DNA of 64,000 nt, taken from positions 1 to 64,000 of the forward strand of contig NZ_CAIWTY010000061.1 of the NCBI RefSeq assembly GCF_903915725.1, written 5' to 3'. Numbering within the stretch: the stretch's first letter is position 1; every line of letters starts with the position of its first letter. The position numbers and the translations under genes were made by a program. The notes below the pieces were generated by a model. The model was not told the origin of the DNA. It saw nothing but the letters and a program-made list of their open reading frames with translations, and did no database searches. This DNA is from an uncultured Rhodopila sp. (GTDB taxonomy: Bacteria > Pseudomonadota > Alphaproteobacteria > Acetobacterales > Acetobacteraceae). This document shows, piece after piece, positions 1 to 64,000 of the stretch.

Positions 1-71
1 ACCGACCCGTCACGGGCCAGTTCGATCAGGTCTTTACGCGATTCGGGGTCGAGGAAGCCGGCGCGGATCAT
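1..71 (-). CDS. IS630-type transposase, N-terminal fragment (runs off window)
   Basis: The reverse strand reads ATG at 71-69 followed by 23 open codons to the window edge, giving MIRAGFLDPESRKDLIELAR and then DGS. This opening (a G-F-L-D segment, then a D-L-I-x-L-A-R-D-G-S helix) is what I recognise as the amino end of IS630-family DDE transposases, just before their helix-turn-helix. The catalytic DDE domain would lie to the left of the window. The call rests on family memory of a short stretch, so it is moderate. The divergent crotonase gene beside it appears to have been cut by this element. Confidence 0.6.
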   Translation of the reverse strand, partial: MIRAGFLDPESRKDLIELARDGS

Positions 72-140
72 GCACGGACCAGAATCGCAGCAGAACTGAT
101 TCGCAAGGGATTTTTTCGGGTTCCCGCGGAGTCAGGGTAT
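1..140 (-). mobile_element. End of an IS630-type insertion sequence
   Basis: Positions 72-137 lie upstream of the transposase start and look like an insertion sequence end rather than the leader of the crotonase gene. A TATA sequence at 138-141 could hold the TA target dinucleotide that IS630/Tc1 elements duplicate. Read on the reverse strand, the element would begin just inside it with CCCTGACTCCGCGGGAAC. The other end is outside the window, so the terminal repeat and target duplication cannot be confirmed; the boundary is an estimate. Confidence 0.45.
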
Positions 141-187
141 ATCGTCAGGACGGGCAGATCGTCACGATCACGCTGAACGATCCGGCG

Positions 188-922
188 ATGCGCAATCCAA
201 TCTCGGAACGCGAAACAGTCGATGCGCTGGTCGCGGCGATCGAACGGTTGAACCAGGATAGCACCGCAAGGGTGGCGATCCTGACCGGGGCGGGCAGCGC
301 CTTCAGTTCCGGCGGCGATCTGCGGGCGATGCAGAAGGCGTTTGACGTGCGATCGGCCAAGCCCTCGCTGACACCGCATTACTACAAATTTGGCATCCAG
401 CGCATTCCGCTGGCGTTCGAGAAGCTGGATGTGCCGATCATTGCGGCAGTTAACGGAGCGGCGATCGGTGCTGGGCTGGATTTGGCGTGCATGTGCGATA
501 TGCGCATCGCGGCGGAAAGTGCCCGGTTTGCCGAGAGTTTTGTCAAAGTCGGCATCGTGCCGGGCGATGGCGGGGCGTGGCTGCTGCCGAGGGTCGTTGG
601 CTACTCGAAAGCGTGCGAGATGGTGTTCACCGGCGACACGCTGAACGCGGCCGAGGCGTTGGCGTGCGGGCTGGTCTCGCGGGTCGTGCCGGATGAGCAA
701 CTTCTTGCTGCGGCGAAGGCGCTGGCGGAGCGTGTCGCGGTGAACCCGCCGCATGCGGTGCGGATGGCGAAACGGCTGCTGATCGAGGGGCGGCACAGCC
801 GGTTGGATACGTTGCTGGAACTGTCAGCCAGTCTGCAGTCGCTGGCGCACGCGACGGCGGATCATCGGGAGGCGGTGAATGCGTTCCTGGAGAAGCGGAA
901 GCCGGACTTCACCGGGGATTGA
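188..922 (+). CDS. Enoyl-CoA hydratase/isomerase (crotonase) family protein, 5' end probably lost
   Basis: Crotonase-fold protein. The oxyanion-hole segment AFSSGGDLRAM lies at about residues 38-48 and the second glycine-rich loop reads AAIGAGLDLACMCDMR. It ends with the usual trimerisation helices. By eye, the two glutamates used by classical hydratases are not retained (an aspartate in the GLDLA loop, no acid at the second site), so the reaction is uncertain. The reading frame is open upstream with family-like sequence (YRQDGQIVTITLNDPA, from position 140) but contains no ATG, GTG or TTG. The first such codon, ATG at 188, falls inside the fold after the first beta strand. I infer that the native start was removed by the neighbouring insertion sequence. 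It may be a pseudogene. Confidence 0.8.
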   Translation: MRNPISERETVDALVAAIERLNQDSTARVAILTGAGSAFSSGGDLRAMQKAFDVRSAKPSLTPHYYKFGIQRIPLAFEKLDVPIIAAVNGAAIGAGLDLACMCDMRIAAESARFAESFVKVGIVPGDGGAWLLPRVVGYSKACEMVFTGDTLNAAEALACGLVSRVVPDEQLLAAAKALAERVAVNPPHAVRMAKRLLIEGRHSRLDTLLELSASLQSLAHATADHREAVNAFLEKRKPDFTGD

Positions 923-933
923 CATCAGGGCTT

Positions 934-2019
934 TTAGGCGGCGAGGCGAACATTCTCGTCATACAAAGGATACCGATCGACCTGTGTGCCGCAAACAGTC
1001 AGGACCGCCGGTTCGGCCACAGTCTCCCACGGAATCGTTGCCGCGCCATCGGTCCAGCGCCAGATCGACCTGCCCAACCTCTCGACCTCGTCCCAGCCGT
1101 CCTGAAGGTCCGGATGATCGGGCGGCAGGATCGCGTCGCCTTCGCCGGAGCGAATTGCGATCCAGTTGACACGGATGCCGAGGCGGCGCGTGTCGCGCTG
1201 GGCGGACACCATCTTGTCCGACGGTATGCAGAAGCGCGACTTCAGGGTAACGGTCGTTGCGCCCGCCGGCACAATGAAGACGTAGCGTGAGTCATGGGTC
1301 GACATGGGCGGAACCACCACGCCGTCAGCGAGAATGCGGACATCGGCATCCTCGACCGTGATGATGTTGGGGATGGCAAATCCGATCGCCGCGGAGCGGC
1401 CGGCGAGTTGAGTCCAGCTCGCTTCGACTTCAGCCGCGGTCGCCAGCGGCGCACAGGCATGGGTTTCCCAGCGCGCTGAGTCCCAATGAGCGCTCATCAC
1501 CGGAAAAAGCTGGCGGGGTTCGTCGCTGTTGTCGAAGTAATCGCGGTTACCCGTGTCGAGATAGCTTTCGGCCGGCGTGTTTTCGGCGAGCAAAATGCGA
1601 TGATTATCAAGCTCAAGGTGGTAGTACGTGAATGGAGCATGGTCCCGCTCGCTCACGATCGATCCGCCGTTCACCAGCTTCTTGGCGGGAACGCAGCGGC
1701 CGCCGATGACCAGGCAATGCTCAGGCGACACGAACAGGTCGCGCGCGGGCCGACCTTCGGCGATCGCACCGGCACGGATGCGGATTGGTGCGGCACACTC
1801 GACCCGGGCATGCCTGGACAGATCGATCCCCGTCCGGCCAACCCACCGCACCGTATCAACGACTTCCCGGCCGTCCAGGATCACCGTGATCTTGTCGCCG
1901 GGCATAATAGTCTCAATCGCCACCTCACCGCCGGGGGTGCGGATTCGCGTGCCCTCTTTATAGCAGGTAGTACCGCTGGAACCTCCGCCGCCGCCGGCTC
2001 CGCCAGCACGATTAACCAT
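934..2019 (-). CDS. Hint-domain protein (Hedgehog/intein type), copy 1
   Basis: 361 residues. A short glycine-rich leader (residues 1-17) precedes Cys19, which sits where the Hint nucleophile is expected (TTCYKEGTRIRTPGGEV). The other Hint signature, SPEHCL, is at about 98-103. The family pattern after it continues through ESYLDTGNR, and a conserved C-terminal region starts at about residue 185. This matches the Hint_2 type proteins common in Acetobacteraceae and Rhodobacteraceae. Self-cleavage at Cys19 would release only the glycine-rich leader; whether it occurs is unknown. An AGGA motif 7 bases upstream of ATG supports the start. It follows a PEP-CTERM gene by 42 bases and has a close paralogue at 23876-24931. 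It converges on the crotonase gene with an 11-base gap. Confidence 0.88.
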   Translation of the reverse strand: MVNRAGGAGGGGGSSGTTCYKEGTRIRTPGGEVAIETIMPGDKITVILDGREVVDTVRWVGRTGIDLSRHARVECAAPIRIRAGAIAEGRPARDLFVSPEHCLVIGGRCVPAKKLVNGGSIVSERDHAPFTYYHLELDNHRILLAENTPAESYLDTGNRDYFDNSDEPRQLFPVMSAHWDSARWETHACAPLATAAEVEASWTQLAGRSAAIGFAIPNIITVEDADVRILADGVVVPPMSTHDSRYVFIVPAGATTVTLKSRFCIPSDKMVSAQRDTRRLGIRVNWIAIRSGEGDAILPPDHPDLQDGWDEVERLGRSIWRWTDGAATIPWETVAEPAVLTVCGTQVDRYPLYDENVRLAA

Positions 2020-2061
2020 TATGATATCCTACCGTCGCGTTTGGAAATGAATGGGATCGAA

Positions 2062-2787
2062 TCAATCCGGCTTGCGCCGCCGCCTGATGACCAGGCCGGC
2101 CAAACCAACGCCAAGAACTGCGATCGTGGCCGGTTCCGGAACCGCCGATGTCGTGACGTTCGAGACGACCATTTCGTATTGGCCGCTGGGCGGGAGCAGC
2201 GTAGCCGGATCAACCACCCCCCAGCCGCCGCTATTATTGGCTATATACTGGCCGCTGGTTCCGATGCCCGCGACAGCGTTGTTAGCAAACCATTCGAAGG
2301 ACGAACTGCCGGCCGGGTCGACGACAACGACCCAATATTCTCCGTTCGCCGACAACGGGATCTGGGCATTTGTTATGGACAATGTGGTCAATTGCGGTCC
2401 GCCGGTTTGGAATACCGGCCCGGTGGCCACCAGCGAGTTGTCGTTAACGGCGGCAATGGGCGTCAACGTTGAGAAGTCCCCGGTTTGAATAGGCGACGCG
2501 GCATCGGAACTGTCCGCAACCAGATAGACATTGACTGATTGGTTGTCGGAAGGATTGTCCGCGGTGAGCGCGAGGCCGATCGTGTTGAAGGCGCCGCCGG
2601 CGTGGAATTCTTGCGCAATTTCCGTTACTTGATCGCCATAACCATCCGGCGGCAACGGGCCGTTTCCGTCAACTCCGTAGACGGTCCTGCCATCATAACT
2701 GTTGAAAAGGATGGTGGTTGCATTGGCCGGCAGCGATGCCGCCGATAGTATCGACAGCATGCCCAGTGCTGAAATGCGCCGACTCAT
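2062..2787 (-). CDS. PEP-CTERM sorting domain protein, copy 1
   Basis: 241 residues. The N-terminal signal peptide runs to about residue 23 (SLPANA). A beta-rich body follows, containing LSANGEYWVVVVDPAG. The C-terminus is a textbook PEP-CTERM tail: VPEPATIAVLGVGLAGLV, then an RRRRK basic end. Such proteins are exported, cleaved and transferred to the envelope by an exosortase; no exosortase gene is in this window. No convincing ribosome binding site precedes the ATG at 2787, so the start is less certain than the rest. It is the first gene of a two-gene unit with the Hint protein. A paralogous unit lies at 23876-25647, and the two PEP-CTERM proteins share the G-E-Y-W-V segment and a G-I-G-T-x-G-Q stretch. 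Confidence 0.88.
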   Translation of the reverse strand: MSRRISALGMLSILSAASLPANATTILFNSYDGRTVYGVDGNGPLPPDGYGDQVTEIAQEFHAGGAFNTIGLALTADNPSDNQSVNVYLVADSSDAASPIQTGDFSTLTPIAAVNDNSLVATGPVFQTGGPQLTTLSITNAQIPLSANGEYWVVVVDPAGSSSFEWFANNAVAGIGTSGQYIANNSGGWGVVDPATLLPPSGQYEMVVSNVTTSAVPEPATIAVLGVGLAGLVIRRRRKPD

Positions 2788-3552
2788 GATGCCGTGCCCG
2801 CTTCGAAAATGGCCTGAACCTGCAAACAGCGAACAACGCGCAAATTCCGGGCCGACGCATTTCCACCATCAAGGGTTCTGCCTGAGGCAGGGGGAGCCGA
2901 CCGTCTTCGATCTCCGAGACCCGGGCTGGGAACTAACGGCGGACGTGCCTTGTCATGGGATCTTTTTTCGCCCTTCGGATCGGGATGTGCGATCCTGGCT
3001 GGAAAAGTCCAAATATCAAGAAGAATATTATTAAATATCATAAGATATCATACTGGTACCTTAATTGTCATGACAAACGCATTAATCTGATCACGCGTTC
3101 ACGTTTTCGTGATAATCCGCCCGCGCCGTGTCCGGATGCCCAAAACTTGCCGACGCAGGAAGCCATGCCGCCCCTGGCCACCACTCAACGCTGCGAAACG
3201 GACCGAGATGTTCCATCCGCAACCATCTCGCCCGGGGTCATCGACCCTGAAAAAGGCGGCGTGCAATCACCTCGCGCAAAGCTGCGATGACCCTACTGGC
3301 CGAGGAGATATCCCGGGCGGGAAAACCGGCCGGGCCCCACCGCTCAGTGCGACGGCTCGGGCTCGCGCTTGCGTCGCTTTAACGACGGCGGTTCGCGCAT
3401 TCAGCATCGGATCGGCGCGCCCGGGCGACCAGGAGAGCATGCGGATCTCATGACGATACGAACTGCATAAGCGTCAGTCCACCGGCGCGCTTGCCGTGCC
3501 GCAACGATACCGCCTGTCCCCCAGGCGTTAGCCGGGCTGGCGGCTGCGCGAT
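2788..3552. other. 765-base spacer without a recognisable gene
   Basis: Lies upstream of the PEP-CTERM gene and downstream of pheT, both on the minus strand. A markedly AT-rich patch at about 3005-3095 stands out from the GC-rich surroundings and is a plausible promoter region for the PEP-CTERM/Hint unit, about 220-300 bases from its start. Open frames here lack ribosome binding sites and protein-like composition. I see no RNA gene. Confidence 0.5.
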
Positions 3553-6015
3553 CTACCGCAGCGTCGCCCCCGTCGCCTTCGCCACCGCCGCCACCACCTT
3601 CTGGCACGCCGCCTCGATCTCCGGATCGGTTAGAGTCTTGTCGCGCGGCTGGAACGTCACCTCCACCGCCACCGACATCTTGCCCTCCGGCAGCTTGTCG
3701 CCAGCGTAGACATCGAACAACGACACCGCTGTGATCAGTGCCCGCTCGGCCCCTTTGGCCGCGCGCACCACGCTGTCCGCCGCCACCGACGTATCCACCA
3801 GGAACGCAAAATCGCGCCGCACCGGCTGGAATGCCGGCAGATCCGGCGCCGCCTTCTTGCGCCGCTTCGGATCCGCCACCGCGTCCAGGTTCAGCTCGAA
3901 CACCACCATCGGCCCCGGCAGATCCAGCGCCGCCAGCAGCCGCGGATGGATCTCGCCGAAATACCCCATCACCGTCTTCGGCCCCTGCCGCACCAGGCCC
4001 GAGCGGCCCGGATGCAGGAACGCCGGCGCCTCGGCCGTCACCTGCAGCGACTCCAGCGACACGCCGATAGCGCTCAGCAGCGCCCACAGATCGCCCTTCG
4101 CATCCATCTCGTCCACCGGACGCTGTGGCGCCAGCCAGCTTCGCGGAGTCGCCCCGCTGCGCAATCCGGCCGCCACCAGCTTCTGCCCCTCCGGCGCATC
4201 GATCGCGAAAGCCGGACCGATTTCAAACAGCGACACGTCCGAATACCCGCGCGCGGCGTTGCGCTTCGCCGCCAGCGCCAGAGTCGCGATCGGAGTCGGC
4301 CGCAGCTGATCCAGATCCGATGCGATTGGATTGCTCAGCCGCAGCGCGTCCGGCGCCGCGCCGAAGCGTTCCGCCTCCGCCCGCGCCATGAAGCTGAACG
4401 TCACGCATTCCAGCAAACCCGCCGCCGCCAGCGTCCGGCGCGCCAGGGCGGTGCGCTGCTGCCGCGCAGTCAGCGTGACCGCCGGCACCGGGCTTTCGCG
4501 CGGCAGCGACACCGCCGGCACCGCATCCAGGCCGCGCAGCCGCAATACCTCCTCGATCAGGTCGTTTTCCGCCTCGATCTGCGCGCAACCCTCCGCCGCC
4601 TTCGCCGCTTTGGCCGGATCGAGCGACGGCGACTGGTCCAGCGCAATCGGCGCGGCCACGTCGTTGCGCCACGGCGGCACTGCAACGGTCACGCTGGCCT
4701 CGTCGCGCGCTCGCACCGCGAAACCAAGATGCGTCAGCGACTCGACCGCCTCGTCCGGGCCGATATCCGAGCCGCCGAGCCCGGCGATCCGGGCGAAGCG
4801 CAAGGTCGCGTCCCGCTGCCAATGCGGTTCCGCCCCCGCCGATGTCACCGTGCCCGGTTCGCCGCCGCACAGTTCCAGGATCAGCGCGGTGGCCGCCTCG
4901 ATCGCCGCCGGCGGCAGCGTCGGATCGAGCCCGCGCTCGAATCGCTGCCGCGCGTCAGAGACGATCTGATGCCGCCGCCCGGTCAGCGCGATACGGACCG
5001 GGTCGAACAGCGCGCATTCAACGAACACGCTGGTGGTGGCTTCGTCGCAGCCCGTCGCCTCGCCGCCGATAACCCCGGCGATCGACTGCACACCCGCCGC
5101 ATCGGCGATAGCGCAGTCCTCCGGATCGAGCGTGTAGTCCTTGCCGTTCAGCGCGGCCAGGACCTCTCCGGCACCGCGCCGCAGGGTCAGCACGTCGCCG
5201 GACAGTTTCGCCACATCGAACACGTGCAGCGGTCGCCCCAGGTCAACCGTGAAGAAATTCGTCACGTCCACCAGCGCATTGATCGGCCGCAGACCAATGT
5301 ATGTCAGGCGATCCTGAAGCCATTTCGGGCTGGCGGAGTTGCGCACGCCGCGGATGGTACGGCCGATGATCCAGGGGCAGGCTTCCGGAAACGCGATCTC
5401 CCAGCGCGGCCCGCCGTCAAACACCGGCGGCACAACGGCGGGGGCGAATGGCTTCAACGTGCCCAGCCCGGCGGCGGCCAGGTCGCGCGCCACGCCGCGC
5501 ACCGAGAAGCAGTCGCCGCGGTTCGGCGTCACGCTGATGTCGATGACCGGATCATCAAGCCCGGCGTAATACGCGTAGGATACCCCCACCGGCGCATCCG
5601 CCGGCAGCTCGATGATGCCGGAGTGGTCCTCTCCAAGGCCCAATTCCTTCGCCGAGAGCAGCATCCCGGCGCTGACCACGCCGCGAATCTCGCCAACCTT
5701 CAGGGTCAGGCTCAGGCCGGGGATGTAGCTGCCCGGCGCGGCGAACACCGCCTTCATGCCGGTATGCGCATTCGGCGCGCCGCACACCACCGACACGATC
5801 CCGTCCCCCGCATCCACCTTGCACGCCCGCAGCCGATCGGCGTTGGGGTGGGGAAGGGCTTCGATGACATGAGCGATGCGGAAGGGGGCCAAGGCGGCGC
5901 CGCGATTGCCGACGCCTTCCAGCTCCAGGCCGATGCGGGTCAGGGTATCGGTGATCTCCTGCAAGGAGGCGTCGGTCTGCAGGTGGGTCTTCAGCCAGGA
6001 TAGAGTGAACTTCAT
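3553..6015 (-). CDS. pheT: Phenylalanine--tRNA ligase beta subunit
   Basis: 820 residues, close to the usual bacterial length of about 800. Forms the alpha2-beta2 enzyme that charges tRNA-Phe. Visible parts: N-terminal start MKFTLSWLKTHL; the EMAP/OB-fold tRNA-binding domain at about 40-150; the B3/B4 editing domain at about 200-390; the B5 region near 400-490, which carries an extra alanine-rich segment; and the C-terminal anticodon-binding FDX-ACB domain opening with FQPVRRDFAFLVD. It follows pheS with only 3 bases between them and is surely cotranscribed with it. The gene order rpmI-rplT-(insert)-pheS-pheT is the ancestral arrangement. Confidence 0.97.
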   Translation of the reverse strand: MKFTLSWLKTHLQTDASLQEITDTLTRIGLELEGVGNRGAALAPFRIAHVIEALPHPNADRLRACKVDAGDGIVSVVCGAPNAHTGMKAVFAAPGSYIPGLSLTLKVGEIRGVVSAGMLLSAKELGLGEDHSGIIELPADAPVGVSYAYYAGLDDPVIDISVTPNRGDCFSVRGVARDLAAAGLGTLKPFAPAVVPPVFDGGPRWEIAFPEACPWIIGRTIRGVRNSASPKWLQDRLTYIGLRPINALVDVTNFFTVDLGRPLHVFDVAKLSGDVLTLRRGAGEVLAALNGKDYTLDPEDCAIADAAGVQSIAGVIGGEATGCDEATTSVFVECALFDPVRIALTGRRHQIVSDARQRFERGLDPTLPPAAIEAATALILELCGGEPGTVTSAGAEPHWQRDATLRFARIAGLGGSDIGPDEAVESLTHLGFAVRARDEASVTVAVPPWRNDVAAPIALDQSPSLDPAKAAKAAEGCAQIEAENDLIEEVLRLRGLDAVPAVSLPRESPVPAVTLTARQQRTALARRTLAAAGLLECVTFSFMARAEAERFGAAPDALRLSNPIASDLDQLRPTPIATLALAAKRNAARGYSDVSLFEIGPAFAIDAPEGQKLVAAGLRSGATPRSWLAPQRPVDEMDAKGDLWALLSAIGVSLESLQVTAEAPAFLHPGRSGLVRQGPKTVMGYFGEIHPRLLAALDLPGPMVVFELNLDAVADPKRRKKAAPDLPAFQPVRRDFAFLVDTSVAADSVVRAAKGAERALITAVSLFDVYAGDKLPEGKMSVAVEVTFQPRDKTLTDPEIEAACQKVVAAVAKATGATLR

Positions 6016-6018
6016 GGC

Positions 6019-7086
6019 TCACACTCCCTCATGCAGCATGCTGGGAGCCAGCGGATTGAACCCGTAATGCCGCTGCCAGCGAACATCCGACTCATAGAAC
6101 GGCCGCAGATCGGCCATGCCATGCTTCAGCATGGTGATGCGCTCGATGCCCATGCCCCAGGCGAAGCCCTGCCACTCGCGCGGGTCGATGCCGCAATTGG
6201 CCAGCACGCGCGGATGCACCATGCCGCTGCCCAGGATCTCCAGCCAGTCGCCGCCGCGGCCGAGTTCGCCGGTCTTGCGATCCCAGCCGATATCCACCTC
6301 CATCGAGGGTTCCGTAAACGGGAAATACGACGACCGGAACCGCACCGGCAGGTCGGAAATGGCGAAGAAGGTGCGCAGGAAATCAATCAGCACGCCCTTC
6401 AGATGGCCGAGCGTCATGCCGCGGTCGATCACCAGCCCCTCGCACTGATGGAACATCGGCGAGTGGGTCGCGTCATGATCCGCCCGATACGTCCGGCCGG
6501 TGACGATCACCCGTATCGGCGGCTCCTGCGACAGCATGGTGCGGATCTGCCCGGGCGAGGTGTGGGTGCGCAGCACCGGCGGCGCCTTGCCGTCGCGCGG
6601 CGGCAGATAGAAGGTGTCGTGATCCGCCCGGGCCGGGTGGTGCGCCGGGATGTTCAGCGCGCCGAAGTTGAACCAGTCGCTCTCCACGTCCGGACCGTCC
6701 ACCACCGTGCAGCCCATGGCGCCGAAGATGGCGGAAACTTCCTCCATGGTGCGGGAGATCGGGTGGATCAGCCCGAGCTCGCGCGGGCGCGGCGGCAGGG
6801 TCGGGTCGATCCGCTCCGACAGCAGGCGGGCGTCGAGCGCGGCCTCCTCCAGTTGCAGCTTGCGCCCGTCGATCGCGGCATTCAGCGCGTCCTTCAGCCG
6901 GTTCAGCGCCGCGCCGCGCTCCTTCTTCTGCTCGGCCGGGACTTTGCCGAGGTCGCGCAGCATGGCCGTCAGGCTGCCATTGCGGCCGAGCACGGCGATG
7001 CGAATGGCATCCCAGGCGCGCAGGTCGCCGGCTTCCGCCAGGGCGGCGTCGGTGGAAATCTTGAGGGCTTCGAGGTCGTCGTTCAT
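6019..7086 (-). CDS. pheS: Phenylalanine--tRNA ligase alpha subunit
   Basis: 355 residues, the catalytic subunit of PheRS. The N-terminal coiled-coil region (residues 1-90) is followed by the class II core: RTYRADHDATHSPMFHQCEG (motif 2 region) and GFAWGMGIERITMLKHGM (motif 3). The open frame extends 34 codons further upstream, but the ATG at 7086 gives the normal PheS opening (MNDDLEALK) and the expected length, so I chose it. It lies immediately upstream of pheT and downstream of a non-canonical insert of two genes. Confidence 0.97.
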   Translation of the reverse strand: MNDDLEALKISTDAALAEAGDLRAWDAIRIAVLGRNGSLTAMLRDLGKVPAEQKKERGAALNRLKDALNAAIDGRKLQLEEAALDARLLSERIDPTLPPRPRELGLIHPISRTMEEVSAIFGAMGCTVVDGPDVESDWFNFGALNIPAHHPARADHDTFYLPPRDGKAPPVLRTHTSPGQIRTMLSQEPPIRVIVTGRTYRADHDATHSPMFHQCEGLVIDRGMTLGHLKGVLIDFLRTFFAISDLPVRFRSSYFPFTEPSMEVDIGWDRKTGELGRGGDWLEILGSGMVHPRVLANCGIDPREWQGFAWGMGIERITMLKHGMADLRPFYESDVRWQRHYGFNPLAPSMLHEGV

Positions 7087-7218
7087 TATTCGGTCCTGGA
7101 TGCGGAAAGGGCCACCTTGTTCAGGCGGCCCGAATTGGTCGTTCTCGGCGTCTTGCTTCCGGCGGCTACCTGCAGCGATGCGCCACAAGGGCTCTTACGG
7201 ATGGAGCACGTCGCCTCA

Positions 7219-7410
7219 TTACGGGTGTGTCTTCGTTTGGGGTGGTGCCTGCACAGCTTCGCCAGGGTCGCCCGCTTTTGGCTGCCCGGGGGGGCGTGGA
7301 CTGCTTGGCGCAAAAGACTGCGGCGGCGGCGGCCGATAGTCCCCCGGAGGCGGGTTGACACCCCCCTTTTTCGGGAAGCCCTCGTTCATTGCAAATCGCT
7401 TGGTGCCCAT
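7219..7410 (-). CDS. Small proline-rich protein following the DUF6338-type gene
   Basis: 63 residues starting MGTKRFAMNEGFPKKGG, followed by a proline-rich stretch (PPPGDYRPPPPQSF) and a proline/glycine/glutamine-rich tail. The ATG is 7 bases beyond the stop of the upstream membrane-protein gene on the same strand. A GAGGGG sequence overlaps that stop about 15 bases before the ATG, which is a long spacing. I recall short proline-rich genes directly behind DUF6338-type genes in other bacteria, which makes a coupled pair plausible. An alternative ATG is 21 bases further in. No function can be assigned. Confidence 0.45.
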   Translation of the reverse strand: MGTKRFAMNEGFPKKGGVNPPPGDYRPPPPQSFAPSSPRPPGQPKAGDPGEAVQAPPQTKTHP

Positions 7411-7417
7411 TTTCTAG

Positions 7418-8089
7418 CTACTCATCCCCTCGGGAACGACCGACCGACTTCGGATTGGCGCCGAATTCTAGCACGAGGTCGTCCTTTTTGAACGCCAGAT
7501 AGAGAATCGGGATTTCGCCGACTTTTTCAGCGGTATCTAGACTGAAAACCTGCACAAGCTCCAGGACCATCTCCCGCTCCTTTTCGCCGGCTGAAAAGCT
7601 GCGGACATACCCCTGATAGATGTGTCCCCGTTCCTTGTGCCTGACGGTGACCCAGTTATCGGTATCGTACGAAGTGAGAAGAAGGCTCCATACGTCGGGG
7701 TCGCTGAATCTCCTGGTGATTCGGATCAGCCGGCACAACCTGATGAGCAGGCCGTGATTGCTATTCAGTGTTACCACCAACCCCAGAATGACCCCGATGA
7801 CGCTTGCGACGCCGATGGGCGCGGCCTTGATGCCGGATTTGTCGATGGCTGAGGGGTTTAGAAGGGCGATGTCGTCAAGGTTGACGCCAAGGCGGCCGGT
7901 CATCGCCGGATACAAAGCGTTTACCGCTGCCAGAGCCATGTAGCTCGCGACGCCATACATGAAAATCTGCAGGAAGACCGTCGTATTATCCCGGGTCCGT
8001 TTGCTGGCGAGGCTTGCGACCACGCCATAGCAAAGGATGCCCGGGATAAAGATCAGGACCAGCGCCAGAACCGCCGTGTTTATCGGCAC
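7418..8089 (-). CDS. DUF6338-type membrane protein
   Basis: 223 residues. A hydrophobic N-terminal segment ALVLIFIPGILCYGVVAS (about 8-25) is followed by a second segment at about 40-60 and a third at about 92-107 (IGVASVIGVILGLVV). The remainder, about 110-223, is a soluble domain that includes WVTVRHKERGHIYQGYVRSF, a small beta-barrel-like pattern. The layout fits the uncharacterised DUF6338 family, which is often found near stress or defence genes. Here it sits 23 bases downstream of rplT and ahead of pheS, so it is probably read with the ribosomal protein operon. No catalytic motif seen. Confidence 0.65.
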   Translation of the reverse strand: MPINTAVLALVLIFIPGILCYGVVASLASKRTRDNTTVFLQIFMYGVASYMALAAVNALYPAMTGRLGVNLDDIALLNPSAIDKSGIKAAPIGVASVIGVILGLVVTLNSNHGLLIRLCRLIRITRRFSDPDVWSLLLTSYDTDNWVTVRHKERGHIYQGYVRSFSAGEKEREMVLELVQVFSLDTAEKVGEIPILYLAFKKDDLVLEFGANPKSVGRSRGDE

Positions 8090-8112
8090 GTCGGCTGGCC
8101 CGCTTCAGGGGT

Positions 8113-8469
8113 TCAGGCCAGGGCGGCCTGGACCTTCTGCACGATACCCGCAAACGACTCCGCATCATCATAGGCGATGGCGGCGAGGACCTTGCGGTCC
8201 AGCTCGATCCCGGCCTTGCTCAGCCCGTGGATGAACTGCGAGTAGGTCAGGCCGTGCTCGCGCACCGCGGCGTTGATGCGCTGGATCCACAGGCCGCGGA
8301 ACTCGCGCTTCTTAACCCGGCGGTCGCGGTAGGCGTATTGGAGGGATTTCTCCAGGCGTTCCCGCGCGATGCGGTAATTCGTGGACGACCGGCCGACAAA
8401 GCCCTTGGATTGCTCAAGGACCTTCTTGTGGCGGGCGTGGGTGGTGGTGCCCCGTTTGACGCGTGCCAT
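8113..8469 (-). CDS. rplT: 50S ribosomal protein L20
   Basis: 118 residues, the normal length for L20. The N-terminal basic helix opens [20 protein letters not shown]; the globular part includes [11 protein letters not shown] and ends in the expected helix. L20 binds 23S rRNA early in assembly of the large subunit. It lies 12 bases downstream of rpmI. In many bacteria L20 represses this operon through mRNA structure near infC-rpmI, but infC is not present upstream here. Confidence 0.97.
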
Positions 8470-8481
8470 TCTGAGTCTCCC

Positions 8482-8685
8482 TTATGCTATGCCGTAGGGA
8501 GCCCACTGCTTGACGGTAATGCCGTCAGCATGGGTCAGCGTCTGGCTGCCGCGATTGGTGCGCTTGGTTTTCTGCGAGCGGTTGATCAGGCCGTGACGCT
8601 TGTTGCCGGGTCCGGCCAGAACCTTGCCGGTCGCGGTGATCTTGAACCGCTTCTTGACCGACGATTTGGTCTTCGCTTTGGGCAT
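8482..8685 (-). CDS. rpmI: 50S ribosomal protein L35
   Basis: 67 residues, typical of L35. It opens [20 protein letters not shown], contains the conserved [18 protein letters not shown] block and ends [18 protein letters not shown] lies just upstream of the ATG. First gene of the leftward rpmI-rplT-insert-pheST cluster. The upstream 226 bases hold no infC; the next gene on the strand is trmO. Confidence 0.96.
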
Positions 8686-8911
8686 TTAGGTCTCCTTCAT
8701 ATGGCGCTTGCCCACCCGCACCGGGTGACGAACGGCAAGCCGTCGCGGCCGGGCATGCCCTTCCAGGCCCGGACTCGCAGACAGGGGCGGGGGTATAGCG
8801 GCGGCGGCGCGGACAGGCAAGCGTGTTCGCTCGCCTGCGACCGTTCGCACCGGTTCGGCGCCCACACGCATCTATACAAAAGGTACAGATGTGCGCGTCC
8901 GGCATGCCGGC

Positions 8912-9361
8912 TCAGGCGTGTTCATGCACGGGTTTTACATCTATCAGCGGCGTGCCGTCCACGCAATCGAGGCCGCGGACCGTGATCGTCGTTCCCGCCA
9001 AGGCCACCAGATCGACGATCGAGGACGCGATCGGGTTCGGTCTGACGGGGGATCGCAGAGCGAAGGTTCCCGTCGTCTGGCCGGAATGGCCCGGGGTCTG
9101 CAGCACCAGGTCGCGCCGGGCCTGATGCATCCAATATAGGATCTGCAACCGCTTATGCTCCGCCAAGCCGCGTAAGGCGTCCGCCCACCGAGGATCGACC
9201 TCGATCCGGCACTCCGGTCCTGACGGATCTCCCCGTCTCGGGCAGTTCTCGCGCACCGGCCACGGCGTGCGGATTCGGCCGATGAAATAGACCCCGGCAT
9301 CGGCGGTGGCTGGCAATGGCGCCGCGGCTTCGCCGGGGCGAATCGAATCGGTGTCCTGCAT
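8912..9361 (-). CDS. trmO: TrmO-like tRNA methyltransferase (TsaA/YaeB family)
   Basis: 149 residues from the chosen start. The VirR/YaeB/TsaA beta-barrel fold is recognised from YFIGRIRTPWPVRENCPRRG, the ILYWMHQARRDLVLQTP block and the diagnostic SPVRPNPIASSIVDL motif near residues 110-125. E. coli TrmO N6-methylates t6A37 of tRNA-Thr using SAM. An upstream in-frame start would add 21 residues, but the ATG at 9361 is preceded by AAAGGAA at proper spacing and is preferred. Shorter than E. coli TrmO because the C-terminal extension is absent, which is common in alphaproteobacterial members. It may lead the transcript into rpmI. Confidence 0.85.
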   Translation of the reverse strand: MQDTDSIRPGEAAAPLPATADAGVYFIGRIRTPWPVRENCPRRGDPSGPECRIEVDPRWADALRGLAEHKRLQILYWMHQARRDLVLQTPGHSGQTTGTFALRSPVRPNPIASSIVDLVALAGTTITVRGLDCVDGTPLIDVKPVHEHA

Positions 9362-9909
9362 GGCCGGTTGTTCCTTTCGCATGGCGGCGGGAGCCGCGGT
9401 GATCGCCGTGCACTGCTTTAGCAACCGGCGTGCGTGTTGGCAGCGGCTATGCGGCGATGGTTCCCGGCAGGGTCATGTGTTTGTCGGGCGCGGTAAACGC
9501 GCCTATCGGCGGGGCCCCAAAGTACCCGCCATATACGAAACGCGATTTTGTAGCAAAATCCATTGAGATCGCCGAGAATCCGAATAATGCGTGCGGGACT
9601 TCATAGAAAATATCGCTATTATTATCAATAAAATCATCATGTCTGGAAATCGTTACAAACGACCCGGGCGATCGTATTGGTGAAAGTCGCAACGCGCGGG
9701 GTTTTCTACCACGGTTAGCCCCGGCGCGGCCCGAATCCGCCTGCCGGCAACGATCCAGCACCGTGGCGGGTCGCCGTCCGCCCCGGTTCGTGCGCCGGCT
9801 TTGCGCCATCGGAAAGAATTTGTGCGGAAGATGGGTATTTTGTTGGGTGGCCTGTTGTTGAATCACGATTTCTAATGCATAATGGTCCGACTATCCAAGG
9901 TGGTTTCAA
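9362..9909. other. 548-base spacer between divergent trmO and the MarR gene
   Basis: Contains an AT-rich patch at about 9540-9640, including runs of AT around 9610-9630, likely promoter DNA for one or both flanking genes. A minus-strand open frame at 9447-9866 has low-complexity, arginine-rich composition and no ribosome binding site, so I do not call it. No RNA gene recognised. Confidence 0.4.
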
Positions 9910-10413
9910 GTGAAAGAACCAATACAACAGGATGCCGACGGGGGCATGGAAGAATTCCGGCTTGAAGAATTCTTGCCGTTCCGGCTGGCGGTAGCATCCG
10001 AGGGAGTCTCTCGTGTCATCGCCCGTCAATATCTCGGGCAATCGGGACTCGGCATGCCGGAATGGCGGCTGTTGGCCGCGATCGGCCGGTTCACCGTCTT
10101 GTCGCCGACCGCCGCAGGAGAGCGGACGTCGATGGACAAAGTGAAGGTCAGCCGCGCCGCCGCCAGCCTGGTTTCGCGCGGATTGCTGCGCCAGTCCCGC
10201 GATCCGGACGATGGCCGCGGCCGCCTGTTGCGATTGACGCGCAAGGGGGCCACCATCTACAGCGGGATCGCACCAATGGCTCAAGAGGTCGAAATGGCGC
10301 TGTCCGCCGGCCTGAGCCGGGCGGAATGGAACGGATTGCAAAAAGCACTGGCCAAGCTTGTGGATCATACCCAGGCCATACTGGCCAACGGTGCCGATCA
10401 CACCGCGGTCTAA
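9910..10413 (+). CDS. MarR family transcriptional regulator
   Basis: 167 residues with the MarR winged-helix core. The recognition part reads TSMDKVKVSRAAASLVSRGL (about 75-95), followed by the wing RDPDDGRGRLLRLTRKG (about 97-113). The C-terminal helices form the dimer. Starts with GTG at 9910; an in-frame ATG at 9946 is an alternative that would drop the acidic leader. Next on the strand is an RraA family gene 228 bases later, possibly a target, but no operator palindrome was identified. Ligand unknown. Confidence 0.88.
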   Translation: MKEPIQQDADGGMEEFRLEEFLPFRLAVASEGVSRVIARQYLGQSGLGMPEWRLLAAIGRFTVLSPTAAGERTSMDKVKVSRAAASLVSRGLLRQSRDPDDGRGRLLRLTRKGATIYSGIAPMAQEVEMALSAGLSRAEWNGLQKALAKLVDHTQAILANGADHTAV

Positions 10414-10641
10414 AGTGGCGGGTAGGCCCGCCGGCATGCGGACATGCGCCGCGCAACTGTCGTTCCGTCTGTGCTGCGAAACATCAACCGGCCTCGCATC
10501 GAACCCGCGCGTTATGCCGGCGCGCTCATAAGGCGCGCGGCCGGGACGCGGCTCCGGCGTCCTCCGCGCTGGCCGGATCTTGCGTTCGCCCGGCAACGGC
10601 CATTCAATGCGCCGGCCACTGCTTGGGAGACGGAGCGTCCG

Positions 10642-11346
10642 ATGACCATCGACCCTGCCACGCTTGCCGCGCTTTCGGGCGTTTCGACCGCAACCGTCAC
10701 CACCGTGCTGCTGAAGCAGGGACTCCGCAATGTCTGGATGCGCGGCACGAAGCCGCTCCGGGCGGGGCAGCCCCGGCTGATAGGTCGCGCGTTCACGTTG
10801 CGGTTCGTCCCGGCGCGGGAGGATCTGGCAACGCCGGCGTCGTGGTCGTCTCCGGTCTCCACCCGCGCGGCGATCGAGGCGATGCCGGCGGGCTGTATCG
10901 CCGTGGCGGATGCGATGGGTGTCACGGATGCCGGCATCTTCGGCGATATCCTGTGCGCCCGGATGGCGAAAAAGGGCGTTGCGGGACTGGTGACCGATGG
11001 CGTGGTGCGTGACGTCTCGGGCGTTCTGGGAACCGGGCTTGCGGTGTGGTGCCGCGGCGCCGCCGCCCCGCCCTCCGTTGCCGGTCTGACATTCGTCAGC
11101 TGGCAAGAGCCGATCGGCTGCGGCGGAGTCGCGGTGTTCCCGGACGACGTGATCATGGTGGATGACGACGGCGCGGTCGTGATTCCGCAAAAGCTGCTGG
11201 CCGATGTCGCCGCGGTGGCGGCGGAGCAGGAGCGTCTGGAGGCGTGGATCATGAACCGGGTGAACGACGGCGCGCCGCTTTCCGGCCTGTATCCGCCGAA
11301 CGCCGAAAACCGGGCGCTCTACGAGGCTGAGTCGAAGGCGCGCTAG
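10642..11346 (+). CDS. RraA family protein (ribonuclease activity regulator / aldolase-like fold)
   Basis: 234 residues. RraA-fold signatures: a VSTATVTTVLLKQGLRNVWM helix near the start, the loop DAMGVTDAGIFGDILCARM (about 93-111) and the core motif GVAGLVTDGVVRDVSG (about 116-131), which carries the Asp and Arg of the metal/substrate site of HMG aldolase relatives. Several catabolic enzymes share this fold, including 4-hydroxy-4-methyl-2-oxoglutarate aldolase, so a role in RNase E control should not be assumed. ATG at 10642 is chosen because upstream codons are arginine/proline-rich and unlike the family. Its TAG stop forms the first bases of a MITE-like element. Confidence 0.85.
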   Translation: MTIDPATLAALSGVSTATVTTVLLKQGLRNVWMRGTKPLRAGQPRLIGRAFTLRFVPAREDLATPASWSSPVSTRAAIEAMPAGCIAVADAMGVTDAGIFGDILCARMAKKGVAGLVTDGVVRDVSGVLGTGLAVWCRGAAAPPSVAGLTFVSWQEPIGCGGVAVFPDDVIMVDDDGAVVIPQKLLADVAAVAAEQERLEAWIMNRVNDGAPLSGLYPPNAENRALYEAESKAR

Positions 11347-11554
11347 AGCATTTTCAGGCTGATTGGAATCGGTGCAACGACCTTTCAACGCCCAAGGATA
11401 AGCGAATCGGGCGTCCTTCCCTCCCCGTCATGGACCGGGCAAGCCGGGCCATGACGGGGAGGGAGGGACGCCCGACTGAAGCGGCAATTGGCTTGTCCGG
11501 GCCATGACGGCGTAGCAGCGTCCGGCACCTTCCAGTCACGCCGAAAATGCTCTA
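11344..11554. repeat. MITE-like element with terminal inverted repeats and an internal hairpin
   Basis: 211 bases bounded by exact 12-base inverted ends, TAGAGCATTTTC at 11344-11355 and its complement at 11543-11554. Weaker matching extends to about 26 bases inward on each side. In the middle, 11409-11473 folds into a hairpin of about 30 base pairs with two mismatches; its arms carry the CGTCATGG / CCATGACG motif seen in other palindromes of this window. No open frame of note inside. The left end supplies the stop codon of the RraA gene. Ends of the form AGAGCATTTTC are familiar from alphaproteobacterial intergenic repeats. Confidence 0.75.
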
Positions 11555-11868
11555 ACCGCCGGCGCGGCCGGCCGGCGGACATGACCGCCAGGGTATCGTT
11601 CCTGTATCGGAGCGGCGGTTCGCCGCAGCAAGAGAACGAAACGCCTGCCGATCGAGACCGCGCGGCGGTCGTTTCGTAGTCGCTGGATCGCCAGCCGACT
11701 GGCATAACGAAGGCTCCTCCAACAACGGAACGGCAGAGAAAAAGTATTTTAATCGCAATCACTTCCTGTCACGCCGGTTTCATCCAGTACACATCATCGT
11801 ACAGTGCCGTGCCGAACAGTACCACTCCATAGTCGCTGGCCTGTACATCCGGCCGGAGGTTCTGATAG
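11555..11868. other. 314-base spacer upstream of the glycosyltransferase
   Basis: Begins with a GC-rich palindromic stretch (11557-11580, alternating CCGG and GGCC blocks) and holds no protein-like frame. GGAGG at 11854-11858 is the ribosome binding site that decides the TTG start of the next gene. No other signal recognised. Confidence 0.4.
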
Positions 11869-13797
11869 TTGAACGATTTGCCGCAATCCGAGCGGACATG
11901 GCGTGAAGCCTGGACCGCCCGGCCGCCGGTGCCACGCGGTATCAGCGTCCCGCCGGGCCGGCGGTTGCTGCAAACGGTCCGTCCCTATGTGCCGCGGGGT
12001 TGCCTGACGGTTGCACGACGCGGGTTCTGGTTATTATCCGCCAGCCTGCCACGAAAATTGCGGACCGGATTGCACAGCTTCGCGGGCCTCATGCGCCCTG
12101 ATACGGCCTCGGTCGAGGATGCCTATCCAGCCTGGATCCAGCAGCACGATCGTCTGGACGAGTATCGGCGACGCCAGATCCTGGCGCGGATTGCGGGTTT
12201 CGGCTCACCGCCACTGATCTCCGTCATCATGCCGGTCTTCAACCCCGATCCCGCCCATCTGTCGGCGGCCATCCAATCCGTCGAGCAGCAACTCTATCCC
12301 CACTGGCAACTCTGCATCGCCGACGACGCCTCCACCGATCCGGCTGTCGCCGCGACCTTGCGGCAAGCCGCGGCGCGCGACCGGCGCATTACCGTACTCT
12401 GGCGCGAGCGAAACGGCCACATCTCCGCCGCCTCCAACTCGGCACTGTCATGCGCCACCGGCACCTTCGTGGCGTTGCTCGATCACGACGACTTGCTGTC
12501 ACCGCGCGCTCTGTATGAGGTGGCGGTCCGGATCGTCGATCAACCCGGTGCCGATATTATTTACTCCGACGAGGACCATATCGACTCGTTCGGCCGCCGT
12601 TCGCGCCCTTATTTCAAGCCCGGATGGAATCCCGACCTGATCGCGGGCCACAACCTGATCAGTCATCTCGGTGTCTACCGGCGCGCGCTGGTCGAGCGTA
12701 TCGGCGGCTTTCGCATCGGTTTTGAGGGCAGCCAGGACTACGATCTCGCGCTACGTGCAGTGGCGGAGACCCGGCCCGATGGCATCGTGCATATTCCAGA
12801 GGTGCTGTATCACTGGCGGCAGGACGCCGCGGACCGTACCTTCTCCCAGGCATCGCATGATCGCTGCGTGCGCAACGGCCGCCGGGCGGTTCAGCAATTC
12901 GTGGCGCGGCACAGCGCCGGCGCCACCGCGATGCCGGCGCCGGCCCTGCCGATATTTACGCGCGTGGTCTATCCGGTCCCCGCCGCCGCGCCGATTGTCT
13001 CGATCCTTGTCGCGGCGGACGACGATGCAAATGCGGTGGAACGCTGTCTTGCTGTCCTGGCGGAGCGCACGGATTATCCCAATCTGGAAGTTCTCGTGCA
13101 CGGCCGGCGGGTTGCGAGTGTGCGCGGCGATATGAAGCGGGCGAATGCCGCGGCACAGGCGGCGAACGGGTCGCTGCTTCTCCTGTTGGACAGCGCCATC
13201 GAAGCCACGGACTCCGGCTGGCTGCGTGAGATGGTCTCGCACGCCCTTCGCCCGGAGATCGGCGCTGTCGGCGCCAAGTTAATCAATCCGGACGGCACCG
13301 TGCGTCACGCCGGCATCACCGTGTCGGGCAGCGGGATCGCGCACTATCAGTTTCCGGGCAGACTGCGGTCCGACCCGGGGTATTTCGGCCATCTTCAACT
13401 CGTTCGCAACGTTACCGCCGTCAGCGGCGCCTGCCTGATGGTTCGCCGCGAAACCTTTCTGCACGCCGGCGGCCTGGAGGACGATTCACCGCTGGCGCCT
13501 TTCAGCGATGTCGACCTTTGCCTGAAGCTGATCGAACGAGGCTACCGCAACGTCTGGACCCCGTATGCCGAGCTGGCCTGGCACCACCGGCCGGAAAGCA
13601 GCGTCACGGAGCCGGATCGGATGCATCGGGCGGCAGTGGCGATGCGGCGGCGCTGGGGGCATCGGCTCGACACCGATGCATACTGGAACCCCAACCTTTC
13701 GACCGATCGCGCGAGGTTGTCGTTGGTGTCCCGGCGCAACCCGGAGAGGTCAGAGGTGCTCAAACCGCGCAGCGCTCTCGCGCCAGCCTCCTATTAA
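11869..13797 (+). CDS. Two-domain family 2 glycosyltransferase
   Basis: 642 residues from a TTG start preceded by GGAGG at a good spacing. The first GT-A domain starts at about residue 112 with PLISVIMPVFNPDPAHLSAA; nucleotide-sugar and metal residues are visible in CIADDAST and VALLDHDDLLSPRALYE (the DxD-like DHDD). A second GT2-like domain begins near 370 (APIVSILVAADDDANAV) and includes SGACLMVRRETFLHAGGLED and SDVDLCLKLIERGYRNVW. Two-domain GT2 proteins of this kind build O-antigen or rhamnan-type chains. Acceptor and sugar are unknown, and no other polysaccharide gene is adjacent. Its TAA overlaps the stop of the convergent peptidase gene by 3 bases. Confidence 0.9.
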   Translation: MNDLPQSERTWREAWTARPPVPRGISVPPGRRLLQTVRPYVPRGCLTVARRGFWLLSASLPRKLRTGLHSFAGLMRPDTASVEDAYPAWIQQHDRLDEYRRRQILARIAGFGSPPLISVIMPVFNPDPAHLSAAIQSVEQQLYPHWQLCIADDASTDPAVAATLRQAAARDRRITVLWRERNGHISAASNSALSCATGTFVALLDHDDLLSPRALYEVAVRIVDQPGADIIYSDEDHIDSFGRRSRPYFKPGWNPDLIAGHNLISHLGVYRRALVERIGGFRIGFEGSQDYDLALRAVAETRPDGIVHIPEVLYHWRQDAADRTFSQASHDRCVRNGRRAVQQFVARHSAGATAMPAPALPIFTRVVYPVPAAAPIVSILVAADDDANAVERCLAVLAERTDYPNLEVLVHGRRVASVRGDMKRANAAAQAANGSLLLLLDSAIEATDSGWLREMVSHALRPEIGAVGAKLINPDGTVRHAGITVSGSGIAHYQFPGRLRSDPGYFGHLQLVRNVTAVSGACLMVRRETFLHAGGLEDDSPLAPFSDVDLCLKLIERGYRNVWTPYAELAWHHRPESSVTEPDRMHRAAVAMRRRWGHRLDTDAYWNPNLSTDRARLSLVSRRNPERSEVLKPRSALAPASY

Positions 13798-15599
13798 CCT
13801 CCGATGGGCGCGCAGGCATCGGCGAGCCAGGCCCTTGCGGCCGGATCGAGCGCGGGACCGACACTGTCCAGCACCCGCCCGTGATAGGAATCGAGCCAGC
13901 CGCGCTCCTCCGCCGTCATCAACCCCGGGTCCAGCAGGCGCCGATCGAACGGGGCAAGGGTGAGGGTTTCGAAACGCAGGAACGGCTTGCCGGCGCCCGG
14001 GATGTCCGCCGTTTGGGCCAGCAACAGGTTCTCCAGGCGGATGCCGTATTGGTCCTGCAGGTAGAACCCCGGCTCATTCGACAGAATCATGCCGGGGGCG
14101 ATGGGCACCGGCCGCGCCTGACGGGAGATGCTGACCGGGCCTTCGTGGACCGACAAATAGCTGCCCACGCCGTGCCCGGTGCCATGGTCATAGTCCAGCC
14201 CGGCCTGCCAAAGCGCCCGCCGCGCCAGCACATCCAGATGCGGTCCGCCGACGCCCTTCGGGAAGACCGCGGTTGCGATGGCGATGTGTCCCTGCATTAC
14301 CCGCGTCACCCGGTTCCGCAGTTCAGCGGGAGCCGGGCCGGAACCGATCCAGACCGTGCGGGTGATGTCGGTGGTGCCGTCGGGATACTGCGCCCCGGAG
14401 TCGATCAGATACACCTCGTCCCGTTTTATCGGCCGGTCCGTCTCCGGCGTGACGCGATAGTGGATGATCGCGCCATGCTCGGCGGCGCCGGAGATCGCCG
14501 GGAAGCTCTCGCCGCGGAAGCCCTCGACCTCCCGCCGGAACGCCAGCAAGGTGTCGGCGGCGGAGATTTCGGTCTGGCCGCCATCGGGCGCCTCGGTGTC
14601 GAGCCAGTGCAGGAAGCGGCACACCGCGACCGCGTCGCGCAGATGCGCCTGCCGCGCACCCTGTTGTTCGGTTTCGTTCTTGCAGGCTTTCGGCAACTGG
14701 CACGGATCGCTGCCGGAAACCACCACCGCACCCGCAGCGCGAAGCTGCTGCGCGAACCATACCGGGGAGCCGGCGGCATCCACCCGCACCGTCTTCCCCG
14801 CCAAACCCCGCAGCGCCCCCTCCAGCGCCGGCCGATCGGCGATCAATACGGCGTTGCCGAGCCAGGCGCGGGTTTCGGGCGGCACTTTGGCAGGATCGAT
14901 AAACCACTCCGTCGCGCCATCCGCGTGGATCACGGCGAACGACAAGGCGAACGGTGTGAACGGCACGTCATTGCCGCGGATGTTCAGCAGCCACGCGATT
15001 GAGGCCGGATCGGTTAGCACCGCCGCATCCTGCTTCGCCTCCCGCAGCGAAATCGCCACGTCGGTGCGCTTGGCTTCGGAGCTCTTCCCGGCATACCTCA
15101 AATCATGCGGCAAGGCCGCCGCCATCGGAGGCGGCGGCCGATCGGCCCGGATGGAGTCGATTGGGTTGGCGGCGAGGGGGATCATGTCCAGGCCGGCATC
15201 GGTGAAGCGGGTCAGGCTCTCCTCGCTGATCAGCAGCGGGTCATAGCCGATGCGGGCGTCCTTCGGAGCATTTTCGGCCAGCCATGCATGCGGCGGCTGC
15301 TCGGTGATATGCAAACGTTGCCACAGAGCGGCATCGGTCTGTTCGGCGAGTTGCAGGATGTAGCGGCCATCGGTGAAGACCGCGGCGGTGGACGCCAGCA
15401 CAGCGGCCAATCCGGCGCTGCCGGTGAACCCGGTCAGCCAGGCAAGCCGTTCGGCCGAAGCCGGGACATACTCGCCGAGGTGCTCGTCCGCTCGCGGCAC
15501 GATGAACCCGTTTAGGTTCAGGCGAGCCAGTTCCCGCCGCAGCGCTGATAACGGCGAAGCACCAGGGGCCGTGACCTTGCGAACTTGTGGCGATTTCAT
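13794..15599 (-). CDS. Aminopeptidase P family metallopeptidase (M24, Xaa-Pro)
   Basis: 601 residues, the long three-domain form with two creatinase-like N-terminal domains (about 1-300) and a C-terminal pita-bread M24 domain. Metal ligands are visible in order: the two aspartates of YLIDSGAQYPDGTTDITRT, the histidine of GTGHGVGSYLSVHEGP, the glutamate of LSNEPGFY and that of RLENLLL. Such enzymes remove an N-terminal residue preceding proline, in the cytosol. Starts at an ATG opposite the DUF1127 gene, so the 160-base region 15600-15761 serves both. The stop overlaps the glycosyltransferase stop in a TTAA sequence. Confidence 0.95.
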   Translation of the reverse strand: MKSPQVRKVTAPGASPLSALRRELARLNLNGFIVPRADEHLGEYVPASAERLAWLTGFTGSAGLAAVLASTAAVFTDGRYILQLAEQTDAALWQRLHITEQPPHAWLAENAPKDARIGYDPLLISEESLTRFTDAGLDMIPLAANPIDSIRADRPPPPMAAALPHDLRYAGKSSEAKRTDVAISLREAKQDAAVLTDPASIAWLLNIRGNDVPFTPFALSFAVIHADGATEWFIDPAKVPPETRAWLGNAVLIADRPALEGALRGLAGKTVRVDAAGSPVWFAQQLRAAGAVVVSGSDPCQLPKACKNETEQQGARQAHLRDAVAVCRFLHWLDTEAPDGGQTEISAADTLLAFRREVEGFRGESFPAISGAAEHGAIIHYRVTPETDRPIKRDEVYLIDSGAQYPDGTTDITRTVWIGSGPAPAELRNRVTRVMQGHIAIATAVFPKGVGGPHLDVLARRALWQAGLDYDHGTGHGVGSYLSVHEGPVSISRQARPVPIAPGMILSNEPGFYLQDQYGIRLENLLLAQTADIPGAGKPFLRFETLTLAPFDRRLLDPGLMTAEERGWLDSYHGRVLDSVGPALDPAARAWLADACAPIGG

Positions 15600-15761
15600 G
15601 TCATAACTCGTTCGTCATCTATGCGAAATGCACATAACAGTTTGATCATTTTTGACTCTTAATCCAGAGGTCATCCGGCCTATGTTGCACTGCATCATAT
15701 CCTGGGGACGCTTCGTCACCCCGACATCGCGTTGGTCCCGGGCGGGTTCGGATTATTCGTC

Positions 15762-16070
15762 ATGAGCGTTCACACCGCTGATTCTCACACCTTCAAGCTG
15801 CCCAGCTTGAGCTATATCGACGCCAAATGGGAAGAGCCGAACCTGACGGCTCCGGCCGCCGCTTCGGTCCGCCGGCAAAAGTCCCGGGTCTCGGCGTGGC
15901 TGGCCGGCAGGGTCGCGTGGCTTCGCGCCTGGCGCCAGGACCGCGAGGCCGCGGCGGAGCTGGCATCGATGTCCAATTACGAACTGCAGGATATCGGCCT
16001 CACCCGCTCCGATCTCGGCCGCGTATTCGATCCGGCTTTCAACCAGGATCTGCGGACGCGCGGCCGTTAA
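15762..16070 (+). CDS. DUF1127 (YjiS-like) domain protein
   Basis: 102 residues. The C-terminal 40 or so are the DUF1127 signature: a tryptophan/arginine-rich stretch (WLRAWRQDREAAAELASMS) then NYELQDIGLTRSDLGRVFD. Small DUF1127 proteins in alphaproteobacteria are linked to RNA turnover and phosphate/carbon metabolism through RNA binding. This one has a 55-residue N-terminal extension with no clear motif. ATG at 15762 is chosen over an upstream TTG at 15732 because the protein reads more naturally from MSVHTADSH; neither has a strong ribosome binding site. Confidence 0.82.
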   Translation: MSVHTADSHTFKLPSLSYIDAKWEEPNLTAPAAASVRRQKSRVSAWLAGRVAWLRAWRQDREAAAELASMSNYELQDIGLTRSDLGRVFDPAFNQDLRTRGR

Positions 16071-16186
16071 GCCGCGCCCGCGACTAAGCGAACCTGGCGG
16101 TCGAACATTGTTGCGTCACGTGCGGCGATAGCGGGCCCGGGCGATCGAAGCCGTGACAGAGCCAGACAACAGCCGTCCCGGCTCTC

Positions 16187-16345
16187 TCAGATCGGCCAGT
16201 GCGCCGCGGCTAAGCCCGCGGTGATCAGGGATGGCAGATGGTCCCACTGCACCAGCAAAAGGTAGCAGGCAAGCAGGAACACAATGCCCAACAGCGGCAA
16301 GGCAAACGAGCCTCCGCTTCGCAGGTGTTTCCGGGACAACGACAC
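16187..16345 (-). CDS. Small single-pass membrane protein (52 residues)
   Basis: The reverse strand from GTG at 16345 reads VSLSRKHLRSGGSFALPLLG, then IVFLLACYLLLVQWDHLPSL, then ITAGLAAAHWPI and TGA. A basic N-terminus followed by an uninterrupted hydrophobic segment of about 20 residues predicts one inner-membrane helix with the N-terminus inside. GGAG lies 7 bases before this GTG; a second GTG three bases upstream is an alternative start. The overlapping longer frame on the same strand (to 16568) reads as arginine/proline-rich noise. No family recognised. It is divergent from the MFS exporter starting at 16554. Confidence 0.6.
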   Translation of the reverse strand: MSLSRKHLRSGGSFALPLLGIVFLLACYLLLVQWDHLPSLITAGLAAAHWPI

Positions 16346-16553
16346 CACCGCTCTCCAGTCCGCGCAATCGACTCATCAAGCCCCGTGCCCGGTCGGATAC
16401 GGAAACTTTGCCGCTAATGTCGATTGATGTAGCTGGTTTTCCTCTTTTCGCGCCAGTCCGGAGATGGCTGATCCCCCGCCGGTGCATGGGTGGACCGGTT
16501 CGGGTTTCTGCATAGTATCTCCCGCTACTCCGAGTGGACCGAAGGAACCGACT

Positions 16554-17789
16554 GTGAGCGAAAACCAAGCCGTCTCCATGCCCGGCGGCGCTGCGCTTGC
16601 CGCGCCGAGCGAAACCGGGACGGCCATGGCGATCCTCGTGTCGCTCAGCCTATGCCATTTCCTCAACGACATGAACCAGTCGCTGGTGCCGGCGATCTAT
16701 CCGATCCTGAAAGACTCCTATCGCCTTGATTTCGGCCAGATCGGGCTGATTACCCTGGCGTTTCAGATGACCGCCTCGCTGCTCCAGCCCGTCGTCGGGA
16801 TGGTCACCGACAAGCATCCGCAGCCGTTCTCGCTGCCGATAGCGATGGGGTTCAGCCTGGCCGGATTGCTGCTGCTGGCGGTGGCGGACAGCTACCCGAT
16901 GATCCTGGTCGCGGCGGCGATGGTGGGTCTCGGATCATCGGTTTTCCACCCCGAATCGTCCCGCGTGGCGCGGATGGCGTCGGGAGGCCGCTACGGCTTC
17001 GCGCAATCGTTATTCCAGTTGGGCGGCACTGCGGGGTCGGCGGTGGGACCGTTGCTCGCAGCGTTCATCGTCGTGCCGCGCGGGCAGGGCAGCATCGCCT
17101 GGTTCTCCGCCGCCGCGCTGCTGGCGATGGTGGTGTTGACCAGTGTCAGCGCCTGGTATGCGCGCCACCCCTCGATGCTCGCCCGCCGGGGCCGGAAGGC
17201 ACAGGTTGCCGCCCCGGCCTCACCGCTGCCTCGCGGCAAGGTCTACCTGGCGCTTGGCGTCATCCTGGTGCTGATGTTCTCGAAGAACGTGTACACATCA
17301 AGCCTGACTTCGTACTACACCTTCTACCTGATTGAGAAATTCGGCCTTTCGGTACAGCACGCGCAGTACATGCTGTTCGCCTTCCTGGGTGCGCTTGCGG
17401 TGGGCACCTTCGCCGGAGGCCCCATCGGCGACCGTGTCGGGCGTAAGCCGGTGATCTGGTTCTCCATCCTCGGGACGTCTCCTTTCGCGCTGATGCTGCC
17501 CTATGCCGGGCTGCTATGGACGGGCATCCTGAGCGTGGCCATCGGCCTGATCCTGGCCTCGGCCTTCTCCGCCATCGTGGTCTACGCGCAGGAATTGCTG
17601 CCGGGGCGCATCGGCCTGGTGGCGGGAATGATGTTCGGCTTTTCCTTCGGGCTGGGTGGCCTGGGGGCCGCCGCGCTCGGGCAGATCGCCGACGTCACCG
17701 GCATCGACACGGTGTACAAGGTCTGCTCCTTCCTGCCGCTGATTGGCCTGATGACCGCCCTGCTGCCCAATATCGAGCGCGGACGCTGA
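16554..17789 (+). CDS. MFS exporter, fosmidomycin-resistance (Fsr) type
   Basis: 411 residues with about 12 hydrophobic segments. Features of the Fsr subgroup: LCHFLNDMNQSLVPAIYPIL in helix 1, VGLGSSVFHPESSRVARMAS in helix 4 and FGFSFGLGGLG near helix 11. GDRVGRKPVIW is the classic MFS loop. Relatives are drug/proton antiporters of the inner membrane. GTG at 16554 is chosen since GAAGGAA precedes it and upstream codons look non-coding. Its TGA overlaps the first codons of the following DUF1194 frame, suggesting coupled translation. Confidence 0.9.
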   Translation: MSENQAVSMPGGAALAAPSETGTAMAILVSLSLCHFLNDMNQSLVPAIYPILKDSYRLDFGQIGLITLAFQMTASLLQPVVGMVTDKHPQPFSLPIAMGFSLAGLLLLAVADSYPMILVAAAMVGLGSSVFHPESSRVARMASGGRYGFAQSLFQLGGTAGSAVGPLLAAFIVVPRGQGSIAWFSAAALLAMVVLTSVSAWYARHPSMLARRGRKAQVAAPASPLPRGKVYLALGVILVLMFSKNVYTSSLTSYYTFYLIEKFGLSVQHAQYMLFAFLGALAVGTFAGGPIGDRVGRKPVIWFSILGTSPFALMLPYAGLLWTGILSVAIGLILASAFSAIVVYAQELLPGRIGLVAGMMFGFSFGLGGLGAAALGQIADVTGIDTVYKVCSFLPLIGLMTALLPNIERGR

Positions 17790-18397
17790 CCGCCGAGAAC
17801 GTCGATCTGGCGATGGTGCTGGCGGTGGATGGCTCCGCCAGCGTCACCTATGAGGAGTTCGGGCTGATCGCGGGCGGCATGGCGGCGGCATTGCGGGACC
17901 CGGCGGTGGTCGAGGGATTGGCCGGGGCCAGTCTGCTCGCGCTGCTGCTGTGGTCCGGCACGGGACAGCAGGACGTCATCACGCCCTGGACCCGCATCGC
18001 GACCGCCGCGGATCTGGCGGCGTTCGCGGATGGCGTGGACAATATGCCGCGGACCGTCAGGGCAGGGGCGACGGCGATCGGGGAGGCGCTGTTGGCCTCA
18101 TTGACCCTGCTGGCGGGCGTGCCGGCGGTTCCCAAGCGCAACATCGTCAACGTCATCGGAGACGGGCGGTCGAACGACGGGATCGCTCCGGGGCCGATAC
18201 GGGACCGCATGGTGACGGGTGGGATCACCATCAACGGTCTGTGCATTCTGCATGAGGAGCCGGACCTGCTGGCGTCCTACACGGATGAGGTTATCGGCGG
18301 CCCCGGGTCGTTCGCCGTCACCTGCCGCGCGTATGCCGATTTCGCCGAGGCGATGCGGCAGAAGCTGACGCGAGAGGTCAGGGGGCCGATCGTCTAG
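17786..18397 (+). CDS. DUF1194 (VWA-like) domain protein, start unclear
   Basis: About 203 residues if read from the CTG that overlaps the MFS stop (CTGA). The opening VDLAMVLAVDGSASVTYEEF has the DxSxS metal-site motif of von Willebrand A folds; later VNVIGDGRSNDG and a threonine-bearing loop complete a MIDAS-like site. This is the DUF1194 family, normally an exported protein with a signal peptide. None is present: the frame upstream is the shadow of the MFS gene and offers no ATG, GTG or TTG at a sensible point. The first such codon is ATG at 17813, inside the first strand. Either a CTG start, or an N-terminally eroded gene kept by translational coupling. Confidence 0.75.
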   Translation: MTAENVDLAMVLAVDGSASVTYEEFGLIAGGMAAALRDPAVVEGLAGASLLALLLWSGTGQQDVITPWTRIATAADLAAFADGVDNMPRTVRAGATAIGEALLASLTLLAGVPAVPKRNIVNVIGDGRSNDGIAPGPIRDRMVTGGITINGLCILHEEPDLLASYTDEVIGGPGSFAVTCRAYADFAEAMRQKLTREVRGPIV

Positions 18398-18734
18398 ACC
18401 TTTTCCGCGTCATGGCCCGGCCATAGTGCCAAGTGTCATGGCCGGACTTGATCCGGCCATCCACGACTTGCGGTGTTCGACCAAGCAAAGTCGTGGATGG
18501 CCGGCACGAGGCCGGCCATGACACTGTGCCGAACTTCAGCGTATCTCGACCCGCACTCTCGCCGCCTGACGGCGGTTTTCCGGCGCCCGGCCCTGCCGCT
18601 ACCCGAGAGGTGATCGCCCCGCCGGCGCGTTCTTCGTAACCTGTCGCGCCTAGAACGATTGTAGCCCTGCGGCCAATCGGCGGACGGATCGTCCGGCGAC
18701 CGCGTCCCATTCACGGACGAAGGCGCACCAGGCC
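18398..18734. other. 337-base spacer carrying a palindromic repeat
   Basis: Holds the palindrome at 18432-18525 and otherwise GC-rich sequence upstream of the AI-2E family gene. No protein-like frame or promoter that I can support. Confidence 0.4.
18432..18525. repeat. Dispersed palindromic (REP/BIME-like) element, copy A
   Basis: Outer arms AGTGTCATGG / CCATGACACT match exactly. Inside are two hairpins built on GGCCGG...CCGGCC, and a central stem pairing CCATCCACGACTT with AAGTCGTGGATGG. This is the most regular copy of a repeat family also present at 19967, 33861, 51212, 51345 and 55178. It lies after the DUF1194 stop and could end transcription or protect mRNA 3' ends. Confidence 0.8.
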
Positions 18735-19928
18735 ATGACCGATGCCTCAACCCCGCCCGCCGAGGACCGGATCGTCGCGGCGGAAACCCGCAGCGAATTC
18801 GTCACCGCGGGCGACCACACCGTTGGCGCGGTGACCGAGAAGAAAACGTTCAAGGCGGCGGCCGAGGACGACGATGACATGCCGCTGCCAACCGATCCGA
18901 AGACGATTTTCCTCGGTGGGCTGTTCACATTCGCGGCGTTGGCGGTGCTGTATATCGCCTCGGAGATCATCCTGCCGCTGGTATTGGCGCTGGTGCTGAA
19001 GATCTTGTTGCAGCCGCTGGTTCGCCTGCTGGAGCGAATCCGCATTCCGCGCGCCGCCGGCGGCATCCTGGCGGTGCTGCTGGTGCTGCTGGCGTTCGCC
19101 GCGACGATCAGCGCGCTGGCCGGGCCGGCCACCGACTGGGCGGCCAGGCTGCCGCAGGCGATTCCAAAACTGCGCGATAGCTTCGGGGTGCTGAAGGGAC
19201 CGATCGATACGGTGCAGCATATGATGCACCAGCTCGACGCGCTGGCCGGCGGCGGGCCCGGCGCGGGGCCTCAGGCCCCGGCGGTGAAGTCGGCCAGCCT
19301 GCTGGGCGCGGTGTTCAGCGGCACCGCCGCGGCGACGACCGGCCTGCTGACCACGCTGCTGATGCTGTTCTACCTGCTGGTCTCAGGCGAAACCTTTCTG
19401 CGGCGCCTTGTGGAGATCCTGCCGCGGTTCAAGGACAAGCGGCAGGCGGTGGAGCTGTCGGCGGATATCGAGCGCAACGTCTCGGCCTACCTGCTGACCG
19501 TGACCTGCATCAACGCGCTTGTCGGGGCCGCCACCGGTTGCGTGATGTGGCTGTGCGGTGTGGCCAATCCGGTGCTGTGGGGGGCCGTCGCCTTCGTGGT
19601 GAATTTCGTGCCGATCCTCGGGCCGATGGTGGGGATCGTGATTTTCCTGATGGCCAGCGTGCTGGCGCTGGGAGTCACCTGGTTCGCCCTGTTGCCCGTT
19701 GGGCTCTATTTGGGCATCCACGTGATCGAGGGCGAGATTGCCACGCCGATGCTGCTGGCGCGCCGGTTCACCATCAATCCGGTGGCGGTCATGCTGGCGC
19801 TGATCTTCTGGTACTGGATGTGGGGCGTGGCCGGGGCTATCCTGGCGGTGCCGTTGCTGGCGATCACCAAGATTATCTGCGACGACCTCCGTCCGTTGCG
19901 CGCGCTTGGCCACCTGCTGGAAGGGTAG
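18735..19928 (+). CDS. AI-2E family transporter (YdiK/PerM-like permease)
   Basis: 397 residues. An acidic soluble N-terminus (about 1-55) is followed by paired hydrophobic segments, the long loop at about 125-190, and four to five C-terminal helices. Family signatures include FVVNFVPILGPMVGIVIFLM (about 290-310) and a final AVPLLAITKIICDDLRPL. Members are integral inner-membrane proteins whose substrate is usually unproven; the AI-2 name is historical. Start ATG 18735 follows a weak AGG. The gene is flanked on both sides by copies of the same palindromic repeat. Confidence 0.9.
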   Translation: MTDASTPPAEDRIVAAETRSEFVTAGDHTVGAVTEKKTFKAAAEDDDDMPLPTDPKTIFLGGLFTFAALAVLYIASEIILPLVLALVLKILLQPLVRLLERIRIPRAAGGILAVLLVLLAFAATISALAGPATDWAARLPQAIPKLRDSFGVLKGPIDTVQHMMHQLDALAGGGPGAGPQAPAVKSASLLGAVFSGTAAATTGLLTTLLMLFYLLVSGETFLRRLVEILPRFKDKRQAVELSADIERNVSAYLLTVTCINALVGAATGCVMWLCGVANPVLWGAVAFVVNFVPILGPMVGIVIFLMASVLALGVTWFALLPVGLYLGIHVIEGEIATPMLLARRFTINPVAVMLALIFWYWMWGVAGAILAVPLLAITKIICDDLRPLRALGHLLEG

Positions 19929-19966
19929 GCGAACGGCGGCACTACTTCGTCTACCGATGGAGATCG

Positions 19967-20027
19967 GCATCCACGCCTTTTCTTTAGTCAAACAAAGGCG
20001 TGGATGGCGGCCCTACGGCCGCCATGA
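19967..20027. repeat. Dispersed palindromic element, copy B
   Basis: A stem pairing GCATCCACGCCTTT with AAAGGCGTGGATG is followed by a second hairpin GGCGGCC-CTAC-GGCCGCC and the shared ending ATGAC. It lies between the convergent AI-2E and ACP genes, where it may act as a two-way terminator. Confidence 0.75.
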
Positions 20028-20077
20028 CGGCGGTGGCCTACACCGCGTTCGGCGAAGGGAACCACCCCGCCCGGCGG

Positions 20078-20323
20078 CTAAGCCGTCTTCGTGCCGACCA
20101 GTCTGGCCAGATCGCCGACGCAGCGGAGGCTGTCGAGTTCGCGGGTGTTGAACTTGATGCCCCACTTCTCCTCGCTCGCCATAATGATCTCGATCTGCTT
20201 GAAGCTGTCCCAGCCCTGTACCTGCTTGGCCGTCAGTTCCGGAGTCAGCACGATATCGTCGCGCAGGAACACGTCGTGGAAGATTTCGGTCAGCGCGGCG
20301 TAGATTTCGGCTTCCGTCGCCAT
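20078..20323 (-). CDS. Acyl carrier protein (discrete, FkbH-associated)
   Basis: 81 residues. The phosphopantetheine attachment site is GWDSFKQIEIIMASEE, serine at about residue 40; the usual DSL is DSF here. Four-helix ACP pattern with an acidic second helix. It starts 4 bases after the stop of the upstream FkbH-like gene and is certainly cotranscribed with it. Housekeeping AcpP is normally next to fabF, so this is more likely a dedicated carrier, for example for a glyceryl group loaded by its partner. Confidence 0.92.
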   Translation of the reverse strand: MATEAEIYAALTEIFHDVFLRDDIVLTPELTAKQVQGWDSFKQIEIIMASEEKWGIKFNTRELDSLRCVGDLARLVGTKTA

Positions 20324-20327
20324 CAGT

Positions 20328-22214
20328 TCAGCCCTCGGTCACGTGAATGAATGTTTCGGCGGGTGTGAACCCCTCCAGATTCAGGACGTTTCGGTTGCCG
20401 CCCGCCTGATCGGTCTCCATAACCGTAAATCCCAGCCTGGCATAGTGATCCTTCACCATGGCATTCTTCTTGGTTGGAATGTACTCGCCGATCAACCGTT
20501 TCGCCCCGAGTTTCAAGGCCTCCCGGGCGATCAGGTTCAGGGTTGTCGGCTCCACCTGCCGTCCCAGCACGCGGCAACTCATGAGCCAGGTGTCGATCAG
20601 CAGGTCCTTGTTGTCCTGCAACCGCCCGATGACGATGGCGATGATGCCGTTGTCGCCGAACCGGTCGGTCAGCCGCAATTGCAGGCCGAACGCATCAGCA
20701 TCCGCCATCACCGCGACCACGTCCTCATCGGTGTAGCGCCGTGTGGTCAGGTTGAACTGGTTGGATTTGTTGATCAACTGCACAATGCGCTGCAGGCCGA
20801 TGCGATCGAAACCTTTCCAGATCAGAGTCATCTCCAGCCCGCGCAGATAGGACGGCAGATCGGTCACCGCCGCCTTCAGCGCGTCGCGCGCCTTGTTGCC
20901 CTGGTACTGGCTGGTCCGGTCGCGGTCATCGTCGGTGACCGCGAGGCCCTCGAAATAGCCGCCATCGGCCAGCGCCACCGGATAGCCTGTGGGATCGTCC
21001 GACACCTCCGGCACCGCGACCATCGGCAGTTCCTGCCGCACCAGGTTGCGCTCGAACGGGTTGTCGTCGATGAAGCACAGCGCATCCAGGCCGATGTTCA
21101 ACTCCTGCGCGATCGCCCGGATATTGTCGGCCTTGTTCTGCCAGTTGGCGACGAAGCTGGCGATGTCGCCGCGCTTCAGCACCATGTCGGGATGTTTCTC
21201 GAACGGCTCCAGCGCGTTCGCCTCGTCGTTCTTGGAGCACACCGCGAGGATCACCCCCCGCCGGCTGAGTTCGCGGGCGTACTCCTGGAACGCGGTGTAG
21301 GCTTCGCCCAGCGGGCTGCCCTGGCCGAGTGCTATGCCCTCCAGCCCGTCATCGCCGATGACGCCGCCCCACAGCGTGTTGTCGAGGTCCATCACCAGGC
21401 ACTTGAAGGACCGTCCCTGCTTCGCCGCTAGCCAACGGCCGACAAGATCGCCGTAGAGCGGCGCGGCGGTGGGCGTCACCTCCTGCTTGGAGCGGTGCCA
21501 CAGCGCCGGGTCGTGCCACTTGCCGATTCCGTCGCGGGCGGCGCGATCGTCCACCGCCAGGATATCGACGGCCTCCTGCTCGGCCATTACGCGGACGGCC
21601 TGGTTCAGCCGGGTTACGAACCAGGCGCGCGAGCCGGGCAGGCGGTGTTCGTTGTTGCCGAGCACCGTCAGATGCACCGGCAGGATCGCCTGCTGGATGA
21701 TCGGGCAGCGGAACGCCTCCCGCGCCAGGCGCCAGGTTTCGCTGATGCGGCCTTGCATCTCCTCCAGCGCGGCATCGGCGGTCGCGGCATCCATGCCGGC
21801 CGTCACGCCGGAGGTCAGGTGATAGGCATCCAGCGCCAGCAGGATCGCCGTCGGCTGGAAGTCGTGCAGCGCGGAATCGCTTTCCGACAGCTCCTGCAAA
21901 TACTGGCCATAGTCGGTTTCATAGGTGTCGATCCAGATGCCGCGGCGCAGGCCGGCGACGCGGATGCCGGGCAGCAGATGCGTCAGCGTGGAGGAGCCGA
22001 GCACCGCGAGCCGCACCTTCTTCGTGGCCAGTGATTCGGGTCCGCACGGCAGCACGCGGCGCACGGTTTCGTCCAGCGCATTGGTCAGGACGAAGTTCAG
22101 CCGGGCGTTCGCCAGGGCGACCGCGGAGTCCCAGGCGGTGGCCGGTTCGGCCGCAAGCGCCCGCAGCCGCTGGCGCCAGTCCGGGATCGCCGGCAGCCAA
22201 TGAAGATCAGTCAC
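20328..22214 (-). CDS. FkbH-like HAD-IIIC family protein
   Basis: 628 residues. An SGNH-like N-terminal domain (about 60-260; VRLAVLGSSTLTHLLPGIRV) precedes a HAD domain of subclass IIIC with the nucleophile motif CLVMDLDNTLWGGVIGDDG (about 285-303) and the later FIDDNPFERNLV. A GNAT-like C-terminal domain follows, about 480-628. FkbH proteins take a glyceryl unit from 1,3-bisphosphoglycerate and load it on an ACP, in tetronate and methoxymalonyl-type pathways, or act in surface glycan modification. GTG at 22214 is preferred: GGAGGA sits just before it, and the 26 upstream codons are unlike the family. Operon with the ACP. Confidence 0.9.
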   Translation of the reverse strand: MTDLHWLPAIPDWRQRLRALAAEPATAWDSAVALANARLNFVLTNALDETVRRVLPCGPESLATKKVRLAVLGSSTLTHLLPGIRVAGLRRGIWIDTYETDYGQYLQELSESDSALHDFQPTAILLALDAYHLTSGVTAGMDAATADAALEEMQGRISETWRLAREAFRCPIIQQAILPVHLTVLGNNEHRLPGSRAWFVTRLNQAVRVMAEQEAVDILAVDDRAARDGIGKWHDPALWHRSKQEVTPTAAPLYGDLVGRWLAAKQGRSFKCLVMDLDNTLWGGVIGDDGLEGIALGQGSPLGEAYTAFQEYARELSRRGVILAVCSKNDEANALEPFEKHPDMVLKRGDIASFVANWQNKADNIRAIAQELNIGLDALCFIDDNPFERNLVRQELPMVAVPEVSDDPTGYPVALADGGYFEGLAVTDDDRDRTSQYQGNKARDALKAAVTDLPSYLRGLEMTLIWKGFDRIGLQRIVQLINKSNQFNLTTRRYTDEDVVAVMADADAFGLQLRLTDRFGDNGIIAIVIGRLQDNKDLLIDTWLMSCRVLGRQVEPTTLNLIAREALKLGAKRLIGEYIPTKKNAMVKDHYARLGFTVMETDQAGGNRNVLNLEGFTPAETFIHVTEG

Positions 22215-22341
22215 GGGTCCTCCGATACGCGGTCCGCCGGAAACATTCTGCGGCGCGGCATCCGGGTACCACTCACGATACGATGAGATCAATTGAAAAG
22301 CCCCGGCAACCGATAGCCCCGGTATGGGGATCGTCGCGTCA

Positions 22342-23742
22342 TTACAAATGCGGCGGTCTCAATTTCACCCCCGCGGCATCGAACGCTCGAAACAGGTCAA
22401 TGCGTTCGGCCTGGCGCAGCGGACGCAATGGCAAGCGCACCCGATCGCATCCGGGGCGGCCGAGATGCCGGGCGAGTAGCGCCTTCAGGGCGGGAACCAT
22501 GGGACGCGAGCGGAGCGCCTTGGACACCGTTTCCACCGCGCGGTGGATGTCCTGGCCCGGAGCCGGCCAGGACGGGTCTATCACTTGCCTGCACGGACGG
22601 CCGAGCAGGTTGGCCCCGGGGCTTATCAACCCGGAACCACCCGCGTTGACCAGATCGCCCAGCATCGTTTCGTCGGTCGTGTAGACTTCGAAGCGGGAGC
22701 CGCTGAAGCGGTCAAGCGCCGCCAGCCCCAACTTGCAGCCTGCGGTCTCGTCGCGGATGCCTGTCAGTCGCTCGGGCACCTGTTGCATGAATGCTTCGAA
22801 CGCTGTCAGGCAGGCGTCGATCGCACGGTGGCCTACGGAGAAAGACAGGTAGACGCTGAGGGCGGCAGGGAGACGCAGAATGAGGTCTCGCGTCGCATCG
22901 GGGATGACATCGCGGGGCATCATTTTCCCGGATGCCGCTACGGAGACAAGCACCCCGCGAATACCAAGCTCGCCGGCATGCTCCGCAACGCGAACCACAT
23001 CGGCGAAACCGGCTGTTCCGATGCCGAGCAGTATTTTCGATGGCGGCACGCCCCGCTCAACAAGCCCTTCCAGAAGAACCGAACGTTCACGTAACGTCAG
23101 GGTGGCGGCCTCGCCGGTCTTGTCGAGGATTGCCAGGCTGTGACAACCGTTGCTCAACAGCCAGAAGCAATGGTCCGCCATCAGGTCGCGATCGATCTGT
23201 CCCGAGGCATCGAAGAAGGTCGGAACGCACGCGCTGATCCCGCCAAACATCGCCGTGCGCCAACGAAGATGCCGCTCATGTTGGAAAGGCTGCGCCGGCC
23301 AATCCACGGTATGGAACTCCATGAAGCCAGCCTTGGTATCGGGTATTGCACGGCCGGCGACGGAAATCCCGGCCTCGCGCACCGAAGCCGCGCGGCCGGA
23401 CACCAAGGGGTGCCACCACTCCAGGTCTCGTGCTTCATGGACCATGCGATAAGCACAGGTTGAGGGCAACTCGAGATCAAAGATGTTCTCTGCTGTGTGC
23501 AGATTGCAGATTACGGGCAGATTGAGCCGGTTCGGATAGTCCTTGCAATGGCCGGTGGCGGTGTCCAAAATTTTGCAGGCCACATCTAAGGAATAGATTT
23601 TCAGTGTATCGTCCGCCTTGATCTTTTGCAGGCAACACCTTCCGCATCCGTCGCATAGCGAATCCCATTCCGCCGCGGTCATCTCGTCAAGCCGCTTGCG
23701 CTGCCAAAATGGTCGCGGGTCGGGGGCACTACATGCGGTCAA
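22342..23742 (-). CDS. Fusion of a YcgN-type cysteine-cluster protein and a DapA-fold domain
   Basis: 466 residues in one uninterrupted frame, TTG start with AAGGAA 8 bases upstream. Residues 10-155 are a complete UPF0260/YcgN protein: FWQRKRLDEMTAAEWDSLC, the cluster CDGCGRCC (Cys30, 33, 36, 37), further cysteines at 56, 66, 79 and 96, STCAYRMVHE, and the family-ending HTVDWP. Residues 164-466 follow the dihydrodipicolinate synthase/N-acetylneuraminate lyase barrel: FGGISACVPTFFDASGQID, LDKTGEAATLTLRERSVLLE, ILLGIGTAG and SGLISPGANL. By eye the catalytic lysine of GIKEA is Arg330 (GIRDET), and the TTGE threonine pair is KTGE; a tyrosine remains near 298. A Schiff-base aldolase activity is therefore doubtful. 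I know of no such fusion. Confidence 0.85.
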   Translation of the reverse strand: MTACSAPDPRPFWQRKRLDEMTAAEWDSLCDGCGRCCLQKIKADDTLKIYSLDVACKILDTATGHCKDYPNRLNLPVICNLHTAENIFDLELPSTCAYRMVHEARDLEWWHPLVSGRAASVREAGISVAGRAIPDTKAGFMEFHTVDWPAQPFQHERHLRWRTAMFGGISACVPTFFDASGQIDRDLMADHCFWLLSNGCHSLAILDKTGEAATLTLRERSVLLEGLVERGVPPSKILLGIGTAGFADVVRVAEHAGELGIRGVLVSVAASGKMMPRDVIPDATRDLILRLPAALSVYLSFSVGHRAIDACLTAFEAFMQQVPERLTGIRDETAGCKLGLAALDRFSGSRFEVYTTDETMLGDLVNAGGSGLISPGANLLGRPCRQVIDPSWPAPGQDIHRAVETVSKALRSRPMVPALKALLARHLGRPGCDRVRLPLRPLRQAERIDLFRAFDAAGVKLRPPHL

Positions 23743-23810
23743 GATGAAATTTCCTTCTGCGTCTGCAATATGCCCTCAGTGATACAGCATCGTTCCTCGC
23801 AATGCCGGTT

Positions 23811-23851
23811 TCAAAAAAAAACCAGGACCCCGTGAAGGGTCCTGGCTCCGT
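23811..23851 (-). terminator. Rho-independent terminator of the Hint gene, copy 2
   Basis: On the minus strand the sequence reads CCAGGACCC, loop TTCACG, GGGTCCTGG, then nine T residues. A 9-base-pair GC stem with a T tract is a textbook intrinsic terminator, 25 bases past the Hint stop codon. It is the only clear one in the window. Confidence 0.9.
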
Positions 23852-23875
23852 GACGGCGTTTTGCCGTGGTAGCAA

Positions 23876-24931
23876 TCAGGCGACGAGGCGAGCCTTGTCG
23901 TCATACAGCGGATACTGGTCGACCGGCGTGCAGCAAACGGTCAACATCGTTGCGCCGGTAACGTTTTCCCACGGGATGGTTGCCGTGCCGTCAGTCCAGC
24001 GCGAGATCGACTTGCCCTGGCCTTCAACGTCGTACCAACCGTCCTGCAGACCGGGATGGTCGGCAGAGAGAATAGTTTCGGCATTTTCCGAACGGATGGC
24101 TATCCAATTGACGCAAACGCCGAGGCGGCGCGTGTCACGGTTGGTGGCCAACATCTTGTCGGAAGGGATGCAGAAGCGCGACGCCAGGGTGACGGAGGAG
24201 ACACCCGCCGGCACCATGAACACGTAGCGGGAGTCGCGCGCCGATGTCGGCACGATCACCTCGCCATCCGCGACGAGGCGGATGTCGGCGTTCTCAACCG
24301 TGATGATTTCCGGGATCGCAAAGCCGATCGAGACGGAACGGTCGGCCAGGCGGGTCCAGATCGCCTCGACCTCGGTTGCGTTCGCCAGCGGCGCGCAGGC
24401 ATCAGTCAGCCAACGTTCAGAGTGCGCGTCGAACTTGAAGGTCGGGTGCAGTTGCCGCGGTGCGCCGGAATTGTCGAACACGCTGCGATTGCCGGTATCG
24501 AGGTAGCTCTCGGCAGCAGTGTTCTCAGCGAGCAGGATACCGTGTTTTTCCAGCTCGAGGTGATAGTAGGTGAACGGGGCGTGTGCGCGCTCACTGACGA
24601 TAGATCCGCCGTTGACCAGCAACTTGGCCGCGACGCACCGGTCGTCAAGGATCAGGCAATGCTCGGGCGAGAGAAACAAGTCCCGAACCGGCTCGTTCTC
24701 GGCAATCGCACCCGCACGGATGCGGATGGGCGCAGCGTCCTCAACATAGGCATGAGAAGACAGATCGACGGCAGTAAAGCCGATCCACTTCACAGGCTCC
24801 ATGACCTCCTCACCGCCCCGGATCACCGCGACCGCGTCACCTGCGGATATCGTTTCGACAGCTTGTTCGCCGCGGGCTGTCCGGATCCGGACACCTTGCA
24901 TATAGCAGCCGCCGCTATGACCATTACTCAT
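23876..24931 (-). CDS. Hint-domain protein (Hedgehog/intein type), copy 2
   Basis: 351 residues, highly similar to the protein at 934-2019 across its length. The Hint nucleophile position is Cys9 (GGCYMQGVRIRTARGEQAV) and SPEHCL is at about 88-93. The same blocks recur: GGSIVSER, HAPFTYYHLEL, AESYLDTGNR, SRFCIPSDKM and NWIAIRS. The leader before Cys9 is only eight residues, whereas copy 1 has eighteen. GAGGA 7 bases before ATG supports the start. Second gene of a unit with the PEP-CTERM gene 38 bases upstream; an intrinsic terminator follows. Confidence 0.9.
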   Translation of the reverse strand: MSNGHSGGCYMQGVRIRTARGEQAVETISAGDAVAVIRGGEEVMEPVKWIGFTAVDLSSHAYVEDAAPIRIRAGAIAENEPVRDLFLSPEHCLILDDRCVAAKLLVNGGSIVSERAHAPFTYYHLELEKHGILLAENTAAESYLDTGNRSVFDNSGAPRQLHPTFKFDAHSERWLTDACAPLANATEVEAIWTRLADRSVSIGFAIPEIITVENADIRLVADGEVIVPTSARDSRYVFMVPAGVSSVTLASRFCIPSDKMLATNRDTRRLGVCVNWIAIRSENAETILSADHPGLQDGWYDVEGQGKSISRWTDGTATIPWENVTGATMLTVCCTPVDQYPLYDDKARLVA

Positions 24932-24969
24932 TTTTTGTCCTCATGCTGAAAAATGCTTCGATCCCGCGC

Positions 24970-25647
24970 TCAGGCGGCCTTACGGCGGCGCAGCAGGCCC
25001 AGACCCGCGAAGCCCATTCCGAGCAGCGCGATCGAAGCGGGTTCCGGCACGACGGACAATTCATAGGGCCCATAGCCGGGACCGTTAGCGTAGGTAACGA
25101 CCGGCCCGGTAGTCGAGCCATCGAGGTAATTGCTGATATAGCCCTGGCCGGCCGTGCCGATACCGCTGGCATCGCCAATATATTGCCACTCGACCGACGA
25201 GCCTGTGCCGGCGACCAACGCCACCCAATATTCGCCATTGGTGCTGACGCTGGTGTTTTCCACATTGAACGAAATGGGATTGTCGGCAGCGGTCAGCGAC
25301 GAGTCCGATACGGTCCCGAGGAGTTGGCTGCCGGCGGTGCTTCCGCCGACGAAGGCTGCGATCGGATTTCCCGCAACGCCGAGGCTTCCACCGCTATTGT
25401 CGTCCGGCACGAGGTAGACTGATGAGATGCCTCCGTCGCCCGCATTTCCGGCCGTCAGGTCCAACGTCACGGTGAAAGAGTTGATCGGCGAGTAGAACGA
25501 GACGCCCATCACGGTGGTGGCGTCACCGGCCGGGCCATCAGTGCCCGAAAACGTTCCGAAGTTGATCGTATCGTAGATGGTGCCGGCGTGTGCGACGTTC
25601 GCTGACAGCAGCGCCATGGCGCTGAAAGCGAGAATTCGGGACTTCAT
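24970..25647 (-). CDS. PEP-CTERM sorting domain protein, copy 2
   Basis: 225 residues. Signal peptide MKSRILAFSAMALLSANVAHA, then a glycine/serine/threonine-rich beta domain with STNGEYWVALVAGTGSSVEW, then the C-terminal signal VVPEPASIALLGMGFAGLGL and RRRKAA. ATG at 25647 is chosen over a longer frame to 25797 because AGGAGAG precedes it and it starts the signal peptide exactly. The body resembles copy 1 near GEYWV and the G-I-G-T-A-G-Q-G-Y-I stretch. Exported and probably anchored by an exosortase encoded elsewhere. Confidence 0.92.
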   Translation of the reverse strand: MKSRILAFSAMALLSANVAHAGTIYDTINFGTFSGTDGPAGDATTVMGVSFYSPINSFTVTLDLTAGNAGDGGISSVYLVPDDNSGGSLGVAGNPIAAFVGGSTAGSQLLGTVSDSSLTAADNPISFNVENTSVSTNGEYWVALVAGTGSSVEWQYIGDASGIGTAGQGYISNYLDGSTTGPVVTYANGPGYGPYELSVVPEPASIALLGMGFAGLGLLRRRKAA

Positions 25648-26088
25648 GACCGCTCTCCTGAAAAAATTAGCCAACTCCCTGGATGCAAGCGACGGGCCAC
25701 GGCGAAAAACCCAACCATTATAATAACATGGTATCGTGCCACCGGTCAGATAACGCAAACGTGTAAAGTATTCCGACACTGCCGAACGCGGTCTCACCCA
25801 TGTGCCAGGATAAGCGCTGCGGTGTTGTCGTCACACCATGCGGCCAACGGGCGAAGCGAGCGGCGCCGGTGGGATCTGGCGCAAGATCCCGTGTTTCTCC
25901 GTTCCCGCCGATCGGCGCTTTTACGGTTTCAGCGGTCCAGCCGGTGCGTCAATCTCGCGCGTGTCGGAAAACTTTACACTTTGGGTCGCGGCGTTCGGCG
26001 CCAGGCGACCGCTCGGCCCCGGACAGGCAACGGGGCACGCAGCCCGGCCTTTCAGGCCAGCGAGCGGATGGACAGTCGAGTACTCAAT
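25648..26088. other. 441-base spacer upstream of PEP-CTERM copy 2
   Basis: Probably carries the promoter of the PEP-CTERM/Hint unit near its left end and the 3' end region of yihY at its right end. Open frames here have no ribosome binding site or family resemblance. Confidence 0.4.
25717..25722 (-). promoter_or_regulatory. Candidate -10 element of the PEP-CTERM/Hint unit 2
   Basis: On the minus strand an exact TATAAT lies 70 bases upstream of the PEP-CTERM start, in a locally AT-rich stretch. No good -35 hexamer is found at 16-18 bases, so the call is weak. Confidence 0.3.
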
Positions 26089-26979
26089 TCAATCGACCTC
26101 TTCGAGCCGCGCATTCAACTCCGCCCCCAGCAGCACGGCGTAGGCGGACAGGTAGAACCACATCATCACGCCGATGACGGCCGCCAGCGACCCGTAGGTC
26201 GCGCCGAAGCTGGCCATGCTCGAGACGTAGAAGGACAGCAGTTCGGAGGCGATCAACCACAGCACGGTCGCCAGCGCCGCGCCGGCCACAATGCGCGGGC
26301 GGGGCGGCGGCGGCCGCGACGGGCCGTACCGATACAGCAGCGCGATAGCGATGGCGAAAAACGCGATCATCATGGCCATGCCCGCCGCGTTGATCAGCCC
26401 ACCGCCGTGCGGAGACAATCCCAGGAAATCGATCGCCGGCGCGAGCACCAGCAGCACCGCGATCGCCACCATCGCGCAGATCACCGCGACCAGGGTCATC
26501 GACAGGCCGATGGCCTGGAACCGCAGGAAGGGACGCTGCTCGGTCACGTCATAGGCGACGTTGACCGCCGACAGCACCGATTTGCTGCCGGTGGAACTGC
26601 TCCAGAATGCCAATACGAAGCTGACGACCAGATGCGCGCTCAAATTGCCGCCGCTTTGGGAGACAAGCTGGTGCACCCGATCGGCGATCAGGCTGAAGGC
26701 CGGCGGCGGCAGCAGACCCGACAGCACGTCCAGTTGCCGCTCGGCGGTAACCGGATCGAGCACCATGCCGATGACTGAGATCAGCATGCTGATCGCGGGG
26801 AACAGGGCGAGGGTGGCGTAGAACGCGCAACCCGCGGCGGCGAGCGAAACCCGGTCGGTCGTGCTGGCGCGCAGCGTGTCCTTGATCAGAGTGAACCAGG
26901 AGATGCCGGTGCGGACCGGTTCGGCTTGCGGTCCGTCTTTCGGCACGGTTACCTCGGTTCTGTGTGCGTTTGCATGCAT
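26089..26979 (-). CDS. YihY/BrkB family inner-membrane protein
   Basis: 296 residues with six predicted membrane helices. The family opening AAAGCAFYATLALFPAISML (about 47-66) is clear, followed by SFVLAFWSSSTGSKSVLSAV and the C-terminal YGSLAAVIGVMMWFYLSAYA, ending LGAELNARLEEVD. The family was once called ribonuclease BN by mistake; its function is still unclear (export or envelope integrity). A GTG 11 codons in is an alternative start. It is divergent from the decarboxylase at 27208. Confidence 0.92.
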   Translation of the reverse strand: MHANAHRTEVTVPKDGPQAEPVRTGISWFTLIKDTLRASTTDRVSLAAAGCAFYATLALFPAISMLISVIGMVLDPVTAERQLDVLSGLLPPPAFSLIADRVHQLVSQSGGNLSAHLVVSFVLAFWSSSTGSKSVLSAVNVAYDVTEQRPFLRFQAIGLSMTLVAVICAMVAIAVLLVLAPAIDFLGLSPHGGGLINAAGMAMMIAFFAIAIALLYRYGPSRPPPPRPRIVAGAALATVLWLIASELLSFYVSSMASFGATYGSLAAVIGVMMWFYLSAYAVLLGAELNARLEEVD

Positions 26980-27207
26980 GTGGCGCCGCCCGGGCGGATT
27001 TTGAACCCTCTCTCAGATTTACGGTTGCGCGCGCCGGGTGCGGGTCGTAATGGGGCGGCACGCAGCAACGCACGTGCCTCTGGCCCTCTGTGGTTACGCA
27101 ACGACGTCAAGCGTTCTGGCAATCGTTTGGTCGCTGGTTCGTTCGACCGTTTCGTTAACATGGCTCATCGCCTGGACAGGTGAGCATTCGAGGGGAGGCC
27201 CGGCGCG

Positions 27208-28338
27208 ATGACTCCGAAAATCGCCCGATTCCTGGCCACGCATCAGCCGGCAACGCCGTGCCTGGTGTTGGACATCGACCGCGTCGAAGCGAATTTCCGC
27301 GCGCTGCGGGATGCGCTGCCGCTGGCGCAGATCTACTACGCCGTGAAAGCCAATCCGGCGGCTCCGGTGCTGCAGCGCCTTGTGGGCCTGTCGAGCCGAT
27401 TCGATGCCGCGAGCATCGAGGAAGTGGATGCCTGCCTGCAGGCCGGCGCCCGGGCCGAGGCGATCAGCTTCGGCAACACCATCAAGAAGGTCTCGGCAAT
27501 CCGCCGCGCGCATGCGGCGGGCGTGACGCTGTTCGCCTTCGATTCGCGGGAGGAACTGGACAAGCTGGCGGCGCACGCCCCCGGCGCCCGGGTGTATTGC
27601 CGCATCCTGGTCGAGAACGAGGGCGCCGACTGGCCGCTGTCGCGCAAGTTCGGCACCACGATCGACAGCGCGCGGGAGCTGATGACCGCGGCGGCGGGCC
27701 TCGGCCTCGACCCCTACGGCCTGTCGTTCCACGCCGGCAGCCAGCAGACGGCGACGCGTGCGTACGAGGTCGCCATCGGCAAGGTGGCGATGCTGTTCAC
27801 CGACCTGACCGAGGCCGGGGTGAACCTGCGCATGATCAACCTGGGCGGCGGTTTCCCGGCGCGGTACCGGGATGAGGTGCCGGATATCGGCCGGTTCGGC
27901 ACCGCGATCATGCGGGCGATGACCGATCATTTCGGCAATGCGCTGCCGGAGATGCTGATCGAGCCGGGCCGCTTCATCGTCGCCGATGCCGGGCTGGTGT
28001 CGGCCGAGGTGGTGCTGGTCAGCCGGCGCGACCCGGACGATCCGGTGCGCTGGGTGTATCTGGATATCGGCCGCTTTGGCGGGCTGGCGGAGACGGAAGG
28101 CGAGGCGATCCGGTATCGCATCGTCACGGCGCATGACGGCTCCCCCACTGGGCCGGTGGCGATCGCGGGGCCGACCTGTGACGGGGCTGATATCCTGTAT
28201 GAGCGGTCGAATTACCGGCTGCCGCTGGCATTGACATGCGGCGATCGCGTCGAACTGCTGGCCGCGGGGGCCTATGTGACGACATACGCCAGCACGGGTT
28301 TCAACGGGTTCGCCCCGCTGGCCGAGTACTACGTATAG
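27208..28338 (+). CDS. Type III PLP-dependent ornithine/lysine decarboxylase
   Basis: 376 residues, fold-type III (alanine racemase-like barrel plus beta domain). Lys47 in YYAVKANP binds PLP. Other conserved parts are GLSFHAGSQ (about 170-178), the phosphate loop LGGGFPARY, EPGRFIVADAG and the cross-dimer catalytic segment GPTCDGADILYE with its cysteine and aspartate. These enzymes make putrescine from ornithine or cadaverine from lysine; the sequence does not settle which substrate. A GGGGAGG motif precedes the ATG. It converges on the TAXI gene with a 13-base gap. Confidence 0.93.
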   Translation: MTPKIARFLATHQPATPCLVLDIDRVEANFRALRDALPLAQIYYAVKANPAAPVLQRLVGLSSRFDAASIEEVDACLQAGARAEAISFGNTIKKVSAIRRAHAAGVTLFAFDSREELDKLAAHAPGARVYCRILVENEGADWPLSRKFGTTIDSARELMTAAAGLGLDPYGLSFHAGSQQTATRAYEVAIGKVAMLFTDLTEAGVNLRMINLGGGFPARYRDEVPDIGRFGTAIMRAMTDHFGNALPEMLIEPGRFIVADAGLVSAEVVLVSRRDPDDPVRWVYLDIGRFGGLAETEGEAIRYRIVTAHDGSPTGPVAIAGPTCDGADILYERSNYRLPLALTCGDRVELLAAGAYVTTYASTGFNGFAPLAEYYV

Positions 28339-28351
28339 GAGGGGAGCCGAC

Positions 28352-29506
28352 TCAGGGTCCGGCCCGCTTGCCCCGCCAGCGCAGGAAATCCTGGAACAGC
28401 GCCTGCTGCCGGGCGGAGTCGAGGCCATCGATGGATTGGCCGGTCTGGCTGAGATAGGTGCCGAACGCGCTGCGCAGATTGGCCTCCCGGCTTTGATCCC
28501 GCTTGCTCACGAGGGTCTGCGCCTCCGGATAGCGGGTCCAGCCGGGCACCTGCGCGAACAGGCTCACCTCGGACCATTTCGGATGAAACCCGGGTTCGCT
28601 GAATTGGTCGAAACGGTCGAACAGCGTATCGACGAAACGATTGATCCGCCTGGCCCGCAAGCTGTCGGCCGGGGTTGCGAGGGTGATCAGCACCGCGCCG
28701 ACAGCGACGGTGTCGACGGAATGGCCCATCGTCACCAGGCTGGGATATTGCTGATACTCCAGGCTGATGGGGAGGTAGGTGTCCACAAGCTGCTGATTCA
28801 GCTCGATGGGCAGGAAGTGCAGGCCGGTGCCCGGCGGCACGGTCTGCAGCAGCGGCACCGGCTTGCCGCCGACGACCACCATGGCGGCGATTTCGCCCCG
28901 GCGCAGCAGATCCAACGCGCGCGTATCGGTCTCATGCCGGAAGGACGCTCCGACGTGCAGCGCGCCGAACAGGGTGGCGGCAGTCAGTTCGGTGCCGCTG
29001 CCGGGGCGGCCGGCATTGACCGGCTGGCCGTTCAGGTCATTCAGGTCGGCGATGCCCTTGCCGGCCAGAACATGAATTTCCTCCTGATACAGCTTGGCCA
29101 CGTATTGCACCGATCCCTCCTTGGGGATCGCGTTGCTTTGCATGGTCTGCGCCAGCGCATCCGCATGCACGATCGCGACATCGACGCCCTTGAGATAGAT
29201 CAGATCTGCGATATTCTGCACCGACCCGTTCCCCAGTATCGGCAGGACCCGCAGCCGATCGGCGTCGTCCACGACGGTGGCGATGTCGGCGGCGATGCGT
29301 GCGTCGGTGCTGCCGGTGTCGCCGGCGATCAGGCCGACGGTGATGTTGGATGCCTGGGCGATGCGGGCGGGATCGCGTGCGGCGGCCTGGGCCACCACCT
29401 GCTCGGCCAACGCCGGCTGTCCGGGACCGGGCAGTACAAGGGCAGCGATCAGCGCCGCTGCCGCCGCCATCATCCGATTGAAACGATCGACTAAAACGAT
29501 CGCCAT
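28352..29506 (-). CDS. TAXI family TRAP-type solute-binding protein
   Basis: 384 residues from ATG 29506, which follows AGAGG and starts a signal peptide (hydrophobic run [20 protein letters not shown], cleavage near ALAEQ). The TAXI pattern is visible: [52 protein letters not shown] and [16 protein letters not shown] proteins feed TRAP transporters, but no TRAP membrane subunit is adjacent, so it is an orphan or serves a distant permease or signalling partner. A longer frame to 29587 is less likely. Confidence 0.85.
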
Positions 29507-29610
29507 TCGCCTCTGCTGCACATCCAAAACAATACCCCGTTGCTTTTGGTTCGCCGCGGATTCAGTATACGCCCCCGAACAGCCCAATCTGTTCAGTACA
29601 AGGAGAGCCC

Positions 29611-30576
29611 ATGACCGACAACCCCCTCCGCCCGGCCCTGTTCCGCCCGGACGCGATCGCCGACGACACCGCGAGGGTGAACGACGCGATCGTCGAGCTG
29701 ATGACCGGCCTGCCGGAGTGGTGGAACGTCGGCGCCGAGGCGACCCGCGAAGCCCGCCGCCAGGGCCGCGGTCCGTTTCCCGCGCCGGTAAAGTCGCCGC
29801 GCGCCCGGACCATTACGATTGCCGGACGCGACGGCAACGAGATTCCGCTACGGGTGATCGCACCTGAGGCGCCGCCACGCGGCGTCTATCTGCACATTCA
29901 TGGCGGCGGCTGGGTGCTCGGTTCGGCGGATTCGCAGGACCCGATGCTGGAACACATTGCCGATAGCACCGGCCTTGCGGTCGTCAGCGTCGAGTATCGG
30001 CTGGCGCCGGAGCATCCCTATCCCGCCGGCCCGGACGACTGCGAATCCGCCGCCGCCTGGCTGGTGCAGCATGCGAAGGCCGAGTTCGGTTCGGATGTGT
30101 TGACCATTGGCGGGGAATCCGCGGGCGGCCACCTGTCGGCGGTGACGGTGCTGCGGTTGCGCGACCGTTACGGCTATACCGGGTTCCGCGGCGCCAACTT
30201 TGTTTATGGCGCATTCGATCTCAGCCTGACCCCGAGTCAGCGTGGCTTCGGCGATCGGCGGCTGGTGCTGCGGACGATCGACATCCTGCAGTTCGCCAAT
30301 GCGTTCCTGCCCACCATCGGCGACCGCCGGGTGCCGGACATCTCGCCGCTGTATGCGGAGCTGAAGGGGCTGTGCCCGGCGCTGTTCAGCATCGGCACGC
30401 AGGATGCGCTGGTGGACGATTCGCTGTTCATGCACGCGCGCTGGATCGCCGCGGGGAACGAGGCCGAGCTGGCGATCTACCCCGGCGGCGCGCACGGCTT
30501 CACGCTGTTCCCGAACCGGCTGGCCGATGAGGCGGCGGCGCGGTCGGAGGCGTTTCTGCGGGCGGTCACGGGGTAA
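29611..30576 (+). CDS. Alpha/beta hydrolase, hormone-sensitive lipase type
   Basis: 321 residues. The oxyanion motif HGGGW is at 97-101 and the nucleophile motif GGESAGG holds Ser170. The acid lies in GTQDALVDD (about 270) and the histidine in GGAHGFTLF (about 297). An N-terminal cap covers about residues 1-60. This is an HSL (esterase family IV) enzyme acting on short acyl esters; the natural substrate is unknown. AGGAG precedes the ATG. Diverges from the TAXI gene across about 100 bases. Confidence 0.93.
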
Positions 30577-30577
30577 T

Positions 30578-30955
30578 TTATTGCTGTGATTTACTTGCCG
30601 GCTTCTCCATCTCCCGCAACTTCACGACCTCCGTCTGCAAGTAAACCGCATACAGGTAGACCGTCTCGTCCTCCTGGTTCCAGCAGACATAACCGCGGCA
30701 ATCATGCGGCCGGGCTTCATACACCGTGCACCGACGCCGATCGTCCAGGAACTGGCAGGTTTTGTAGCCTTCCTTGATCCGCTTTTCGCCTCTCACGGTC
30801 ACCTCGACGACGTGCCGCTGCTCGAACGCCGGCACCGTCATGTTCAGGTGCCTGGCCAGCCGCCTGATGTCCTCGCGGTTGACTCGCACATACCCGGCCA
30901 TGCGGCAGCACAGGGCGGGACATTTCAGGCAATCGAGGCGCTCATGCGAAGCCAT
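30578..30955 (-). CDS. YkgJ-type cysteine-cluster protein
   Basis: 125 residues. The cysteine pattern CLKCPALCCR near the N-terminus, then TCQFLDDRRRCTVYEARPHDCRGYVCW, is the zinc/iron-chelating YkgJ (UPF0153) motif. Distinct from the YcgN domain at 22342-23742, although both are cysteine-cluster families. First residue MASHERLDC. It is the last gene of a leftward group of four starting at cbiX. Its stop is one base from the esterase stop. Confidence 0.88.
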   Translation of the reverse strand: MASHERLDCLKCPALCCRMAGYVRVNREDIRRLARHLNMTVPAFEQRHVVEVTVRGEKRIKEGYKTCQFLDDRRRCTVYEARPHDCRGYVCWNQEDETVYLYAVYLQTEVVKLREMEKPASKSQQ

Positions 30956-30970
30956 GCCGTCGATATGGGG

Positions 30971-31864
30971 TCAGCCCACGTCCTCGGTGGTGAAATCCGC
31001 CGGAACGATGATCTCCAGCACTTCGCAATCCGGCGAGTAGTCCAACACGGTGTGCTCGATCCCGGACGGCTGCAGCCAGCAGCTTCCGGTGGACATCATC
31101 TGCTCGCCGTGGCCCTCGAACTCGTTCTTGATCCAGCCTTTCAGCACGTAGACAAGCTGGAGTTCGGTCGTGTGAACATGGCGCTTGCGCACCGCGTCTG
31201 TGCAGGGCGGCACGAAGCGGATGACATGCGCCCGCGCCAGCCCCGCGGTGGCCGCGGCAATCCCGAGGTCCCGATACAGCGCATACGGCCGCAGCCCGTC
31301 GGCCTTGAAATCGGCCTCTTGCAGATGGCTGACGGTGAAGACCTGCGGGGCCTTGCTGCTGACCCGGGCGGCCGGAGGTGCCTTGCGCGCCGCCGCCGGG
31401 GCAGGGCGCCCCCTCCGGGCGGCCGGTATCGGCGTTGCGACCCGCACCTTCGGGCGGCGCGGCGCGGCCTTGGTCACCGCCACTGTCTTCGACGGAGCCG
31501 CCGGGGCAACCTTTTTCGCCGGCGACTTCTTCGCCGAACCCGATTGTTTCGTCGCGGTCGTTTTCGCCGGCACCGTCGGCGCGGCCCGAACGCGCGCCGT
31601 CGCCTTGGCGGCGGGTGCCTTCTTCACCGCCGCTATCGGCGTTTTCGCTGCTGCCTTCTTGGCGGCGGGCTTGGCAGCTGCAGCCTTCCTGGCAACGGCC
31701 TTCGCCGCAGCGGCCTTTTTCGAATCCGCCTTGACAGCAGCTGGCTTTTTTGCCGCCGCAGGCTTTCCCGGCGCCGCCACGGCCTTGGCTTTCTTGCGCG
31801 CGGTCACCGGCGGAGCCGCCGTCTTCCTGGCGGACCCGCCGCGTCCGGTGCTTGCTTTGGCCAT
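30971..31864 (-). CDS. Histone H1-like tail fused to a cupin domain
   Basis: 297 residues. Residues 1 to about 180 are almost only Lys, Ala, Pro, Arg, Thr and Val, with AAKK/KKAAA-type repeats like bacterial histone H1 homologues and expected to bind DNA. From about 190 the composition changes to a single cupin barrel: the first motif is RHVHTTELQLVYVLKGWIKN with two histidines and a glutamate, the second is LQPSGIEHTVLDYS. ATG at 31864 is preferred (GAGG 9 bases upstream); a TTG six codons earlier is possible. The fusion suggests a DNA-associated small-molecule or metal sensor, but that is inference. 15 bases upstream of the YkgJ gene. Confidence 0.85.
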   Translation of the reverse strand: MAKASTGRGGSARKTAAPPVTARKKAKAVAAPGKPAAAKKPAAVKADSKKAAAAKAVARKAAAAKPAAKKAAAKTPIAAVKKAPAAKATARVRAAPTVPAKTTATKQSGSAKKSPAKKVAPAAPSKTVAVTKAAPRRPKVRVATPIPAARRGRPAPAAARKAPPAARVSSKAPQVFTVSHLQEADFKADGLRPYALYRDLGIAAATAGLARAHVIRFVPPCTDAVRKRHVHTTELQLVYVLKGWIKNEFEGHGEQMMSTGSCWLQPSGIEHTVLDYSPDCEVLEIIVPADFTTEDVG

Positions 31865-31925
31865 AGGCGACATCCTCGTCAAACGTCTCGGTTGAGTACA
31901 GTATCGACAGGATGCCGCGACAGTT

Positions 31926-32972
31926 TCAAGAGGGTGTTACGAAGCTGATCGCCGAAGGGCTGCCAACCTCGACCCGCAAGCCGATCGGCGTCAGACTGCC
32001 GGCGGCTGCGTCGATGTGAAACACGGTGATTGAATCGCTGCCCTGGTTGGCCGCATACAAGCGCCGCCCGTCCGGTCCGATGGCGAAAAACCGAGGTTCC
32101 ATGCCGCCTGTCGGCACATGTCCGGCATCGGTCAGCAACCCGCTGCCGGGCGAGACCAGGAACTGCACGATGCTGTCCTGGCCGCGGTTCGAGACATAAA
32201 CGAAGCGTCCGCAGGACGAGACGGCAATCTCCGCCGTGGTGTTCGGCCCGCTGTAACCCGCGATCCGCGTGGTGATCACCTGCCGAACCACCAGGGCGGC
32301 CGGGTCCCGGCCGAACACCGAGACCGTCGAATCGAGCTCGTTGTTCACATACAGCACCGGCAGCGACGGATGGAACGCGGCATGCCGAGGTCCGGCCCCG
32401 GCGGCGGACGGGATGAACCCCGCCGGGGCAAGCCGACCCGACTCGAATCGGAACAGGAAGCTGCGGTCCAACCCCTTGTCCGGCACGACAACGAATTGGC
32501 CCGCCGGATCGAACACCACGGCATGCGGATGCGACGACGCCTGCTCCTTCGCATCCGGCCCCGGCGTCCCTTCCAGCGCCACAAGCTGGCAGGCAGGCTC
32601 CAGCCGCCCGTCGGCGGCAACCGGCAGCACCGCCACGCTGCCGGTGCCGTAATTCGCGACCACGAGAAATCGCTCGGTCGGGTCGAGTGCCGAATCCACC
32701 GGATTGACGCCGCCGCACTCGACCTGGTTGAGCAAACTCAGCGTGCCGGTCCGGCGATCGATGGCAAAGGCGCTCACCTGTGTCCGCGCGCCGTGCACGC
32801 TATAGAGCCGCGATCCATCCCGCGTCAGCGTGAACAGCGACGGATTCTCAAGCGCGCCCACGTGCTGGATATGCGTCCAGCCGCCGCTCGCCGGATCGAC
32901 GCGGAACACGTTGATGCCGTTGCCGCGTCCGCCCCTGTCGGGCGTGGTGTAGCCTCCGACATACGCGAACAT
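31926..32972 (-). CDS. Lactonase family protein (seven-bladed propeller, YbhE/Pgl-like)
   Basis: 348 residues of repeating propeller blades. Typical blocks are MFAYVGGYTTPDRGGRGNGI, SHPHAVVFDPAG, GAGPRHAAFHPSLPVLYVNN, PNTTAEIAVSSCGRFVYVSN and GPDGRRLYAANQGSDSI. This is the lactonase (PF10282) family that includes 6-phosphogluconolactonase and muconate cycloisomerase-like proteins. No signal peptide, so cytosolic. Adjacent genes do not fix the substrate. Confidence 0.9.
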   Translation of the reverse strand: MFAYVGGYTTPDRGGRGNGINVFRVDPASGGWTHIQHVGALENPSLFTLTRDGSRLYSVHGARTQVSAFAIDRRTGTLSLLNQVECGGVNPVDSALDPTERFLVVANYGTGSVAVLPVAADGRLEPACQLVALEGTPGPDAKEQASSHPHAVVFDPAGQFVVVPDKGLDRSFLFRFESGRLAPAGFIPSAAGAGPRHAAFHPSLPVLYVNNELDSTVSVFGRDPAALVVRQVITTRIAGYSGPNTTAEIAVSSCGRFVYVSNRGQDSIVQFLVSPGSGLLTDAGHVPTGGMEPRFFAIGPDGRRLYAANQGSDSITVFHIDAAAGSLTPIGLRVEVGSPSAISFVTPS

Positions 32973-32986
32973 GCCGCCCCCTTTCG

Positions 32987-33715
32987 TTAGATCGCCGCCT
33001 GATCCAGGATGATCCGCAGCATCGCCGGATCGTTGGTGACGGACCCGTTGGTGCGCACCGTCGGGCCATCTTGCCCTCGCGCCGCCTGTTCCGCCGCGAC
33101 CAGGGCCGGCAGGTCGTCGCGAACATGGCCGCCCTCTCCAGCGAAAAAGCCGATGACGACAACAGGGTGATGGCGCAACCCGCGCAAGGTCTCGGCGACG
33201 AAGGGCGGTTCCTCCAGGCAGGCCGACTCCACCCGCGCGAACAAGGTGGTCCAGCCGACGCGTGAGGCATGCGCGTGCAAGGCCAGCGTCCGGCCCGGCG
33301 CGCTGGCCGAGCCGTGCCCGGCGACCAGCACGGCTGCGTCTCGCGACGAGATCCCCATGGCTTCGCAGGCTGCCAGCGCCTGGCGCTCGATCAGGCCCGC
33401 CATGCCGTCATGCGTGCCCACCGGCGGGCACAGGCGAACCCGCGGGGCCGATCCCAGCGCGCGCGGGATCGCTTCTTGCGTAAAATAGCCGGCTTCCATG
33501 AAGTACGGCACGACCCGCAGCTCGCCCGCATCGATCCGCGCCAGCGACCCGGCGACGGTGGGTGTGCCGTTCAGCAGCGCCACCTCCACCTGGAGGAACG
33601 TCCCCTCCGCCCGCAGCGCCTCGGCTTGCCGGTGCAGCCCCTCGGCCGCGTCCGGATAGCGCGAAGATCCATGGGCAATCAGCAGCAAGGCGGCATTGGC
33701 GGGCACCGTTGACAC
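32987..33715 (-). CDS. CbiX/SirB-type chelatase-like protein
   Basis: 242 residues with two related halves, each like a small CbiX domain: ALLLIAHGSSRYPDAAEGLH at the start (metal/substrate histidine in HGS) and AAVLVAGHGSASAPGRTLAL near residue 127. VVPYFMEAGYFTQEAIPRAL fits the family. Such proteins insert cobalt or iron into sirohydrochlorin; no other tetrapyrrole gene is nearby, so the metal and role are open. 14 bases upstream of the lactonase gene and likely first in the four-gene run. Confidence 0.82.
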   Translation of the reverse strand: MSTVPANAALLLIAHGSSRYPDAAEGLHRQAEALRAEGTFLQVEVALLNGTPTVAGSLARIDAGELRVVPYFMEAGYFTQEAIPRALGSAPRVRLCPPVGTHDGMAGLIERQALAACEAMGISSRDAAVLVAGHGSASAPGRTLALHAHASRVGWTTLFARVESACLEEPPFVAETLRGLRHHPVVVIGFFAGEGGHVRDDLPALVAAEQAARGQDGPTVRTNGSVTNDPAMLRIILDQAAI

Positions 33716-33860
33716 TCCGGGATGCTGGCTCGGAAGCCTCGGCCGTCAACGTAGCGCTGAACCCGACCAAACCAAACCGGGCATGGCCTCACGATCTGGG
33801 TGGCTTTGGTCGCGGGTCAAAGCACCCAGGCCGGTCCGCATGGAGATTGGTCCATGCGCA

Positions 33861-33943
33861 CGGCGGCCTCTATCGAAGGCCCGCCATCTACGCCTTCGTT
33901 CGTGCAAACAGCAGGCGTGGATGGCGATCTCCGTCGGCATGAC
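33861..33943. repeat. Dispersed palindromic element, copy C
   Basis: The first hairpin pairs GGCGG with CCGCC around 33862-33885. A stem then pairs CCATCTACGCCT with AGGCGTGGATGG, followed by a weaker hairpin and the common ending GGCATGAC. It sits 10 bases after the stop of the giant repeat protein, as if serving as its transcript end. Confidence 0.65.
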
Positions 33944-33953
33944 GACGCTGGCA

Positions 33954-36900
33954 TCAACTGATCAGCGCATGTCCTCCGCTGAACGTCGTATGATTCGCCA
34001 GCAGATCAGCCGCGGTCTGGCTCGATGCCACATTCAGCAGCACCACGCCATGCGCAAGGTCGGCGCTGCTGGCAATCGCGATCGCATGCTGGCCACCCAC
34101 CGTGGTGTCGTAGGCTTTCAGCACGCCGGCTGCGGCACCCAGCAGGTCGATGTTCAGTTCATCCGTGCCAAGGGCGAAGTTCGCGATCGTCTCGATGCCG
34201 CTGACGGGCGCCAGCTTGTATTCGATTGTATCCGCTGCCGAACCGAGGGTTATTGCATCGGGCGTGCCGATGAAGGCCAGCGCGGGCGCGTTCAGACCCG
34301 CAGTCGCGCTGGCGGTATTGCCGCCGAGGTTGATCGTCGTGGCCTGTGTCTGGGCGGACAGATCGAGCGCATTGCCGGTGCCCGTGGCCGTCACCAGGAC
34401 CGCCGACAGCCGGCCGTCGCCGTTCAGGTCTTTGCCAAAGGCAGGCTCGAGGTCTTCCAGTGCAAAGCTTTGACCCGACACGACACCCATGGCGTAACCG
34501 GTATAGTTGCCGCTGCTGTCGGTATTCCAGACAAGGAACTGGTTTCCGCCGAGGCTCCAGGCGACCTCGTAACCGCTCGCCGTCTGCACCGCGCCGATCG
34601 GCGCGACACCCGACCCGAATTGGCCGGCGGTCACCGCGTAGCCCTGGTACTTCAGTAACGGCCCGGTGCCCCCGCCGGTGGCCGGGTTCAGTTCGAACAG
34701 GTTGCCGGCCTGCACCAGCGCCGCCGTGCCGTTGGCCGCGATCGCCGTGGTCGAGGCCATTGGCCCGGCGTTGGGGAAGGTCTCGCCGAAGTTGGCTTCC
34801 ACGGCTTCCAGCGTCGCGCTGGTGCCGGATACGACGCCCGTGGCGTAGCCCGTATAGTTGCCGCTGCTGTCGGTGTTCCAGACAAGGAACTGGTTCCCGC
34901 CCACGCTCCAGGCGACCTCGTATCCGCTCGCCGTCTGTTTTGCCCCGACCGGCGTGACGCCCGACCCGAACTGGCCGGCGGTGACGGCACTACCGTTATA
35001 TGTCACCCACGCAGCGACGGTCCCGCCGTTCTCCAGCGCATACTGGTTCGCAACCTGCACCAGGCTGGTCGTGCCGTTGGTGGCGATCGGCGTGGAGACA
35101 GGTCCGATCGTTCCGTCCTTGTTGAGGTCCTCGCCGAACGACAGCTCAAGGTTTTGCAGAGCATAGCTGGTGCCGGACACGGCACCCATGGCGTAGCCGG
35201 TATAGTTGCCGCTGCTATTGGTGTTCCAGACGAGGAACTGGTTTCCGCCGAGACTCCAGGCGACCTCGTAGCCGCTCGCCGTCTGGACCGCCCCGACCGG
35301 CGCAACACCCGACCCGAACTGGCCGGCGGTGACCGCACTGCCGGCGTACTGTATCCACCCGGTGACGGTCCCGCCGCTCTCCAGCGCATACCGGTTCGCA
35401 ACCTGCACCAGGCTGGTTGTGCCGTTGGTGGCGCTTGTCGTGGAGACAGGTCCGATCGTTCCGTCCTTGTTGAGGTCCTCGCCGAAGGACAGCTCATAGT
35501 TTTGCAGAGCATAGCTGGTGCCGGACAGGGCACCCATGGCGTAACCGGTATAGTTGCCGCTGCTGTCGGTATTCCAGACAAGGAACTGGTTTCCGCCAAG
35601 ACTCCAGGCGACCTCGTAACCGCTCGCCGTCTGCACCGCGCCGATCGGCGCGACACCCGACCCGAATTGGCCGGCGGTCACCGCGTAGCCCTGGTACTTC
35701 AGCAACGGCCCGGTGCCCCCGCCGGTGGCCGGGTTCAGTTCGAACAGGTTGCCGGCCTGCACGAGGGCCGTCGTGCCGTTGGTCGCGATCGTCGTGGTCG
35801 AGGCCGCCGGCCCGGCGTTGGCGAAGACCTCGCCGAAATTGGCTTCCACGCCTTCCAGCGTCGCGCTGGTGCCGGACACGACGCCCGTGGCGTAGCCGGT
35901 ATAGTTGCCGCTGCTGTCGGTGTTCCAGACAAGGAACTGGTTCCCGCCCACGCTCCAGGCGACCTCGTATCCGCTCGCCGTCTGTTTTGCCCCGACCGGC
36001 GTGACGCCCGACCCGAACTGGCCGGCGGTGACGGCACTGCCGTTATATGTCACCCACGCAGCGACGGTCCCGCCGTTCTCCAGCGCATACCGGTTCCCAA
36101 CCTGCACCACGCTGGTTGTGCCGTTGGCGGCGATCGTCGTCGATGGCACCGTGACAATGACACTTGTTGTCGCATCGGACGCGGTGGCGCCGACGGTATC
36201 GGTGACGCCGATGGTGAACCCGGTGGTCACCGTCTGCGCGACTGAGGTCCCGGGTGTTGTCGGGGTGAATATCAGTGCATCCACCGCGGCGGTGACCGCG
36301 CTGGCGGCGCCGATATCGGTGTAGACCCCCGTTGCGGCCGAGTAGCTGCCGCCGCCGAGGTTGGTCAGGGTGCCATTCGCTGCGGCGGATAGTGAAACGG
36401 TTACGGTTTCAGTCTGGCTGATATTGGCGTCGGCGATGACTACCCGGGCGAAAGGTGTGCTTGTCCCCGGTTCGGTCACCGTCTGGCCCGCGGCCGTGCC
36501 GGTGATCGTCGGCGACACGCTGCTTGCGGCAACCTGGATCGTCGATCCGCTGACGGCGAATCTTTCTCCGGTGTAGCTGCCGGAGAGGTTCAGCGTATCC
36601 ACGACTGTGGTACCGTTGCTGACCACCAGTGTGCCGTTCGTCAGCAGCGCACTTGTGGCGGTGACGCCCTGCAAAACGATCCGGTCGCCGGCCTTGGCAT
36701 CGATAATACCGGCGAACGCGGCCGGGGTGTCCAACCGCAGCGTGTCCTTGCCGTTCATCACGATCGTTTGGCCGGCCGAGACGCTGTTCACTGCGAGCGT
36801 TGCGCCGGCGGCAATGGCGACCCCCGCCAGCAGGTCGTAGTCGAAATCGACAACGCCGGTGCCGGTCAGGCTATTGGTCAGATCCAGTGTGCCGCCGAGC

Positions 36901-37859
36901 ACCATCAGGGTGCCGTCATTCTGCAACCCGCCAACGATCGTTCCGAATCCCTGAACAAGGCCGCCGGCATTGATGATGCCCGCCGTGGTGACCGTGCCGC
37001 CACCCAACTGGAGTTCACCGGGGTTGGACACCCCGGTTCCCGCCTCGATGGTCAGCGTTTTCGTTGTCGTGTAATTCGCGCCGCCAAGCAGATCCACGAC
37101 GCCCCCGCCCGCGATATCCGTCAGGGACGTCTCGACCGAGACATAGGCGGTGCCGTTCCACTCATTGATGGCCGTTCCCTGGCCGGTGAAGCTCAGGTTC
37201 GTGTAGCCGGCCTGGCCCGGCTGCCCCTCGATGGTGCCGATGTTGACGACCAGGCCCCCGCGCTGGCCGCCCAGATTGACGACGGCGCCGGGACCGGTTG
37301 CCTCGAAGGAGCCGTCGGACAGGGCGTTGCCGTTGATTTCGCCGATCGCGCTCGTGTCGACCGTTACGGTCCCGGAGACAGCCTGCACGTCGTTGGTAAA
37401 GTAAACGCCATTGGTTCCGGTCAGCAGCAGGTCGCCCTCGACCTGGATGAAGCCATTGATCGTTCCACCATTGATAATCTCGGCGTTGACCGCCGGATCG
37501 ACCTGGACCCAGTTTTGCGGCGAGCCGCCGAACAACCCGGGCGAACCGGGTGCGAAGGCCAGAGTACCGTCAAGTTTGAGAAGTGCCGCATCGTACGGAT
37601 TGCCATTCGTGCCCGCGATATCGGCCGCCGTGTCGTTCAGGGTCAGGCTGTTTACAGTCACCGCGTCGGTGGCGCCGATTGAGACCGTGTACGTGCCCGG
37701 CAACGTCACGGCAGAATCGATGACGACGTCCGCGGTTGGATCGTTTGGCGCCGCTGCCGCGGGAGCGCCGCCGGAGGTCCAATCCGCGACAGTCATCCAA
37801 TCGCCGCTTACAGGTATGGTCCCGCCATTTACCAGCGTCGTCCAGTTATATGTCGTCAT
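33954..37859 (-). CDS. Large secreted-type repeat protein (1301 residues)
   Basis: The start ATG 37859 ([20 protein letters not shown]) has GAGGGG just upstream; a longer frame to 38030 reads poorly. There is no signal peptide, and the composition is acidic, rich in Gly, Thr, Ala and Val, with almost no cysteine. Residues about 1-440 are an adhesin-like beta-solenoid pattern ([18 protein letters not shown]). A Cadherin/VCBS-like part follows to about 570, then five tandem units of about 115 residues with [27 protein letters not shown], resembling the tryptophan-rich repeat of cyanobacterial and alphaproteobacterial secreted proteins. The C-terminus (about 1160-1301; [17 protein letters not shown]) looks like a type I secretion target. 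No T1SS genes nearby. Probably a surface protein. Confidence 0.85.
34400..36145 (-). repeat. Five tandem units of about 345 bases inside the giant gene
   Basis: Unit boundaries lie near 36145, 35800, 35457, 35095, 34754 and 34400. Units 1 and 4 carry the [20 protein letters not shown] version, units 2 and 5 the [20 protein letters not shown] version, and unit 3 is a hybrid-like form ([20 protein letters not shown]). Long DNA stretches are nearly identical between units 1 and 4 and between 2 and 5, so the order is A-B-C-A-B and a block duplication is implied. Confidence 0.85.
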
Positions 37860-38286
37860 GTCTGCCCCTCGACTGAGATCGCGGATCCGCTCATGCCAAA
37901 CACAGTTGTTCACACGGCAATACGACTGCCGGTGTGGATACGCCGTGTATTGCGAGACTGGTCTTGAAACCCCTGTTGATACCACTACGGAACGAGGCCG
38001 CCGACGCGGCGATCGATCGTCCTGCGGCAATCAATGACGCAATCGGCGCCACGGCTGAAGTCACGTCGCGGTCATATCGATCCGAAAACAGGAATGTGAT
38101 GATCGCAGTCTTGTTGCGGGATGCGTGAACTATTCACGCGTCATTTTGTCTGGGTTCACCACTATGTCATACCAGTCCGCCCGCAGATTGACCCACGGGC
38201 ACAGCGGTTTCCGTCGTGCCGGCGGGTCTTCCAAAGGCATGACGAGGCGGCGCGGCCGGAGTGTCCCCGTTACCGCGGGAGTGGGA
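37860..38286. other. 427-base spacer between the giant gene and the FkbM gene
   Basis: Must carry the promoter of the giant repeat protein near its left end. An AATACGACTG / CACGGCAATAC-type AT-richer patch lies at about 37890-37935. A CATACCAGTCCGC string at about 38167 recurs as AATACCAGTCCGC near 50929. No gene supported. Confidence 0.35.
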
Positions 38287-39027
38287 TCAGACCTCGCACC
38301 CATCGATGCGGATGCCGGACATCGACAGCCGATGGGCTGGCGCGCACAAAAGGTTCAGGCGATCGATCGGGAAGAACCGGTAGTTTCCGCTATCGAAGCA
38401 GGCCTTGATCCGGTTGATGTCCACCCTCCAGTATTCCACCCAACACCACGGCGCGAAGTCGCGGATAGCGGCGCGTGCGCCGCTCAGCACCTCCGGCTCC
38501 ATGCCTTCGACATCGATCTTGAGGAAGTCGAGGCGCGCCAGGCGCAAAGCGTCGATCGTGGTGACGTCCACATCTTCGCGCGACTCGCAGGCGGCGGGCT
38601 GCACCAGACTGTAAAGTCCGAAGTCCTGCGGCACGGCGTAATCCGGTTGGCCGGCGCTCACCGTGCCAGCGGCGGCGCCCAGGGCCTGGTTATGGACATG
38701 GAGATTGGCCAGATCATTCAACGCGGCACTGCCGCACAGCGCGTAGAACATCATCCGCTGGACTTCGAATGCGTGAACGATGCCGCCTGCGGCCTTGATC
38801 TCGCGGGCGATCGGCACGCTCACGAGGCCGATATTGGCGCCGGCGTCGACCACCACGCTGCGATCCGGCAAGGTGCGCACGATCGCCAGGATTTTCGCCA
38901 GCTCCGCTTCGATATGCGGGTATCCCGTCTTGATCAGGACGTCCGCCTGATAGGCGCAATGCCGGTTGACGACGAACTTTCCGTAGACCGATTCCAGCAC
39001 GGTAAAGTTGTTCACGGGTTGCAGCAT
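38287..39027 (-). CDS. FkbM family methyltransferase
   Basis: 246 residues. The SAM-binding motif I is VVVDAGANIGLVSVPIAREI (about 58-77); motif II/III parts are GGIVHAFEVQR and ARLDFLKIDVEGMEPEVLSG (about 165-185), the latter diagnostic of the FkbM family. FkbM proteins O-methylate sugars or polyketides. Here it lies upstream of the giant repeat protein on the same strand, so glycan or surface modification is conceivable, but the 427-base gap argues against a tight operon. Start ATG 39027. Confidence 0.9.
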   Translation of the reverse strand: MLQPVNNFTVLESVYGKFVVNRHCAYQADVLIKTGYPHIEAELAKILAIVRTLPDRSVVVDAGANIGLVSVPIAREIKAAGGIVHAFEVQRMMFYALCGSAALNDLANLHVHNQALGAAAGTVSAGQPDYAVPQDFGLYSLVQPAACESREDVDVTTIDALRLARLDFLKIDVEGMEPEVLSGARAAIRDFAPWCWVEYWRVDINRIKACFDSGNYRFFPIDRLNLLCAPAHRLSMSGIRIDGCEV

Positions 39028-39227
39028 GGCACGTCCCTGGCGTGAGCAGGCGGAGTGTCCGGCCCGACGGGATCAGACTACGCGGCACAGGTTAACGAGT
39101 CGTTAACAGCCACCTCCGGGCAACATGTTTGTGCATTCCCCCGGAGTCCGTGACCCGGTTTGCCCCGCACGGCAAACTGGCGCACATAGGCCCGCGTTAA
39201 GGCAAGCCTAACGGCAAGGAGTTGCAC

Positions 39228-40865
39228 ATGGCGGAGGCGCTTCCCCCGCGCGAAGCAATGGAATTCGACGTGGTGATCGTCGGAGGCGGCCCTGCCGGCC
39301 TGTCCGCCGCGATCCGGCTGAAACAGATCAATCCCGAGATCTCGGTCTGCCTGGTGGAAAAAGCCGGCGAAATCGGCGGCCACATCCTGTCCGGCGCCGT
39401 GATCGAACCCCGCGCGCTGACCGAACTGATCCCCGATTGGCAGGACAAAGGCGCGCCGCTGATCACGCCGGCCGGGCAGGACGGGTTCTACTACATGACC
39501 GAAACCCGGGCCTTCAAACTGCCGACGCCGCCGCAGATGCACAACCACGGCAACTACATCGTCTCGCTCGGCGATGTCGTCCGCTGGCTCGGGCAGCAGG
39601 CCGAGGCGCTCGGGGTGGAAATCTATCCCGGCTTCGCCGCCACAGAACTGCTGGAGGAAGACGGCCGCATCGCCGGCATCGCCACCGGCGACATGGGCAT
39701 CGGCAAGGACGGCAACCCGACCGACAACTTCCAGCGCGGCATGGAGCTGCGCGCCCACTACACGCTGTTCGCCGAGGGCTGCCGAGGGTCGCTGTCCAAG
39801 CAACTGATGGCGCGCTTCAACCTGCGCGAGGGCAAGGACCCGCAGACCTACGGCATCGGCATCAAGGAATTGTGGGAAGTCCCCGCCGCCAATCACAAGC
39901 CCGGACTGATCGAGCACGCCCTCGGCTGGCCGCTGGACTCCTCCACCTACGGCGGATCGTTCCTGTATCACTTCGGCGCCAACCTGGTCGCCTATGGCTT
40001 TGTCGTCGGGCTGGACTATACGAATCCCTGGCTGTCGCCGTTCGACGAGATGCAGCGCTTCAAGACCCACCCGCACATGCGCAAGCATTTCGAGGGCGGC
40101 CGCCGCGTCTCCTACGGCGCGCGGGCGCTGGTCGAGGGCGGCATCCAGTCGCTGCCGAAGCTGAGCTTCCCCGGCGGGTTGCTGCTGGGCGACGCGGCCG
40201 GGTTCCTGAACGTGCCGAAGATCAAGGGCACCCACACCGCGATGAAGTCCGGCATGCTCGCCGCGGAAGCGCTGGCGGAGGCTCTGGCGGGGGAAAAACC
40301 CGCCGAAGTCACCGGCTATGCCGCACGGGCGGAGCAAAGCTGGCTGTGGGGGGAACTGTCGAACGTTCGCAACGTTCGCCCGGCCTTCGCGAAGTACGGC
40401 CGCTGGGGCGGATTCGCGTATGCCGCTCTCGACACCGTGCTGCTGCGCGGCAAGGCGCCCTGGACCATGCGTCATCCGCACCCGGACAACGAGACGTTGC
40501 AGGACGCCGACAAGGCGCCCCGCATCAACTACCCCAAGCCCGACGGCGTGCTCACGTTCGACCGCCTGTCCTCGGTGTTCATCAGCAACACCAACCACGA
40601 GGAAAACCAGCCGCCGCATCTGAAGCTGGCGGACCCGGCGACGGCGATCTCGGTCAACTGGGACCGCTACCGCAGTCCGGAGACGCGGTATTGCCCGGCG
40701 CAGGTCTACGAGATCGTCGGCGCCGAGGAGGGTGCCCCGAGGTTGCAGATCAACGCGCAGAACTGCGTGCACTGCAAGACCTGCGACATCAAGGACCCGA
40801 CCCAGAACATCAACTGGGTGCCCCCGGAGGGCGGCGGTGGCCCGAGCTATCCGGGCGGGATGTAG
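39228..40865 (+). CDS. Electron transfer flavoprotein-ubiquinone oxidoreductase
   Basis: 545 residues. The FAD-binding Rossmann motif is DVVIVGGGPAGLSAAIRL (about 14-31). Conserved blocks include GGHILSGAVIEPRAL, the ubiquinone/membrane region GGSFLYHFGANLVAYGFVVG and GDAAGFLNVPKIKGTHTAMK. The C-terminal 4Fe-4S ligands are RYCPAQVYE and QNCVHCKTCDIKDPTQNINW. It passes electrons from ETF (fatty-acid and amino-acid oxidation) to the quinone pool at the inner membrane. ATG 39228 is chosen with AAGGAG 7 bases upstream; a TTG two codons earlier is possible. ETF subunit genes are not in the window. Confidence 0.97.
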   Translation: MAEALPPREAMEFDVVIVGGGPAGLSAAIRLKQINPEISVCLVEKAGEIGGHILSGAVIEPRALTELIPDWQDKGAPLITPAGQDGFYYMTETRAFKLPTPPQMHNHGNYIVSLGDVVRWLGQQAEALGVEIYPGFAATELLEEDGRIAGIATGDMGIGKDGNPTDNFQRGMELRAHYTLFAEGCRGSLSKQLMARFNLREGKDPQTYGIGIKELWEVPAANHKPGLIEHALGWPLDSSTYGGSFLYHFGANLVAYGFVVGLDYTNPWLSPFDEMQRFKTHPHMRKHFEGGRRVSYGARALVEGGIQSLPKLSFPGGLLLGDAAGFLNVPKIKGTHTAMKSGMLAAEALAEALAGEKPAEVTGYAARAEQSWLWGELSNVRNVRPAFAKYGRWGGFAYAALDTVLLRGKAPWTMRHPHPDNETLQDADKAPRINYPKPDGVLTFDRLSSVFISNTNHEENQPPHLKLADPATAISVNWDRYRSPETRYCPAQVYEIVGAEEGAPRLQINAQNCVHCKTCDIKDPTQNINWVPPEGGGGPSYPGGM

Positions 40866-40897
40866 AAGGGAGACTGGTGCGGCCTTCAGGGGCGGCC

Positions 40898-42001
40898 CTA
40901 CGCCCGCACCAGCACCTTTCTGAACATCCGCAGGATCGGCCGTTCCACCACTCGATACATGGCGTAGCCAAAAAGGTTCGCGCCGATGACCGCGGCCACG
41001 ACGAACAGCAGCGGGCTGACGTCCTGCAGCTTCAGCCGCAGCAGCGCCGACAGAATGAAGGTGTGGAACAGGTAGACGCTGTAGGACGCATCGCCGAACG
41101 CTTCGGCCGCCCGCTCGAACACGCCTTCCCGGCGGCTGCCGAAGATCGAAACGAACACCAGGAGCCCGCACAGCCCCCAGATCCCCAGCACGGCCGGGAA
41201 ACGGATCTGCTCCGCGGCGGCCAGCGGCGCACCCAGGCTGTAGACGAACCACAGTCCGAGCAGCATCAGCATCAGGGTGAACGGATAAGGCACGGAGAAT
41301 GAACGCGGCGTTCTTTCCGACATCAAACCAAAGCCGATCCCGGCGGCGAATAAAAGGATGATGGGGCGGGTCCAGTAGGCGGCGATGGTTGCCGGTTCGG
41401 TCATGTCCGGCAGCGGCATGATCGCCGAACCGGCGGCGACCAGCCCGGCCAGCGCCGCGATGATCAGGCCGGTGCCGATGGTCCGGGTGAAGAACAGCCC
41501 GGCGGCGAAGATCATGTAGAAAAGGATTTCGTATTGCAGCGTCCAGCCCTGGCCGACGAGCGGATGCATGTTGCCCGCGCCGCCGATCCAATGCGGCACC
41601 AGCAGCAGCGAGAACAGGATATCGCGGGCGGTGAATTCGGCCCGGTGCGGGCTGAGCACCACAAACAGCGCGGTAGCGATCCAGTAGACCGGGAAGATGC
41701 GGATCAGCCGCTTGAGCACGAACGTGCTCGCGCCACGCAGATTGCCGAACGATTGCCGTGAGGTGCGGTAGATGATGAAGCCGCTGATCAGGAAGAACGT
41801 AGCGACGCCGAAATATCCGGAAATCCCGAGGCGTCCGGCGACACCGGCCGGCATGAGGCCATGCTCCGCCAGCGTGTCGGCGCAATGGGACACCACCACC
41901 AGCGACGCGGCGAGGCCGCGCAGTGCCTGCAAATGGTACAGTGTCTTGCCGCGCGAGGCGACACCGTCCCGCGCCGTTTCGGTGATCGCGATAACCGTCA
42001 T
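40898..42001 (-). CDS. Acyltransferase 3 family membrane protein
   Basis: 367 residues with about ten hydrophobic segments. The family opening LYHLQALRGLAASLVVVSHC contains the R-G-x-A and histidine of acyltransferase 3 (PF01757). FGVATFFLISGFIIYRTSRQ follows at about 70-89, and a late YSVYLFHTFILSALL block is typical. Such proteins O-acetylate or O-acylate sugars of exopolysaccharide, LPS or Nod factor at the inner membrane. Its target is unknown. It converges on the ETF-QO gene. Confidence 0.92.
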   Translation of the reverse strand: MTVIAITETARDGVASRGKTLYHLQALRGLAASLVVVSHCADTLAEHGLMPAGVAGRLGISGYFGVATFFLISGFIIYRTSRQSFGNLRGASTFVLKRLIRIFPVYWIATALFVVLSPHRAEFTARDILFSLLLVPHWIGGAGNMHPLVGQGWTLQYEILFYMIFAAGLFFTRTIGTGLIIAALAGLVAAGSAIMPLPDMTEPATIAAYWTRPIILLFAAGIGFGLMSERTPRSFSVPYPFTLMLMLLGLWFVYSLGAPLAAAEQIRFPAVLGIWGLCGLLVFVSIFGSRREGVFERAAEAFGDASYSVYLFHTFILSALLRLKLQDVSPLLFVVAAVIGANLFGYAMYRVVERPILRMFRKVLVRA

Positions 42002-42194
42002 GCGCGGATATTCCCTGACGTCGAAAGCGAGCGGCCCGTCTTAGCGCCCTAAGCCCTGCCGCCGGATCAATTCCGCGCCAATGCCAAACCTTCGCGAGGC
42101 CGCTTTCGATGCGTCCGGAAACCGGTGATCGCAACCGGGTTTTGATCATCGCAAGATGAATGACATCGCCGGAATCGCCTGATACACTGGCACA

Positions 42195-43880
42195 ATGCAA
42201 CATGCCCGCGCCGCCCGCCGGTCCGTCCTCCTCGCGCTCACGCTTTTGTCAGCCTGCGCGGCGTCCGAACCCTCCTCGGACGGTTCGTCCTCGCCGCCCG
42301 TCGCCAACGGCGTCATCGGCAATTACCTGGCCGGACGTTTTGCCTTGTCCGAGGGCGATTCGGCGACAGCCGCCAACGATCTGCTGAAGGCCGCCGCGGA
42401 CTCCCCCGGCGATCAGGAATTGATCCTCCAGGCTTTCATCGCCTGCGTCGATGCCGGTCGGCCGGAAGCGGTCAAGCTTGCGAGGCAATTGCCCGACAAC
42501 CAGATCGCCCAGCTTGTCATTGCCGATGTCGATATCAAGGCCGGGCGTTGGCAGGCGGCCGAACAGCGCTTCCGCGACCTGCCCCGCCAGGGCATGACGC
42601 AGTTGCTGCAGCCGCTGCTGGTGGCCTGGGCGCAGCTTGGCGACGGTCGCGTGGATTCGGCCCTGTCCACGTTGCGTCCCTATGTCGACAACCCGCGCTT
42701 CCGCGGCATCTTCGCCTTGCAGGCCGCGATGATCGCCGATGCCGGCAACCGCCCCGATGCCGCCGCGCCGCTCTATCGCGTCGCCGAAGCCGGCATGAAC
42801 GAGCCGAATTTGCGGCTGGCACAGGTGCTGGCCAGTTGGCAGTCCCGCTCCGGCCAGCCGGCCGAGGCGCAGCGCATTCTCGCCGCCCTGCCGATGGTTG
42901 CTCCCGATCTCGGCATCGCCATGCCGGGACTGCTCGCCAGCGTTACAAAGCGTCCGGTGCCGCGGGCGATCGACGGCGTCGCCGAATCCTATTTCACCTT
43001 CGCGGCCATCCTGCGGTCGCAGGACGCCAACGATTTATCGCTGATGATGCTGCGGCTGGCGCTTGATTTGCGGCCGGATTTCACCGCGGCGCGCCTGCTC
43101 GCGGCTGACGTGCTGGTCAATGATCGCCATCCGGCGCTGGCCCTGAAGATGCTGAACGAGGTGCCTTCCAGCGATCCCCTGGCGCCGGTGGTGCAGCTCA
43201 AGCGGGCCGCGCTGGTGGATAACCTGGGCCGATCGGACGACGCCATGCGGGATCTGGAGCGTCTGGCACGGGACTATCCCGACAGCCCGCTGCCGGATGA
43301 GCAACGCGGCGACATTCTGCGCATCAAGCAGAGATTTCCCGACGCCGTGTCCGCCTATGACAGCGCGATCGCCCGGATCACCCGTCCCGGCCCGTCCGAT
43401 TGGGTGGTGTTCTACGATCGCGGTGTGGCCGAGGAACGCGCGCATCTCTGGCCGAAGGCGGATGCCGATTTCCATCGCGCGCTGGAACTGTCGCCGGACC
43501 AGCCCTTCGTGCTGAACTACCTCGGCTACTCCTACGCCGACATGGGCCACCATTTGAACGAGGCGCGCGACATGATCCAGCGTGCGGCGGAGCGGCGGCC
43601 GAATGACGGCGCGATCGTCGATAGCCTGGGCTGGGTGATGTACCGCCAGGGCGACACCCGGGAGGCGGTGCAGACGCTGGAAAAGGCCGTCGAACTGGAA
43701 CCCGAGGACTCGACGATCAACGGCCATCTCGGCGACGCCTACTGGGCGGCCGGCCGCAAGGTCGAGGCGCAGTATCAGTGGCGCCGGGCGCTGACCCTGA
43801 ACCCGCCGCCTGATGATGCGGCGAAGCTGGAGGCGAAGCTGAACACCGGCCGCTCCGGCCCGGTTCTCAGCGGTCAATAG
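42195..43880 (+). CDS. TPR-repeat lipoprotein
   Basis: 561 residues. The N-terminus is a lipoprotein signal: RRSVLLALTLLSACAASEPS, lipobox LSAC with the cysteine near residue 21. The body is all-helical with many tetratricopeptide motifs, clearest in VFYDRGVAEERAHLWPKADA, FVLNYLGYSYADMGHHLNEA and GAIVDSLGWVMYRQGDTREA. It is a likely periplasm-facing outer-membrane scaffold or assembly factor. It is followed by ispE after 15 bases, an arrangement common in Rhodospirillales, so the two are probably cotranscribed. Confidence 0.9.
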   Translation: MQHARAARRSVLLALTLLSACAASEPSSDGSSSPPVANGVIGNYLAGRFALSEGDSATAANDLLKAAADSPGDQELILQAFIACVDAGRPEAVKLARQLPDNQIAQLVIADVDIKAGRWQAAEQRFRDLPRQGMTQLLQPLLVAWAQLGDGRVDSALSTLRPYVDNPRFRGIFALQAAMIADAGNRPDAAAPLYRVAEAGMNEPNLRLAQVLASWQSRSGQPAEAQRILAALPMVAPDLGIAMPGLLASVTKRPVPRAIDGVAESYFTFAAILRSQDANDLSLMMLRLALDLRPDFTAARLLAADVLVNDRHPALALKMLNEVPSSDPLAPVVQLKRAALVDNLGRSDDAMRDLERLARDYPDSPLPDEQRGDILRIKQRFPDAVSAYDSAIARITRPGPSDWVVFYDRGVAEERAHLWPKADADFHRALELSPDQPFVLNYLGYSYADMGHHLNEARDMIQRAAERRPNDGAIVDSLGWVMYRQGDTREAVQTLEKAVELEPEDSTINGHLGDAYWAAGRKVEAQYQWRRALTLNPPPDDAAKLEAKLNTGRSGPVLSGQ

Positions 43881-43895
43881 CCCCGGCGCCTCGTC

Positions 43896-44750
43896 ATGCT
43901 GTCCGAACGCGCCTGCGCCAAGATCAACCTGCATCTGCACGTCGTCGGGCGGCGCCCTGACGGGTATCATCTGCTCGACAGCCTGGTGGTGTTCGCCGGT
44001 GCGGCCGATATTCTGACCGTCGAGCGGGCTGGGACGCTGTCCCTGTCGGTGACCGGACCGTTTGCCGCCGGGCTGGACAATGAGGCGGACAACCTGGTGC
44101 TGCGCGCCGCGCGGGCGCTGGCGGTGCACGCGGATGTGCCGCCCGCCGGGCGCCTGGTGCTGGAAAAGAACCTGCCGGTTGCCTCCGGCATCGGCGGCGG
44201 TTCTGCCGATGCCGCCGCGGCGCTGCGCCTGCTGGACCGGTTCTGGGGGATCGGCGCGGGGCAGGGGACCCTGGCGGCGATCGCCGGCGGTCTCGGGGCC
44301 GATGTGCCGGTCTGCGTCGCAAGCCGCTCGGCCGTGATGTCGGGAATCGGGGAGGTTCTGGCGCCCGCGCCCCGGATGCCGGAGGCCGGGATTGTCCTGG
44401 TCAATCCGGGGGTGGCGGTTTCGACTCCCGCTGTCTTCCGCGCCCGCAACGGCGGGTTCTCCGTGGCCGCTGTCTGGCCGCCGGAGGGGTGGCCGGACGC
44501 GGCGTCGCTGGCAACCAGCCTGCACGGCACCGGCAACGACCTGGAGGCGGCTGCACTCGGGCTGGCTCCCGTGATCGGTGAGGCGCTGGCGGCGCTGGCG
44601 GCGGACCCGGCCTGCCTGTTGGCGCGCATGAGCGGATCGGGGGCGACCTGCTTCGGGATCTACGCCGATGCCGACGTCGCCCGGGCGGCGGCTGACAGCG
44701 TTGCGCGTCCCGGATGGTGGGTGTGGGGCGGCGGGATTATCGGGGGTTAG
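43896..44750 (+). CDS. ispE: 4-diphosphocytidyl-2-C-methyl-D-erythritol kinase
   Basis: 284 residues, normal for IspE. GHMP kinase signatures: CAKINLHLHVVGRRPDGYHL at the start (Lys of the active site), the phosphate loop NLPVASGIGGGSADAAAALR (about 93-112) and the C-terminal LARMSGSGATCFGIYADADV. It phosphorylates the 2-hydroxyl of CDP-ME in the non-mevalonate isoprenoid pathway. Start ATG 43896 lies 15 bases after the TPR gene stop. Confidence 0.96.
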   Translation: MLSERACAKINLHLHVVGRRPDGYHLLDSLVVFAGAADILTVERAGTLSLSVTGPFAAGLDNEADNLVLRAARALAVHADVPPAGRLVLEKNLPVASGIGGGSADAAAALRLLDRFWGIGAGQGTLAAIAGGLGADVPVCVASRSAVMSGIGEVLAPAPRMPEAGIVLVNPGVAVSTPAVFRARNGGFSVAAVWPPEGWPDAASLATSLHGTGNDLEAAALGLAPVIGEALAALAADPACLLARMSGSGATCFGIYADADVARAAADSVARPGWWVWGGGIIGG

Positions 44751-44799
44751 CGGTTCCGGCTTTACGTGAGCCGCTGTCGGACCTATCACGTTGCGACGT

Positions 44800-44874
44800 T
44801 GGGGCGTCGCCAAGCGGTAAGGCAACGGATTTTGATTCCGTCATTCGGAGGTTCGATCCCTCCCGCCCCAGCCA
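44800..44874 (+). tRNA. tRNA-Gln (anticodon UUG)
   Basis: 75 bases including an encoded CCA. The acceptor stem TGGGGCG pairs fully with CGCCCCA. The D arm is GCCAAGCGGTAAGGC. The anticodon stem ACGGA/TCCGT encloses the loop TTTTGAT with TTG at positions 34-36. The T arm is GGAGGTTCGATCCCTCC. It lies 49 bases after ispE on the same strand. Confidence 0.96.
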
Positions 44875-44930
44875 AACACCACCCCGCGATAATACATCCG
44901 ATCAGCGAACCTGCGGGCCCGTCGCTTCGA

Positions 44931-47225
44931 TCAAGCGACATTCTCCCCCGCCGTCAGCAGCACATGCACCCGATCCACCAGATCCACCGCCCGGATCGGC
45001 TTCCTCAGCAACACGATCTTCCCGGTCACGTTCGATCCCAGCGCCAGCGCGATGCCGTCGCCCGAATACCCCGTTAGCAGGACCGCCGGCAGATAGGGGC
45101 GCCGCTGCTGCGCCGCGTGGATCAACGCGAGGCCATCCATCCCCGGCATCGAAAAGTCCGACACCAGCAGATCCACCGCTTCGCCGGCATCGAGCAGCGC
45201 CAGCGCCTCGGCACCGTTCGAGGCGGTCAGAATGCTGAACCCCTCGTCCCCCAACTGTTCGGCCAGCACGTCCCGCACCAGCCTCTCGTCGTCCACCAGC
45301 AGCAACCGGGTCGCCGCCGCCGGTGCGACCGGTACGGCAGCAGGCGGGGCCGCGTGCGGGACATCGACGGCATCCGCCTGCGGCAGCCAGAGCGTCACCG
45401 TGGTGCCGTGCCCGGGACTGCTTTCGACGAGCACCCCGCCGCCCGACTGCGCCGCGAACCCCTTCACCATGGCCACCCCGAGGCCGGTGCCTTCGCCCGA
45501 ATTCTTGGTGGTGAAGAACGGCTCGCCAACATGCAGCAGCGTGTCGGCATCCATCCCGGTCCCGGTGTCGGCGACGGTCAGCCGGATATAGCGGCCCGGC
45601 GCCAGGCCGGCCGGATGTGCGGGAGCATCCGCCTCGATGCTTTCCGCCGCGGCCCTTAGCGTCAAGGCGCCACCGTCCCGCATGGCGTCGCGGGCGTTGG
45701 TGGCCAGGTTCACCAGCGCGGTTTCAAGCTGTCCCTTGTCGGCCAGAATGTGCGCGATCCCCGGTTCGGCAAACACCGACACCTCCGTGCCCGCACCCAG
45801 CGTATGCGCGAGCAGTTCCCGCAGCCCCGCCAGCAGCGCATCGGTATCGATCGCCACGGCGCGCAGGTCGCCGCGACGGCCGAAGGCCAACAGCCGGCGC
45901 GTGACCGAGGCGCCGCGTGCCGTCGCTTCAAGGGCCAGGCGGACCAGACGGTTGGTGCGCTGGCGGCCCTTGGATTCGCGTTCGATCAGCAGCACCGCGC
46001 CCTCCACCGCCTGCAGCACGTTGTTGAAGTCGTGCGCGACGCCGCCGGCAAGCTGCCCCAGCGCCTGCATGCGTTCGGCCTGCGCCGCCCGCGCCTGCGC
46101 CGCCTCGCGCGCCGCGACCTCCTCGCTGACCCGCTTTTCGAGACCCGTATTCAGCCGCCGCAGTTCGGCCTCGCGCTCGTTCAGCGCCGCCACCATGCCG
46201 TCGAGCGCTGTGCCGAGCCGCCCGAACTCGCTGCGTTCCCCGCCCAGGCCGGTGCGGGACCCGAGATTGCCGCCACGCCAGCTCTCCGCCGCCCCTATGA
46301 GCTGGCTTATCGGCCGGCCGATAAGGCGCGCGCCAAGCAGCGCGGCCGTCGCCAGCGCCAGGATGATGCCGAGCACGATCAATACCGGGCCGACCCAATT
46401 CGCCCGCGCAAGGGCGGCGAAGGTGATGTCCCGGTCGAGTGCGACCCTGATGCTCAAGCCCTTCGGATCGACCGCCAGCGGGGAGAACGCGACGATGACC
46501 GGGCGGCCCTTATCCAGGCTTTTCATCTCGGCGAACCCGACTTCGGTTCCGTCAAGCAGGAAGTGGTTACCGCCGGGTGCCTGCGTGCCCGAGAAGCGCG
46601 CCTGGCCGGGGCGCCGCACCAGGATGGTGCCATTGCGATCGGTTATCGTCACGATGGCGCCCGCCGGCAGGCTTAGTCGCTCGACCTGCTCCGACAGCCA
46701 GCCGATGTTGAGCGCGAGGACGGCCACGCTGATAATCGTACCGTTTTTATTGGCGACACGTTTGGCGACGTGGATCGCCGGCTGTCCGGTGCCGCGGCCA
46801 ATCGTGTAATCGCCGATGGCGAAGTCTCCGGTCCGCAGCGCCTCGCTGAAATAGGGCCGATCGGCTCCGTTGATCGATGGGTCCGGGAGGTGGGCCGCGC
46901 ACGAGATGCGGCCGTCCGGGCTGACGATGAGCGCGTTGTTGTAGCGGGGCGACCCCTCGACCAGATCGGCCAGCAGACGGTTGCACCGCTCGGTGTCACC
47001 GTCCTGCACCGCCGGGGTGGCGGCGATGGCGTTCAGCACCTGCTCGGCGCCCTCAATGATTCTGTGCTGCTCGTCGCTGACGAGGCGCACCAGGCTGAGC
47101 GCTTCATCCTTGACGAGTTGCGCGCGGATATTGCGCGCTTCGCGCTCGGAGTAGATCTGGAAGCCGAGCGCCGGCAGCATGGCGACCGACATGACCAGCA
47201 GCAGCCGCGTAAGGAGGCGTTTCAT
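44931..47225 (-). CDS. Hybrid sensor histidine kinase (dCache-like, HAMP, HisKA, HATPase, REC)
   Basis: 764 residues. The first membrane segment is at about 5-22 and a periplasmic dCache-like sensor at about 30-275 (NNALIVSPDGRISCAAHLPD; INGADRPYFSEAL). The second membrane segment is at about 280-300, followed by HAMP. The phospho-accepting histidine is in LAGGVAHDFNNVLQAVEGAV. The ATP site has NLATNARDAM, ADTGTGMD and GEGTGLGVAMVKGF. A C-terminal receiver (about 640-764) has LLLVDDERLVRD, the aspartate in LLVSDFSMPGMDGL, and the lysine in LLRKPI. It resembles NtrB-like hybrids of alphaproteobacteria. An FNR-type box lies 86 bases upstream. Confidence 0.92.
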   Translation of the reverse strand: MKRLLTRLLLVMSVAMLPALGFQIYSEREARNIRAQLVKDEALSLVRLVSDEQHRIIEGAEQVLNAIAATPAVQDGDTERCNRLLADLVEGSPRYNNALIVSPDGRISCAAHLPDPSINGADRPYFSEALRTGDFAIGDYTIGRGTGQPAIHVAKRVANKNGTIISVAVLALNIGWLSEQVERLSLPAGAIVTITDRNGTILVRRPGQARFSGTQAPGGNHFLLDGTEVGFAEMKSLDKGRPVIVAFSPLAVDPKGLSIRVALDRDITFAALARANWVGPVLIVLGIILALATAALLGARLIGRPISQLIGAAESWRGGNLGSRTGLGGERSEFGRLGTALDGMVAALNEREAELRRLNTGLEKRVSEEVAAREAAQARAAQAERMQALGQLAGGVAHDFNNVLQAVEGAVLLIERESKGRQRTNRLVRLALEATARGASVTRRLLAFGRRGDLRAVAIDTDALLAGLRELLAHTLGAGTEVSVFAEPGIAHILADKGQLETALVNLATNARDAMRDGGALTLRAAAESIEADAPAHPAGLAPGRYIRLTVADTGTGMDADTLLHVGEPFFTTKNSGEGTGLGVAMVKGFAAQSGGGVLVESSPGHGTTVTLWLPQADAVDVPHAAPPAAVPVAPAAATRLLLVDDERLVRDVLAEQLGDEGFSILTASNGAEALALLDAGEAVDLLVSDFSMPGMDGLALIHAAQQRRPYLPAVLLTGYSGDGIALALGSNVTGKIVLLRKPIRAVDLVDRVHVLLTAGENVA

Positions 47226-47612
47226 TCGGCTGCTCGCTCCCTCCGCGCCGCAAGTTCTACGGTATTACCCCGCATTGTCATGGTCTTGCGTTGGTTTGCG
47301 GCCAGCGGCTTTGATCTGGATCAAATGCGTGAGCCGACTTAGTTACATTCAAAAGCAATCAGGCCACGATACGGTCGCGGCGAAACGGCCCGCCGGCGTG
47401 TTGACCCTGACGGCATTCAGCCGCCGGGCCGCGGTCCGAGGTTGTTCCCCCGGAGGCTACCTGCCGGGATAATTACAAACTCTTGCGAAAAAACAACAGT
47501 ATGAGTATCGTTTCGGCCATCCGGTGATGGTTGGCTTTGTCGCCGCCGCCAGGGCAATGGCCGGCGACACTGGGTCGGAAGCAGGCCTTGCGGGAACTGG
47601 CTTGCTCGTTGA
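47226..47612. other. 387-base divergent promoter region of two kinases
   Basis: Separates the start of the kinase at 47225 from that at 47613. It contains the FNR/FixK-type palindrome at 47311-47324, and an AT-richer patch at about 47485-47515 closer to the rightward gene. No gene inside. Confidence 0.5.
47311..47324. promoter_or_regulatory. FNR/FixK-type binding site
   Basis: TTGATCTGGATCAA is an exact match to the FNR/FixK/Anr consensus TTGAT-N4-ATCAA. Its centre is about 92 bases before the leftward kinase start. A promoter activated from a -41.5 site would begin transcription near 47276, with a CATGACAAT-like -10 region suitably placed. That suggests oxygen-responsive expression of one or both kinases. 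Confidence 0.6.
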
Positions 47613-50600
47613 TTGACGCCGGGACGGAGCTTGGGGCCTTTGGACGTGCAGGACCATCATCACGATGGCGAGCCATTCGGCCGGGGACTGCCGCGGCGGT
47701 TCGGGACGATCCTGGTATCCTGGCTGATCGCCGTCGCAAGCCTGATCGCCGTCGGCGTACTCGCCAAACACGTTGACGATCTCTCCGCGGTCTTGCGGGA
47801 TGCGCGGGCCGGTATCGCGGGGACCCAAACCGCGGATGGCACGCCAGCGGTGGTCCGGACCGCGGAAGTCGCACGAGTGCTGAACATCCTGTTTGTCATG
47901 CCGCTCGACAAGGATGCCCGCAGCCAGACGCAGATGGAAGACGGGCTTGATGACGAGATCGGATTCCGCGCCGGCAACAGCAACGTCTTCTTCGAGTTTC
48001 TTGATGGTGCCCGTCTGGAGGCGGCGGATGCCGACATCTGGATACGGACCCTCGTCGGCAGCAAATACGGCAAGATCCGCTTTGACGTTGTCGTCGGCGT
48101 GTCGTGGCCGGGCGCCAGCGCGGTGGCCCGCAGCCGCGAGGTGTTTCCCGCCGCGAGACGGATCTACGCGGATGTGCTTCCCGATTGGGTCGCTCCGCTG
48201 ACCAAGCTCGACGACGGCGGGGAGTTTCAGGTCTCCCGCTTCGATTATGCACGGTCCATCAAAGAGGCATTGGTGCTGACCGGCGCCAGCAAGATTTATC
48301 TCACCGGCGACATCCACAACGCGTTCGGGCGGCTCGAACTGGCGGCGTTCCGGAACGCGCTGGTCAGCATTCCCGGGCCGATCACGGTTGAAGACCTGAC
48401 CGCGGTGTCGTTCAAGGACCTGCTGGCGCAAGCGCCAACCCTGCCGGCCGGGTCTTTGATTTATTCCCTGCTGATTTTCAATGATGGCTCCGGCGGCTCG
48501 ATACGGCCGCCGGCCGCCGACGCCCGGCTGGCTGAACTCGCATCGGTGCCGGTGTTCAGCCAGTGGGAATCGCATCTCGGCGGCGGCATCGTCGGCGGTT
48601 ACATGCTCAGTCATGAGTTGGTTGGCCGCAGCATCGGCGCCCTTATCCTCGGGCATGCGCCCCCGCCGGAAGGCAACCTCCGCTCGAGCTACGACTGGCG
48701 TCAACTGGAGCGTTGGCACCTGACCGGGGCCACGCTTCCCGCGGGTGCCACCATCCGCCACCGCATCCCGAGCGCATGGGTGTTATACCGTTCCGCGATC
48801 CTCAGCATCGCGACAATCATCGTCCTGCTGGCGGTGCTGCTGGTTCTGCTCGCCCGCCTGGCCTGGCAGCGAAACGTGGCGCTGGGGAAGCTCGCCGCCG
48901 AGCGGGCCGCGCTGGCCAGGCGCGTGGAGGAGCGCACGGCGGATCTGACGCTCGGGCAACAGAGCCTCGCCGAACTGGTGACGTTCAACGAGACGATCCT
49001 GCAATCGTCCCCGGTGGCAATGGCCGTCTACCTGGACGACGGCACCTGCATCGTCGCCAACGAAGCTTACCTCCACCTTGTCGGCACATCACGAGACGAG
49101 ATGCTGTCTCGGAACTTCCGCGAGATCGAATCCTGGCGAGACGCGGGGCTGTCGGATTGCTGCCTGGCCAGCCTGGCGACAAAGCGCCGGCAGCAGACCG
49201 AGCTCCACGTCACATCGCTCGCCGGCAAGGAGGTCTGGTGCGACTGTCTGATCCTGCCCATACGGATGCGCGGCCAGGATCACCTGCTGATCCAGTTCTT
49301 TGACCTGACCGAACGGAAGGAGACCGAGCGGCAGGTGAATGAGGCCCGTCATCAGGCGGAGGTCGCCAACCGGTCCAAGTCCTCGTTCCTCGCCATGATG
49401 AGCCACGAGATCCGCACGCCGATCACCGGCGTGATCGGTATGGCGGACCTCCTGTCGCTGACCATGCTGGATGCGGTTCAGCGTTCGTATCTCGATACCA
49501 TGCAGGCTTCGGCCAAGACCCTGCTGACTGTCCTCAACGATATTCTCGACTATTCGAAGATCGAAGCCGATCGGCTGACTCTGGACCGGGTTTGCTTCGA
49601 TGTGGTCGCGGTTGCGGCTGAAACGGCTCGCCTGTTCGGCCCCCCGGCTGAACAGAATGATTGCGCCCTCACGCTCGATACCGGCGGGGCCGAGCGGATG
49701 CTGGTCATCGGCGACCCGACCCGCATCAGGCAGGTCCTGGGCAACCTTGTCAGCAACGCCGTGAAGTTCACCAGGAACGGCAAGATCGCCATCCGGCTCC
49801 GTCAGGAGCAGGCCGGAAACGATTTGCGCCTGCGGTTCGAGGTCGAAGATACCGGAATCGGCCTGTGCGCCGCCGAAATCGGGCGCTTGTTCAAACCCTT
49901 CGCACAGGCCGACGCCGGCACGACCCGCAAGTTCGGCGGCACCGGCCTCGGGCTGGCGATCAGCAAACGCCTTGTCGAGCTGATGGACGGAGATATCGGC
50001 GCCACCGGCCGGCCTGGCGAGGGCGCGATGTTCTGGTTCACCTGCCTCGTGCAACCAGGCAATGAAGCCGATCTTCCGGCCGCCGCGCCGCCCCTGCCGG
50101 TTGCCCGGCCGTTGCAGGTCCTGGTTGCCGAAGACAATGCGATCAACGGCATGATCGTGAAGGTGGGCCTCGAACAGCGCGGCCATCACGTTACCCTGGT
50201 CAGGAACGGCCAGCAGGCGGTCTATGCGGCGGCCGCCGAACGCTACGACATCATCCTCATGGACATGCAGATGCCGGTCATGGACGGCATCGAAGCGACG
50301 CTTCGGATCAGGGCGTTGCCGGTGCCTCTAAGCGACGTCCCGATCGTCGCGCTGACGGCAGATGCGGTCAGGGAACACCGAGAGGCTTACATGCAGGCGG
50401 GACTGAGCGATTTCCTGACCAAGCCGATCGAGTGGCACGAGGTGGAGGCGGTGCTCGCCCGCCGCGATCCGGCGCGGACAAGACGGTCCGGCGCCGATTT
50501 AGGCGGCAGCTCGGAGTTCGCTGTCATCAACAGGAAGCAACTGCTGGAAATCCGGGACATGGTGCCGCCCCCGGTGTTTGCCGAGCTGCTGGCCGAAATG

Positions 50601-50897
50601 GCCGGTCAAACCGACGACAGCCTTGCCAGGATGCGGGCAGCGATCGGTCGTCCAGACCTGCCCGACATCAGGAGCATCGCTCATGGCGTCAAAGGCGTTT
50701 GCCTTCAATTCGGTGCCGAACGGGCCGCCGCGGCCGCTCATGAAGTCGAGGTGTCTCAAACGCTGGACGGTGCAGCCACTCGGCTTCAGGACCTTCAAAA
50801 AGCGGTTCATGAACTGACGGAGGAAATCGAACGGGACTGGTGCGATCGGCCAGCCATCACACCGGTGTCCGAAGGGAAAGTCGGCCCTTCTTCCTAA
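47613..50897 (+). CDS. Hybrid histidine kinase with ABC-type binding sensor, PAS, REC and Hpt
   Basis: About 1094 residues; the start is uncertain (TTG 47613 or GTG 47646). A membrane segment at about 35-50 leads into a periplasmic ABC substrate-binding-like sensor (about 80-385; [20 protein letters not shown]). A second membrane helix is near 395-415, then coiled coil and PAS (about 455-570). HisKA has the histidine in [20 protein letters not shown]. HATPase motifs are NLVSNAVKF and [16 protein letters not shown]. The receiver's aspartate is in [14 protein letters not shown]. The terminal Hpt histidine is in [21 protein letters not shown] full internal phosphorelay. No partner regulator is adjacent. 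Confidence 0.9.
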
Positions 50898-51003
50898 ACG
50901 TGCACCGTACCGGCCCCGCTTAGGTTTAATACCAGTCCGCGTTGATGTGGACTCTCCGGCGCCGCCATCTCGTCAAGGCCTTGCCCCGCCTTGCCCGCGT
51001 TTC

Positions 51004-51121
51004 GACGCAGAGCGCGCAGAGCGGAGCGCAGAGGCCGCAGAGAAAAAATCATATCAATCCTAAAATACAACCGGAATAAAATTACCTCTGCGCACTGTGC
51101 GCCCCGCTCTGCGCGCTACCA
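51004..51121. repeat. Inverted repeat of CGCAGAG-rich arms
   Basis: The left arm (about 51008-51042) and right arm (about 51086-51121) pair imperfectly over about 33 bases: GCGCGCAGAGCGG on the left, its exact complement CCGCTCTGCGCGC on the right. The loop between is strikingly AT-rich (51043-51085). A MITE-like or structured RNA element is possible. Confidence 0.65.
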
Positions 51122-51158
51122 TGCAAATGCCCGGCGCGGCACGTGCCGCTGGACGTCA

Positions 51159-51360
51159 TGGCGGGCGCAGGCCCCATAGGCGTTAAAATAGTGCCGCGGC
51201 TGCTGCGTTTGTCCCCCCGTCATGGTGCGCGAAGCCGCACCATCCATGCCTTGCGGTGCGTGCCGCAGCAAAGGCGTGGATGCCGACCTTCGTCGGCATG
51301 ACAGGGGGAGCGGCAACCGCCGGCCGCTATTTTAACGCGTATGGGGCGCAGGCCCGCCAC
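51159..51360. repeat. Composite inverted repeat enclosing a palindromic element
   Basis: The arms CCCCATAGGCGTTAAAATAG (51172-51191) and CTATTTTAACGCGTATGGGG (51326-51345) are complementary with two mismatches, and TGGCGGG/CCCGCCA extends them outward. Copy D of the dispersed palindrome lies exactly in the middle. The nested symmetry suggests a non-autonomous mobile element. Confidence 0.65.
51212..51309. repeat. Dispersed palindromic element, copy D
   Basis: Outer arms TCCCCCCGTCATG / CATGACAGGGGGA pair with one mismatch. Inner hairpins are GGTGCG...CGCACC on the left and GCCGAC-CTTC-GTCGGC on the right. The central stem pairs CATCCATGCCTT with AAGGCGTGGATG. Confidence 0.75.
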
Positions 51361-51421
51361 CCACGCCTTGGCTCGCGTCATCACCGCGAGGCGTGGATGG
51401 TGGCCCTTCGGCCACCATGAC
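51345..51421. repeat. Dispersed palindromic element, copy E
   Basis: The central stem pairs CCACGCCT with AGGCGTGG. The right hairpin is GGTGGCC-CTTC-GGCCACC followed by ATGAC. The left hairpin is partly shared with the neighbouring composite inverted repeat. Confidence 0.7.
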
Positions 51422-51663
51422 GTCTGCAGCAACGCCGACACCATTTGCCGTCATCGCGGTGCCGGCGGCCGCCGCTGGTCGGCTCTGCGTCGCAACGCGG
51501 TGGGAAAACAAAGGTCTGCGCGGAGAAAGCGCACTACAGGCTTAGTGGCGCGCCATGGCCCCGAGGCCGCGACCGAAAGCCTGCGCGCCCTAGGTAAGCG
51601 CCCATGCGGACAAATCGGACCATGGCCTCAGCAGTCGCCAACCCGAAGCCTCAGCCGATACGA

Positions 51664-51864
51664 TCAGGCGCTGGCCAATACCTGCCGAAGGCCGGTTTGC
51701 CGCAGTTCCCCGATCGCTGCGCGGACGTTCTGCCAACGGTCCAGCCCGGCCCGGTCGCCGGCCAGCCGGGCCTCGGCGATTCGCTCCGCCACCACCGCCT
51801 GGGCCCGCAAACCGTGCACGCTCATGATATGGCGCGCGATCAGCTTGTTTTCATATGCGAGCAT
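51664..51864 (-). CDS. Small basic helical protein (66 residues)
   Basis: Reads MLAYENKLIARHIMSVHGLR, then AQAVVAERIAEARLAGDRAG, then LDRWQNVRAAIGELRQTGLR and a short tail. It is strongly helical and amphipathic, with no signal peptide. AAGGAGGG lies 5 bases before this ATG, one of the best ribosome binding sites in the window, which overrides a longer frame to 51948. No family recognised. Followed by nothing on the strand; the ankyrin-like gene lies 94 bases upstream. Confidence 0.7.
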   Translation of the reverse strand: MLAYENKLIARHIMSVHGLRAQAVVAERIAEARLAGDRAGLDRWQNVRAAIGELRQTGLRQVLASA

Positions 51865-51958
51865 GTCAGCCCTCCTTGCTTCCGTGATGCCAGGCGACAT
51901 GGGACGGGCGGGCTGCGATCTCCAGTCATTTGTCCGAATTGTAACCATCGTCCCGCCC

Positions 51959-52600
51959 TCAATTCGTTGCGGAATGCGGATCGAAACCGAGGAACCCGGC
52001 GCTCGGCAGCGGCGTGCCTCCGTCGTTGGCGAACAGCTTCGGCGTCGCGATTGGCTTCACCGCCACGGGTGCCGGTCCGCGCGCGATGCCGGGCTTCGGC
52101 TTCGCCTCCCGCGCAAGCTTCTTCGACGGGGTGGCGTCCGGCGTTTTGTGCGCCATCGCGCGTGAGCCGCGGCCGGCATCCTCGCCGCGCATCGACAACA
52201 GCAGGAAGGAGATGTCGTTGCGCCCGAGATCGACCGACAACTCCATCGGTGTCATCCCCAGCACATTGACGCCGTCCAGATCGGCGCCGCGAGTGAGCGC
52301 ATCCCGCGCCGAGCCGATGTCGCCGCGGTTGATCGCGTCGAACAGAGCCTCCGTCGGCGGCATGTCGGCCGTCGGGCGCGAGGCCGGGGCGGCCGGTGCG
52401 CGCGCCCGGGCTCCCGGCAACACGTCCGGCGCGGCTTCCGGTGGCTTTTCAGCCGCGCCCTGGGTGGCTGTGCGCTTGCCGATGCTGCTCACGCCCGGGC
52501 CGGATGCAGGCATCTGCGCCAACGCGGCGGAAACCGAGACCACGCCGAGCGTGATACCGAAACCCAGCGCGGCAAGGCGCTTCCCGGCGGTCTTGTTCAT
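51959..52600 (-). CDS. Exported ankyrin-repeat-like protein
   Basis: 213 residues from MNKTAGKRLAALGFGITLGV, a signal peptide cleaved near SAALAQ. A Pro/Ala-rich low-complexity linker covers about 35-85. One to two ankyrin-type repeats follow: ALFDAINRGDIGSARDALTR and LGMTPMELSVDLGRNDISFL (about 90-140). A basic Ala/Lys/Pro tail ends it. Likely periplasmic, a protein-protein contact module. An ATG four codons earlier is an alternative start. Function unknown. Confidence 0.8.
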   Translation of the reverse strand: MNKTAGKRLAALGFGITLGVVSVSAALAQMPASGPGVSSIGKRTATQGAAEKPPEAAPDVLPGARARAPAAPASRPTADMPPTEALFDAINRGDIGSARDALTRGADLDGVNVLGMTPMELSVDLGRNDISFLLLSMRGEDAGRGSRAMAHKTPDATPSKKLAREAKPKPGIARGPAPVAVKPIATPKLFANDGGTPLPSAGFLGFDPHSATN

Positions 52601-52732
52601 GGCGGAGTCCATCAGTGGATCAATTGATCGGGCTTCTAGCAGTGAATGCTTCGATCCGTCGATATGATTAGACTTGTCAGGTATGATCGTTGCGCGCGCA
52701 TCGCGCTGATCCCTGCCGGCGCGTGCCGCGGC

Positions 52733-55102
52733 TCACGTCTTCCCCGGCCAGCGCCAGCCCGCGACCTCCGGCATGTCGGCCCCGACGCGCACGATGTATT
52801 GCTCGTGCTCGATCAGCTTGTCGCGCATCGCCTGCTTCACGTAGACGGCCCGCGCGGCCAGCCCCGGCACCCGGTCGATCACGTCGGCCACCAGATGGAA
52901 GCGGTCCAGCCGGTTGCGCACCACCATGTCGAACGGGGTCGTCGTGGTGCCTTCCTCCATGAAGCCGCGGACATGGAAGTTGTCGTGGTTGGTGCGCTTG
53001 TAGACCAGCCGGTGGATCAGGCTCGGGTAGCCGTGATAGGCGAAGATCACCGGCGTGCCGGGCGTGAACAGCGCATCGAAATCCTGCTCCGACAGCCCGT
53101 GCGGATGCTGCGATTTCGGCTGCAGCGTCATCAGGTCCACCACGTTGACCACCCGCACTTTCAGGTCTGGCAGTAACTGCCGCAGCAGATCCGTTGCCGC
53201 CATGACCTCCAGAGTCGGCACATCGCCGGCGCAGCCCATGATCACATCCGGCTCGGAGTCCTGGTCGTTGCTCGCCCACGGCCAGATGCCGATACCCTGG
53301 GTGCAGTGTTTGATCGCGGAGTCCATATCGAGCCATTGCGGCTCCGGCTGCTTGCCGGCAACGATGACGTTGATGCGGTCCCAACTGCGCAGACAGTGAT
53401 CGGTTACAAACAGCAGGGTGTTCGCGTCCGGCGGCAGATACACCCGCACGATGTCGGCCTTCTTGTTGACCACGTGGTCGATGAACCCGGGGTCCTGGTG
53501 GCTGAACCCGTTATGGTCCTGCCGCCAGACATGCGAGGTCAGCAGGTAGTTCAGCGATGAAATGGGCCGCCGCCATGGAATCGCGCGCGAACTCTTCAGC
53601 CACTTGGCGTGCTGGTTGACCATCGAATCGACGATGTGGATGAACGCCTCGTAGCAGGACAGCAGCCCATGCCGACCGGTTAGCAGGTAGCCCTCCAGCC
53701 AGCCCTGGCAGGTGTGCTCGCTGAGAATCTCCATCACCCGCCCGTCCGGGGCGAGGTGGTCGTCATCCGGCACCGTCTCGGCGTCCCACGCCCGGTTGGT
53801 CGCGTCCAGGATGTCGTTCAGCCGGTTGGAGTTGTTCTCGTCCGGCGCGAACACCCGGAAATTGCGGCTGTCGGCGTTGGCCTTCATCACATCGCGCAGG
53901 AACGCCCCCATCACCCGGGTCGATTCCCCGTCCACCGCGCCGGGCGAGGGCACCTTCACCGCATAGTCCCGGTAATCCGGCATCCGCAGCGGCTTCATCA
54001 ACAGCCCGCCATTGCTGTGCGGGTTGGCGCTCATGCGCTTCTCACCCGCCGGGCTGAGGCCGGTGATCGCGTCGATCGGGCGGCCGGCGTCGTCGAACAG
54101 CTCCTCCGGCCGGTAGCTGCGCAGCCACGCGTTCAACAGGCCGAGATGCTCCGGCTTTTCCATGGTGAAGGGCACCTGGTGGGCGCGCCAGTTGCCCTCG
54201 GCCGGCTTGCCATCGACGGTTTTCGGGCCGGTCCAGCCCTTCAGGCTGCGCAAAATGATCATCGGCCAGCGCGGCCGCCCGGGCTTGCCGCCGCGCGCCG
54301 CCTGCTGGATGGCGCGAATGGAATCGAACGCACGGTCCATCGCCGCCGCCATCGCCTGATGCATCGCGTCCGGATCGTGGCCGGCGACCTCGATCGGCTC
54401 GTAGCCGTAGCCATTCATCAGGGCGCGCAGCTCGTCATCCGGAATCCGCGCCAGCACCGTCGGATTGGCGATCTTGTACCCGTTCAGATGCAGGATCGGC
54501 AGCACCGCGCCATCCTGCGCCGCATCGAGGAACTTGTTGCCGTGCCAGGAGGTCGCCAGCGGCCCGGTCTCCGCCTCCCCGTCGCCGATGACGCAGGCGG
54601 CGATCAGGTCCGGATTGTCCAGCACCGCGCCATACGCATGCGACAGCGAATAGCCGAGTTCGCCACCCTCATGGATCGAGCCGGGGGTGTCCGGCGCCGC
54701 GTGGCTGGGAATGCCGCCGGGGAAGGAGAACTGGCGGAACAGGTGGTGCATGCCTTCGGCGTCGCGCGAGACGTTCGGATAGGTCTCGCTGTAGGTGCCC
54801 TCCAGCCAGGTGCTGGCGACAACGCCGGGCGCGCCATGCCCGGGGCCGGCGATGAACAGCACGTTCAGGTCGCGTTCGGCGATGATCCGGTTGAGGTGGA
54901 CATAGAGGAAGTTCAGCCCCGGCGTGGTGCCCCAGTGCCCGAGCAGGCGCGGTTTGACGTGCTCCATCGTGAGCGGCTCGCGCAGCAGCGGGTTGGCCAG
55001 CAGGTAGATCTGCCCGACGGACAGGTAATTGGCCGCGCGCCACCACAGGTTCATGCGCTCGACCTGATCGGCGCTGAGCGGCTTCGCTGTTTGCTGGTCC
55101 AT
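52733..55102 (-). CDS. xfp: Xylulose-5-phosphate/fructose-6-phosphate phosphoketolase
   Basis: 789 residues, standard for the family. The TPP-dependent domain contains [20 protein letters not shown] (about 60-79), [19 protein letters not shown] and the thiamine motif [20 protein letters not shown]. Later blocks are [14 protein letters not shown] and [14 protein letters not shown]. It splits xylulose-5-P or fructose-6-P with phosphate into acetyl phosphate and glyceraldehyde-3-P or erythrose-4-P. The frame could extend to 55207, but ATG 55102 has AGGAG upstream and gives the family start [13 protein letters not shown]. No acetate kinase or phosphotransacetylase gene is adjacent. Confidence 0.97.
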
Positions 55103-55177
55103 GTCGGGATTTCTCCTGATTGGTCGGGGCCGGGGCGGGCCGGTAACCGAGACCCGTCCGGTCTGGCGTTTCTCTCT

Positions 55178-55261
55178 CGTCGTGGCCGGCGGAGGCCGGC
55201 CAGCCACGGCACGAACCGCAAGGCGTGGATTGCCTGCCTTCGCCGGCGATCACGATAGTGA
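55178..55261. repeat. Dispersed palindromic element, copy F (degenerate)
   Basis: The left hairpin GTGGCCGGC-GGAG-GCCGGCCAGC is intact. The central AGGCGTGGAT arm pairs only partly with CAGCCACGG, and the right hairpin is weak. It lies upstream of the phosphoketolase gene. Confidence 0.5.
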
Positions 55262-55309
55262 CAGGATGCTAAATGCGCCCGAAGCGTCGCCGGCCAAAGC
55301 TCCCGGGCG

Positions 55310-55780
55310 TCAAGTGTAGTTGAGTAACAGGAAACCCACGTTCAGATAGGCCGCGTAAAGGCACCAGGCCAGATACGGAGCCATCAGCGCAGCCGCCGTC
55401 CGGTGTATCGGCCGGAAGGCCCGGATCGTCAGCCCGATCAGGACCAGCATCACCGCCATGATCGCCACCGCCAATGCGGGGCTATGGGCGCCGAAGAAGG
55501 CGGGTGCCCACAATGCGTTGGCAGCCAGTTGCCAGCCCCACAAGCGCAGGACGCGAGAGGTCCCGCTGCGCCTCCAGACGAGCCATCCCGCGACGCCGAT
55601 CATGACATAGACCGCCGTCCAGACCGGAGCGAGCAACCATTTCGGCGGCGTTCCGGGCGGAGCGATCAGCGTCGCGTACCAACGCGGCGCCGAATGCGCG
55701 GATATCGTGCCGCCGACAGCCCCGACCAGCAGGCAAAGACCAACAAATCCAACCAGCGCGAGCACTGGAGAAACCGGCAC
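55310..55780 (-). CDS. TspO/MBR family protein
   Basis: 156 residues with five predicted membrane helices. Family positions are visible: APRWYATLIAPPGTPPKWLL (about 31-50), then FGAHSPALAVAIMAVMLVLI, and LMAPYLAWCLYAAYLNVGFL near the C-terminus. TspO proteins bind porphyrins/cholesterol-like ligands and in Rhodobacter modulate photosynthesis gene expression through tetrapyrrole export. Function here is not fixed by neighbours. Confidence 0.93.
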   Translation of the reverse strand: MPVSPVLALVGFVGLCLLVGAVGGTISAHSAPRWYATLIAPPGTPPKWLLAPVWTAVYVMIGVAGWLVWRRSGTSRVLRLWGWQLAANALWAPAFFGAHSPALAVAIMAVMLVLIGLTIRAFRPIHRTAAALMAPYLAWCLYAAYLNVGFLLLNYT

Positions 55781-55904
55781 GGACGACCCCGGGTACGAAC
55801 CCCAGTCATTGGGACCAGTCTGCTGGAAGACACAGATCCTTTCACGAACGGATGCGGTCAGGCCCTACATGTATCACATCGGCGGGGACACGGAAGCGGC
55901 AAGT

Positions 55905-57002
55905 TTACCAGCCGTTCACCCGATGCCAGATCGCCGTCACGTGCTGGTCTCCATCCACCACAAAATATCGGTCGTGCGCCGCCGAGGTCATGCAGGTGTG
56001 ATTGGGCGCGATCCGCAGCTTGCCGCCGATGGGCAAATGGATCGGCCGCATCGGGTCGACCTCGATGACCCCGTGCTCCTGATAAGCTTTGGCAACGATA
56101 GCATGGCCGTAGCTGCGCTGTCCCTCGATATCCATGGCCAGTCCGTAGCCGAAGTCATGCAGCGTGGATTCGGTGCTGCGATCCTTCGACAGGGCCAGCC
56201 CCCCGGCATCCACCAGGACCCGTCCGGGACGGCGGCCGATAACGCTGGCCAGGACGGTCACCGCGATGCCGTCGGCGCCATGAGTCTCGATTTCCGCCTG
56301 GAACAGGTCGCCGAACATATACACGCCCGCCCGCATCTCGGTGATCCCGGCCAGGTTTTCCGCATGCCGGGCGGTCGGCGAACTGCCGGCGGAGACGATC
56401 CCGGCGTGGTAGCCGGCCTCGCGCAGCCGCTCCGCCGCATGCGCCACGGCGCCGCGCTCGGCCTCCGCCACAGCCGCGATCTCGCTTGCATGGCGGCCGG
56501 AGTAGGAGTGTCCGGCATGCGTCATCACGCCGGCAAAGCAGGGACCCAGCCGGGCGGCCAGCTCGATCACCCGGTCGCTGTCGGGATGCACCCCGCCGCG
56601 CCCCTCGCCGCTGTCGATCTCGATCAGGGCGCGTATCGGCGCCGGCTGCGCCGTGATCGCGTCGGCCACGACGGGGTCGTCTGTGATCACGATTATTTGA
56701 GCGCCGCTGGCGTTCAGTCGTGCCACGCGCTCCAGCTTCTGCGGCGTGATGCCGACGGCATACAGGATGTCGGTGATGCCGTGGCCGAAGAAATACTCGG
56801 CTTCCGCCAGGGTGGAGACGGTGATGCCGCCCGGCTGGCCTTCCAGCGCCATGCGGGCCACTTCGATCGATTTGGCGGTCTTCATGTGCGGGCGGAGCGG
56901 CACATTCAGCCGTTGCAGAGCGCGCGCCATGCCACGGATGTTGCGGGTAAGGATACTGCGGTCGAGCACAAGGCATGGGGTCGGCAAGTCGGCAAGCATC
57001 AT
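55905..57002 (-). CDS. DSD1/D-threonine aldolase-type PLP enzyme
   Basis: 365 residues, fold type III. The N-terminal barrel opens LADLPTPCLVLDRSILTRNI and includes LRPHMKTAKSIEVARM, the PLP lysine in HMKT. THAGHSYSGR and SAGSSPTARHAENLAG follow, and the C-terminal zinc site APNHTCMTSAAH has the His and Cys of D-serine dehydratase/D-threonine aldolase enzymes. Likely acts on D-hydroxy amino acids. Starts at the paired ATGs 57002/56999, after which the length fits the family. 67 bases downstream of a threonine-synthase-like gene. Confidence 0.88.
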   Translation of the reverse strand: MMLADLPTPCLVLDRSILTRNIRGMARALQRLNVPLRPHMKTAKSIEVARMALEGQPGGITVSTLAEAEYFFGHGITDILYAVGITPQKLERVARLNASGAQIIVITDDPVVADAITAQPAPIRALIEIDSGEGRGGVHPDSDRVIELAARLGPCFAGVMTHAGHSYSGRHASEIAAVAEAERGAVAHAAERLREAGYHAGIVSAGSSPTARHAENLAGITEMRAGVYMFGDLFQAEIETHGADGIAVTVLASVIGRRPGRVLVDAGGLALSKDRSTESTLHDFGYGLAMDIEGQRSYGHAIVAKAYQEHGVIEVDPMRPIHLPIGGKLRIAPNHTCMTSAAHDRYFVVDGDQHVTAIWHRVNGW

Positions 57003-57069
57003 TGCGGCAACGTCCCAGCGGCTGCGGCGCCTGGCGGCGCCGGGTGCAGCCGTTGTTGTCCCGGACAGA

Positions 57070-58203
57070 TCAGAGTGCAATCCCCAGCAGCTCGGCGATC
57101 CGCGGCGTCGCCTTCAGCCCGGTTCCGGTCATCACCAGCACCGTGGTCTGCTCCGGCGTGATCGTCCCCGTTTCCAGCAGCTTCCCGAATGCAGCGGCGG
57201 CCTGGGCGCAGGTCGGTTCCACGTAGATCCCGGTGCGGGCGAGATCGAGCGTGGCCGTGCCGATGTCCGCCTCGGTCAGGGCGACCGCGCCGCCGCGGGT
57301 CTGCCGCAGGGCGCCGAGCACCTCGCGCAACCGGACGGGATGGGCGATGGCGGTGCCTTCCGCCATCGTCGGCGTGATGGTCGTGGGCACCGGTCCGTCC
57401 TCGCCGGCCATGAACGCGGTGGCTATCGGCGCGCAATTGGCGGGCTGGGCGGCGAAGATGCGCGGCATCGCCGGGATATGGCCGGCGCGGAACAGTTCGG
57501 AAAAGCCGATCTCGCAGCCGAGAACGACGGAGCCGGCACCGCAGGGGGTGATGATGTTGTCGGGCACCCGGAAGCCGAGGTCTTCCCAGATCTCGTAGGC
57601 CAGCGTCTTGGTGCCGTGCAGGAAGAACGGGTGCCAGTTGTGGCTGGCATAGAAGATCGACTCCGAGCGCGCCACCGCGGCATCCGCGGTGTCCTGGCGC
57701 GTGCCGGGGATCAGTTCCACCGCCGCGCCATGCGCCCGCATCTGCACGGTCTTTGCCGGGCTGGTAGAGGCCGGCGTCAGGATCGTCGCCTTGATATCCC
57801 CCGCGGCTGCGTAGGCGGACACCGCGGCACCGCCGTTGCCGGAGCTGTCTTCCAGCACATGGCGGATGCCCTGCGCCCGCAGCAATGACAGCATGACGCT
57901 GGCGCCGCGGTCCTTGAAGCTGCAGGTCGGGTTGAACCACTCGCACTTCAGCATCACCCTCACCCCGGCGGCGATATGCGGGATCAGCGGCGTGCAGCCT
58001 TCGCCGAGGGTGATGGGGTCGTCTGTCGGCAGTGGAAAGGCGGCGCGGTAGCGCCACAGGCTGCGCGTGGTCGTGTCGATGTCGTGGCGGCCAATGCCGG
58101 ACATCGGCGTTAGCAGCAGGGGCACCTGACCGGGACCGCACCAGCGCGGCTGATCAAGCGGGAAGGTGGCGCCGGAGCGGGGGTCGATGTAGTCGATTTG
58201 CAT
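57070..58203 (-). CDS. Threonine synthase-like PLP enzyme
   Basis: 377 residues, fold type II. The PLP lysine is in NPTCSFKDRGASVMLSLLRA (about 85-104), the phosphate-binding loop is EDSSGNGGAAVSAYAAAG, and a late CGAGSVVLGCE and MTGTGLKATPRIAEL complete the pattern. Threonine synthase, cysteate synthase and related lyases share it. A distinct housekeeping thrC with the long N-terminal domain is expected elsewhere. ATG 58203 is chosen: it gives MQIDYIDPRSG, and upstream codons are unlike the family. First gene of a unit with the DSD1-type gene, so a pathway for hydroxy or D-amino acids is suggested. Confidence 0.87.
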   Translation of the reverse strand: MQIDYIDPRSGATFPLDQPRWCGPGQVPLLLTPMSGIGRHDIDTTTRSLWRYRAAFPLPTDDPITLGEGCTPLIPHIAAGVRVMLKCEWFNPTCSFKDRGASVMLSLLRAQGIRHVLEDSSGNGGAAVSAYAAAGDIKATILTPASTSPAKTVQMRAHGAAVELIPGTRQDTADAAVARSESIFYASHNWHPFFLHGTKTLAYEIWEDLGFRVPDNIITPCGAGSVVLGCEIGFSELFRAGHIPAMPRIFAAQPANCAPIATAFMAGEDGPVPTTITPTMAEGTAIAHPVRLREVLGALRQTRGGAVALTEADIGTATLDLARTGIYVEPTCAQAAAAFGKLLETGTITPEQTTVLVMTGTGLKATPRIAELLGIAL

Positions 58204-58264
58204 GAGGCGCAGATTGCGCAGATTGGCGGCGCCACTCAAGCGTAGGCGCATCGTCCTCGCAAAT

Positions 58265-58298
58265 CGTCATGGCCCGGCGTGTTGTCCGGGCCATGACG
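58265..58298. repeat. Short perfect hairpin (CGTCATGGCCCGG arms)
   Basis: CGTCATGGCCCGG pairs exactly with CCGGGCCATGACG across a loop of 8 bases. It shares the TCATGGCC/GGCCATGA core of the larger palindromes and lies 18 bases after the stop of the small peptide gene, where it can act as its transcript end. Confidence 0.7.
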
Positions 58299-58315
58299 AT
58301 ACCTCAGCCGTGATC

Positions 58316-58438
58316 CTAATTCCCAGTTGTCTTCTGCTGCTGGCTGGCTGGTGGAGCTTCATGTGCGAAAGACTGCGCAAAGGCCGTGCCCACACCCAGG
58401 CTCAGGACCGCAATTGCAGCTAAAATCAAGCGTTTCAT
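58316..58438 (-). CDS. Small exported peptide (40 residues)
   Basis: The minus strand reads MKRLILAAIAVLSLGVGTAF, then AQSFAHEAPPASQQQKTTGN and TAG. A perfect signal peptide (KR, hydrophobic core, cleavage at AFA-Q) leaves a mature peptide of about 18 residues that is polar and proline/glutamine-rich. GGAGGTAACT directly before the ATG is an excellent ribosome binding site. Divergent from the LysR gene at 58656, which may control it. A hairpin follows the stop. No family recognised. Confidence 0.75.
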   Translation of the reverse strand: MKRLILAAIAVLSLGVGTAFAQSFAHEAPPASQQQKTTGN

Positions 58439-58655
58439 AGTTACCTCCATTCCGGCGGCCATCCGGCAGGCCAGACGGCCATCGCCCAATACATAGGCAC
58501 GCCGCCTGTCTTTCCGGCGCGGCCTGCGCGAATGGGTGACATTCCTGGAACGGCGTTGACGTGCTGCCGGGGCGGCCGTTGACGTCGCGATGCAATGCGG
58601 ATTTGCTGGAAGTCATGTCCGCGCGCGTGACTTGCAACACCATGCCGGAGAGACG

Positions 58656-59597
58656 ATGGACCTGATCGCCGGCTTGCAGACATTCGTCCGGGTCGCTGAG
58701 ACCGGCTCGTTCTCCGCCGTGGCGCGGGAAACCAACGCCAGCCAGTCGGCGGTGACCCGCCAGGTGGCGCAGCTCGAAGAGCATTTCGGTGTGCGGCTGT
58801 TCCATCGCACCACCCGCAAGCTCAGCCTGACCGATGAGGGCCAGGGCCTGGTCAGCCGCGCCCGTCATCTGCTGGAGGAAGCCGAAGACCTGGAAGACAC
58901 GTTCGGCCGCAACGGCGGCGCGCCCACCGGGTTGGTGCGTATCGGCATACCCGTCGGTGCGGCGATCCTGCTGGTGCCGGAGCTGACCGCGCTGATGCGG
59001 GAATATCCCGGGCTGTCGCTGGACCTCGTGGTCAGCGAAGAGATGAACGATTTGGTGGAGGAGCGGCTTGATCTCGCGCTGCGCTTCGGCCAGTCGCCGG
59101 ATACCTCCCTGGTGTCGCGCTCCATCGCCACGCTCGGCGCGGCGCCGGTCGCGGCGCCTGCCTATCTGGAGCGCTTTGGCGCCCCGTCGCATCCGTCCGA
59201 ACTGGTGAACCACGCCTGTATCATCCACGACATCGGCCGCGACAGCACGCACTGGGCGTTTACCGGCCCGGACGGCACGGTCGATGTCGAGGTCACCGGA
59301 GCGTTCCGGTCCAATAACAGCCTGGTGGCCCGGCAGGCGGCGCTGGCCGGCTACGGTATCGCGCTGCTGGGCGATCCGATCACGGTGAATGACATCCGCT
59401 CTAGCCGGCTGTACCGGCTGCTGCCGGATTATGTCGCGCGCCGCCGCCCGGCCTATGTCGTCTATCCGTCCCGCCGCCACCTGGCGCCGCGCACCCGGGT
59501 GGTGATCGATTTTCTGGTCGAGCGGTTCAAAGTGCTAGAGAACCGGCTGCGCGACGGGCGGGAGTGGGGCGAGAACGAGGCGACATGGCTGGTGTAA
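58656..59597 (+). CDS. LysR family transcriptional regulator
   Basis: 313 residues. The N-terminal helix-turn-helix is MDLIAGLQTFVRVAETGSFS, then AVARETNASQSAVTRQVAQL and EEHFGVRLFHRTTRKLSLTD. The substrate-binding domain covers about 90-295 (GLVRIGIPVGAAILLVPELT). It belongs to the DsdC/AaeR-like branch often seen with single-target promoters. GGAGAGACG precedes ATG 58656. It is divergent from the 40-residue peptide gene across about 217 bases. Confidence 0.93.
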   Translation: MDLIAGLQTFVRVAETGSFSAVARETNASQSAVTRQVAQLEEHFGVRLFHRTTRKLSLTDEGQGLVSRARHLLEEAEDLEDTFGRNGGAPTGLVRIGIPVGAAILLVPELTALMREYPGLSLDLVVSEEMNDLVEERLDLALRFGQSPDTSLVSRSIATLGAAPVAAPAYLERFGAPSHPSELVNHACIIHDIGRDSTHWAFTGPDGTVDVEVTGAFRSNNSLVARQAALAGYGIALLGDPITVNDIRSSRLYRLLPDYVARRRPAYVVYPSRRHLAPRTRVVIDFLVERFKVLENRLRDGREWGENEATWLV

Positions 59598-59604
59598 GTG
59601 CTGG

Positions 59605-60072
59605 CTAGCACGGCACCGGCTCGGCAAGGGACGGCCGGGCGGCGGCGGCCGCCGGTTTCAGCGCCAGCAGCAGCATCCCTGGCGGCAGCGTGCGCGGCGG
59701 CGTCCTGCCATGCACCATGTCATCGACGATCTTCAGCGCCAGTTGCAGCGTGGCAAGGCTGTACGGCTTGTGCAGGCAGGCATGCCCGAAGCGTGCCTCC
59801 TTGAGCACCCGCTCGGCCTCGCCGGTCACATACAGGATGCCAATGCCGTCGAGATCGTTTGACGCCGAAAGCCGGTTGGCGATCTCGGTGCCAAGCTCCC
59901 CGCGGCCGAGTTGCATATCGAGGATCGCGACCCCCGGATGATGCGCCCGCGCCAACGCCACTGCGCCAGCCACGTCGGAGGCGACTCCGGAAACCACATG
60001 TCCGAGTTCCACCAGCGCGTCAGCCAGGAAATCGGCAAGCATAATATCGTCTTCGGCAACGATAACATTCAT
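59605..60072 (-). CDS. Single-domain response regulator
   Basis: 155 residues. The receiver domain has the acidic pair in MNVIVAEDDIMLADFLADAL, the phospho-accepting aspartate in HPGVAILDMQLGRGELGTEI (about residue 54), threonine in LYVTGEA and the lysine in CLHKPYSLATL. There is no output domain; a short C-terminal tail follows. It is divergent from the GAF/HWE kinase at 60190 and is presumably its partner, acting as a phosphate relay or by protein contact. A pair of direct repeats lies between them. It is 7 bases from the LysR stop (convergent). Confidence 0.88.
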   Translation of the reverse strand: MNVIVAEDDIMLADFLADALVELGHVVSGVASDVAGAVALARAHHPGVAILDMQLGRGELGTEIANRLSASNDLDGIGILYVTGEAERVLKEARFGHACLHKPYSLATLQLALKIVDDMVHGRTPPRTLPPGMLLLALKPAAAAARPSLAEPVPC

Positions 60073-60080
60073 CTTATGTC

Positions 60081-60170
60081 CTTTAACGCAGTCTTGATCC
60101 GGCTTCAGCGGTGAAAGGAACTGATGCCGTTTGACGCAGACTGGACCTACAACTTCCAGCGATGAAATGA
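60081..60170. repeat. Imperfect direct repeat between regulator and kinase
   Basis: TTTAACGCAGTCTTGATCC...CTTCAGCGGTGAAA (from about 60082) is echoed by TTTGACGCAGACTGGACC...CTTCCAGCGATGAAA (from about 60130), offset 48 bases. Possible duplicated operator or local duplication in the divergent promoter. Confidence 0.5.
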
Positions 60171-60189
60171 AAAGGCTACTTTTTCGCTT

Positions 60190-61455
60190 GTGCAAAATAA
60201 TTCCCGATCGATAGTGCGCCCGCTGCGCTCCGGCAGCCCGGAGGATCGCTGCATGGCCCGTGATATCGACAGCCTGCTCCGTCAACAGGCTGCCCTGGCG
60301 ATCTTTGGATCCTTCGCCTTCCAGGAAGACGACCTGATGAAAATCCTCAGCGAGGCGGCGCGGATCTGCGCCGAATCGCTGGGCGTGCAATTCTGCAAGG
60401 TGTGCCGCTACCGCGAAGCCGAAAACGACCTGCTGGTCGAGGCCGGCTACGGCTGGAAGGACGGCGTTGTCGGCGAGGTCATCTCCCGGGCCGACGAAAG
60501 TTCGCCGCAGGGCCGCGCCTTCGTCACCGGAGAGCCGGTTATCGTCCGCAACCTGACCGAATCGAACGGCTATATACCGCCGCCGTTCTACGCCCAACAC
60601 GGCATCGTCTCGACCGCCGACGTGCTGATCAAGGCGCGCAGCGGCCCGCCCTTCGGCGTGCTGGAAATCGACAGTTCCCAACAGCATACCTACGACGAGC
60701 ACGACATCAATTTCCTGACCGGATTCGCCAATGTGCTGGCCGAGGCGGTGGCCACCCGCAACCGCAACCTGTTGCTGCGGGAGACGCTGGAAAATATGCA
60801 GGTGCTGGTGCGCGAGAAGGTCCGCCTGCTCGAACAGCGCGACGTCCTGGCGCGGGAGCTGCAGCATCGCGTGCGCAACAACCTCCAGCTCGTCAACGGC
60901 ATGCTGAACGAACAACTGAAACTCACCGCCGGCGAGTCCGAGCAGCGCGCCCTGCGCGGCATCATCCGCCGGGTCATGACCCTGGCCACCGTCTACGACC
61001 ATCTGCTTGGCGCCGGCATGGGATCGAACCTGGATTTCGGCGCCTATGCCAGGCTGCTGTGCGAAAACCTGCCGGAGCTTCAGCCGAAGGCCCCGTTTCC
61101 TGTCTCGCTGGTATGCCAGTCCGACGAACTTACCCTCGACCTGACGGCGGCGACCGCACTGGGGCTGGTCATCGCCGAACTGGTATCGAACAGTTACGAA
61201 CATGCCTTTGACGAGCGCGGCGGGTCGATCGTCGTCAGCGTCCGCCACGACGGCCAACCGGACCGCGGCGTGGTGCGGATCACCGACGACGGATCAGGCT
61301 ATGTCCCCGATCCCGAGACCCGCCGCCACGGCGTCGGCCTCGCACGCCGGCTGATGCAGCAAATCGGTGGCACGCTGGAGGTGGCAACCGCCCGCGGGAC
61401 GGCCTGGACGATGCGGTTTCCCATTGGCGACGCGACGCCGCAGGTTGCCGCGTAA
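60190..61455 (+). CDS. GAF-domain sensor histidine kinase, HWE/HisKA_2 type
   Basis: 421 residues from GTG 60190 (ATG 60253 is an alternative). The GAF domain spans about 45-190 (GVQFCKVCRYREAENDLLVE; PPFGVLEIDSSQ), a coiled coil to about 215, and HisKA_2 has the phospho-histidine in LARELQHRVRNNLQLVNGML. The ATPase part has VIAELVSNSYEHAF, ITDDGSGY and HGVGLARRLMQQIGGTLEV. No membrane segment, so a soluble sensor. Its neighbour is a single-domain receiver on the opposite strand, the usual layout of such a pair. Confidence 0.92.
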   Translation: MQNNSRSIVRPLRSGSPEDRCMARDIDSLLRQQAALAIFGSFAFQEDDLMKILSEAARICAESLGVQFCKVCRYREAENDLLVEAGYGWKDGVVGEVISRADESSPQGRAFVTGEPVIVRNLTESNGYIPPPFYAQHGIVSTADVLIKARSGPPFGVLEIDSSQQHTYDEHDINFLTGFANVLAEAVATRNRNLLLRETLENMQVLVREKVRLLEQRDVLARELQHRVRNNLQLVNGMLNEQLKLTAGESEQRALRGIIRRVMTLATVYDHLLGAGMGSNLDFGAYARLLCENLPELQPKAPFPVSLVCQSDELTLDLTAATALGLVIAELVSNSYEHAFDERGGSIVVSVRHDGQPDRGVVRITDDGSGYVPDPETRRHGVGLARRLMQQIGGTLEVATARGTAWTMRFPIGDATPQVAA

Positions 61456-61534
61456 TACAGCCGATCGGCCGACATGGGCATCGGCAAGGTGTTCTGCGAT
61501 ACTGGCCGCCCGCGGCCGGAAACCAGGATCGAAA

Positions 61535-62398
61535 ATGCCATCACAGGGTGTAGCCAGGAGCCGCCGCCAATCCGGGTTCGCCCTGCTGATCGTGCTTTGG
61601 ACCGTGGGTTTCCTGGCACTGCTCGGCACGCAGCTTGTCGCGGCCGGGCGGTCGGACACCCGCCTGGCGGATAATTTGAAGCAGGAGGCCGTGCTGCGCG
61701 CCGCGGCCGACGGCGCGGTCGCGCACGTGATGTTCGCCATGCAGGCGGCGCACGATCCGGGCTCGCGGTTCGGCGGCGCCGCGCAGTCGATGCGGATCGG
61801 ACGGACGGCGGTTTTGGTCCGGATAGAAAATGAGGCTGATCGGGTCAACCTCAACACCGCCTCGCTGGCGCTGCTGCGCGCGCTGATGATCGAAGTCGGC
61901 GCCCCCCCGGCGCAGGCCGAGCGGCTGGCGGCGGCGATATTGGACTGGCGGACGTCGGGCGTGAAGGCGCGGCCCGGGGGTGCGAAGGCGCCTGAATACC
62001 GCGCAGCCGGGCTGGCGTTCGGACCGCCGGGCAATCCGTTCCAGAGCGTTGACGAACTCGCGGACGTGCTGGGCATGACTCCCGCGTTGTTCGAGCGCCT
62101 GGCGCCGCACGTGACCGTGCTGACGGACAGCGATCCGGACATGACGACGCGCGACCCGATCGTTGCGTTGGCCCTGACGGATGCCGCCGGTGTGGCCGAG
62201 GATGCCCTGACCGCTCAGCAAACCGCCGAGGATATCGTACGGATCAGCGTGACCGCGCTGGGCCGGGATGCGGCACGTTACACCGAGGAGGTCGTTGCGG
62301 CGGCGGACTTCCCAAGCGGCACGCCGCGCGTGAATATTCTGTTGCGCCAGCGCGTCACCGGGGCTGTGAACGGCATCAGGATTGCCGGAGTATTTTAG
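61535..62398 (+). CDS. GspK-like minor pseudopilin of type II secretion
   Basis: 287 residues. The prepilin signal is SRRQSGFALLIVLWTVGFLA: cleavage after Gly, then a hydrophobic helix. Position 5 of the mature protein is Ile, not Glu, as expected for GspK. The body follows the GspK (T2SSK) fold: ENEADRVNLNTASLALLRAL, ILDWRTSG and NPFQSVDELADVLGM. ATG 61535 is chosen with AGGA upstream; earlier codons are arginine-rich. No other gsp gene is in the window, so it is either detached from its cluster or part of a cluster elsewhere. Confidence 0.88.
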   Translation: MPSQGVARSRRQSGFALLIVLWTVGFLALLGTQLVAAGRSDTRLADNLKQEAVLRAAADGAVAHVMFAMQAAHDPGSRFGGAAQSMRIGRTAVLVRIENEADRVNLNTASLALLRALMIEVGAPPAQAERLAAAILDWRTSGVKARPGGAKAPEYRAAGLAFGPPGNPFQSVDELADVLGMTPALFERLAPHVTVLTDSDPDMTTRDPIVALALTDAAGVAEDALTAQQTAEDIVRISVTALGRDAARYTEEVVAAADFPSGTPRVNILLRQRVTGAVNGIRIAGVF

Positions 62399-62619
62399 TC
62401 TTTCCCGGAATGGCCTGGCGCGCCCGGCGGCGAAACGGTCGCGATGCTGCATTTTCCTGCCGGTTACGGGACGAAATCGCTAATCCCGGCCGGCGAAGCG
62501 TGAGTTCGCATCAGGGGCGATCAACCGGAGATGCCGGTCTGTCTGTAAGTTGAATTGCCGGGGCAGCGACTGCCGAGCCTAGGATTTGCCGGCGAAAAAA
62601 GTAACCGGGGGATTATACA

Positions 62620-63822
62620 ATGTCCAAGATCAAGTATGCCGCGCTGTGGGCGATTCCATTCGTTTTGTTTTCGGTACAGTCAAGCCGGGTGCGGGCGGAC
62701 GAGAATATGGTGCTGGTCGACACGATCGACGTAAACAGCGACAAGGGTCTCGGCGCCTTCGACATCAGCTATGTCGATCCGAAGATCGGCCTGTATGTCC
62801 TGGCCGATCGGACCAATGCCTCGGTGGATTTCTTTAATGCTGTAGACGCAACGTTCATCGGCCGCGTCGGCGGCTTTGCCGGGTCGCTGGCGACGACGAG
62901 CATCTCCGGACCCGACGGCGTCACCATCGTGGGCAACAAGGAAGTCTGGGCCGGCGACGGCGACAGCACGGTCAAGGTGATCGACATCGCGAGCTTTCAG
63001 CTTGTCGATACGATTTCCACCGGCGGGAAATTCCGTTGCGATGAGATGGCGTGGGACTCGGCGGACCATCTTCTCGCTGTCGCCAACAACGCCGATTCGC
63101 CACCGTTCGTAACCCTTATCAACACCGATACGCGCGCGGTCGTGGGCAAGATCGTGTTTGACGGCACCAACGGAACGCCCGACGCGACGACGACCGGCAT
63201 TGAGCAATCGCAATGGTCGCCGAAGACCGGATTGTTCTACGTCTCGGTGCCGCAGATCTTTCCCACCGATGCGACCCAGGGCGGAATCGCCGTCATCGAC
63301 CCGTCCAGCCAGAGCGTGACCAAGGTCTATCCGGTTAGCAACTGCTCGCCGGCGGGCTTGGCGCTGGGACCCGACAACCAGGCCATTATCGGCTGCAGCG
63401 CCTCCTTCGGCACTACTCCGAATGTTTTGACGCAGACTCTGGTCATCGACCTGATCAGCGGGCATGTCGTGGCGAATATTCCGGAGGTGGGTGGTTCGGA
63501 CGAGGTGTGGTATGATCCCGCATCGAACCATTACTACCTGGGTGCGAGAAACAACACCGACAACACCGGCAAGATCACGCCAGTGCTGGGCACGGTCGAT
63601 GCTAAATCGAATGTCTTCGACGGCAACGTCGCCACCTCCACCTCCGCCCACTCCGTTGCCGCGGACAAGGTGTCGCACCACGTCTTCGTCCCCATCGGCT
63701 TTCCTGCCGCCGGGGCGTCCGATCCGACGAATCCCTGCCCGGTGGTCAGCAAAGGCTGCATAGCGGTGTATTTGCCGTCCTCGATCGACGCGGACGACCG
63801 GACGCGTACGGCGTCGAAGTAG
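62620..63822 (+). CDS. Secreted beta-propeller (YVTN/NHL-like) protein
   Basis: 400 residues. Signal peptide MSKIKYAALWAIPFVLFSVQ, likely cleaved near SSRVRA-DE. The rest is repeated propeller blades with VKVIDIASFQLVDTISTGGK, DHLLAVANNADSPPFVTLIN, GIAVIDPSSQSVTKVYPVSN and EVWYDPASNHYYLGARNN. Two cysteine pairs near the ends could form disulfides, fitting an extracytoplasmic place. GGGGG at a suitable distance precedes ATG 62620. Related in fold to the lactonase at 31926 but exported. Ligand unknown. Confidence 0.82.
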   Translation: MSKIKYAALWAIPFVLFSVQSSRVRADENMVLVDTIDVNSDKGLGAFDISYVDPKIGLYVLADRTNASVDFFNAVDATFIGRVGGFAGSLATTSISGPDGVTIVGNKEVWAGDGDSTVKVIDIASFQLVDTISTGGKFRCDEMAWDSADHLLAVANNADSPPFVTLINTDTRAVVGKIVFDGTNGTPDATTTGIEQSQWSPKTGLFYVSVPQIFPTDATQGGIAVIDPSSQSVTKVYPVSNCSPAGLALGPDNQAIIGCSASFGTTPNVLTQTLVIDLISGHVVANIPEVGGSDEVWYDPASNHYYLGARNNTDNTGKITPVLGTVDAKSNVFDGNVATSTSAHSVAADKVSHHVFVPIGFPAAGASDPTNPCPVVSKGCIAVYLPSSIDADDRTRTASK

Positions 63823-63971
63823 TGCTTCACTGTCCGAACTGATAATCGATGCAAATACGGAAACACAACGGCGTGAGTCTTCAAACCGCAATATAGTTGT
63901 AAGCCGCTTTACTCACACTTCGTTCAGAACCTTTGTCAGCCGGACCTGCCGGCCGACAAAGGGGACGAACA

Positions 63972-64000
63972 ATGCAGCTAAAATCGCTCAAGGCGAAACT
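63972..64000 (+). CDS. Start of a further gene (runs off window)
   Basis: ATG at 63972 opens MQLKSLKAK and a further leucine codon before the window ends; GGGGACGA sits 4-11 bases upstream as a ribosome binding site. A short basic leader like this commonly begins methyl-accepting chemotaxis proteins or other membrane sensors, but nine residues cannot decide. Confidence 0.45.

Follow-up and report, generated by a model that had tools for sequence, protein, structure and literature searches.

A conserved protein family joining a YcgN cysteine-cluster domain to a DHDPS-like barrel that lacks the Schiff-base lysine

The window analyzed here is a stretch of 64,000 nucleotides from an uncultured Rhodopila sp. 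(contig NZ_CAIWTY010000061.1 of assembly GCF_903915725.1). On its minus strand lies a single gene that joins a YcgN (UPF0260) domain to a barrel resembling dihydrodipicolinate synthase (DHDPS). The gene, its parts and its surroundings are as follows.

22342..23742, minus strand: fused gene, YcgN domain plus DHDPS-like barrel, 466 aa, TTG start
23752..23758, minus strand: AGAAGGA, probable ribosome binding site for the fused gene (from the sequence)
23287..23715, minus strand: YcgN/UPF0260 domain, residues 10-152 (NCBIfam; eight cysteines in 36/36 fused sequences)
23239..23298, minus strand: linker, residues 149-168 (sequence comparison)
22360..23253, minus strand: DHDPS-like (beta/alpha)8 barrel, residues 164-461 (Pfam, structure model)
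23110..23124, minus strand: D-K-T-G-E, residues 207-211, in place of G-T-T-G-E (DapA Thr44/Thr45; alignment)
22843..22845, minus strand: S300 at the DapA Tyr133 position, Ser in 36/36 (alignment)
22747..22755, minus strand: R330-D331-E332 on strand beta-6, R330 at the position of the Schiff-base lysine (alignment, model)
22300..23814, minus strand: single-gene insertion relative to close genus mates (approximate bounds, set by the ends of DNA similarity to L053 on either side)
23818..23849, minus strand: terminator-like hairpin 3' of the upstream Hint gene, at the upstream edge of the insertion (chance yields about as many such sites in the scan)
23876-24931: Hint gene, upstream neighbor of the fused gene
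20328-22292: FkbH
20078-20323: ACP

A sequence-only reading of this DNA had described one continuous frame running from the YcgN half into the barrel, with a good ribosome binding site at the YcgN end only, and both points hold. The frame is free of stops over 466 codons, from the TTG at 23742 to the stop at 22342. AGAAGGA is found 9 bases 5' of this TTG, and no similar site was seen in the 20 bases 5' of the ATG at residue 165, which is the expected start of an unfused barrel. The TTG position corresponds to a methionine in 29 of 35 aligned fused relatives, 28 of which start exactly at that residue.

Compared with its close genus mates, the present genome holds about 1.5 kb of additional DNA between the Hint gene and FkbH, and this DNA is filled by the fused gene alone. 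DNA similarity to the closest mate, L053, spans 24000-23815 and starts again at 22299, and that to L054 spans 24000-23880 and starts again at 22313. FkbH was matched in all 33 genus genomes and is followed by ACP in 18 of 19 genus-mate loci (the L067 locus ends too soon), such that the FkbH-ACP arrangement is kept in the genus. An operon linking the fused gene to FkbH and ACP was considered and rejected because the fused gene was matched in none of the 19 FkbH loci, a few of which have little sequence upstream of FkbH. Only one of the 33 genus genomes carries the fused gene, and none of the 32 genus mates has one. Third-position GC is 0.71 in the fused gene and 0.85-0.86 in FkbH, ACP and BrkB. 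These values suggest a foreign origin for the fused gene, which is suggested rather than firm because the Hint gene (0.75) and a PEP-CTERM gene (0.70) are also low.

Several minor features of the flanks were recorded. The Hint_2 domain protein lies next to the PEP-CTERM protein (window positions 23876-25797), and relatives of the Hint gene are found directly upstream of FkbH in L053, L054, L055, L057, L058 and L061. The true start of FkbH is probably GTG 22214 and not TTG 22292, about 130 bases past the fused gene. A block 5' of FkbH at 22216-22299 (CGTGAGTGGTACCCGGATGC...) is similar in the genus mates L053 and L054 and may belong to the FkbH-ACP promoter.

The sequence-only reading had called for a search for the same two-domain order elsewhere, and a protein search of 5.8 billion sequences, which gave 49 matches, supplied it. 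Thirty-five relatives (P0003-P0037) contain both halves and are 49-62% identical to the query; together with the query they make up the 36 fused sequences referred to throughout. One of them, P0037, is named as a Proteobacteria MAG. The set retains P0036, which is cut short at 389 aa, and P0006, P0011, P0012 and P0019, which start at residue 21. Alignment A1 leaves out P0002, the protein of the window itself, and nine distant matches that have DHDPS only (P0042-P0050). P0040 is in A1 and is not counted among the 36; nor are P0038, P0039 and P0041, apparently barrel-only matches that start at internal methionines and are included in alignment A2 only. W148 and G168 are separated by a linker of 19 residues in 35 of the 36 fused sequences and of 18 in the other. 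The fusion is thus a real and conserved protein family, forming one clade, and not an artifact.

No other uninterrupted fusion was seen in genome draws at the level of the genus (33 genomes), family (397), class (385), order (395) and phylum (349), which overlap and each carry a score limit; apart from the window's own match, these draws gave pairs separated by one stop. Likewise, none was seen among 338 family genomes with P0015 as the query or in the orders of G059 and G087 (3 and 1 genomes), and among 72,556 plasmid records no place covered 80% of the query. A contig scan with two narrow patterns gave two distant barrels only, at 23% and 33% identity.

The family is apparently undescribed, in line with the sequence-only reading, which knew of no description of this architecture. 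Phrase searches of open-licence literature found no paper containing both YcgN and dihydrodipicolinate synthase, and none on dihydrodipicolinate synthase together with pseudoenzyme or, by other phrases, on lysine-less members (a further phrase matched PMC3369909 and PMC3188589). Automatic names given by JGI include both domains for several matches; the architecture has therefore been recorded by machine, and no description was found in these searches. The same literature gave no established function for YcgN, a term that occurs in 18 papers and in no title or abstract among them. The name YcgN is also used for an unrelated Bacillus protein, and part of the YcgN literature concerns that protein.

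The N-terminal half is a recognizable YcgN domain. Pfam PF03692 matches residues 30-96 (E 1.5e-7, 32.4 bits against a cut-off of 23), and the NCBIfam YcgN model NF003501 matches residues 10-152 with 169.4 bits against a cut-off of 167, while the other ten of the eleven NCBIfam YcgN models matched scored under their cut-offs. The N-terminal 152 residues, eight conserved cysteines and a WWHPLVSG motif are held in common with YcgN/UPF0260 proteins (PF03692, NCBIfam PRK05170 series). The NCBIfam YcgN models are 104-164 residues long and therefore describe stand-alone proteins, whereas in the present gene the domain is joined to a barrel. The sequence-only reading had counted eight cysteines in the first 100 residues. 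There are nine (4, 30, 33, 36, 37, 56, 66, 79 and 96), and it is the last eight, comprising CxxCxxCC and four further cysteines, that are conserved in the family; all eight are present in 36/36 fused sequences and in 45/45 other YcgN rows of the alignment, which include P0040 and L033 (the latter without a neighboring barrel seen). The precomputed domains of P0013, P0018 and P0024 show no PF03692, yet their cysteines are kept.

Structural comparison of this half gave weak signals. The YcgN domain modeled alone had a pLDDT of 57.5, a poor model, and Foldseek returned three matches with a best E of 7.6; a sequence search of the PDB returned only two weak matches (E 0.12 and 0.51). Passages of a paper on the flagellin lysine methylase FliB (PMC8598068) describe a CX4CX3CC motif that binds [4Fe-4S], and there its authors liken this motif to the CX2CX2CC motif of PF03692. 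The FliB and YcgN motifs are similar with different spacing. By analogy with FliB, and given the conserved cysteines, the YcgN half may bind metal.

The C-terminal half has a (beta/alpha)8 fold in the structure model and matches PF00701, the DHDPS/N-acetylneuraminate lyase (NAL) superfamily, with an E of 2.3e-15. It is not a DapA by the TIGR00674 model, on which the fused protein scores 57.5 against a cut-off of 206.15 and the host's own, separate DapA scores 346.6. Passages of PMC3369909 give K161 as an active-site residue of DapA and Thr44, Tyr107 and Tyr133 as its catalytic triad. As the sequence-only reading had proposed by eye, the Schiff-base lysine is replaced by R330, which is placed there by alignment to 44 lysine-bearing relatives and the host DapA and sits on beta-strand 6 in the model; it is a GIKD motif that has been replaced, and not the GIKEA that had been named. 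In the 36 fused sequences, the site of Lys161 (E. coli DapA) is Arg in 34, Val in two and Lys in none, the valines (GIVDE) belonging to the sister sequences P0013 and P0018. The change from TTGE to KTGE was also correctly read, at residues 208-211 by the same alignment.

The losses at the two tyrosine sites are additional to the residues of that earlier reading. Serine occupies the Tyr133 site throughout the fused set. When aligned with the host DapA, the Tyr107 site falls at residue 271, and no tyrosine is found at 270, 271 or 272 in any of the 36, although the alignment is less sure there because the loop around 271 is poorly conserved. The Thr44 site is variable (Lys in 19/36, Thr in 1/36), and the Thr45 site is Ala in 28/36. 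In contrast, the lysine-bearing relatives keep both threonines, the tyrosine and the lysine in 44/44. From these losses, aldolase activity would be expected to have disappeared in the fused clade.

The nearest relatives of the fused gene in the trees are encoded as two genes. A YcgN gene and a lysine-bearing DHDPS-like gene are separate, adjacent and on one strand in 27 of 33 genus genomes, including the present one (C79). In the remaining six the pair members were not seen together, so the two genes are not strictly tied. The pair is also present in one genome of another genus in the family (L034). Among the 397 family genomes drawn, 14 in addition to the window's own have two in-frame genes, divided by one stop, that together match almost all of the query, as do 2 of 385 class genomes. 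In the genus mate G028, the separate YcgN and barrel genes share a frame and are divided by a single TAA. In all, unfused pairs were seen at L002/L003, L006-L015, L017-L032, L034 and L037-L051, which cover the genus, other genera of the family and two genomes of other families. No paper on this pair was found by phrase searches of open-licence literature.

Six 20-kb loci (L072-L077) were read for the surroundings of the pair, and both genes were matched in each. A Ysc84-like gene lies upstream in four of them (L072, L073, L076 and L077). In the case of L074, an M32 peptidase is found further upstream and YceG downstream, and the open reading frames of L075 differ again. The flanking genes vary, and no neighbor common to all six was seen.

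The unfused pair has the same two partners as the fused gene, adjacent and in the same order, and of the sequences in the two trees its members are the closest to the respective halves. It differs in that its genes are separate and its barrels intact at the four sites that the fused clade has lost. The 36 fused sequences without the lysine form one group among the lysine-bearing ones in the barrel tree (SH-aLRT 100, stem of 1.98 changes per column), and in the YcgN tree the same 36 lie on one side of a branch with a support of 99; both trees are quick searches that do not fix the exact attachment point. Identity between the lysine-free fused and lysine-bearing types is 53% for the YcgN halves and 34% for the barrels, indicating that the barrel changed most. 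The fused gene most likely derives from the conserved pair of YcgN and lysine-bearing DHDPS-like genes.

A search with P0040 returned 5008 matches at E 1e-60 or better, of which the best 120 were listed. These 120 include five YcgN fusions, one of which (P0054) looks frame-shifted and is not counted; in the other four, P0040 and P0051-P0053, the TTGE, Tyr and Lys are all kept. Named relatives of the unfused barrel among the same best 120 of 5008 include Acidisphaera sp. and a Rhodospirillales bacterium. Acidisphaera is a member of the Acetobacteraceae, which by itself would make this the probable family of the host. The four lysine-bearing fusions have the same domain order in one chain as the query, with linkers of 24-31 instead of 19 residues. 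P0051-P0053 are in neither tree. P0040 is in both and falls outside the lysine-free group in each, and it is therefore probably an independent fusion. The two domains have thus probably been fused at least twice, which suggests that YcgN and barrel act together.

Conservation of the barrel pocket, defined from secondary structure only as the strand ends, was compared between the two types. In the fused clade, strand-end entropy is 1.27 bits versus 1.34 bits elsewhere (permutation 3132/10000), and in the lysine-bearing set it is 0.60 versus 1.07 bits; the samples are small, at 32 and 16 sequences after thinning at 80%, and the lysine-bearing set is mostly one genus. In the fused clade, drift is seen in the loops that follow strands 4 and 5 (2.2 and 1.9 bits), where DapA has its Tyr107 and Tyr133. 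A pocket no more conserved than the rest of the barrel, together with these drifting loops, favors a pseudo-aldolase, and we give about an even chance to the reading that the gene encodes a YcgN protein carrying a non-catalytic barrel. The fused gene would have arisen from the conserved unit of a YcgN gene next to one for a lysine-bearing DHDPS-like enzyme. The YcgN half would carry out chemistry or sensing with an eight-cysteine metal or Fe-S site, and the barrel would serve it as a non-catalytic module that oligomerizes, binds a ligand or pairs with the lysine-bearing paralog of the same genome. That the barrel acts as a scaffold or ligand binder, or pairs with the paralog, is our inference. 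The sequence-only reading had offered a sensor or a non-Schiff-base enzyme; its premise, a lost lysine, stands within a real conserved fusion, and the role of the barrel itself leans to the non-catalytic side.

Two findings count against this reading as a whole, namely that the pair was not seen together in 6/33 genus genomes and that sites switched from one fixed residue to another, among them D207, S300, R330 and E332, lie at strand ends in 5 of 10 cases versus 21% expected (hypergeometric p 0.04). The switched sites would fit a rebuilt active site. The barrel could accordingly be a working enzyme of class II-like or other non-Schiff-base type, coupled to a metal or Fe-S YcgN domain, in which R330 would hold the substrate carboxylate and D207, E211, D331 and E332 would act as metal ligands or acid/base groups. 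Among sequences about 55% identical, D207, E211, D331, S300 and N378 are fixed in 36/36 and R330 and E332 are kept in 34/36. However, two sister sequences have Val in place of R330, the loops that follow strands 4 and 5 drift, the pocket overall is not more conserved than the rest, and E211, D331 and N378 are fixed in the lysine-bearing relatives too and need not be new. A rebuilt enzyme is thus possible, though on the unlikely side. A more specific version seems unlikely. In it, a class I aldolase partnered by YcgN would have become a fused Fe-S or metal enzyme with a rebuilt barrel site that lacks the lysine, its substrate anchored by R330 and its chemistry done by D207 and E332 with the older E211 and D331, and YcgN would be the redox or metal partner of an enzyme acting on 2-oxo acids.

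A Schiff base that is still made, now through K208 of the beta-2 loop or K273 of the beta-4 loop, is very improbable. K208 does align with Thr44, a catalytic-triad position of DapA in the passages of PMC3369909 noted above, but these pocket lysines are not conserved in the fused set (K208 in just 19/36, K273 in 18/36), and of the lysines that are, the model puts K236 (36/36) immediately ahead of strand beta-3 and K420 (35/36, with one gap) in a C-terminal helix. The copy in the present genome might instead be an import that is losing its function while the family works elsewhere. The presence of the fused gene in a single genus genome fits this, as do several family-conserved sites that are broken in the query: C172 (Ser in the other 35/36), R185 (Leu or Ile in the others) and a one-residue gap before LPST. 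The frame is nevertheless open over its full length, a ribosome binding site probably precedes it, none of the eight cysteines is missing, and the query's end branch is 0.45 and absent from the list of long branches, so decay appears decidedly unlikely. The sequence-only reading had feared an assembly error should related genomes encode the halves separately. They do, and the single TAA of G028 would fit a misassembly or one lost stop. But the separate pair is a distinct, lysine-bearing paralog that is also present in this genome, 35 other fused homologs have a near-constant linker, the flanks are syntenic with genus mates, and the P0002 cluster occurs on 3 contigs, the longest of 169,095 bases against 96,638 for the contig here. 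The probability of an artifact is close to negligible.

With the non-catalytic barrel as the favored reading, the lysine-free clade looks like a natural Schiff-base aldolase that has kept its fold and a fixed linker and lost its catalytic residues. The partner barrel, as a gene neighbor in most of the genus and in what are probably two fusions, makes the role of YcgN testable, and the lysine-bearing relative in the same genome is a ready control for the fused protein. Elsewhere in the class, a 1.9 Mb genome (G036; C46, C165) contains three YcgN-like matches, two of them side by side and one with internal stop codons.
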